From assembly GCA_016929395.1 (NCBI GenBank), contig JAFGIX010000043.1:1-32657 (forward strand): a stretch of 32,657 nucleotides of DNA, written 5' to 3'. The translations under genes and the position numbers were made by a program. Below, one piece after another: positions 1 through 32,657 of this stretch (the first letter of the stretch is position 1; every line of letters starts with the position of its first letter). Below the pieces are notes generated by a model. It did not search any database. It saw nothing but the letters and a program-made list of their open reading frames with translations, and had not been told where the DNA came from. This DNA comes from Candidatus Zymogenus saltonus (GTDB taxonomy: Bacteria > Desulfobacterota > Zymogenia > Zymogenales > Zymogenaceae).

Positions 1-169
1 CCCCATCGGGGATATCGGAACATGGGCAGACGACCTATAGAAACCGTTGAATTAGGGAAGAAGAAAAGAAACGAGATACCAAAGGAAACCGCCTAAATCG
101 GCGGCCCCGAGAGGACATACTGTACGGAAGGTGCTTGACTTTTACACCCTATTTGTAGTTAGATGTATT
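1..169. other. Left-edge stretch without a recognised gene
   Basis: No convincing reading frame or RNA gene was recognised here. It is the downstream flank of the leftward TPR gene and is richer in GC than that gene. It could be the tail of a feature lying outside the window. Confidence 0.3.
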
Positions 170-793
170 CTATTTTAGCTTATTTTCAAGTTCTTCATAT
201 GCTTTGCAACCTTTATACTCTCCTTTACTACAGGATTTTTCATAATATATAAAAGCTTTACCATATTCACCTTGTGAACAATATGTTTTACCAAGTAGAA
301 ATAAAACATAATTTCCTTCTCTAATTGCTAAGGACTTATTATAATATTCAATGGCTTCTTCAATTTCACCAGATAAATATTTTATAGTTCCCATATATTC
401 AAGTTTAGCGTCCTCATTAGGATTATGACTCAGTGCACGTTCAAATTCATTTATTGCTTCTTTAGTCCTGCCTAATTCAATTAAAACTTCAGCTTTATTT
501 CCATAAACATAAGGATTATCCGGGATTAAAGGAATTATTTCATCCCATTCATTTAGAGCTTTCTCGTATTCTCCCAAATATTGGTAGACAAAAGCCCTGT
601 TAAATAGGTTATTTATAGTAGTGTGAATAGCTAATGATTTATTATAGCATTCAAGTGCTTCTGCCCATTTAAACTTACGGTAATAATCATTCCCTTTTTT
701 GGCCCATTCTCTCCATTCTTCGGCAAAGCATATGTTATTTACTAAAATAAGTACAAATATTACTAAAATGGTTAAAAGCTTCTTTCTATGCAT
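170..793 (-). CDS. Secreted TPR-repeat protein
   Basis: The 207-residue product begins with a basic stretch (MHRKK), a hydrophobic core of about 17 residues and a likely signal peptidase site after CFA near residue 24, so export is expected. The rest is a run of tetratricopeptide repeats from about residue 28 to 200, with recurring G-x-x-Y-x-x-A and N-K-S-L-A-I elements. Such repeats usually form a helical protein-binding scaffold; no catalytic motif is visible. The last repeat carries two Cys residues (CSKGEYKGC), recalling Sel1-type repeats. The gene is visibly AT-rich and codon use differs from the GC-rich operon next door, which suggests separate ancestry. It stands alone, facing away from the TetR gene's upstream region. 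The partner and role are unknown. Confidence 0.75.
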   Translation of the reverse strand: MHRKKLLTILVIFVLILVNNICFAEEWREWAKKGNDYYRKFKWAEALECYNKSLAIHTTINNLFNRAFVYQYLGEYEKALNEWDEIIPLIPDNPYVYGNKAEVLIELGRTKEAINEFERALSHNPNEDAKLEYMGTIKYLSGEIEEAIEYYNKSLAIREGNYVLFLLGKTYCSQGEYGKAFIYYEKSCSKGEYKGCKAYEELENKLK

Positions 794-973
794 TTCATCT
801 CCTTCAATGAAATTATTAATTCTAAAACATATCTGACTAAAATAATAGACTTCCCATTTATAATATATAACTTTTTTTCTTTGTCAATAGGAATATATTT
901 TTAACATCATCACCTCCCATATTTATTGGCCGTGGGATGCATCTCTACTGGATAAAGCTTTTCCCTCCTCATT

Positions 974-1033
974 TAAAAAAAAGGGTTGTTTTTTTTACCC
1001 CTCTTGTTTACCCTGTAATAAAGGGTGGTAAAC
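974..1033 (-). terminator. Probable terminator region downstream of tetR
   Basis: Reading leftward from the TetR gene, a GTTTACC/GGTAAAC inverted repeat (1006-1012 with 1027-1033) is followed by a short GGGT/ACCC hairpin and a run of eight T on the minus strand (about 974-981). Either hairpin could end the tetR transcript. The second has a short stem, so strength is uncertain. Confidence 0.4.
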
Positions 1034-1068
1034 CGTAAACACAAATCTTGACTGATGCGGTTATATTC

Positions 1069-1704
1069 TCACTTCTTCATTATCCCGTGAAACGACATCT
1101 CGAGGGCTTGGCGAATCAGCTCGTCCAGGCTGAACCCGATCACGTTGACGACGTTGTCGCGCTCCTCGAGCAGGACCAGGCCGTCCATCAGGCCCCAGAA
1201 GACGCTCGTCGCCTTCCAGGTGTCGAGGGGGACGAATTCGCCGTTTTCAACGCCCTCGTTGAGCACACCCTCGATCTTCTTGAGCACGTTGAACGCCTTG
1301 GTGTTTATGATGCCGCTCAGCTCGGTGTCGGTCTCCTTCAGCTCGTCCGGCGTGGCGCTTAAGATAGCGATGATGTCGAAGTACTCCCTGTGCTCCCTGT
1401 AATATTTAAGATAGGCATGGGCAAGCTCGTAGAGCTTCTCTTTGGCGCTTAAGCCCGGCCGGGATACCACCCCGTCGATCATCTCCAGCAGAATATCGAG
1501 CCCCTCGTCCTGCAACGCCTTGTAGATCTCGATCTTGTTCTTGTAGTAGAAGTAGAAGGTCCCTATGCTCACTCCGGCTTGATCTGTGATCATCTCTATC
1601 GTGGTGCCGTAGTAGCCCTTGTCGAAGAAGAGCTCCTTGGCCACCTTGAGTATCTTCTCGCCCTTTGCCCTCTTGTCCTCTATCGTCCTTGCGCGCCGCT
1701 TCAT
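1069..1704 (-). CDS. TetR-family transcriptional regulator of the glycyl-radical operon
   Basis: The 211-residue protein has a TetR N-terminal helix-turn-helix at about residues 15-60: ILKVAKELFFDKGYYGTTI, then a recognition helix in GVSIGTFYFYYKNK. The C-terminal domain, about 70-211, is helical and would bind an effector. Length is typical of the family. It is transcribed away from the glycyl radical enzyme operon, with about 260 bp between the two start codons. That gap holds overlapping divergent promoters and a perfect 17-bp palindrome, so autoregulation plus control of the operon is the natural inference. Sugar operons are more often run by LacI, DeoR or AraC proteins, so the effector may be a pathway intermediate such as an aldehyde or acyl compound rather than the sugar itself. 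No effector can be named. Confidence 0.9.
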   Translation of the reverse strand: MKRRARTIEDKRAKGEKILKVAKELFFDKGYYGTTIEMITDQAGVSIGTFYFYYKNKIEIYKALQDEGLDILLEMIDGVVSRPGLSAKEKLYELAHAYLKYYREHREYFDIIAILSATPDELKETDTELSGIINTKAFNVLKKIEGVLNEGVENGEFVPLDTWKATSVFWGLMDGLVLLEERDNVVNVIGFSLDELIRQALEMSFHGIMKK

Positions 1705-1791
1705 TAAAGAATCATCCCCTTTCAGTCATAACAATTCTTATGTGTAGACAGAAAAAGTTACTTAAAAAAGACATATCTTTAAAAAAAGTGT

Positions 1792-1820
1792 TTGACTTGT
1801 CCTTTTTTCTTTCCTATAAT
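1792..1820 (+). promoter_or_regulatory. Sigma70-type promoter of the glycyl-radical operon
   Basis: TTGACT at 1792-1797 and TATAAT at 1815-1820 are separated by exactly 17 bp, close to the housekeeping consensus. Transcription would begin near 1827, leaving a leader of about 140 nt before the GGAGG ribosome binding site at 1956-1960 and the ATG at 1968. Confidence 0.75.
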
Positions 1821-1835
1821 TGAATCGGATTCAAT
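1819..1835. promoter_or_regulatory. Perfect palindrome, probable TetR operator
   Basis: ATTGAATC, a central G, then GATTCAAT form a perfect 17-bp inverted repeat. It overlaps the last bases of the rightward -10 box and the expected start point, and lies just downstream of the likely tetR promoter. Binding there would block both transcripts. Assignment to the adjacent TetR protein is inference from position and symmetry. Confidence 0.7.
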
Positions 1836-1850
1836 AAGGAATTACATTAT

Positions 1851-1879
1851 TATATAACATATTTTTCTCTCTTTGTAAA
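1851..1879 (-). promoter_or_regulatory. Probable divergent tetR promoter
   Basis: On the minus strand TTTACA (1874-1879) and TATATA (1851-1856) are 17 bp apart. A TATAAT overlaps the second box with a longer spacer. Transcription would run leftward through the 1819-1835 palindrome into tetR. Confidence 0.45.
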
Positions 1880-1967
1880 AAGATATTTAAAAAGGATTTT
1901 AACCGCGAGCGAGCCCGATCCCCGATCAATTTTATTTACTTCATTTCTTGATTATGGAGGACTTATC

Positions 1968-4547
1968 ATGGAAATCAGAGACCTTGCGAGCGACCGCATA
2001 AAGAGGATCAGGAGGAGCTATCTTCGCGACCTCTCCGTCGTTTCCATCGAGAGGGCGAAGTATTACACCGAAAAGTGGAGGGAGACCGAGGGGAGCGGCC
2101 TCTCCAACGGGTTGAGGGTCGCCCTGGCGATGAAAAACGTCTACGAGAATATGGGCTTTTGGATAGACCCGGACGACCGCATCGCCGGGACGTGGACCGA
2201 GAACTACGTCGGGATACCCCTCGACCTGGAGCGGGGTCTCTTCAACGATGTGATGGAGATAGAGCTGGACGCCCTTTCCATGCTGGCCTCTTTGGTCAAG
2301 GGGAACATCAAGTTCATCATATATATGCTGAAGCAATACGGACTCCTCGATTTCTACAAGAATTTGAAGCAGACAAAGGAGGTCGGCGCGGCGATGCCGT
2401 CCATCGGTCTTAAACCGATCCACAGGCGGGACATCAATCCCTACACGATCAAGAGGCGCGACAAGAAGATACTCCAGAAAGATCTCCTCCCCTACTGGAA
2501 GGGTAAGACCGTCATCGACCGGTTCAAGAGGGGGCTCGAAGAATCGGGCGTCTACAGGGGTGACGTTCAGAGCTTCTTCGCCAGCCTTCCCTCCACCAAC
2601 TCGAAAAACGAGACGGTCATCTCCCCCGGCGCCGCCGTCGGTAACTGGCAGGGGCACGTTATCCCCGATCATGAAAGGGTCCTCAAGGTGGGGCTTCTCA
2701 AGATGAGGAAGGAGGTAAGAGAGGAGCTGAACAATGGTGCCGGCCTGTCGACAGGGGACCGCGACTTTCTGAAATCGATCGACATAGCCCTTAAGGGGGT
2801 GATCATCTTCGCCGAGCGCCTTGCCGAAAAGTTGGAGGAAGAGGCGGGGAAAGAGGGCGATCCAAAAAAGAAAAAAATTTTCTCGAAAATGCTGGAAAAC
2901 TGCAAAAAGGTTCCCCTCCACCCCGCGGAGACCTTTTCAGAGGCGGTGCAGTCCTACTGGACCGAAAAGACGGCCCTCGAGCTGGCGCTGCCTTTCAACG
3001 TCCACACGCCGGGCCGTCTCGACCAGATGTTTTACCCATACTATAAAAAGGATATTGACGAGGGCGTAATCACGAGGGAGGAGGCGTGCGAGCTTCTTGA
3101 AGAGCTTTTCCTCAAGGTGATGAGCCACAACATGCGGCCCTATTCCAACTTCAACGGCTATTTCGCCGCCCGCTACGAGGGATCGGAGCCGGTCACCCTC
3201 GGGGGCTTGGACGACGACGGCAACGACGCCGCAAACGAGCTGACATACCTGATGCTCGATGCCGCCGAGCGCTCCAAGACCTGCCTCAACTTCGCGGTGC
3301 GCTTCAACGAAAAATCCCCCGACGAGCTATATCTCAAGGTCGCCGACATGCAGTATCACGGGACGTCGAACGTGTCGGTTTTGAATGACGCGGTGTCCAT
3401 TGAGGCGCTGGAAAAACGGGGATACCCCAGGTCGGACGCGATCGGCTACGCCATGGCTAGCTGCGTCGACCTATGCATCCCAGCGAAGACCGGAAGCATT
3501 TCCTTTTCCGCCGTGCTCCTCTGCAGGATCTTCGATATGACGTTAAGAAACGGCGACGCAAGGACGCTCGTCGGCACGGTGAAGGGAGCGGGACTCAAGA
3601 CCGGCGACCCGGACTCGTTCAAGTCCTACGAGGAGCTCGAGGACGCCTTTATGAAACAGGTGGGGCTTCAGATGAGTCAGATCGCCGATGCGGCGAAGAT
3701 CAGGGATCGCGCCTTCGCGGAATTCCTCCCCTCCCCGCACATCTCCGCCTTCGTCCAGGGCCCCCTTGAAAAGAAAATGGACATCACAAAGGGGGGAGGG
3801 GTCTACGACCTCGAGGGGATACTGGTCATGAGCAGCATCGCCAACGTCGTGGATTCCCTCTACGTTATCAAGAAGCTGATCTTCGAGCAAAAGAGGTTCA
3901 CGTTTAAAGAGCTGATCGAGGCGATCGACCACAACTACGTCGGCTACGAGGATATGCATAATATGATTTTGGGCGTGGACGGCAAATGGGGAAACGGGTC
4001 GTCCGGCACCGACGAGATCGCCCACAGGGTGACCAAGCGCATCTTCGAGGAGACGTTCAAGCACGACACGTACAAGGGGGGATTCATCGCTCCCTTCGTC
4101 AACTCCATGACCTCCCACACCTATGACGGCCGCGTCTGTATCGCCACCCCGGACGGAAGGAAGGCGGCGGTGCCCTTCGCCGCGAGCTGCAACCCGTACA
4201 ATGTCGACAAAAACGGCCCGACCGGGGTTTTGCGCTCCGTCAGCTCCATAGATGCCACGAATGTCCTCGGCACGGCGGTCAATATAAGGATGCACCCCAC
4301 AGCCATCGGCGAGAGCGTTGAGGCGCGGAAAAAGTGGGTCTCATTGATAAAGGCCTATTTCAACATGGGGGGCGAGCAGCTCCAGCCCACGGTGGTCTCG
4401 ACCGATGTCTTAAGGGCCGCCCAAAAGGACCCCGAACAGTACATGAACGTAATCGTCAAGGTGGGCGGATACAGCGCCTACTTCGTGGACCTCGGACATG
4501 AGATACAGAACGAGGTCATCTCGAGGTCGGAGCATCGTCTCCTTTAG
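1968..4547 (+). CDS. Glycyl radical enzyme 1 (PFL-like, dehydratase/lyase group, CVD type)
   Basis: This 859-residue protein has the full glycyl radical enzyme architecture. The PFL-like domain covers about residues 10-700 and includes GHVIPDHE, PGRLDQMFYPYY and the thiyl-loop Cys499. The C-terminal glycyl domain has GGYSAYF with the radical glycine at Gly834, 25 residues from the end. The loop after Cys499 reads C-V-D-L-C-I-P-A-K-T-G. Characterised eliminating members (glycerol and propanediol dehydratase, choline lyase, hydroxyproline dehydratase) have Glu two residues after the Cys; here it is Asp501. An extra Cys503 is present, and the diol-binding Asp ten residues after the Cys is Gly. 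The HS pair before S-P-G-R in glycerol dehydratase is also absent. It is therefore a lyase or dehydratase-like enzyme of unknown substrate, not pyruvate formate-lyase (no Cys-Cys). It opens the operon and has a same-length paralogue at 9612. Confidence 0.93.
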   Translation: MEIRDLASDRIKRIRRSYLRDLSVVSIERAKYYTEKWRETEGSGLSNGLRVALAMKNVYENMGFWIDPDDRIAGTWTENYVGIPLDLERGLFNDVMEIELDALSMLASLVKGNIKFIIYMLKQYGLLDFYKNLKQTKEVGAAMPSIGLKPIHRRDINPYTIKRRDKKILQKDLLPYWKGKTVIDRFKRGLEESGVYRGDVQSFFASLPSTNSKNETVISPGAAVGNWQGHVIPDHERVLKVGLLKMRKEVREELNNGAGLSTGDRDFLKSIDIALKGVIIFAERLAEKLEEEAGKEGDPKKKKIFSKMLENCKKVPLHPAETFSEAVQSYWTEKTALELALPFNVHTPGRLDQMFYPYYKKDIDEGVITREEACELLEELFLKVMSHNMRPYSNFNGYFAARYEGSEPVTLGGLDDDGNDAANELTYLMLDAAERSKTCLNFAVRFNEKSPDELYLKVADMQYHGTSNVSVLNDAVSIEALEKRGYPRSDAIGYAMASCVDLCIPAKTGSISFSAVLLCRIFDMTLRNGDARTLVGTVKGAGLKTGDPDSFKSYEELEDAFMKQVGLQMSQIADAAKIRDRAFAEFLPSPHISAFVQGPLEKKMDITKGGGVYDLEGILVMSSIANVVDSLYVIKKLIFEQKRFTFKELIEAIDHNYVGYEDMHNMILGVDGKWGNGSSGTDEIAHRVTKRIFEETFKHDTYKGGFIAPFVNSMTSHTYDGRVCIATPDGRKAAVPFAASCNPYNVDKNGPTGVLRSVSSIDATNVLGTAVNIRMHPTAIGESVEARKKWVSLIKAYFNMGGEQLQPTVVSTDVLRAAQKDPEQYMNVIVKVGGYSAYFVDLGHEIQNEVISRSEHRLL

Positions 4548-4632
4548 GGAGATTGTGTGAGAACGGCCTAGTTTAACTGTTTTTGGGAATAGACAAGGAT
4601 TTATAAAGGGGTATTTTTTTTGGAAGGGGGAC

Positions 4633-5901
4633 ATGGTTTTACCATTCACATTCACGCCGATGCCCCATATCTACTTCGGAAGGGGCTCGATACAAAAGAT
4701 CGGCGATATTTCGGCGAAATTCGGCGGCTCCGTGCTCCTGATCACCGGCGGCGGCTCGCTGAAGCGAACGGGGAAGTTCGATGTGATAACAAAGGTCATT
4801 GGCCAAAAAAAGATCGAGTACGTCCATACCTCGGTTAGCGGCGAGCCGTCGCCTGGCCTGGTCGATGAAACCGTTTTGGAATTCAAGGACAAGCGGATAG
4901 ACGCCGTTCTTGCCGTAGGGGGCGGGAGCGTCATGGATTTCGGAAAGGCGGTCTCGGCAATGTTGATATTGGGGGGGAGGGAAGGCGTCTCCGTGGTCGA
5001 GTTCCTCGAGGGGATAGGAAACAGGAGCCACGACGGGAGCAAACTCCACTTTATCGCCGTTCCGACCACCTCGGGGACGGGGAGCGAGGCGACAAAAAAC
5101 GCAGTCCTGAGCGAGATAGGCGGGAATGGATTCAAGAAGTCGATAAGGCACGACAACTTCGTTCCCGATGCGGCGGTGATCGATCCCGAGCTCATGCTTT
5201 CCTGCCCGCCCGACGTAACCGCGGCGTGCGGGATGGACGCCTTAACCCAGCTCCTGGAATCGTATTTCTCCACCAAGGCAAGCCCTATGACCGACGCCCT
5301 GGCGATGAGCGGGATCGAGGCGGTCGGAAAGAGCCTAATTCCTGCGGCGATCGAGTCCCCCGATGACCTCGATGCGAGGGAGGGGATGGCCTACGGGGCG
5401 CTTGTATCGGGGATAACCCTCGCCAATGCTGGGTTGGGTCTCGTGCACGGCGTCGCATCTTTTGTCGGCGGATTTTTCGACATCCCCCACGGCGTTGTCT
5501 GCGCGAACCTCATGGGACCCGCCATGAAGGAGACCCTTGAGGCGTTAAATCGAGATGGGCGAGATGGGGCTGTTGACGAGGAAGTAAGGAGAAGGGCGCT
5601 CAAGAAGTTCGCCGTTGCCGGGGCGGCCCTCGACGGAAAGCGTATATCGAAAGAAAACGCGAAAGAAAACGCGAAAGAAAACGCAAAAGAAAACGCGAAA
5701 GAAAACGAGACCGACTATTTTTCACGCCTCCTCGTGGACAGGATCTACGAGCTTGTGGAACTGCTAAAAATCCCCCGTTTCGGCGAGTACGGGATAACGG
5801 AAGGGGATGTCGAGAAGATAGCATCGGTGGCCGAGAACAAGAACAACCCCGTGTCCCTCTCAAAAGATGTCATCGCGAGAGTAATTCGCGAGAGGTTGTA
5901 G
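4633..5901 (+). CDS. Iron-containing (type III) alcohol dehydrogenase
   Basis: The 422-residue product is an NAD(P)-dependent alcohol/aldehyde reductase of the iron-dependent family. The nucleotide-binding segment GGGSVMDFGKAVSAM lies near residues 95-110, followed by PTTSGTGSEAT. The metal site has Asp202, His272 and His286 (H-x13-H in HGVASF..IPHG). The second usual ligand, in MDALTH, is Gln206 here, so metal binding may be altered. A 20-residue insert (340-359) is made of KENA repeats and lies in the C-terminal helical domain. The start follows a strong GGAAGGGGG ribosome site. In this operon the likely job is reducing acetaldehyde released by the DeoC-type aldolase to ethanol, restoring NAD+; this is inference. 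A polyol or lactaldehyde substrate is also possible. Confidence 0.9.
   Translation: MVLPFTFTPMPHIYFGRGSIQKIGDISAKFGGSVLLITGGGSLKRTGKFDVITKVIGQKKIEYVHTSVSGEPSPGLVDETVLEFKDKRIDAVLAVGGGSVMDFGKAVSAMLILGGREGVSVVEFLEGIGNRSHDGSKLHFIAVPTTSGTGSEATKNAVLSEIGGNGFKKSIRHDNFVPDAAVIDPELMLSCPPDVTAACGMDALTQLLESYFSTKASPMTDALAMSGIEAVGKSLIPAAIESPDDLDAREGMAYGALVSGITLANAGLGLVHGVASFVGGFFDIPHGVVCANLMGPAMKETLEALNRDGRDGAVDEEVRRRALKKFAVAGAALDGKRISKENAKENAKENAKENAKENETDYFSRLLVDRIYELVELLKIPRFGEYGITEGDVEKIASVAENKNNPVSLSKDVIARVIRERL
5650..5709 (+). repeat. In-frame 12-bp tandem repeat inside the alcohol dehydrogenase
   Basis: Five adjacent copies of AAAGAAAACGCG (one with GCA, the last with GAG) encode Lys-Glu-Asn-Ala four times and then Lys-Glu-Asn-Glu. 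The unit is a multiple of three, so changes in copy number alter the length of a charged linker without shifting the frame. Confidence 0.95.
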
Positions 5902-5929
5902 AATCAATTTACCATGTCGGCGTATCCAA

Positions 5930-7420
5930 ATGTATATTTTGTCTGTTGACCTCGGCACACAGAGCATCAGGGCCGCGGTCGTCTCCAAGGACGGGGAGAT
6001 AAAGGGAATCCGCCAGATACCGCACGATGTCAGAAGCCCGAGGGCGGGCTGGGCAGAGCAGAGGCCCGACTCGTGGTGGGAAAACGCAAGGGATGCGATT
6101 AGGGGTGTCCTTGAAGAGACCGGTGTTTCCCCGAAATCGATAGCCGGTGTCGTGTCGTGCGGGCAGATGCACGGCCCGGTCGGGATCGACGGCGACGGGA
6201 GAGTCACGACAGAGTGGACACAGCTCTGGAGCGACAAGCGGTGCGAGGATCAGTGCGTCCGGGTGAGGGAAAACCACGACGTTGGTGAATTGGCTGCGAT
6301 AACCGGAAATCAGCCGACCGCCGGCTGGGTGGCAATGAAGGTTGGGTGGATCAAAGAGCACCGGCCCGATATTTATAAAAAGAGCAGATGGTTTCTGGTG
6401 CCGAAGGACTTCATCAACTTTCGTCTTACCAATACTGCCGCGACTGACCCCAGCGAGGCCTCGGGGACATACCTCTGGGATGCGAAAAGAGACGTGTACT
6501 CCGGCGAGATGGCCGAGATTTTGGGCCTCGACCTCGAAAAGTTCGCCCCCGTCATTTCCGCCCATGAAATCTCGGGCACGGTTACCGATTCCGCCGCCGA
6601 GGAGACCGGGCTTATATCTGGTACTCCCGTAATCTGCGGCGGGGGAGATTTCCTGGTATCCCTCCTGGGCCTCGGGCTGACCGGGGAGGGGGACGCTGTA
6701 GACATCACCGGGACGAGCACGCTCTTTGTGGTCAAAAGGAGGGAGCCAATCGCACACCCCTTCGTCCAGAACCTCAGGCATGTCGCCGGGGGCTGGGCTC
6801 CCTTCTTCATGCTCGACTCCGGGGGGATCGCCATGAAGTGGTGCCGGGACCTCTTGAGCTCCGCGGGAAACGGCGAGGTTGACTATGACGAGATGATCGA
6901 CATGGCAAGGGGCGTGCCTCCGGGGAGCGGCGGGCTTATCTTTTACCCTTATCTCTTCGGGGAGAGGAGGAGGGAAAACACGGGCGCCATGGGGGCATTT
7001 TTCGGGATCACGCACGAGCACCTTGCGTCCCACTTCGCCAGGGCGGTGATGGAGGGCACGGCCCTCTCGATCGGGATGAACCTCGATATATTCAAGAGGG
7101 TCGGCATCGAGGTCGGGCGGGTTGTCTGCGCCGGGGGCGGGACGAAAAACGATCTCCTTTTGGAGATCAAGGCGAATGTGTTTGGCATACCCCTCGAGGT
7201 CTCGGACGAGCCGGAGTCGACGATAATCGGCTCCGCCCTCCTGGGGGGATACGGCGTCGGACTTATCGACGACATCGGCGACGCAGCAAAAAGGATCTAT
7301 AAGAAGTGCAAAAAAAGAAAGATAAGGCCGAACAGGAGTGCGGCCGCCCGCTATCGTGAGATACAGGGGCGGTTCAACCGGGTCTACGATAAGATGGTCG
7401 GTTTTTACGAGAATTACTAA
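5930..7420 (+). CDS. FGGY-family carbohydrate kinase (xylulokinase-like)
   Basis: The 496-residue protein is an ATP-dependent sugar or polyol kinase of the FGGY family. The N-terminal domain opens with the phosphate-binding loop MYILSVDLGTQSIRAAVV and contains GWAEQRPDSWW and the GQMHG motif typical of xylulokinases near residue 83. The C-terminal ATPase domain has GGGDFLVSLLGLGL, VCAGGGTKNDLLLEIKANV and EPESTIIGSALLGGYG. Family members phosphorylate xylulose, ribulose, glycerol, erythritol or ribitol, so the substrate cannot be fixed from sequence. The context suggests a five-carbon sugar or polyol that feeds the DeoC-type aldolase. The ribosome site ahead of ATG 5930 is weak; an upstream ATG at 5914 is out of frame. 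The gene follows the dehydrogenase by 28 bp. Confidence 0.9.
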   Translation: MYILSVDLGTQSIRAAVVSKDGEIKGIRQIPHDVRSPRAGWAEQRPDSWWENARDAIRGVLEETGVSPKSIAGVVSCGQMHGPVGIDGDGRVTTEWTQLWSDKRCEDQCVRVRENHDVGELAAITGNQPTAGWVAMKVGWIKEHRPDIYKKSRWFLVPKDFINFRLTNTAATDPSEASGTYLWDAKRDVYSGEMAEILGLDLEKFAPVISAHEISGTVTDSAAEETGLISGTPVICGGGDFLVSLLGLGLTGEGDAVDITGTSTLFVVKRREPIAHPFVQNLRHVAGGWAPFFMLDSGGIAMKWCRDLLSSAGNGEVDYDEMIDMARGVPPGSGGLIFYPYLFGERRRENTGAMGAFFGITHEHLASHFARAVMEGTALSIGMNLDIFKRVGIEVGRVVCAGGGTKNDLLLEIKANVFGIPLEVSDEPESTIIGSALLGGYGVGLIDDIGDAAKRIYKKCKKRKIRPNRSAAARYREIQGRFNRVYDKMVGFYENY

Positions 7421-7442
7421 TTAAATATAGAAGGAAATCCAT

Positions 7443-8141
7443 ATGAGATTAACACGCCGTGATGTTGCAAGGATGATCGATTCGAGCATCGTGAGGCCCG
7501 AGGTGGACGAGTCGGAGCTTTACGAGTTCGCCCAGTCTGTAAAGAAATATAGATATATAGGGGCCCACGTCCTACCCTATTTCGTCGCGGAGCTGAACGG
7601 GCTTCTTGGCGGGGACGATGACATCCTGATCGGCACCGGGATAGGGTTCCCGTTCGGGAATCACAAGACAGACGTAAAACTGCTCGAGGCGAAGATTGCG
7701 CTTACTGACGGATGCAGGGAGCTTGACATGGTGATAAACGTCAGCGCGCTGTTGAGCAGGCGCCTCGATTACGTGATCGACGATATCAGGACTGTAAAAG
7801 AGGCGGCGGGAGAAAGGACGCTCAAGGTCATCCTCGAGGTCCACTGGCTCAATGATGACGACATAAAGCGGGGCTGCGAGTGCGTCATAAAGGGGGGGGC
7901 CGACTTCGTCAAGACCTCCACTGGGCACACGCCCACCGGGGCCACCAGAGAAAACATCGCGCTTTTGAAATCGATCGTGGGGGACGACCTCAAGATCAAG
8001 GCTTCCGGGGGCGTAAGAGACCTCTCGACCCTCGTCGAACTTTACAGGCTCGGAGCGACCAGATTCGGGATAGGAGGGGCGTCGGCGGTAAATATAATGA
8101 GGGAGTTCGACAAGATTCCTGAGGGAGGCGTGGAAGTGTAA
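7443..8141 (+). CDS. deoC: DeoC/class I aldolase, deoxyribose-phosphate aldolase-like
   Basis: The 232-residue protein is a TIM-barrel class I aldolase. Key DeoC elements are visible: the Asp of ELDMVINV (Asp95), the Schiff-base Lys in ADFVKTSTGHTPTGAT (Lys157) and the second Lys in KASGGVRD (Lys186). DeoC splits 2-deoxyribose 5-phosphate into acetaldehyde and glyceraldehyde 3-phosphate. Two places differ from the textbook enzyme: the conserved CVxP segment reads HVLP at about residues 39-42, and the C-terminal phosphate-binding RIGTSS-like segment reads FGIGGAS. A related substrate is therefore possible. It lies 22 bp after the kinase with an AAGGAA ribosome site. It gives the operon its clearest chemical clue, cleavage yielding a two-carbon aldehyde. 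The symbol follows family membership. Confidence 0.85.
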   Translation: MRLTRRDVARMIDSSIVRPEVDESELYEFAQSVKKYRYIGAHVLPYFVAELNGLLGGDDDILIGTGIGFPFGNHKTDVKLLEAKIALTDGCRELDMVINVSALLSRRLDYVIDDIRTVKEAAGERTLKVILEVHWLNDDDIKRGCECVIKGGADFVKTSTGHTPTGATRENIALLKSIVGDDLKIKASGGVRDLSTLVELYRLGATRFGIGGASAVNIMREFDKIPEGGVEV

Positions 8142-8196
8142 TTAGATATTTCGGGTCTTTCGAGTTCATTTTAAAAAACATTTATAGGATATTGAT

Positions 8197-9615
8197 ATGA
8201 TTGAAGAAACCCTGGCGACCGCCGGCAAAAAGGAGGGCGCTTTTATAAGTCGATTGACGGTGCCCATGAAGCTCGGCTACGGGGCAGGAGAGGTGGCTTT
8301 TAATATCGCATATCAGACAACGGCCCTCCATCTTATTTTCTATTTTACGGACATTTTCGGCATCGCCGCGGGGGCTGCCGGCATGATCATGTTCTATTCA
8401 AAAATATGGGACTCGATAAGCGATCCGATGATGGGGTACATCTCCGATCACACGAAATCTCGGTGGGGCAGCAAGCGCCCGTACCTTCTCCTCGGGGCAA
8501 TCCCCCTCGGCTTAACCTTCATGCTCCTCTTCTATTCCCCCCAAATCGGCCCGGAGAGGCTGAAGATCGTCTACGGCATCGTCACGTTCGTCCTCTTCTG
8601 CACGGCGATCACGATAGTCAACGTTCCCTACGGTGCGCTGACGGCGAACCTCACACTCGACTCGAACGAGCGGTCGGTAGTCACGGGATACAAGGGCGTC
8701 TTCGGCATTGTCGGGGTCCTTATTGCCGCGGCGGCAACACGCCCGATTGCGGATTTCCTCGGGAAAGGGGATCAGGTAATCGGTTTTCGATACATGGGTT
8801 TTGTGTACGGCTTTGTAATCATCGCGGCCGTCCTTGTCACATTCTTTTCCGTCAGGGAATTGGTAGCACAACCGAAGAAAGAGAGATCGTCTTTTCTTGA
8901 AAATCTAAAGGTAATCTTCTCAAACAAGCCGTTCTTGATACTATCGGCGGGCACCGTCTTCCACCTGACGGCTGTGATGACTACGGCGGCGGTCGTGAAC
9001 TACTATTTCAAATACATCCTCAAAAATGAGGCTATGATACCGGCGGCCTTCCTCTGCCTGTTCGTGACGGCGATCGCCTTCATGCCCCTCTTCGTCAAGA
9101 TATCGACGAAGAAGAGCAAGAAATTCGCGTACAACCTCGGGATCGGGAGCTTTGCGGTCGTGCTCGTCCTTCTCTTCTTTTTCGGGGAGAGGAACATATA
9201 TCTTACGCTCTTTTTATTTTTCCTTGGGGCGGCGGGGATGGCGACGAACTGGCTTTCGGCCTGGTCGATGGTTCCCGATACCGTGGAATATTCCCAGTGG
9301 AAGACAGGGATCAGGAGGGAGGGCGTGATTTACGGCGCATTCTTCTTTTGCCAGAAGCTTCCCGCGGCCCTGGCGGCCTTTATCGTAGGAATTGTCTTAA
9401 CGCGGGTGGGCTATGTCGCAAACGTCGAGCAGACCGAGCTGTCCCTCATGGGGATACGTCTCCTTCTGACCCTGATCCCTGTCGGCTTCATCATAATAGG
9501 CATCGTCTTTATATCGCTCTTCCCGATAGACGCTTCGATGCACAAAAAGATACTCCGCGACATCGAGGAGCGGGAGAGGTCAAAAAAAAAGAAATTTAAA
9601 AGAGGTGTTAAATGA
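8197..9615 (+). CDS. GPH-family (melibiose-carrier type) sugar:cation symporter
   Basis: This 472-residue integral membrane protein has about twelve hydrophobic segments and the glycoside-pentoside-hexuronide symporter signatures. Early on is LGYGAGEVAFNIAY, then the conserved D-x-I-S-D-P-M-M-G-x-I-S-D-H-T-K-S-R-W-G loop near residues 70-90 followed by KRPY. The protein ends in a basic tail (EERERSKKKKFK). Family members bring in galactosides, pentosides, xylosides or related compounds with Na+ or H+. It is probably the uptake system for the operon's substrate. Its stop overlaps the start of glycyl radical enzyme 2 by four bases (ATGA at 9612-9615), so the two are translationally coupled. Confidence 0.92.
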   Translation: MIEETLATAGKKEGAFISRLTVPMKLGYGAGEVAFNIAYQTTALHLIFYFTDIFGIAAGAAGMIMFYSKIWDSISDPMMGYISDHTKSRWGSKRPYLLLGAIPLGLTFMLLFYSPQIGPERLKIVYGIVTFVLFCTAITIVNVPYGALTANLTLDSNERSVVTGYKGVFGIVGVLIAAAATRPIADFLGKGDQVIGFRYMGFVYGFVIIAAVLVTFFSVRELVAQPKKERSSFLENLKVIFSNKPFLILSAGTVFHLTAVMTTAAVVNYYFKYILKNEAMIPAAFLCLFVTAIAFMPLFVKISTKKSKKFAYNLGIGSFAVVLVLLFFFGERNIYLTLFLFFLGAAGMATNWLSAWSMVPDTVEYSQWKTGIRREGVIYGAFFFCQKLPAALAAFIVGIVLTRVGYVANVEQTELSLMGIRLLLTLIPVGFIIIGIVFISLFPIDASMHKKILRDIEERERSKKKKFKRGVK

Positions 9616-12191
9616 GCGATCTGACCGATACAAGCGAAAGAATAGCGAGGCTCAGGCGCCGCTACCTGAAGGAGGTGGCGGTCGTCTCGATCCAGCGGGC
9701 GAAATATTACACCGAGTCCTGGATAAAAACCGGGGAAAGCGGGCTCTCCGCCGCAGAAAGGGTCGCCCTGGCAATGAAAAACGTGTACGAGAATATCGAA
9801 TTTTCGGTCGACCCGGATGACCGGATCGCCGGGACGTGGACCGAAAACTTCCTCGGCGTCCCCATCGACATCGAGAGGGGGCTGTTCAACGAGGTCCTCC
9901 GCATCGAGCTAAAAAAGAGGACGATGTTTCTCCACATCTTAAAGGACAACCTCAGGTTCGTATCTTACATGATTAGGAGATACGGGCCGGCCTCTTTGGT
10001 AAAAAGCCTCATGGAGACGAGCGCGGTCGGGGCGGCAATGCCGTCGATCGGGACGACCACGATGGACAAGAGAGAGATCAATCCTTGCACGGTAAAGAGG
10101 GAAGACAAAAAGATACTTCTGAAAAAGCTCCTCCCGTACTGGCGGGGAAAGAGTATCGCCGACAAACTGAAGGAGAGGCTTATCGAAGGTGGCATCTTCA
10201 AGGGGGACATGGAGAGTTTTTACGCGTCGCTCCCCTCCACCACATCGAGAAAGGATATCGTGATATCGCTCGGGGCCGCGATGGGGGTCTGGCAGGGGCA
10301 CCTGATCCTCGACCACGAGACACCCCTTAAAAAAGGGCTTTACGCCATGCAGCAGGAGATAAAGAAGGTGATCGAGGACGGGAGTCACGCCGATGAGGAG
10401 CTTCAGTTCCTGCGATCGCAGGAGATCGCCGTTGAGGGCGTCATCACCTTCGCAAAAAGATTTAACGAGTATCTGAAAAAGGCCTATGAGGGCGAGGAAA
10501 ATCCCGAAAGGAAAAAGATACTCGCTATAATGGTCAAGAATACGGCCTCGGCCCCCCTCTTTCCGGCGGGCGGGTTCAGGGAGGCGGTCCAGTCCTACTG
10601 GACGATAAAGACTGCGGTTGAGCTGGCAATCCCGTTTAACGTCCACGCACCGGGCCGCCTGGATCAATATTTTTATCCATATTACGAAAAGGACATTCGA
10701 GAGGGGAAGATCACGAGGGAGGAAGCGCGGGAGCTGATTGAGGAGCTACTCCTCAAGATCATGACCCACAACATGCGCCCCGACTCTAACTATCAGGGGA
10801 TTTTCGGCCAGAGGTACGAGGGGTCGGAGCCGGTGACCCTCGGCGGCTTGACGCCCAAAGGGATTGACGCCACAAACGATCTTACATACCTCATCCTGGA
10901 GGCGGCGCACCGCTCGAAGAGCGCCCTAAACATTGTCGTGAGGATCCATCGCAATTCCCCCAAGGAGCTGATCCTCAAGGTCGCCGACCTCCATTACAAC
11001 GGGACGTCAAGCGTCTCACTGATGAACGACGAGGTCTCGGTCGCCGCGATGAAAAAGAGGGGATTTTCCGATCCCGACTCGAACGACTACGCGATAACAG
11101 GGTGCGTCGACATGTGCGCACCGGGAAAGACCGGTGGGATAGGCTTTTCCGCCCTGCTCATGGCTAGGACGCTCGACATGACGCTGAGAAACGGAGACGG
11201 GAAGACCCTCGTGGGCACGGTCCGCGGAGTAGGGCCGAGGACCGGCGACCCGGACGCGTTCTCGTCGTTTACGGAGTTTTACGCCGCCTACCTCCACCAG
11301 GCGAAGAAGATGATCGAGCTTATAGTCGAGGCCACCCACATCCGCGACAAACTCTACGCCGAAGAGCTTCCCGCGCCGTATATTTCGCTTTTCATGCGGG
11401 GGTGCCTGGAAAAGAAACGGGACGTGACGCATGGGGGCGCGACCTACGATCTTGAGGGGATACTCTTTATGAACAGCATCGCCAACGTTGTCGATTCCCT
11501 CTACGTCATAAAAAAGCTGATATTCGAGAAGAAGGCGCTCGACTTTACGACCTTGATTAACGCTGTCGATCACAACTTTATGAGATACGAGGATATCCAC
11601 CAGAAGATAAAGGCGTTGGACGGAAAGTGGGGAAACGCAAATCCTGAGTCGGACGCCATCGCCCACGATCTCACGAAGGAGCTCTTCGAGGAGACATACA
11701 AATACAAGACCCTAAAGGGCGGGCCGTACGCCCCCTTCATCAACAGCATGACATCCCACACGTTTGACGGCAGGGTCTCCCTCGCCACGCCTGACGGGAG
11801 GAAGGCGGCGACCCCCTATGCCGCCAGCTGCAATCCCTACAACGTGGACAGCAAGGGGCTGACCGGTGTGCTCAGGTCTGTCGCGGCCCTCGATTTCACC
11901 GATGTCTTAGGGTGCGCCGTAAACGTAAGGCTCCATCCCTCCGCCATCGGCGAGAGTGAGGAGGCGAGGCGAAAATACTCGTCCTTGATACAGACCTACT
12001 TCAAGTTAGGGGGCGAACAGCTCCAGCCGACCGTGGCATCCACCGAGGTGTTGAGGTTAGCCCAAAAAGAGCCGGAGAACTACGGCGACTTAATCGTTAA
12101 GGTCGGCGGTTACAGCGCCTATTTCGTCGATCTGGGGAGGGAGATTCAGGACGAGATCATCTCCCGCTCCGAGCACACAAAAAACGCGTAG
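9612..12191 (+). CDS. Glycyl radical enzyme 2 (paralogue of the first, CVD type)
   Basis: The 859-residue protein has the same length and plan as the first enzyme and can be aligned to it from end to end. The thiyl loop is C-V-D-M-C-A-P-G-K-T-G with Cys498, Asp500 and Cys502; the radical glycine is Gly833 in GGYSAYFVDLG. The shared CVDxC loop and matching changes around PGRLDQ show that the pair forms one distinct subgroup. Differences include GHLILDHE in place of GHVIPDHE and many changes in the 280-320 region, so the two may act on different stereoisomers or on successive intermediates, or form a heteromer. It is coupled to the transporter by a 4-bp overlap and lies directly ahead of the only activase. 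The reaction is unknown; dehydration or C-O cleavage of a polyol is inferred from the neighbours. Confidence 0.93.
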   Translation: MSDLTDTSERIARLRRRYLKEVAVVSIQRAKYYTESWIKTGESGLSAAERVALAMKNVYENIEFSVDPDDRIAGTWTENFLGVPIDIERGLFNEVLRIELKKRTMFLHILKDNLRFVSYMIRRYGPASLVKSLMETSAVGAAMPSIGTTTMDKREINPCTVKREDKKILLKKLLPYWRGKSIADKLKERLIEGGIFKGDMESFYASLPSTTSRKDIVISLGAAMGVWQGHLILDHETPLKKGLYAMQQEIKKVIEDGSHADEELQFLRSQEIAVEGVITFAKRFNEYLKKAYEGEENPERKKILAIMVKNTASAPLFPAGGFREAVQSYWTIKTAVELAIPFNVHAPGRLDQYFYPYYEKDIREGKITREEARELIEELLLKIMTHNMRPDSNYQGIFGQRYEGSEPVTLGGLTPKGIDATNDLTYLILEAAHRSKSALNIVVRIHRNSPKELILKVADLHYNGTSSVSLMNDEVSVAAMKKRGFSDPDSNDYAITGCVDMCAPGKTGGIGFSALLMARTLDMTLRNGDGKTLVGTVRGVGPRTGDPDAFSSFTEFYAAYLHQAKKMIELIVEATHIRDKLYAEELPAPYISLFMRGCLEKKRDVTHGGATYDLEGILFMNSIANVVDSLYVIKKLIFEKKALDFTTLINAVDHNFMRYEDIHQKIKALDGKWGNANPESDAIAHDLTKELFEETYKYKTLKGGPYAPFINSMTSHTFDGRVSLATPDGRKAATPYAASCNPYNVDSKGLTGVLRSVAALDFTDVLGCAVNVRLHPSAIGESEEARRKYSSLIQTYFKLGGEQLQPTVASTEVLRLAQKEPENYGDLIVKVGGYSAYFVDLGREIQDEIISRSEHTKNA

Positions 12192-12199
12192 CTTAAAAA

Positions 12200-13105
12200 A
12201 TGGGAATAGTCTTTGACATCCAGCCCTACTCCATCTACGACGGCCCGGGGATAAGGACCACGGTCTTCCTGAAGGGATGCCCGCTTAATTGCGTGTGGTG
12301 CCACAACCCGGAGTCTCAGCGGCAAAGGCCGGAGATGGGTTACACCGTCGACAAATGCGCCTCCTGCGGAAAATGCATCGAGGAATGCCCCAATGGCGCC
12401 CTGACACTGATGGACAAAAAGGTCGTGCGGGATTACCGGCGGTGCGCCGCGTGCGGTCTGTGCGGGGAGACGTGCCCGAACGGCGCCCACGAGAAAATAG
12501 GCCTTGAGATGAGCGCCGGGGATATAGTCAAAAAGGTCGTTTTGGACAAGCCCTTCTTCGACGAGTCCTCGGGAGGCGTGACGATCACCGGTGGCGAGCC
12601 CACCGCCCAGAGAGAGTTCCTGCTTAAGATCGTAGATCTCCTCAGAGAAAAAGATATTCATATCGCCCTCGAGACGTGCGGCTATTTTAAAACGGACATT
12701 GTATCGACCCTGATAGAAAGGGTTGACCTCTTTCTATTTGACATAAAACATATCGATCCCGAAATCCACAAGACCTTCACCGGGGTGGACAACGGCTTGA
12801 TCCTCGAGAACTTCAGACTAATAGCGGGAAACGGGGGGAGCGGGCGGGTCATCCCGCGGATCCCCCTCATCCCAGGCTTTAACGCCGATACGAGCTCTTT
12901 GAAAGAAATATGCGAATTTTTAAGAGAGACAAAATATCCAGGTCCCGTTCACCTGATGCCCTATAACCGCATGGCGAAGAGCAAGTATGAAAAGCTGGGG
13001 AGGGGCGGGGAGTATCGGGATATGGGGGAGCTGACGAGGGATATGCTGGACGGTTGCGTAAATCTCCTTGGGGATTATGGATTTGAGGCGGTGATAAATC
13101 ATTGA
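12200..13105 (+). CDS. Glycyl radical enzyme activating enzyme (radical SAM)
   Basis: The 301-residue product installs the glycyl radical by reductive cleavage of S-adenosylmethionine. The radical SAM motif C-P-L-N-C-V-W-C has Cys27, Cys31 and Cys34. Two ferredoxin-type 4Fe-4S motifs follow, CASCGKCIEECP and CAACGLCGETCP, between about residues 53 and 95. This insert is typical of activases for dehydratase-type glycyl radical enzymes and is missing from the pyruvate formate-lyase activase. GGVTITGGEPTAQ forms the SAM-binding GGE region. It starts 8 bp after glycyl radical enzyme 2, and as the only activase here it presumably serves both enzymes. It is the last gene of the operon. Confidence 0.95.
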   Translation: MGIVFDIQPYSIYDGPGIRTTVFLKGCPLNCVWCHNPESQRQRPEMGYTVDKCASCGKCIEECPNGALTLMDKKVVRDYRRCAACGLCGETCPNGAHEKIGLEMSAGDIVKKVVLDKPFFDESSGGVTITGGEPTAQREFLLKIVDLLREKDIHIALETCGYFKTDIVSTLIERVDLFLFDIKHIDPEIHKTFTGVDNGLILENFRLIAGNGGSGRVIPRIPLIPGFNADTSSLKEICEFLRETKYPGPVHLMPYNRMAKSKYEKLGRGGEYRDMGELTRDMLDGCVNLLGDYGFEAVINH

Positions 13106-13180
13106 GGCTTGTTTAATGGGACTTGTTTGAGCGGTCTCCATAAAAATAAAGACACATTTTTAAAAAATATTAAAAAATCC

Positions 13181-13209
13181 TTGACAAAATAGACAGGGTC
13201 AGTTATACT
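13181..13209 (+). promoter_or_regulatory. Strong sigma70-type promoter ahead of the tRNA-His module
   Basis: A consensus TTGACA (13181-13186) and TATACT (13204-13209) are separated by 17 bp. Transcription would start near 13216, about 215 nt before tRNA-His. The match is as strong as expected for a stable-RNA promoter. Confidence 0.75.
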
Positions 13210-13215
13210 GCCCGA

Positions 13216-13405
13216 AGTTTTTAAAAAGTACATGCTATACAAAGGGACACAAGGGAGACTAAATTAATGATGTTTTTAGTGGAAGTATCGGCTAAATTTC
13301 ATCATTTAAGCGTCCATCCATATTTTAAAGAGGAACGGGGCACTTGAGTCTTATCCCAAGATGAACAAGAAAAGCCCTTGGACATTGAGTTCTGGGGCTT
13401 TTTAA
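13216..13405 (+). ncRNA. Possible structured leader or small RNA upstream of tRNA-His
   Basis: Between the strong promoter and tRNA-His lies about 190 nt with no good open frame. It contains a hairpin formed by AATGATG (13266-13272) and CATCATT (13300-13306), and it ends in the terminator-like hairpin at 13370-13402. It could be an independent small RNA, a processed leader or an attenuator. I do not recognise a named family; 6S RNA has a similar size, but its signature is not evident, and the T-box consensus was not found. Confidence 0.35.
13370..13405 (+). terminator. Terminator-like hairpin before tRNA-His
   Basis: AAAAGCCC (13370-13377) pairs with GGGCTTTT (13395-13402) and runs into a short T stretch. 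If active it would end the leader RNA; if conditional it would act as an attenuator for the tRNA and hisS. Confidence 0.55.
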
Positions 13406-13430
13406 ATGGAAAATAAATTTTTTTATGTAT

Positions 13431-13506
13431 GGTGAGCGTAGCCTAGTGGTAAGGCGTCAGACTGTGGATCTGAAGACCGCGGGTTCAATTCCCGTCGCTC
13501 ACCCCA
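13431..13506 (+). tRNA. tRNA-His (anticodon GTG)
   Basis: A complete cloverleaf is visible. The acceptor stem is GTGAGCG with CGCTCAC, the D arm is GCC/GGC, and the anticodon stem TCAGA/TCTGA closes a loop with GTG. The T arm contains GGTTCAATTCC. The extra G at -1 (13431) faces the discriminator C at 13503, the identity element that HisRS requires, and CCA is encoded at 13504-13506. Confidence 0.97.
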
Positions 13507-13584
13507 TTTTTTTATATAAAATTTAATTGTTAATAATCGGTGGGTAAATCAGATATTTAAGATGAAAACAGGAGGAGATGAAAA

Positions 13585-15126
13585 ATGGCTGTATATGATA
13601 TAGCCAGGGGAACGCGGGACTTCCTGCCACAGGATATGGTTGTGCGTAATCATGTGGAATATATTATTCGCAATACATTCGAGTCTTATGGTTTTCAACA
13701 AATCCAAACTCCGATCTTTGAGAGATTTGAGCTCCTTGCGGCAAGGTCCGGTGAGGAAATCCGTGAATCGATGTTCACCTTCGTATCGGATCGCGAGGAG
13801 TACGCCTTGCGCCCCGAGTTGACGGCGCCCGTGTGTCGTGTGATTGCATCCGGTAAGCTCAGCAAGCTTCCGGTTCCATATAAGCTTTACTATATAGGCC
13901 AGTGTTTTCGCTACTGCCGACCGCAGGCGGGACGTTACAGGGAATTTACTCAGGCCGGTTTGGAGCTGATGGGTTCAAAAGATCCGATAGCCGATGCGGA
14001 GGTCATAGCTATTGCCGTAAAAACACTAAAAAATCTTGGAATCGATCAATATAAGGTCAAGATAGGAAATATCGGGATTTTTAGAGGCATCCTCGAAAAA
14101 GAGTACTCGGACGATTACGATAAGCAGAGCCGGGTTATAAACAATATTGACCACATAATGAGCGTGTGGGAGAAGTGTGACGCCATTAAAAGCCACGCCT
14201 CTTTTAACCAGGAGGATTTCGATTTTATCAAGGTCGAAACGGAATCATTGTACCGCATTCAGGAAGATATAGGATATTCGGGTGAGCATGAAATATTGCC
14301 CGTGTCCGATCTGGGCGGCGGTAAAGCCGGTAACAATGATCAGCAATTAAAGGAGAAAGCGACGGATCGACTGAATATGCTTTCTCTGGCAATAGAATCG
14401 ACCTATCGTGCATTGTGGTCGAAGGAAAATATTGTCTCGGAAAAGGTCGCCGCCCTGTTGATCGATATCGCCCGAATGAGGGGGAAATACGAAGAAATTA
14501 TTCCGAAAGCCGAGAAACTTCTCTCCGGCACACCCACCTTGGATGCCTTGGAGCAGCTCTCTCAGGTCTCCCGGTTTCTGTTAAGCTTTGGAGTGGCTGA
14601 CTTCGACATCGTTCTCGGGGTCGCCCGTGGTTTGGATTTCTATACCGATACGGTATTTGAAATCGATTCGCCGCTGCTTGGGGCGCAGAAGCAGATCTGC
14701 GGCGGCGGGCGCTATGATAAACTCGTAGAAGAGTTCGGGGGAATAAGCATACCGGCAACGGGATTCGCTTTCGGTTTTGACAGGATTATAGAGACATTCA
14801 TTAAGACCGGAAAGGCCGTCGATCTTGCGCCTGTCAGCGTTTTTGTGGCCAATGTGGATGACAGCTGTAAATTTCGAGCGGTTGAGGTGGCCGATTCATT
14901 GAGATCCAGCAATTTTCGCGCCAGCGTGGATCTTCTCGGACTCAGCCTTAGAGACCAGCTCGGCTATGCCTCAAAAATTGGAGCTGAGTTTGCGGTGATT
15001 GTAGGTCCTGATGAGCTCAAAGAGGATAAGTGTAAGCTTCGCCAATTGGAAACTCGTTTCGAGGAAATAGTTCCCCTCTCAGCTTTGGTTGATAAGATCA
15101 AAGATATAAGAAAATCCGGCAAATGA
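13585..15126 (+). CDS. hisS: Histidyl-tRNA synthetase, long form
   Basis: The 513-residue class II synthetase charges tRNA-His with histidine. Visible are the N-terminal ARGTRDFLPQD, motif 1 near residues 40-60, motif 2 in FRYCRPQAGRYREF, the histidine-binding Q-A-G-L-E, the HisA-type loop VARGLDFYTDTVFE, CGGGRYDKLVEEFGG, and motif 3 in PATGFAFGFDR. A C-terminal anticodon-binding domain covers about 415-510. Catalytic residues appear intact, which argues for a true synthetase over the HisZ regulatory paralogue. It is about 90 residues longer than common bacterial HisRS because of an insert around 190-300, and the usual Glu of motif 2 (RYERP) is Cys. It lies 78 bp after its own tRNA and directly before a short HisG, so a second role as HisZ-like partner is possible. 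It has a strong AGGAGGAG ribosome site. Confidence 0.88.
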   Translation: MAVYDIARGTRDFLPQDMVVRNHVEYIIRNTFESYGFQQIQTPIFERFELLAARSGEEIRESMFTFVSDREEYALRPELTAPVCRVIASGKLSKLPVPYKLYYIGQCFRYCRPQAGRYREFTQAGLELMGSKDPIADAEVIAIAVKTLKNLGIDQYKVKIGNIGIFRGILEKEYSDDYDKQSRVINNIDHIMSVWEKCDAIKSHASFNQEDFDFIKVETESLYRIQEDIGYSGEHEILPVSDLGGGKAGNNDQQLKEKATDRLNMLSLAIESTYRALWSKENIVSEKVAALLIDIARMRGKYEEIIPKAEKLLSGTPTLDALEQLSQVSRFLLSFGVADFDIVLGVARGLDFYTDTVFEIDSPLLGAQKQICGGGRYDKLVEEFGGISIPATGFAFGFDRIIETFIKTGKAVDLAPVSVFVANVDDSCKFRAVEVADSLRSSNFRASVDLLGLSLRDQLGYASKIGAEFAVIVGPDELKEDKCKLRQLETRFEEIVPLSALVDKIKDIRKSGK

Positions 15127-15136
15127 AATTTTAAAT

Positions 15137-15916
15137 ATGGGCAAGGATATTATTAGAATGGCTGTGCCCAAGGGCAGCCTTCAGAAGTTGACATCCGAGT
15201 TTTTCAAGAAAACGAGTATTGAAATCGAGGATTACGATTCCGGCAGCCGCAACTATAGACCAAAAATCGGGATGGAAGGGGTCGAGATCAAGGTTTTGAG
15301 GCCTCAGGAGATTCCGATCTTGGTCTCCAGGGGCTACTATGACATAGGCATAAGCGGCCTCGATTGGTATCGTGAATCCCGATGCGAAAACAATGTTGAG
15401 GATTTACTGGACCTTGGCTTCGGCAAAGTGGATATTGTGCTGGCCGTCCCGGACAGCTGGAGCGACATCAACAGTCCGTCGGACCTTTTTGATAGGTTCA
15501 ACGAGCCCTCGCACCCTTTGCGGATATGGACCGAGTATATTAATTTGACGGAAGATTTCGTGTTTAGATACGTAAACATAGAACCCACGATTGTAAGTCC
15601 ATATATGGGTCTTCACCGTGGACGTCACTCGCCGATAATAATATTTCACTCCTTCGGCGCTACGGAGTCCAAGCCTCCTGAGGACGGCGAGGCCATTATT
15701 GACAATACGGAGACCGGCCGCACTCTCGTTCAAAATAACCTTAAAATATTACATAAGGTACTGCCGGCTTCGACCGCCAGGTTATTGGCAAACAGAAGGA
15801 CGCTCTTGGACAAGGAGAAGGAAAAGCGGATCGAGGCGATAAGAAATGCGTGCGAGGTGGGGGTGCCGGCAAAATTGACGAGAAGTCGCGTTTTCAATGG
15901 ACATATAGATTTCTGA
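15137..15916 (+). CDS. hisG: ATP phosphoribosyltransferase-like protein (short-form HisG)
   Basis: The 259-residue product resembles the catalytic subunit that joins ATP and PRPP in the first step of histidine synthesis. Family signs are MAVPKGSLQKL at the start, the segment RPQEIPILVSRGYYDIGISG at about 55-75, the PRPP-binding AIIDNTETGRTLVQNN near 190-205, and STARLLANRR. It ends about 25 residues after the last motif and so lacks the C-terminal regulatory ACT-like domain of long HisG. Short HisG proteins normally need the HisRS paralogue HisZ; here the neighbour is a HisRS that looks catalytic. The loop before the PRPP motif is diverged, so another phosphoribosyl transfer cannot be excluded. 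It starts 10 bp after hisS, and no other his gene is present. Confidence 0.75.
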   Translation: MGKDIIRMAVPKGSLQKLTSEFFKKTSIEIEDYDSGSRNYRPKIGMEGVEIKVLRPQEIPILVSRGYYDIGISGLDWYRESRCENNVEDLLDLGFGKVDIVLAVPDSWSDINSPSDLFDRFNEPSHPLRIWTEYINLTEDFVFRYVNIEPTIVSPYMGLHRGRHSPIIIFHSFGATESKPPEDGEAIIDNTETGRTLVQNNLKILHKVLPASTARLLANRRTLLDKEKEKRIEAIRNACEVGVPAKLTRSRVFNGHIDF

Positions 15917-15955
15917 GTTTGGTGAGCTTAAGACAACTTTTTTGATCAGGTAATC

Positions 15956-17260
15956 GTGTTAGAAGATATAATTAACATAGTGTTCGCCGGGCACGTGGAT
16001 CACGGCAAGTCCACGCTTGTGGGCCGCATTTTTTACGAATGCGGGCAAATCCCGGATCAAATGTTCGAGAGACTTCAAAGGCATGCAGATGCGGTGGGGA
16101 AATCCTCATTCCACTTTGCCTTTTACACAGATTCCACATTGGAGGAGCGTCAGCGCGGCATAAGCATCGAGGTGGCCTACAAGGGATTCGAGAGAAACGG
16201 CCGACGTTACAATATCATCGATGTGCCGGGACACAAAGACTTTATTAAAAACATGATTTCCGGAACCGCCGAAGCGGATATAGCGGTGTTGGTTATTGAT
16301 GCCAAGGAGACATCCAACAGTGGGGCGGCCCCCCAGACAAGAGAGCATCTACTGATCCTCAGGGCCTTGGGGATAGAGAATATGATTGTCGCCGTCAACA
16401 AGATGGACACGGTTGGATACAGCGAGGAATCATTCGAGCTGTGTAAAATGGAGATCGAACACTTTTGTGAGCGAATACAGTATTCCTTTAAGGAAGATAT
16501 AAGATTCATTCCAATCTCGGCACTTTACGGCGACAATGTTGCGCAACACACCGAGAATCCCTCATGGTATCAAGGTCCTACCTTGTTGGAGGTCCTGGAC
16601 TCAATACCGAAGCCGGAGAGACCCGTTGAAAAGCCTCTGCGTATGCCCATCCTCAGGACATTCAGCGTCACGGGTATAGGTACCGTGGTGGCGGGAAGGA
16701 TCGAGACCGGCACAATACAGCCGAAGGACGAGGTGGTCATTACGCCCTATCCGGGCGTCGGGGTGATTCAAGCCGAGATCAAGTCCATCGAGTGGCAGCA
16801 TAAAAGCGTCGACTCCGCGGCCGCCGGAGACGATGTCGGTGTCCTGCTTACGAAACAGGAGAAGGGTTTTGCCGCGAGAAAGGTCAAAAAAGGCTCGGTA
16901 CTTGCCTCTCCGGTAAATCCCCCCAGGGCGGCAGGAAGATTCAAGGCGGAGATCATGCTGGTCGATCACCCCTCCGGCATTCGGGCAGGATATGTTCCGT
17001 ACCTCCATGTTCATCAGGCCGCCATGCCCTGTTCGATTTCCGAGATCGTCACCGCCTGGGACCCGCAGGGAGAAGAGAAGAAGTTGGACGACGATACCCT
17101 CCTCAAAAACGGCGACACGGCCGTGGTCTGGATTGTCCCGACAAAACCCCTGGTAATAGAGGAGGCAAATGTAAATCCACGGCTCGGCAATTTCATTTTG
17201 AGGGACGGCCGCACCGTGGCGATAGGAAAATGTCTGGAAGTGGAGTTGGCCGACATATAA
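15956..17260 (+). CDS. EF-1alpha/EF-Tu-like translational GTPase
   Basis: The 434-residue GTPase has all G motifs: GHVDHGKST (residues 12-20), RGISIE in switch I (Ser70 where EF-1alpha has Thr), DVPGHKDF with catalytic His93, NKMD (148-151) and SAL. Domains 2 and 3 follow, introduced by YQGPTLLEVLDSIP and GIGTVVAGRIETGTI. CGQIPDQMFERL, TLEERQRGI and W-x-G-P-T-L are closer to archaeal/eukaryotic EF-1alpha and its relatives than to the bacterial EF-Tu that carries normal translation. The HVDHGK start argues against CysN, which has SVDDGK. It begins with GTG and lies 39 bp after hisG. Its place in a tRNA-His/HisRS/HisG unit suggests a role in delivering or handling His-tRNA, but nothing in the sequence proves it. 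Confidence 0.85.
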   Translation: MLEDIINIVFAGHVDHGKSTLVGRIFYECGQIPDQMFERLQRHADAVGKSSFHFAFYTDSTLEERQRGISIEVAYKGFERNGRRYNIIDVPGHKDFIKNMISGTAEADIAVLVIDAKETSNSGAAPQTREHLLILRALGIENMIVAVNKMDTVGYSEESFELCKMEIEHFCERIQYSFKEDIRFIPISALYGDNVAQHTENPSWYQGPTLLEVLDSIPKPERPVEKPLRMPILRTFSVTGIGTVVAGRIETGTIQPKDEVVITPYPGVGVIQAEIKSIEWQHKSVDSAAAGDDVGVLLTKQEKGFAARKVKKGSVLASPVNPPRAAGRFKAEIMLVDHPSGIRAGYVPYLHVHQAAMPCSISEIVTAWDPQGEEKKLDDDTLLKNGDTAVVWIVPTKPLVIEEANVNPRLGNFILRDGRTVAIGKCLEVELADI

Positions 17261-17789
17261 TAGAATTGTATATAAATGCTTGAATGCGGGTCAAGGGTCA
17301 AAGGGTCGTGCCTAAAAAGCTTTGTTAAATGATCTCCGAGCTTCGGCCAGGTTGTCTCCCCGAGGCCGATTGGACGGTTGAGGCCACTATCTAAAAACTA
17401 AAAATATCCTGCCTTAAAAGATAATCGCAGCTTGGAGGAGGGTGAGGGGCAATAGTGGGGAGAAAGGGAAGGGGGGTAGGGGAGAAAGTGGAAGAGGGGA
17501 ACCTTTCTTTATATCGAGGGGCGGCAAAGCTCTCCGCTAACCGAACTTCATCTGCACGCGGATTCCGAGCTCAACTCTTCAAAAAGAACCCGTCAAAAAT
17601 GTAATCGGCAATAATGGGCGTTGGTCGCAGATTGTATTGCCATTTTACCCGCCTGTAAAATGGCCCACATAATACGCCACGTCTTTTTCGCCCGTTTCCC
17701 ATCAAAAATCTTGCCCATCAAAAATCTTGATATATATCCAATCCCGCACGGCTCTTTTCTCTTATTTTAAGCTTAAAGCAAAAGGCTCC
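17261..17789. other. Convergent intergenic region with hairpin, purine tract and tandem repeat
   Basis: This gene-free 529 bp lies between the rightward GTPase and the leftward Fe-S protein. It holds a purine-rich, G-run-rich tract at about 17434-17500. GCCATTTTAC (17639-17648) pairs perfectly with GTAAAATGGC (17655-17664). Two adjacent copies of CCCATCAAAAATCTTG occupy 17698-17729. The hairpin may serve as a terminator for one or both genes, though it lacks a clear T-run. Confidence 0.6.
17698..17729. repeat. 16-bp exact tandem duplication
   Basis: CCCATCAAAAATCTTG occurs twice head to tail, 17698-17713 and 17714-17729, just downstream of the leftward Fe-S protein gene. It looks like a recent slippage duplication. 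Confidence 0.95.
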
Positions 17790-18470
17790 TTATACCGCCA
17801 AACCCGAATACTTGGGACAGACTTTTCTGCATGTGTTGCACGAGATGACCCACCCTCCGCCGTTGGTATATGAATACGAGTGTTCTCGACAGAGCTTCTG
17901 ATTAACGGTTATCCCGTCAAGGGCCCTTTGGGGACACGAGTCCAGACATAAAGCGCATCCGGGTTTACATGCTTCATAAAGCGCTATCGGATCGGGCTCC
18001 AAGTCAACCGATACGAGAACACCACCGAGCCATATCATATTACCGTAAACTTCATTCATAAGAAGTGTATTTTTCCCGATCACTCCAAGACCGGCGAAAT
18101 ATCCTGCATGCTTGAGCGAAATGATCCCGCGGCCGTGGCTTCGGGCGGAATCCCAAAATTCATAGGGGTCCGAAGATGGTATGGGTATTGACCCGATGCC
18201 TCTTTCTTCCAAATACAACGACAGTTGAAATGAGATTTGGTCCAGCTTATCCACCAGTAGATTTCTGACAAAAGTATAGGGAACCGTTGTTGAAGGCTCA
18301 AAAGTGCTCTTCGGAAAGTGCGAGGCAAAGATAACGACCGACCTGCCGTCGGGATAAATATCGGATGGATGAAATCCCTCCGGGGCGTCGAAGAATCGAC
18401 TCACGGGTGCAATGCCGCACAAATCGGCGCCTAAAAGGAAGACCTTTTCTTTCAATTCCTTCGCGTCCAC
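17790..18470 (-). CDS. Epoxyqueuosine-reductase-like double 4Fe-4S protein
   Basis: The 226-residue protein resembles the QueG-related group of iron-sulfur proteins. The segment RGIISLKHAGYFAGLGVIGKNTLLMNEVYGNMIWLGGVL at about residues 113-152 is the typical cobalamin-domain tail, and it is followed by two 4Fe-4S motifs, CKPGCALCLDSCP and CNTCRKVCP. It is much shorter than full QueG (about 350-380 residues) and lacks the C-terminal HEAT-like repeats, so it is more likely a stand-alone redox protein of the family than a tRNA-modifying enzyme. It is divergent from the TetR gene at 18731 and convergent with the GTPase. The substrate is unknown. Confidence 0.8.
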   Translation of the reverse strand: MDAKELKEKVFLLGADLCGIAPVSRFFDAPEGFHPSDIYPDGRSVVIFASHFPKSTFEPSTTVPYTFVRNLLVDKLDQISFQLSLYLEERGIGSIPIPSSDPYEFWDSARSHGRGIISLKHAGYFAGLGVIGKNTLLMNEVYGNMIWLGGVLVSVDLEPDPIALYEACKPGCALCLDSCPQRALDGITVNQKLCREHSYSYTNGGGWVISCNTCRKVCPKYSGLAV

Positions 18471-18657
18471 TATTTTTCCCCCTCCATCCTATAGCTAGTT
18501 GAATATCGATTATTGTAACCGAGTGATTGAAAAGTATAGAGTAAACCGCACAAATTTTCAAGACAAGAAAGATAGGCTCATTATCTGATACAAATAAAGA
18601 ATTATGCATTCAAGGGAAGTGAATAGTGATTTTTTGTGTTATTTTTTCATTTTTTTC

Positions 18658-18686
18658 TTGACAACATGAACAACGTTATTTAAAAT
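18658..18686 (+). promoter_or_regulatory. Sigma70-type promoter of the second tetR
   Basis: A consensus TTGACA (18658-18663) is followed after 17 bp by TAAAAT (18681-18686). The start codon lies at 18731. Confidence 0.7.
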
Positions 18687-18698
18687 AACAGCGTTCAT
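18666..18698. promoter_or_regulatory. Imperfect palindrome, probable TetR operator
   Basis: ATGAACAACGTTATT (18666-18680) and AATAACAGCGTTCAT (18684-18698) are inverted repeats matching at 12 of 15 positions around a 3-bp centre. They cover the spacer and the -10 box of the tetR promoter, as expected for an autorepressor. Confidence 0.7.
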
Positions 18699-18730
18699 TT
18701 TTTGCAGTTCAGATAATTTGGTGTAAATAA

Positions 18731-19378
18731 ATGGGAATGGATATAAAGGACGTAATAGCGAACAGGCAGGAGGCGGAGCGAAAGGAGAGGATAGAGAGGA
18801 TATTGAACGCCGGCAAAAAGCTTTTTCTCGAAAAGGGCTATCTCGGCGCCACCATGCGGGATATCGCCCTTGAGGCGGAGCTGTCCACGGGGGCCATATA
18901 TGTCTACTTCAAGGGTAAGGATGAAATCTACGGCAGGGTGTGTGAAGAGGCGTTCCACATTCTTATGGAGATGTTGGAAGAAGCCCGGAAAAGCGATGGA
19001 GATTCACTTAAGAGACTGGAGGCCATCGCCAGGGCATACGTCAGGTTCTACATCGACTATAAGGATTACTTCGACATCCTTTCTTTCAACGACCTTGGAT
19101 TCAAGAGGGCCGGGATATCGGAAGAGCTTCTGGCCAGCCTGGAAAAACTCTCTTTTAAGGCGGTCTCGATCGTCAATGACACCGTACTCGAGGGGATCGG
19201 AGAGGGACTCATCTTTGGGAACGTTGACAGCTGGGAGCTCAGCGTCGCCCTGTGGGCGGGGATAGAGGGGCTGATATTCATTCACATGAGGGGATACTTC
19301 GATAACTACGGACTTGATCTGAATGATCTTTTTAATACGGAGCTGAGGCTCATATTTTACGGGATAATACCCAGATAA
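18731..19378 (+). CDS. TetR-family transcriptional regulator
   Basis: The 215-residue protein has a TetR DNA-binding domain at about residues 20-65: RILNAGKKLFLEKGYLGATMRDIALEAELSTGAIYVYFKGKDEIY. A helical ligand domain follows. It resembles the first TetR of the window in its C-terminal half (IEGLIFIHMRGYFDNYG, LRLIFYGI), suggesting the same subfamily. An operator-like palindrome sits over its own promoter. Divergent transcription from the Fe-S protein gene (start 18470) and the small membrane protein 100 bp downstream are the candidate targets. The ribosome site is weak; a start at 18737 is an alternative. Confidence 0.9.
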   Translation: MGMDIKDVIANRQEAERKERIERILNAGKKLFLEKGYLGATMRDIALEAELSTGAIYVYFKGKDEIYGRVCEEAFHILMEMLEEARKSDGDSLKRLEAIARAYVRFYIDYKDYFDILSFNDLGFKRAGISEELLASLEKLSFKAVSIVNDTVLEGIGEGLIFGNVDSWELSVALWAGIEGLIFIHMRGYFDNYGLDLNDLFNTELRLIFYGIIPR

Positions 19379-19477
19379 TGTGGGGAGTTTTTATATTTGT
19401 TTTATATGATCCTATAGGGGCTTTTACCCTTGTTGGATTAAGGTGGCAGGTTTTTTTACTTATTATAAGAAGGAATC

Positions 19478-19882
19478 ATGATGGCTAAAAAAGATACTAA
19501 AAAAGGCAGGGAAGTCTATTACAGGCACCTCTTTTTTGTCGGGGCCCTCTGGAACTGGGGCGCCTCGGTCGTTTTTATATTATTCTATAAAAAGATTTTC
19601 ACGCTCCTCGGGATGGAAATACCGCTCTACCCGTCAATCATGCACCTTTTTCTGGTGCTGGTCGTGACATTCGGCATCGGATACTATTGGGTTTCAAGGG
19701 ACATTCAGAAAAATCACGACATCGTGAGGATGGGTATCATAGGCAAAACACTCGTCTTCCTCCTATTTCTCTTTCATTCTCTATTCGGGAATCTCCACCC
19801 TCTCTTCATCACCGTGGGGGCCGGTGACCTCATCTTCGCCGTTTTGTTCATCGAGTTCTTAATCTCGTCCAAAAAGAGATGA
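19478..19882 (+). CDS. Small four-helix integral membrane protein
   Basis: The 134-residue product has a basic N-terminus and four hydrophobic segments, at about residues 18-40, 48-70, 84-103 and 107-127, ending in SSKKR. It contains GALWNWGASVVFILFYKKIF near the first helix and HPLFITVGAGDLIFAVLF near the last. I do not recognise a characterised family, although small four-helix proteins of this kind are common in anaerobic deltaproteobacteria. The start is 19478 or the adjacent ATG at 19481; AAGGAA lies just upstream. It follows the TetR gene and may be under its control. Confidence 0.75.
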   Translation: MMAKKDTKKGREVYYRHLFFVGALWNWGASVVFILFYKKIFTLLGMEIPLYPSIMHLFLVLVVTFGIGYYWVSRDIQKNHDIVRMGIIGKTLVFLLFLFHSLFGNLHPLFITVGAGDLIFAVLFIEFLISSKKR

Positions 19883-20079
19883 CTTGTTTCTTGGGAGATG
19901 GGACTTGTGATTTGACGGGCGGGCGGTTTTCATCGCGGCTTTTGACATTGCTTTCTGAGATCGCTTTTTGAGATAGATATTTGAGCTCGTGCCCGGCCTG
20001 CCGGGCCGATCAAGATATTTGCGACGAGAGATGTCATCGTTATCGTGATGACCATATCTGTAGAAACGATTGGGGGGAT

Positions 20080-20847
20080 ATGGGTTTGGTGAATTATGCG
20101 GTACTCTCCGATGTTCACGGAAACATCGAGGCGCTGACCGCCGTCCTCGAAGACGTGGAAAGATCGTCCGTTATGAAGATCGTCTTCCTCGGGGATGTCG
20201 TCGGGTACGGCGCCGACCCGGCGGAGTGTCTGAGACTCATTGAGGGGGCTTCAGACATATCTGTAGTTGGAAATCACGATCTTGCGATTGCTGACGGCTC
20301 GGGGCTCGATGATCTCAACGAGGATGCGGCCCTGGCGGCAAGATGGACGGCAACCCTCGTAAGTGACTACGACAGGAAAAAGATGATGAAGCTTCCGCTG
20401 GAGCATGTAGAGGCCGATTCCGGTATCCATTTCGTTCACGGCTCGCCCGACCGGCCGGAGAGATTCAACTACATATTGAGCAAATGGGACGCGGAAAAGG
20501 GATTTGCCGGGTGCGGTAGCAGGGTCGTCTTCGTAGGCCACTCCCACATCCCGGCCGCCTTCGTGGAGCTGGAGTACAGGAGGACCTTTACGGGAGAGGT
20601 TCGGCGGGTGAAGGAGCTGGACGCCTCAAAGATTCAACTGGAGACGGGGTATCGATACATAATAAACGTGGGGAGCGTGGGACAGCCCAGGGACGGCGAC
20701 CCGAGGGCGACCTACGGGATATACGACAGCGGGAACCAAACATTCTACCTTAAGAGGGTCCCCTACGATGTAGAGAAGGCGGCTTCGAAGATAAGGGAGG
20801 CCGGTCTCCCCGAAGCCCTGGCCCAACGCTTAAGGTCGGGTCGCTGA
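20080..20847 (+). CDS. Calcineurin-like metallophosphoesterase
   Basis: The 255-residue protein carries the full dinuclear-metal phosphoesterase motif set: SDVHGN near the start, GDVVGYGADP, VGNHD, and later FVHGSP and VFVGHSHIP. It belongs to the compact bacterial group related to YfcE/MJ0936, which hydrolyse phosphodiesters. The physiological substrate is unknown. ATG 20080, directly after a GGGGGGAT ribosome site, gives a start (MGLVNYAVLSDVHGN) that fits the family. An upstream in-frame extension to 19981 encodes a Cys/Arg-rich stretch with no similarity and was not used. It heads a tight run of genes with 13-bp spacing to the next. Confidence 0.9.
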   Translation: MGLVNYAVLSDVHGNIEALTAVLEDVERSSVMKIVFLGDVVGYGADPAECLRLIEGASDISVVGNHDLAIADGSGLDDLNEDAALAARWTATLVSDYDRKKMMKLPLEHVEADSGIHFVHGSPDRPERFNYILSKWDAEKGFAGCGSRVVFVGHSHIPAAFVELEYRRTFTGEVRRVKELDASKIQLETGYRYIINVGSVGQPRDGDPRATYGIYDSGNQTFYLKRVPYDVEKAASKIREAGLPEALAQRLRSGR

Positions 20848-20860
20848 TGGAGGGTAAAAA

Positions 20861-21313
20861 ATGGCGAAAAATTTCGAGTTTAAAGGGTACACGGTAATCA
20901 CGAGCCTGTCTCACGGGCTGCTCGGGCCGTTGAAGCTGGGCCTCGACAGCCTGTTGATAAAGAGCAAATCAGAGCACGCCTTCATGGGGAGCGGTGATGT
21001 AATCGGGAATTTCCCCGATCCGAAAAAGAGCGTACTCGTGACGGGATGCACGAGGGAGGCCCTCTTCGACGACAACATCAAGGGGGAAGAGGGGGGATAT
21101 AGGGAGATCTTCGGCGACCGCGTAATGCTCGAGGTCCAGGGATACGTAAAAAAGATACCGGAGGGGCAGGTGAGATTCAGGGATGTATCGATGGGAGCCG
21201 GCGATATTGAAGATATGATTTCGAGGATCGTGAAAGTATTTGAAAAGCTTGGCATTGATATTAATGACGATGACAGGGCCGCGATAAAGGGGGAGCTTAC
21301 AAGGAGAGGATAG
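20861..21313 (+). CDS. Hypothetical protein, 150 residues
   Basis: I do not recognise the family. The protein is soluble-looking, with a glycine-containing N-terminal half (SLSHGLLGPLKLGLDSLLIKS), a mixed alpha/beta middle and a C-terminal helix (DIEDMISRIVKVFEKLGID). It has one Cys (TGCTRE) and no obvious catalytic motif. It sits 13 bp after the phosphoesterase and 13 bp before the pentapeptide-tail protein, so it is very probably co-transcribed with both and may form a complex with one of them. Confidence 0.75.
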   Translation: MAKNFEFKGYTVITSLSHGLLGPLKLGLDSLLIKSKSEHAFMGSGDVIGNFPDPKKSVLVTGCTREALFDDNIKGEEGGYREIFGDRVMLEVQGYVKKIPEGQVRFRDVSMGAGDIEDMISRIVKVFEKLGIDINDDDRAAIKGELTRRG

Positions 21314-21326
21314 GGGACCATATTCA

Positions 21327-22397
21327 ATGGCTGAAAAGGCTGCCAAAGATCGAGAGGTTCTTCGCATAGTGGAGGATTACTTATGCGACAGGCCGGAGTT
21401 TTTCCTGACCTCTCTTAACGTTAAGGAAATGGGGGAGTCGTGCGGGGAGCGCTACGTCCGTGTAAACACCGTCGACAAGAGGAGTCCCGAGCTTTTCATG
21501 GTATGCGATGTCAAGGGCAATCCCGGAAAAAGGGTAGTGCCATACTTTCTCATCCGGGAGCGGCCGAACAGGCAGATAATAAGCTATTTCCTTGGGAAGA
21601 ACATCTGCAACCTCTCCGAGGTGAGGGAGATAGAGGGGAAACTCTATTCCCGGCACGCCGACAGCCACGGGCCCGATGAGCTGCCCCATCGGGACGAGAT
21701 CGCCTCAAAGATCGGACTCTGGGTCCACGACTGCCTGACGGAGGACTTCGACCATCACAGCTCGCTGAACAGGCGCGACCTCCCCTTCGGCGCGTCGGTA
21801 TCATACGACTTCGGGATGTCCTTTACGAACTCCTACTTCCCCCCCTTCTACGCTTGGGAGCTGGGCATCTCAGACGACTCCATAGAGGAGAGGGCCGATT
21901 TTGTAATGGAGCTTTTGACCCGCTATGCCCGGCTGGCCGAGATGGGCGAGGATGAAATCATTTCGAATATTAAGGACATATATCCCACGACCAGAAACGA
22001 GGACTTCCTAAGATACCTCTTCAGGAGCTACAAGACGTACTTTCCCATGAGGCTCTATTATGGCCGCATTTTAGAGAAACTGAAAGGCACCGTGCTTCAT
22101 CGGGACAAGCTGTCGATCATACTCGGCGCCGTGGGCCTCTCGATCGATGGGATCGCCGACTGGAATGATGTGATAAGGCTCCTCTCGGACAGCCGGCGAG
22201 GGAGCCTCGACCTGAGAGGGCTTGACCTTTCCCATGTCAACATGAGGAAGGCCGACCTCTTCGTGGCGGATCTGAGAGAGGCGGATCTAAGGGGCGCCGA
22301 TCTCAGGTGCGCCGACCTCAGGGATGCCGATCTCAGGGGTGCAAAGACCGACGGTATGGATATCGACGATGCCAAAACCGAGGGAATGAAAATATAG
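21327..22397 (+). CDS. Possible kinase-fold protein with C-terminal pentapeptide repeats
   Basis: The 356-residue protein has two parts. Residues 1 to about 290 contain EDFDHHSSLN followed about 15 residues later by SYDFGMSFTN, which resembles the catalytic D-x-H-x-x-N and DFG of HipA/phosphatidylinositol-kinase-like folds. The spacing to the Asn is one residue longer than usual, so this is tentative. From about residue 290 to 340 there are pentapeptide repeats of the A-D-L-R-x form (ADLFVADLREADLRGADLR and so on), which normally build a right-handed beta helix. The combination in one chain is unusual. The neighbours at 13 bp upstream and 30 bp downstream suggest an operon. A pure pentapeptide scaffold with an unknown N-terminal domain is the alternative. 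Confidence 0.6.
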   Translation: MAEKAAKDREVLRIVEDYLCDRPEFFLTSLNVKEMGESCGERYVRVNTVDKRSPELFMVCDVKGNPGKRVVPYFLIRERPNRQIISYFLGKNICNLSEVREIEGKLYSRHADSHGPDELPHRDEIASKIGLWVHDCLTEDFDHHSSLNRRDLPFGASVSYDFGMSFTNSYFPPFYAWELGISDDSIEERADFVMELLTRYARLAEMGEDEIISNIKDIYPTTRNEDFLRYLFRSYKTYFPMRLYYGRILEKLKGTVLHRDKLSIILGAVGLSIDGIADWNDVIRLLSDSRRGSLDLRGLDLSHVNMRKADLFVADLREADLRGADLRCADLRDADLRGAKTDGMDIDDAKTEGMKI

Positions 22398-22426
22398 GAA
22401 AGATTATTTTTAAGGAGGACTAAAAA

Positions 22427-23722
22427 ATGGCAAAGAAGGAAAAGGAGCACCTTTCAAAGGATCACTGGATCGAGCAGGAGGGGATTATCTGGGAGCAGTC
22501 GGAATCCACCGAGGATTTTTCACCCCACATACCGAAGGCGGAGTTCGAGCTGAGGATCAAGAAGGCCAAGGAGCTGTTGGCAAAACACGGCATGGACGCC
22601 ATGATCCTTTTTGCCGAGGAGAACAAGTACTACTACGGCGGCTACAGGGATGCGGCGCTGATGTTCACGGACCGGTGGCGCCACTGCTTCATCGTCTCCC
22701 AGGAGCATGACGTCGTCTTCGTCGGGGAGTCTATCCTGGACAGCAACCTGAAGAAGACCACCTGGGTAAAGGACGGCCGGTACTGGTGCGGCGTAAAGTT
22801 CTGGCGCCTGCCGGTTCGGTTCAACGACGTCTTCGTGGACACCATGATAGACCTGAATCTCGACAACAAGGTGATCGGGATGGAATACGGCGCCCATCAC
22901 ATACCCCAGGTGGGGATCGACGAGATCCGTCTTATCGAGGCCTCCCTTCCGAACGCGAAGTTCGTCAGCGCCGAAAAGGTCCTCTGGGAGCAGAAGATGG
23001 TCAAGACCGACTGGGAGATAGCGTTGATGCGGGAGATGCTGGATAAGACCACGAGGGTGATGGATAAGACCTGGAAGGCCATAAGGCCGGGCGTCACCGA
23101 GAGGGATATCCACCGCATCACATGGCAGGAGTGGGTGAACGAGGATATGTTCGAGACGCCGTGCATGAGCAACCCCGTCCTCTTTATATGCGGAAGCGAC
23201 GCCCCGGGCAAGTGGAGGATTGTGACCACCCCCTTCTACGACAGGGTGATAAAAGAGGGGGACCAGGGATTCTCCGACTGCGGCCCGTCCTACAGGGGCT
23301 ACTGGACCGACGTCCAGCGCTGCTTCTACGTGGGTGACAAGCTCCCGCCGAAATGCGACGATCTCTCCAAGTGGGGCAGGGACGCATACATGAACACGGT
23401 CAACAACATGTATCCCGGGATGAGGGGGTGCGACGTCTTCAAGCTCGCCGAAAAGGAGACGTATCGCCAGGACTGGAACCAGGCCGTGCCGATAGAGTTC
23501 GTGGGACACGGGATCGGGACCCTGAACCACGAGCCTCCGTGGCTTGCGGAAAACGACATGAACGAGCTCGTCCCCGGCATGACCCTCTGCGTGGAGGTGG
23601 GATGCTACGGCACCGACATGGTCTACTACGGCAATATGCCGGAAGATATATGGCTGGTGACGGACAAGGGCCTCGAGCTCCTCGGAATCGACCTGCCCAG
23701 GGAAGTCTGGCTCTGTAAATAG
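22427..23722 (+). CDS. M24-family (creatinase/aminopeptidase P fold) metalloprotein
   Basis: The 431-residue protein has an N-terminal creatinase-like domain (about 35-185) and a C-terminal pita-bread domain. The metal ligands are readable in order: Asp in FSDCGPSY, Asp in WTDVQRCF, His in VGHGIGTLNHEPP, Glu in CVEVGCYG and Glu in NMPEDIW. Xaa-Pro dipeptidase is the default function. Other M24 members cleave creatine or the sulfonium compound DMSP (DddP), and the substrate pocket cannot be judged here. It has a strong AAGGAGGA ribosome site. A GC-rich hairpin after the gene probably ends the transcript or attenuates the next gene. Confidence 0.88.
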   Translation: MAKKEKEHLSKDHWIEQEGIIWEQSESTEDFSPHIPKAEFELRIKKAKELLAKHGMDAMILFAEENKYYYGGYRDAALMFTDRWRHCFIVSQEHDVVFVGESILDSNLKKTTWVKDGRYWCGVKFWRLPVRFNDVFVDTMIDLNLDNKVIGMEYGAHHIPQVGIDEIRLIEASLPNAKFVSAEKVLWEQKMVKTDWEIALMREMLDKTTRVMDKTWKAIRPGVTERDIHRITWQEWVNEDMFETPCMSNPVLFICGSDAPGKWRIVTTPFYDRVIKEGDQGFSDCGPSYRGYWTDVQRCFYVGDKLPPKCDDLSKWGRDAYMNTVNNMYPGMRGCDVFKLAEKETYRQDWNQAVPIEFVGHGIGTLNHEPPWLAENDMNELVPGMTLCVEVGCYGTDMVYYGNMPEDIWLVTDKGLELLGIDLPREVWLCK

Positions 23723-23750
23723 ATAGTTAAATAGACAACTTATCAATCCC

Positions 23751-23776
23751 GCCCCGTCGGGCCTCTCCGGCGGGGC
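23751..23776 (+). terminator. GC-rich hairpin after the M24 gene
   Basis: GCCCCGTC (23751-23758) pairs with GGCGGGGC (23769-23776), with one G-T pair, followed shortly by CCTTAAAA. It is probably a terminator or attenuator between the M24 gene and the gene at 23815; the T-run is poor. Confidence 0.5.
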
Positions 23777-23814
23777 GCCTTAAAACGAGTGAAACGAGAA
23801 GCGAGGTTTTAGAT

Positions 23815-24273
23815 ATGGCGATTGAACTTTCGACGGAAGAGAGACTGGTGTATCTCGTGATCATGGCCGGCGGTGGGAACAAGGTACTACACAACCTCTA
23901 CAAGGGGGCGGATGAGGTGGAGAAGAAGAGGATACTCGGCGAAATGGGGGAGTATATGCAGGAGCTGGAGCCGGTGATGGACGCCTACGGCCTGGGGAGA
24001 GACCCCGAAGGGGTCGCGAGGGGCATGATGCTCACCGAAGACCTTATCGGGTGCGAGCCGAGGGGCGAGCTCTTGTCTGTCACGGAGGACGAGGCGGTGA
24101 GGAAGGTCACATCCTGTCCATGGGCGGCCTCGTACGAGGGGGGCACGTGCAGGCTCGTGATGGCGGCCATGGAGGAGGGTATCGGAAAGAAGCACGGCCT
24201 TACGATAGTATGTGAGCAGAGTATGGCCGAGGGGGCGGAGTACTGCATCTGGAAGGTAAAAAAGACCGGATAG
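23815..24273 (+). CDS. L-2-amino-thiazoline-4-carboxylate hydrolase-like protein
   Basis: The 152-residue protein resembles the small ATC-hydrolase-like family seen in many anaerobes. Visible are a helical N-terminal half (GGNKVLHNLYKGADEVEKKRIL), a Cys-Pro pair in KVTSCPWAASYEGG, and a C-terminal strand region ending in EGAEYCIWKVKK. In the named enzyme family the reaction is ring opening of a cysteine precursor, but most family members are uncharacterised, so function should not be assumed. It begins 92 bp after the M24 gene, past a GC-rich hairpin. Confidence 0.6.
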   Translation: MAIELSTEERLVYLVIMAGGGNKVLHNLYKGADEVEKKRILGEMGEYMQELEPVMDAYGLGRDPEGVARGMMLTEDLIGCEPRGELLSVTEDEAVRKVTSCPWAASYEGGTCRLVMAAMEEGIGKKHGLTIVCEQSMAEGAEYCIWKVKKTG

Positions 24274-24639
24274 ACCGATACCCGACCCCGCTCGATCTGA
24301 AAAACCGACAGGGCGAATGGGGGTAATGGGGGGGTGATGGGGGGGATGATGGAAATCTTAGGCCGATTCGATCAGAGGTGTATCCTGATTTTGATCAATG
24401 ACGGTCATTTATCATCTGAGATGGGGGGGGGTGGAGTGGTGGCATCGACGATTGAGTATCGATTGAATATCAACATCGCACTTCTTATATGAATTTCTTT
24501 TAGATAATTACAATTCGGAGGGGAAAAGTATCTATTTATGAAAAAGAAGTTGACATGAATTTTGGGATGTGAAACAATCCGTCTGGACGGTCGGAAAATC
24601 TGGTATCTGTAACCGCATATTCTCTCTCATCTTCTTAAT

Positions 24640-24774
24640 TCTCCTCCTCTTACTGCACCACCTCCTGTACCACCACCACCACCACCACCACCACCACCAC
24701 CTCCTCCTCCTCCTCCTACTACTACTACTACTACTAATGCTGCTGCTGTTGCTACTATTACTGCACCTGCACCT
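24640..24774. repeat. Trinucleotide microsatellite array
   Basis: Triplet periodicity runs for about 135 bp. The core is about eleven ACC units (24669-24701), five TCC units (24702-24716) and six TAC units (24717-24734), then TGC/TAC-rich triplets. Read as protein it gives only His, Leu or Trp/Arg runs, so coding is unlikely. Such arrays are rare in bacteria. Confidence 0.95.
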
Positions 24775-24795
24775 AATCTCACTCTCATATTGTAA

Positions 24796-24827
24796 CCGTC
24801 CGACCGTCCGACCGTCCGACCGTCCAG
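24796..24827. repeat. Four 8-bp tandem repeats (CCGTCCGA)
   Basis: Three CCGTCCGA units and a final CCGTCCAG lie end to end. The last 12 bases are the exact reverse complement of CTGGACGGTCGG at 24583-24594, so the array forms one arm of an inverted repeat that brackets the triplet array. Confidence 0.95.
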
Positions 24828-24896
24828 GGAAGTTACAACGAGAGATATACACTTTCATTTTAATAAGAACAAAAAACATGTCGAGGTACAGTCAAA

Positions 24897-25496
24897 TTGA
24901 AAGATGACCTTCGTTCCGAAAAGGTAAAGAGGATAGTCTCCTGCGCCCAGGAGGTTATAGCGAAAAAAAGCGGTTTTTCCGTCAGCATCCAGGACGTGGC
25001 GGACAGCGCCGGAATCTCAAAGGGCGCCGTCTTGCACTACTTCCCCACAAAGAGCAGTCTCTTCAAGGCGGTCTTTGAGGATTTTTTCAATGGAATCTTC
25101 GAGAGGGGAAAGAGGGTGATGGCGGAACTTGAAGACCCTGTGGAGAAGATAAAGTCCTTCGCCGACTGGCTCTATGATTCGGCCGATCCCGATGGTCCCG
25201 TGGGGTATCCCCTCTTCTTCGAGTGTATGTACAGGGCCGTATATGAAGAGGATTTCAAGGCCACATTCCACAACTGGATAACGGGCTGGGTCACCATGTT
25301 GGAGAGGTCCATTATGGACGGCATCGAAGAGGGGAAGATAAAGGAGGTAAATCCGGCCGAAACGGCGAGGGCCATATCCGCAGTATATCAGGGTGTTGCT
25401 TCGAGGTGGTACCTCGACAGGTCGAGGCATTCAGACGAGTGGGCAACAAAGGTGGTGAAGGACACCATCGATAAAATACTCAGTGTCAAGGATTGA
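24897..25496 (+). CDS. TetR-family regulator of the acyl-CoA operon
   Basis: The 199-residue protein has the TetR DNA-binding domain at about residues 10-55 (IVSCAQEVIAKKSGFSVSIQDVADSAGISKGAVLHYFPTKSSLFKAVF) and a helical effector domain with HSDEWATKVVKDTIDKIL at the end. It begins with TTG at 24897; the nearby ATG at 24878 is out of frame. It is the first gene of a tight rightward run including an SCP2 protein and acyl-CoA enzymes, so an acyl-CoA or lipid effector is likely. The repeat-rich DNA upstream probably contains its promoter, but no clear operator palindrome was found. Confidence 0.9.
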   Translation: MKDDLRSEKVKRIVSCAQEVIAKKSGFSVSIQDVADSAGISKGAVLHYFPTKSSLFKAVFEDFFNGIFERGKRVMAELEDPVEKIKSFADWLYDSADPDGPVGYPLFFECMYRAVYEEDFKATFHNWITGWVTMLERSIMDGIEEGKIKEVNPAETARAISAVYQGVASRWYLDRSRHSDEWATKVVKDTIDKILSVKD

Positions 25497-25525
25497 GTCT
25501 AAACCTTTTATCAGGGAGGTAAATC

Positions 25526-25918
25526 ATGCCTATTTTTGAAAGCACCGAGAAGATGTACGATGTTCTGGGGAGTCTCTTCAGGTTCCTAATGGAGCATCCC
25601 GAAGTGGGTCCGAAGTATGTGGAATCCGGTATCACGATAAAGTTCGATATCTTCGATCCGGAAGGGTATATCTGGCTGACGCCTGATGGCGTCGTACTGG
25701 GGGCTTCCGACATGAAGCCGACCATCGAGATGAAGCTTTCGGGGGATACCTGCCACGACTTCTGGCTTAAAAACGTATCGATGCCGGTCGCACTGGCCAA
25801 GGGGCTGATAAAGGCGAAGGGCCCGATGCCGAAGGTTCTGAAGCTTTTGCCCCTTCTTAAGCCCGCGTACGAGAATTACCCCAGGATCGCAAAGGAAAAG
25901 GGTCTTTCCACGGATTAA
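25526..25918 (+). CDS. SCP2 sterol-carrier-like lipid-binding protein
   Basis: The 130-residue protein matches the SCP-2 fold: a first helix, then strands with GITIKFDIFDPEGYIWLTPDG, DMKPTIEMKLSGDTCHDFWLKNVSMPVALAKGLIKAKG, and a C-terminal helix. The DxxxxFWLxN...GxIKxxG pattern is the lipid-pocket signature of bacterial SCP2 proteins. Such proteins bind acyl chains or acyl-CoAs and may shuttle them to the ligase and dehydrogenase encoded downstream. It starts with a GGGAGG ribosome site 29 bp after tetR. Confidence 0.85.
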   Translation: MPIFESTEKMYDVLGSLFRFLMEHPEVGPKYVESGITIKFDIFDPEGYIWLTPDGVVLGASDMKPTIEMKLSGDTCHDFWLKNVSMPVALAKGLIKAKGPMPKVLKLLPLLKPAYENYPRIAKEKGLSTD

Positions 25919-25932
25919 AAGGAGGGAGAAAA

Positions 25933-26604
25933 ATGGAGAGAAGCCTGAAACAATACGAAGAGGCAAGAAAAGAAGCCGCCCTGATTGCGGCAAAGCTCAT
26001 ACTGGCCTCGGCGGTGACTTCCCCGAGGCTCGGAGGTGTGGGCGAGATCGCCATCCAGCTCTACCATGACGACGCCGATATCGAGGACATCTGCATCAAG
26101 ATGGAGGAGATGAGCGCGGACAATCCGGCGTGGAAGTTCTTCAAAAGGGACGCGGCCATGCTGAGGGACGCTAACGCCCTATTGATCATGTCGTCCTTGA
26201 GGTCCCTTACCGACCCCGCCGACATCAACTGCAACTATTGCGGGTACGTGACGTGCGAGTACATGAGGGAGGTCGAAAAACTGCCCAAGGAGCCGGGTTT
26301 GGCCTTCACGGGGCCGCTCTGTTTTCTCAGGGCGGATAACATGGGTTTTGCCCTGGACGGGGGAATATCCCTCGCCAGAAACCTCGGGATAGACTACGGG
26401 GTGTTCTGGTCGGCGGGGGCCGCCGCCATGAAGATGGGTATTTTGCCAAAGGATACCGGCATAGCCATCGGGCTGGCCCTGTCCGTTTCGGAAAAGAGCC
26501 CCTTCAGAGACATTCCCGTTCGCTATGACGAGATCAACGAGCGCACGATGATGGACAGGGTCATAAGGAGGCTCTATCCGCAGTTTCGCTCGATATACAG
26601 TTAA
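25933..26604 (+). CDS. DUF2148 ferredoxin-domain protein (first of pair)
   Basis: The 223-residue protein belongs to the DUF2148 ferredoxin-domain family. Cys100, Cys103 and Cys108 (CNYCGYVTC) with a later Cys in GPLCFL form an atypical 4Fe-4S motif. The C-terminal half is hydrophobic and glycine-rich (SAGAAAMKMGILPKDTGIAIGLALSVS). The family is spread through anaerobes and lacks an assigned reaction; electron transfer is the usual guess. It lies 14 bp after the SCP2 gene and 10 bp before its paralogue, and next to an acyl-CoA dehydrogenase, so it may take electrons from acyl-CoA oxidation. Confidence 0.82.
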   Translation: MERSLKQYEEARKEAALIAAKLILASAVTSPRLGGVGEIAIQLYHDDADIEDICIKMEEMSADNPAWKFFKRDAAMLRDANALLIMSSLRSLTDPADINCNYCGYVTCEYMREVEKLPKEPGLAFTGPLCFLRADNMGFALDGGISLARNLGIDYGVFWSAGAAAMKMGILPKDTGIAIGLALSVSEKSPFRDIPVRYDEINERTMMDRVIRRLYPQFRSIYS

Positions 26605-26614
26605 GGAGGGTATC

Positions 26615-27265
26615 ATGGCTGTTACCGAATTAAGTGAACTTATCAAGGGCGGGCTGGACAGGGCGGTGGAGCTCATGGCGATTGCCGCCCACAACAGCTA
26701 CCGTTTTGGGAAGACGAACAAAACGAAGATCATTTCCATCGGACACGAGGAGATGCAGCAGATAGGGGAGTTCTGCTATTCACTGGCGGATATGTCTCCC
26801 CTGGCGGCCAGGGACGGCCGGGCCATGAAGGAGCTCATCGATATGGACGGCAGGATGCTGATCATAGGCGAGAAGAGAAAGAGCGACCTCAACTGGAACT
26901 GCGGGGCCTGCGGATACCGCACCTGCGCGGAGCTGAACAAGACCGAGGAGGTGGAGGCCCTTACCGGGCGCGGTCCGTCGTGCCAGTTCAAGAACCTCAA
27001 CGTGATGATCGCGGCAAACGCCGCCGCCTCAATGGCGTGGAGGCTGGGACTCTACTGCAGGGTGTATTCCACATACGGCATGAGCGCTCTGGCCATGAGC
27101 GTCATCGAGGACGTGGACATATCGATCTCCGTGGCGGTGGCCGCCGGGAAGAGCGACCCCTTCTTCGATCGGCACCAGTACTGGACCCAGGAGTTCTGGG
27201 ACGAGATATTCAAGAAGGAGTTCCCAACCTACGATCGGGGATTCATCGGGGCGATAGAGGAATAA
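26615..27265 (+). CDS. DUF2148 ferredoxin-domain protein (second of pair)
   Basis: The 216-residue paralogue of the preceding protein has the same Cys spacing in CGACGYRTC plus a later Cys in GPSCQF. Its C-terminal part (AANAAASMAWRLGLYCRVYSTYGMSALAMSVIEDVDISISVAVAAGKSDPFFDR) aligns with the same region of the first copy. Tandem related copies suggest a heterodimer rather than redundancy. A strong AAGGAGG ribosome site precedes it, and the acyl-CoA ligase starts 22 bp downstream. Confidence 0.82.
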   Translation: MAVTELSELIKGGLDRAVELMAIAAHNSYRFGKTNKTKIISIGHEEMQQIGEFCYSLADMSPLAARDGRAMKELIDMDGRMLIIGEKRKSDLNWNCGACGYRTCAELNKTEEVEALTGRGPSCQFKNLNVMIAANAAASMAWRLGLYCRVYSTYGMSALAMSVIEDVDISISVAVAAGKSDPFFDRHQYWTQEFWDEIFKKEFPTYDRGFIGAIEE

Positions 27266-27287
27266 GAATGAGTGGAGGAGTTGAAAA

Positions 27288-28901
27288 ATGTCTGCCAAGT
27301 TAGAATTGAACCCGGTCATCCTGGGGCACCTCATAGAGATCAGGGCCGGCGAGACTCCCGACAAGGAGATCATCGTGTTCGAGAAGGGTGAGTTGGGGGA
27401 AGATATACTCACATACTCGGACATCCACGAGGCGTCCAACAAGGTCGCGAGGCTGCTTCTGAAAAACGGCATAGGGAAGGGGGACAGGTTCGCCCTCTTT
27501 ATGAGAAACCACCCCGAGTTTATCTACGCCGTGACCGCGGCGACGGTGGTCGGGGCCGTCGTGGTGCCCATAGACCCCCGCTCCCGGGGGGAGCGCCTTA
27601 AATATCTTCTTGAAAACTCAGACTCCAAGGGAATTATCGTGTCCGGGGAGTGCCTCGGTCAGCTGGAGGAGGTGATGGGCGGGCTTTCCGACCTGAAGTT
27701 CAAGGCGGTCGCCTGGAGGGAGGAGCAGGGGATCAAGCCGACCGGCAGGTACCATGCCTTAAACGAGACGCTTAACGCCGACGCCTGGGAGAGGGTCGAC
27801 CAGATGATATTCGACGTCCGCCATCCGATGGAGGTCATATACACGTCGGGGACCACCGGCGACCCGAAGGGGGTGATCTTGAGGAACAACCGCACCGGCG
27901 CCATAAATCTCCTGAACCTCCTGGCGTGGAAATACAGGCCGGGGGACGTCCTCTATTCGGGTCTTTCCTTGACCCACGGCAACGCCCAGGCGGTGACGCT
28001 GCTTCCCGCTCTCAGCAACGGCTACAAGGCTGTGATAAGCGCGAGATTCACCAAGAGCCGTATATGGGACATATGCCGCAAGTACGGCTGCACCTCCTTT
28101 TCGCTCCTGGGCGGGATGATGGCGGGTATCTTCAACGAGCCGGAGAAACCGGACGACGCGGACAACCCGGTTAAGGTCGTCATCTCGGCCGGAACCCCCC
28201 AGGCCATCTGGGAAGGCTTCGAGAAGCGCTTTGGCGTCAAGATCCTCGAGTGGTACGGCGCGGTGGAGGGGGGATTCTCGTTCAAGCCGCCGGGCGTGGG
28301 CCCCATCGGCTCGTTCGGAAAGACGCTTCCCGGCGTGATGGAACTTAAGGTCGTGGACGACGACGACAACGAGGTGCCGCCGGGAGTGACGGGGGAGATG
28401 ATAGTCAAGATGCTCAAGGGCGAGACGAAGGTGGATTACCTGAAGAGACCGGACGAGAGCGCCGACAAGACCAGGGGCGGGTGGCTCAGGACGGGAGACA
28501 TGGTCCACCGGGACGAAAAGGGGTGGTTCTTCTTCGATTACCGAAAGGGGACGGAGCTCAGGCGCGCCGGGGACTTCATCCAGCCGGACTACGTCGAGAG
28601 GATCATAGGCGAGCACCCGCAGGTCAGCGAGGTCTGTGTCTACGGCATCCCCGCGGCAAGCGGCGCCCCCGGAGAGAGCGACCTCGTGGCCGCCCTGGAG
28701 CCCTTCGAAAACGGGACCATCGATCCAAAGAGCGTATTCGACAAGTGCAAGAAGGAGATGGAGACAAACTTCATCCCGTCTTACCTGCAGGTGGTGGAGG
28801 AGATACCGAAGAGCATCTCGGAGAAGGCCTTGGACAGGGTGTTGAAAGACAAGTTCTCGCCAGATGCTCAAAACGTCCATAAATTCGAGGATTATAAGTA
28901 A
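27288..28901 (+). CDS. AMP-forming acyl-CoA ligase (CaiC/fatty-acyl type)
   Basis: The 537-residue adenylating enzyme activates a carboxylic acid to its CoA thioester through an acyl-AMP. Motifs visible: the phosphate loop YTSGTTGDPKGV near residue 187, the substrate/ATP segment WYGAVEGGF, the WLRTGDMVHRDEKGWFFFDYRKG hinge region near 400-420, and the C-terminal lysine region SISEKALDRVL near 515. The DYRKGTELRRAGDFI variant replaces the common DRxKDxIxxxGENI, as in the carnitine/crotonobetaine CoA-ligase branch. The acid substrate is not deducible. Downstream genes for an acyl-CoA dehydrogenase and a thiolase point to beta-oxidation-like use. Confidence 0.9.
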   Translation: MSAKLELNPVILGHLIEIRAGETPDKEIIVFEKGELGEDILTYSDIHEASNKVARLLLKNGIGKGDRFALFMRNHPEFIYAVTAATVVGAVVVPIDPRSRGERLKYLLENSDSKGIIVSGECLGQLEEVMGGLSDLKFKAVAWREEQGIKPTGRYHALNETLNADAWERVDQMIFDVRHPMEVIYTSGTTGDPKGVILRNNRTGAINLLNLLAWKYRPGDVLYSGLSLTHGNAQAVTLLPALSNGYKAVISARFTKSRIWDICRKYGCTSFSLLGGMMAGIFNEPEKPDDADNPVKVVISAGTPQAIWEGFEKRFGVKILEWYGAVEGGFSFKPPGVGPIGSFGKTLPGVMELKVVDDDDNEVPPGVTGEMIVKMLKGETKVDYLKRPDESADKTRGGWLRTGDMVHRDEKGWFFFDYRKGTELRRAGDFIQPDYVERIIGEHPQVSEVCVYGIPAASGAPGESDLVAALEPFENGTIDPKSVFDKCKKEMETNFIPSYLQVVEEIPKSISEKALDRVLKDKFSPDAQNVHKFEDYK

Positions 28902-28920
28902 AATGAAAAGGAGTCTTATC

Positions 28921-30141
28921 ATGAGCTACCTTGACCTTAACATTGAGCTCACCGACGAACAGATCGCCCTGAAAGACGCCGCCCACAAGTTTGCAAAGGA
29001 GGTATTGAGGCCGGCAAGCCTTGAGCTTGACAAGCTGGAAAATCCCGAGGATGTCATAAAGAGCCCCATCTACTGGAACGCGATGAAGAAAGGGTATGAG
29101 CTGGGCTATCACACCATCTTCATTCCCGACAGCTGGGGCGGGCTTGGGCTCGAGCCGCTCGAAGTCCACATGGTTTTAGAGGAGATCGCCTGGGGGAGCG
29201 CGGACTTCGCCATAGCGTTCGGTGTGGCGTGCTTTCCGGCGTTCTTCGCATCCATGCTCCCATCGGACCGCCTGGCCGACGAGATACTCTTTCCCTACTG
29301 CGATAACAAGGACGCCACCTTCATAGGCTGCTGGGGCATCACGGAGCCGGATCACGGGACGGATACACTGGCCCCGGGCACCCCAAACTTTACCGATCCG
29401 AAGATAACGGGGCAGGTCACCGCGCGCCTCGACGGGGACGAGTGGGCCATAAACGGCCAGAAGGCGTCCTGGGTATCCAACGGAAGCATCGCCACCCACA
29501 CCCTCCTCTACCTCACGATAGATCCCTCGATGGGGATGTCGGGCGGCGGCATCTGCATCGTTCCGCTGGACCTGCCGGGGGTGAGCAGGGGGAGGGCCCT
29601 GAACAAGATAGGCCAGAGGGCCTTGAATCAGGGGGAGATATTCTTCGACGGCGTGATGGTGCCGGCGGAGTACATGCTGGTCGATCAGGAGAGCTACGAG
29701 TCTATGCTCGACCTGACGCTTTCCACCGCGAACGCCGCCATGGGGGCGATGTTCACCGGCGTGGCCAGGGCCGCCTACGAGGAGGCTCTCAACTACTCGA
29801 GGGAGCGCGTTCAGGGGGGAAAACTCCTGTTCGAGCACCAGATGATAAAACACAAGCTGTTTTCGATGTTCATGAAGGTGGAGGCGGCAAGGGCGCTCTC
29901 CCGCGCGGCGATGATATACAATTACAACAACACGCCGCCGGACACCAAGTACTCCATAGCGTCCAAGGTTTTCTGCACCAACACGGCCTTCGAGGTTGCC
30001 AACGACGCCGTCCAGATATTCGGCGGATACGGCCTGAGCAGGGAATATCCGATCGAAAAGATCTTCAGGGACGCAAGGGCCGCGCTGATCGAGGACGGCG
30101 CCAACGACAGCCTGATGTTGACCGGCGCCCATTCGCTTTGA
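28921..30141 (+). CDS. Acyl-CoA dehydrogenase
   Basis: The 406-residue FAD enzyme oxidises an acyl-CoA at the alpha-beta carbons. The N-terminal helical domain starts LTDEQIALKDAAHKFAKEVLRP; the middle domain has GCWGITEPDHGTD; the C-terminal domain includes FEHQMIKHKLFSMFMKVEAAR and QIFGGYGLSREYPIEKIFRDARA. Near the end, where many family members have Tyr-Glu-Gly-Thr, this one has E391-D392-G-A, so the usual catalytic Glu position may be Asp. ATG 28921 is chosen because AAAAGGAG lies 8-13 bases upstream and MSYLDLNIELT begins the family's normal first helix. An upstream ATG at 28864 would overlap the ligase gene and add an unlikely basic extension. Confidence 0.88.
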   Translation: MSYLDLNIELTDEQIALKDAAHKFAKEVLRPASLELDKLENPEDVIKSPIYWNAMKKGYELGYHTIFIPDSWGGLGLEPLEVHMVLEEIAWGSADFAIAFGVACFPAFFASMLPSDRLADEILFPYCDNKDATFIGCWGITEPDHGTDTLAPGTPNFTDPKITGQVTARLDGDEWAINGQKASWVSNGSIATHTLLYLTIDPSMGMSGGGICIVPLDLPGVSRGRALNKIGQRALNQGEIFFDGVMVPAEYMLVDQESYESMLDLTLSTANAAMGAMFTGVARAAYEEALNYSRERVQGGKLLFEHQMIKHKLFSMFMKVEAARALSRAAMIYNYNNTPPDTKYSIASKVFCTNTAFEVANDAVQIFGGYGLSREYPIEKIFRDARAALIEDGANDSLMLTGAHSL

Positions 30142-30335
30142 GATTAATATTACGGCAAATCGGGGATCAAGTCCTGGACTCTATATTTGACGATAAAGGA
30201 TATGATTGAGGCGTGAGGGCGGGCAGGGGATTTTTGTGACTAAAAGAGAAAGCAAATCTGTATATGAATTTGAGTGACTTTTAATTGCGGTTGTTGCCTG
30301 AGGTTGGTCGTTAAGAGAATAATAGGAGTTAAAAT

Positions 30336-31574
30336 ATGGAAGATGTCTATATTATCGGCGTCGGGATGATAAGGTTCGGGAAGTACCTGGACCGTACGAT
30401 AAAGGGGATGGCGAAAGACGCCGTTGACCTTGTCTTTATGGACGCGGGAGTAAAGAAAGAGGATATCGAGGCCGCGTACGTGGCCAACACCTTCTGGGGG
30501 ATGTTCAACGGGCAGCACTCCATCAGGGGACAGGTGATATTGAGGTCGATGGGAATTCAGGGGCTTCCGATCACAAATGTGGAGAACGCTTGTGCCGGCG
30601 CATCGACCGCCCTCAACCTCGCCTGTCACGGGGTGTCCTGCGGGACCTACGACGTGGCCCTGGCCCTGGGGGTGGAGAAGATAACCAACGAGAACAAGGC
30701 GCTGTCATTTCAGGCCTATGCGACGTGCCTCGACGTGGAGGGCTTCAACGAGCATATCCAGTTCCTGCTTAATGTGGGGAAGAGCCTGAACCTAGACACC
30801 CCCGAAGAGTCAGGGGCGCCGGGGGAGGGGAGGAGCATATTCATGGACATATATTCCATCGGAGCCCGGTGGCACATGGCGACGTACGGCTCCACCCAGA
30901 GGCAGCTTGCGACAATCAGCGCCAAGAATCACTTCCACAGCTCGTTGAATCCCCTCTCCCAATACCAGAAGGATATGAACGTGGAAGAGGTCTTAAACGA
31001 CAGGCTCATCTCCTACCCCCTGACCAGGGCGATGTGCGCCCCCGTAGGCGACGGGGCGGCGGCGGCGATTGTCTGCTCAAAAAAATATCTCAAAAGACTG
31101 GCCGGCGCCAGGCCCGTCAAGGTCAGGGCGTCCGTCCTCGGCTCCGGCACCGACAGGCCGATAGATGGAATAGATATAGGCGAAAGGCTCTCCAAAAAGG
31201 CGTATGAGGTATCGGGGATAGGCCCAGGCGACATCGACATCGCGGAGGTCCACGATGCAACGGCCTACGGCGAGCTCCACCAGACCGAGGCCATGGGCTT
31301 CTGTCCCGAGGGGGAGGGGGGCGTCTTTGCCGAGAGCGGCGCAACCAAGCTGGGCGGGAAGATCCCGATCAACACCAGCGGCGGATTGGAGAGCCGGGGC
31401 CACCCGATAGGGGCGTCGGGGCTGGCGCAGATCCACGAGATCGTCACGCAGCTTCGGGGAGAGGCGGGAAAGAGGCAGGCGGAGGGCGCGAGGATAGGGT
31501 TGACGGAAAACGGCGGCGGAAACATCGGCGTCGAGGAGGCCGCCATGTGCGTCCATGTCCTTGAGAAGGTCTGA
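30336..31574 (+). CDS. SCP2-type thiolase / acetyl-CoA acetyltransferase-like
   Basis: The 412-residue protein belongs to the SCP2/non-specific lipid-transfer thiolase group. The nucleophile is Cys86 in VENACAGASTALNLACHGV. The active-site His motif is in SRGHPIGASGLAQ, and AEVHDATAYGEL provides the other conserved His. The second Cys of classical thiolases (CxGGG) is replaced: the segment reads LTENGGGNIG. It would cleave or form a beta-ketoacyl-CoA bond. The absence of the second Cys is usual in this subgroup but leaves open another acyl-transfer role. It follows the dehydrogenase after 194 bp with no clear promoter, and starts after a TAGGAG ribosome site. Confidence 0.85.
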   Translation: MEDVYIIGVGMIRFGKYLDRTIKGMAKDAVDLVFMDAGVKKEDIEAAYVANTFWGMFNGQHSIRGQVILRSMGIQGLPITNVENACAGASTALNLACHGVSCGTYDVALALGVEKITNENKALSFQAYATCLDVEGFNEHIQFLLNVGKSLNLDTPEESGAPGEGRSIFMDIYSIGARWHMATYGSTQRQLATISAKNHFHSSLNPLSQYQKDMNVEEVLNDRLISYPLTRAMCAPVGDGAAAAIVCSKKYLKRLAGARPVKVRASVLGSGTDRPIDGIDIGERLSKKAYEVSGIGPGDIDIAEVHDATAYGELHQTEAMGFCPEGEGGVFAESGATKLGGKIPINTSGGLESRGHPIGASGLAQIHEIVTQLRGEAGKRQAEGARIGLTENGGGNIGVEEAAMCVHVLEKV

Positions 31575-31666
31575 CAGCCGTTGAAAACCTGCCCAAGTAT
31601 CCAACCGCGGAGCCGTGAATGTCAAAAGGGATTGGCTGAAGCAGGATACCGGATAATGCCGTGTAA

Positions 31667-31698
31667 GTCGACATTCCCGCTAAAGCGGGAATGTCGAC
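31667..31698. repeat. Perfect 14-bp-stem hairpin (REP-like or terminator)
   Basis: GTCGACATTCCCGC (31667-31680), TAAA, then GCGGGAATGTCGAC (31685-31698). The TTCCCGC/GCGGGAA core is like dispersed palindromic elements seen in many genomes. Being just after the thiolase gene and followed by AAAAAC, it could end the operon on either strand. Confidence 0.85.
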
Positions 31699-31785
31699 AA
31701 AAACAGCCCCGCCAGCCTTTGCCGGTATAAAATGCAGGGGATCATTTTTGTAGTTTGAGGCGACGGTCGACCGCCTTCACCTTTC

Positions 31786-31812
31786 CCACCACCCCCACCC
31801 CCCCGGTGGTGG
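31786..31812. other. C-rich-loop hairpin
   Basis: CCACCACC (31786-31793) and GGTGGTGG (31805-31812) are perfect inverted repeats around an 11-base loop that is almost all C. It is followed by CCCTTTCTACCTTT, so it may act as a terminator, or reflect slippage. Confidence 0.7.
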
Positions 31813-31894
31813 CCCTTTCTACCTTTAGATCGGTTTAGGAAAAATACTTCTGAATTCAATTGATTTTTTTGCTTTTTTTATTACAATTAACAAT

Positions 31895-32226
31895 GTGGTG
31901 GATACAGAGATCAAGAAGATTCGAGGGGAAAAGGGATAGAGCCGGGAAAAGCTTGCTCCAGAAGCGGGATTATCTCAAAGGATTATTTCAAATATATCAA
32001 TTAAATCGCAACCAAATCGCAATAGAATCGAAAAGGATTCCCATGACTATAGCAAAAGGAGACTCGAAAAGATCGCAGAAGCCCACGGAGTCCCTGCAAG
32101 CGCCTTTATCAAGGACGAAAAACCAAAGAAAAATATCTCGAATCCGAATACGACAATTTTCTTAAGGAGCTTTACATCGACGATAGCCTAAAAAGAATAC
32201 TAAGCTCCCATATGGCTTGTCTTTGA
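31895..32226 (+). pseudogene. Broken XRE-family helix-turn-helix regulator
   Basis: From about 31898 one frame reads VDTEIKKIRGEKG, then a TAG stop at 31937-31939, then in the same frame SREKLAPEAGLSQRIISNI and, after a stretch, RRLEKIAEAHGVPASAFIKDE, a clear XRE helix-turn-helix protein. After KDEKP the best sense moves to another frame (TKEKYLESEYDNFLKELY, DDSLKRILSSHMACL, stop at 32224-32226). One stop codon plus one frameshift therefore break the gene. It is probably the remnant of a mobile-element or phage-type regulator. Confidence 0.65.
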
Positions 32227-32242
32227 GTTTTCAGCTTAAGGG

Positions 32243-32270
32243 AATGGGTTGACATGTCTATCAACCCATT
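32243..32270. terminator. Perfect 10-bp-stem hairpin between the XRE remnant and the tRNA remnant
   Basis: AATGGGTTGA (32243-32252) pairs exactly with TCAACCCATT (32261-32270) around an 8-base loop. No long T-run follows on either side. It may be a bidirectional terminator or an element-boundary palindrome. Confidence 0.5.
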
Positions 32271-32287
32271 GAAGTCATCGAAATTTT

Positions 32288-32365
32288 TGGCGCGCCTGGC
32301 AGGACTCGAATTTACGACCAACAAATTCGTAGTCCCTTGTACTAGGTATGGTAGAGCTGGGTAAT
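32288..32365 (-). pseudogene. Degenerate tRNA-Arg-like remnant
   Basis: On the minus strand the last part reads GTTGGTCGTAAATTCGAGTCC, close to the T arm of bacterial tRNA-Arg, then TGCCAGGCGCGCCA as the acceptor end with CCA. Ahead of it GGGACTACGAATTTGT occupies the anticodon-arm position (loop CTACGAA, anticodon ACG if read literally). The 5' half (AGCTC...ATA...ACAAGGGACT) is only loosely recognisable. The T stem and anticodon stem do not pair properly, so it is not a working tRNA. Such remnants mark element integration sites. Confidence 0.55.
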
Positions 32366-32571
32366 TATTAGGTTTTTTGAGTGATATCAAATAGTTAAGC
32401 AAATTTTGACTATCCCAGAATATACCGATAAATCCCCAAAAATAATTACTTTTTCCAAAAATAGTGGAATATTTTATGGAATAAAAGCGACTCCAAATTC
32501 TAAGCGAGTGTCTGAAGAGCCAAAGTAAGATCCAACCGTCAAACCAAGCGTCAGACCATGATTATCAGTCC
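32366..32571. other. AT-rich spacer without recognised features
   Basis: No frame, RNA or repeat was recognised between the tRNA-like remnant and the insertion sequence end. Base composition is lower in GC than the metabolic operons and resembles the accessory DNA around it. Confidence 0.4.
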
Positions 32572-32657
32572 TGTAATGGACCCCAAAAAGTAGACAAGGG
32601 GGATAGTTGGATGTAAGATGGTACTGTTCTCCAAATTAGAAAGGAGAGGCAATGCCA
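32572..32657 (+). mobile_element. Probable left end of an IS3-family insertion sequence
   Basis: TGTAATGGACCCCAAAAAGT (from 32572), followed by AGACA, has the form of the terminal repeat of IS3-family elements, which often begin TGT..TG.CCCC.AAAAGT..GACA. About 80 bp later a strong ribosome site (AAAGGAGAG) precedes ATG at 32652, probably the first transposase frame (orfA), cut off by the window end. The other terminus is outside the window. Confidence 0.6.

Follow-up and report, generated by a model that had tools for sequence, protein, structure and literature searches.

Glycyl radical eliminases are commonly recognized by the glutamate of a CxE motif, which is regarded as their defining catalytic residue, and the question arises what enzymes of this superfamily do when that residue is an aspartate. 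Two such enzymes, GRE1 and GRE2, are encoded in a single operon of the uncultured bacterium Candidatus Zymogenus saltonus, within a stretch of 32,657 nucleotides (GCA_016929395.1, contig JAFGIX010000043.1, positions 1 to 32,657) that we analyzed as a whole and refer to as the window. An earlier note on this DNA had described two 859-residue paralogues with a C-V-D-x-C loop, and both the open reading frames and the codon positions agree with that description (Table 1). It had also set the loop against the CxE of characterized eliminating enzymes, and here the literature is explicit: the papers on HypD and IslA describe CxE as a conserved motif of the glycyl radical eliminases and report that E-to-Q exchange abolishes activity (PMC7077986, PMC8473560). 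Since all characterized glycyl radical eliminases have CxE, CxD is a true deviation.

Table 1. Operon genes and residues of the two glycyl radical enzymes, in window coordinates.
Feature	Position	Strand	Basis or remark
TetR-family regulator	1069-1704	-	divergent from operon
GRE1	1968-4547	+	859 residues, Asp-clade glycyl radical enzyme; Ser498 precedes catalytic Cys
GRE1 Glu404-Gly-Ser-Glu407	3177-3188	+	strand beta-3, clade-specific acids
GRE1 Cys loop S498-C499-V500-D501-L502-C503	3459-3476	+	translation
GRE1 codons Cys499; Asp501; Cys503	3462-3464; 3468-3470; 3474-3476	+	
GRE1 Gly834	4467-4469	+	predicted radical glycine (VGGYSAYF)
Iron-containing alcohol dehydrogenase (Fe-ADH)	4633-5901	+	predicted aldehyde reductase; PF00465
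FGGY carbohydrate kinase	5930-7420	+	xylulokinase-like
DeoC, deoxyribose-phosphate aldolase family	7443-8141	+	TIGR00126, 191.9 bits vs cut-off 117.3
GPH-family (glycoside-pentoside-hexuronide) cation symporter	8197-9615	+	TIGR00792, 349 bits vs cut-off 231
GRE2	9612-12191	+	859 residues, Asp-clade glycyl radical enzyme; canonical Gly precedes Cys
GRE2 Cys loop C498-V-D500-M-C502	11103-11117	+	translation
GRE2 codons Cys498; Asp500; Cys502	11103-11105; 11109-11111; 11115-11117	+	
GRE2 Gly833	12108-12110	+	predicted radical glycine
Radical-SAM glycyl radical enzyme activase	12200-13105	+	TIGR02494, 319 bits vs cut-off 174

That both proteins belong to the superfamily is evident from their scores for PF02901 (446-452 bits) and PF01228 (71-78 bits), both over the cut-offs, and from the retention of the thiyl cysteine (499/498) and the radical glycine (834/833) in the two sequences, which are 60% identical to each other. 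Neither lies inside a curated family with a demonstrated substrate: membership of any NCBIfam equivalog was rejected, with scores for HypD, CutC, HpsG/HpfG, the indoleacetate and hydroxyphenylacetate decarboxylases and PFL all at or below 44% of the respective cut-offs. The earlier note had further proposed that glycine replaces the substrate-binding aspartate of diol dehydratases ten residues after the cysteine. The contact is indeed lost, but residue and offset were wrong, as glycerol dehydratase Asp447 lies at Cys+14 and is aligned with Phe513 of GRE1 and Phe512 of GRE2, which rules out a Gly-for-Asp substitution; position Cys+10, occupied by Glu in glycerol dehydratase and by Asp in the Roseburia enzyme, is not the substrate contact. 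In the alignment HypD and HpsG likewise have no Asp at the Asp447 position, and its absence is therefore not diagnostic.

In a phylogenetic tree calculated without the motif columns, the CVDxC proteins fell into a clade of their own (SH-aLRT 97-98) in which all 32 members carry CxD, while Glu occupies the same position in 16 of the 17 members of the sister clade. The distinct subgroup suggested earlier is thus borne out as a clade, although CVDxC does not by itself define it, because the position of Cys503 is variable (Val, Leu, Ala, Ser) and CxD arose independently in at least two unrelated places (L055; L036/L083). The first of these is a Phycisphaerae member of the Glu-type sister clade (L055, 9735-12422) with CVD, an independent change from Glu to Asp. 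An independent paired case outside the Asp clade is found at L098 (G050:C29), where two adjacent glycyl radical enzymes (6514-8925 and 9901-12300) both have CxD (GCIDAA, GCLDVN), in the neighborhood of genes for Opp and TRAP transporters and PrpD. The 3.76-Mb Zymogenus genome encodes six glycyl radical enzymes in total, two of them in the window operon, and another (L003, G000:C64:7741-9576) shows Tyr in place of the CxE glutamate (GCVYLELPGKN), as does its relative L030. With CxD elsewhere and Tyr in L003, the acid position of the Cys loop can evidently change, and what is special about the Asp clade is the fixation of Asp together with other changes.

The bacterial members of the clade stem from Zymogenaceae and further Desulfobacterota, from Dehalococcoidia and from one actinobacterium (Actinomycetota), to which Lokiarchaeota and relatives add 20 archaeal sequences. 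When the threshold was set strictly, matches came from 25 of the 227 Asgard genomes, some of these being Glu-type sister enzymes, and from one of 350 genomes in a Chloroflexota sample. No relatives were found in viral contigs, and none from plasmids exceeded 30% identity among the matches listed. We regard the subfamily, which is common to sediment bacteria and Asgard archaea, as undescribed; a literature search covering mainly openly available papers found no published description of the group. A clade that does without the glutamate, and does so in several phyla of bacteria and in many Asgard archaea, would mean that a different acid-base arrangement is compatible with the chemistry.

Which residues changed along with the loop? 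Compared column by column with the sister clade, Glu404 is fixed in the Asp clade (31/31), where the sister clade has Leu throughout, and Glu407 is present in 30 of 31 sequences, where the sister clade has Thr, Ser or Ala; His387 (31/31), Glu616 and Val345 are also fixed. Taken together, the Asp501-for-Glu exchange and the new Glu404 and Glu407 mean that the loop acid was shortened while acids were gained on strand beta-3. One explanation is that Asp501 is too short and that Glu404 and/or Glu407 took over as the catalytic base in a new active-site layout. This would account for the joint appearance of both glutamates with Asp501 and their absence from the CVE sister clade, and it gains from their alignment with HypD residues 338 and 341 in an ungapped span (338-341) that flanks Asp339, which is essential and part of a proton/hydrogen-bond network, and Phe340, which contacts the substrate (PMC7077986); Glu404 and Glu407 may reach the substrate in GRE1. 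However, a joint appearance on a single branch could simply reflect substrate recognition, and the earliest-branching member, L072, combines Glu404 and Asp501 with Ala407, so that we consider a relocated base possible but rather doubtful.

On the plus strand the order of the operon genes is GRE1, Fe-ADH, FGGY kinase, DeoC, GPH symporter, GRE2 and activase, the last directly downstream of GRE2 and the one activase common to both copies. The best NCBIfam match of the Fe-ADH is lactaldehyde reductase, under the cut-off; the protein contains a low-complexity insert with a KENAKENAKEN repeat at residues about 342-360. Against XylB the kinase scores 336.8 bits, under the curated cut-off of 380.25, and is not assigned as a xylulokinase. 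DeoC is the sole deoC product of the genome and retains the catalytic Lys/Lys/Asp in the alignment, with a phosphate loop that reads GIGGASA instead of GTSSG (GVGAASA in the G002 protein); its substrate may for this reason differ from deoxyribose-5-phosphate. After the operon, at 13585-17260, follow genes for HisRS-like, HisG-like and elongation-factor-like GTPase proteins that do not appear to belong to it.

Gene context was then scored within 11 kb of 27 Asp-clade and 18 Glu-type sister loci, and the resulting counts are to be read as contrasts, not as independent trials, because the loci share ancestry and some of them cover little sequence. An activase is present at 26 of the 27 Asp-clade loci, a GPH symporter at 17, a KDPG aldolase at nine, an orthologue of the kinase at six and DeoC at two. 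The sister loci have no GPH symporter, neither aldolase and no kinase; ADC-like genes occur at ten of the 18 and acyl-CoA dehydrogenase genes at six. Sister-clade enzymes beside acetoacetate-decarboxylase-like and acyl-CoA dehydrogenase genes (L047, L050, L052-L054, L068) seem to mark an uncharacterized pathway of their own. The different gene context and the additional acidic residues argue for a new substrate or base geometry, as the earlier note had supposed. At L039 (9315-12269), L061 (12569-16578) and L049 (13533-15675), genes for URO-D-type methyltransferases and corrinoid-binding proteins stand beside Asp- and Glu-clade enzymes, a recurrence that hints that certain lineages use methylated substrates.

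The kinase forms a group of its own (50-66% identity, with the next-best kinase outside it at 32%) that is represented in seven of the ten Asp-clade genomes searched, six times beside the Asp-clade enzyme and in G003 within a block of Fe-ADH, kinase and DeoC. This block occurs in all three Zymogenaceae having the enzyme, even when it lies on another contig (G003:C27), apart from a TetR-GPH-GRE2-activase block, and its separate position in G003 suggests that Fe-ADH, kinase and DeoC form a unit. The GRE2 orthologue of the third Zymogenaceae genome (L093, G003:C5:10653-13222) is split into several frames with a stop and is either a disrupted gene or an assembly error.

Given the sugar-uptake, sugar-kinase and aldolase genes alongside, the enzymes probably dehydrate a sugar-like compound as the first step of its fermentation. 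They lack one defining feature of characterized eliminases, CxE, and yet probably work as eliminases on carbohydrates. That GRE1 and GRE2 represent an undescribed carbohydrate C-O-lyase (dehydratase) branch of the glycyl radical enzymes is the reading that we favor, with slightly better than even confidence; judged on sequence alone, cleavage of C-C or C-N bonds is conceivable instead. In glycyl radical enzymes of this kind, an activase makes the glycyl radical, a thiyl radical takes a hydrogen from the substrate, a neighboring group leaves and the hydrogen is returned. In the scheme that we infer, from reaction class and substrate to order of steps, base and role of the pair, a carbohydrate-type substrate would be imported by the GPH symporter, and the shared activase would generate the glycyl radical and, from it, the thiyl radical on Cys499 or Cys498. 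The thiyl would abstract hydrogen from a carbinol carbon, the adjacent C-O bond would be lost and an α-deoxy carbonyl compound would result; in this operon, conversion of a pentitol (or its 5-phosphate) to a 2-deoxypentose (or its 5-phosphate) appears likeliest, as the start of the simplest route that balances. The FGGY kinase would provide the phosphate, DeoC would cleave the product to glyceraldehyde-3-phosphate and acetaldehyde, and Fe-ADH would reduce the aldehyde to the alcohol at the expense of NADH from glyceraldehyde-3-phosphate oxidation, rendering the fermentation redox-neutral. We know of no FGGY kinase that acts on 2-deoxyribose, and the pentitol/DeoC route in exactly this form is put forward tentatively. 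With it the operon provides a concrete proposal, open to test, of how uncultured microbes of sediments may ferment sugar-like substrates.

The archaeal loci complicate this scheme. All nine KDPG aldolase loci, which as loci of related archaea are not independent of one another, are archaeal, and four archaeal loci also contain genes for a 2-hydroxyacid dehydrogenase, a cupin glucose-6-phosphate isomerase and a protein of the metallo-beta-lactamase fold (UlaG-like). A protein of about 315 residues that is conserved in archaea and has no Pfam match (L041, 6781-7731, with orthologues in L058, L147 and L159) adjoins the cupin isomerase and 2-hydroxyacid dehydrogenase genes of Asp-clade loci. KDPG aldolase requires a 2-keto acid, and its occurrence in archaea together with orthologous kinases fits a pure pentitol route awkwardly. 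Because these loci have KDPG aldolase and not DeoC, the clade may not follow one pathway throughout. Conceivably, an aldonate or uronate-derived acid is dehydrated to a 2-keto-3-deoxy acid, with the radical enzyme in the place of the Entner-Doudoroff dehydratase and with the DeoC-like protein as an aldolase altered to suit a related product. Besides the genes at the archaeal loci, KDPG aldolase among them, the transport of hexuronides by GPH symporters and the changed phosphate loop of DeoC agree with such a route. It is nonetheless rather unlikely, as DeoC scores well above its curated cut-off with its catalytic residues intact, KDPG aldolase is absent from the window operon and iron-sulfur dehydratases already perform the reaction in anaerobes. 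The product itself we infer to be an α-deoxy carbonyl compound, the type cut by both DeoC and KDPG aldolase.

Why the operon should contain two copies is a question in its own right. Two copies in one operon are indeed the case in Zymogenaceae, in Dehalococcoidia and in a single actinobacterium, but the archaeal loci are mostly single-copy. TetR orthologues stand at the head of the two-copy loci in Dehalococcoidia and the actinobacterium, which have no kinase or aldolase nearby; the lokiarchaeal genome G508 has an Asp-clade gene pair of its own, about 3 kb apart, whose members fall into different parts of the archaeal branch. In all five GRE1-type proteins, from three phyla, Ser precedes the Cys in place of a Gly that is otherwise nearly invariant in the alignment, and every one of them co-occurs with a GRE2-type partner. 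Both these features would suit a non-catalytic or regulatory role of GRE1 (Ser498-Cys499) as partner of GRE2. GRE1, however, retains all radical residues, has no deletions and shows the lowest dN among the operon genes compared (0.086 at a dS of 1.3; GRE2, 0.153; kinase, 0.262), and a partner role of this kind is quite improbable. A dead second copy was rejected on the basis of dN/dS: GRE1 and GRE2 are under strong purifying selection, and GRE1, as the most constrained operon gene tested, argues against it. In the dehydratase scheme, GRE1 and GRE2 would each serve one C2-epimer, and the two would converge on the same product because dehydration across C1-C2 removes the C2 stereocenter. The picture in full, in which the base left the Cys loop for the beta-3 acids, a radical route common to anaerobic bacteria and Asgard archaea leads from polyols or sugar acids to aldolase-ready deoxy sugars, and paired copies merge epimers, is a conjecture that we would not expect to hold in every part.

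How do the enzymes compare with known systems? An AlphaFold2 model of GRE1 (66-row alignment, mean pLDDT 92.9) has the full eliminase fold, and its best PDB matches in the Foldseek/VIA list, which covers only the families shown there, are glycerol and 1,2-propanediol dehydratases (1r8w, 5i2g, 9rco; Z 44-45, rmsd 1.7-1.9, 771-772 residues; for 1r8w, Z 45.1 and 1.7 Å over 771 residues). These dehydratases share with GRE1 the closest predicted fold, the thiyl Cys, the radical Gly, the beta-1 His and an activase in the operon, but they are only about 30% identical and form a separate clade. The substrate contacts of glycerol dehydratase, which we take to be His164, His281, Ser282, Tyr339, Glu435 and Asp447, are replaced in GRE1 by Asn344 (His281), Val345 (Ser282), Ser406 (Tyr339), Asp501 (Glu435) and Phe513 (Asp447), and only His164 is kept, as His230. 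A diol dehydratase of the microcompartment type was rejected, as the genome encodes no BMC shell protein. HypD, the trans-4-hydroxy-L-proline dehydratase, likewise has the eliminase fold and the conserved beta-1 His (His160). It differs in its CxE, in its Asp278 and Phe340, which correspond to Asn344 and Ser406 of GRE1, and in score (404 bits against a cut-off of 1100), and the operon contains no proline genes.

Escherichia coli YbiW and PflD resemble the Zymogenus enzymes as a paralogue pair in a carbohydrate context with an activase and an aldolase beside ybiW; the adjacent fsaA is a precedent for a glycyl radical enzyme with a neighboring aldolase. PDB titles list both with bound anhydrohexitol 6-phosphates, and they reportedly act on epimeric anhydrohexitol phosphates that converge in one pathway. 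By analogy, GRE1 and GRE2 could open an anhydro-sugar or another ether ring instead of dehydrating a vicinal diol, since here, too, a radical-enzyme pair is combined with a phosphorylating step, an aldolase and an alcohol dehydrogenase. We hold this to be very unlikely, because YbiW and PflD have CxE and group outside the Asp clade, separated from it by supported branches with long end branches of their own, and because the aldolase is of another type (Fsa versus DeoC/KDPG); kinase and uptake system also differ. The uncharacterized CVE sister clade from Lokiarchaeota, Hydrogenedentota, UBP15 and other hosts matches the two enzymes in length, in the beta-1 His, in Asn344 and in the VGGYS glycyl loop, at about 50-53% identity, but differs in having Glu in the Cys loop, Leu404 and, in place of sugar genes, ADC-like and acyl-CoA dehydrogenase neighbors.
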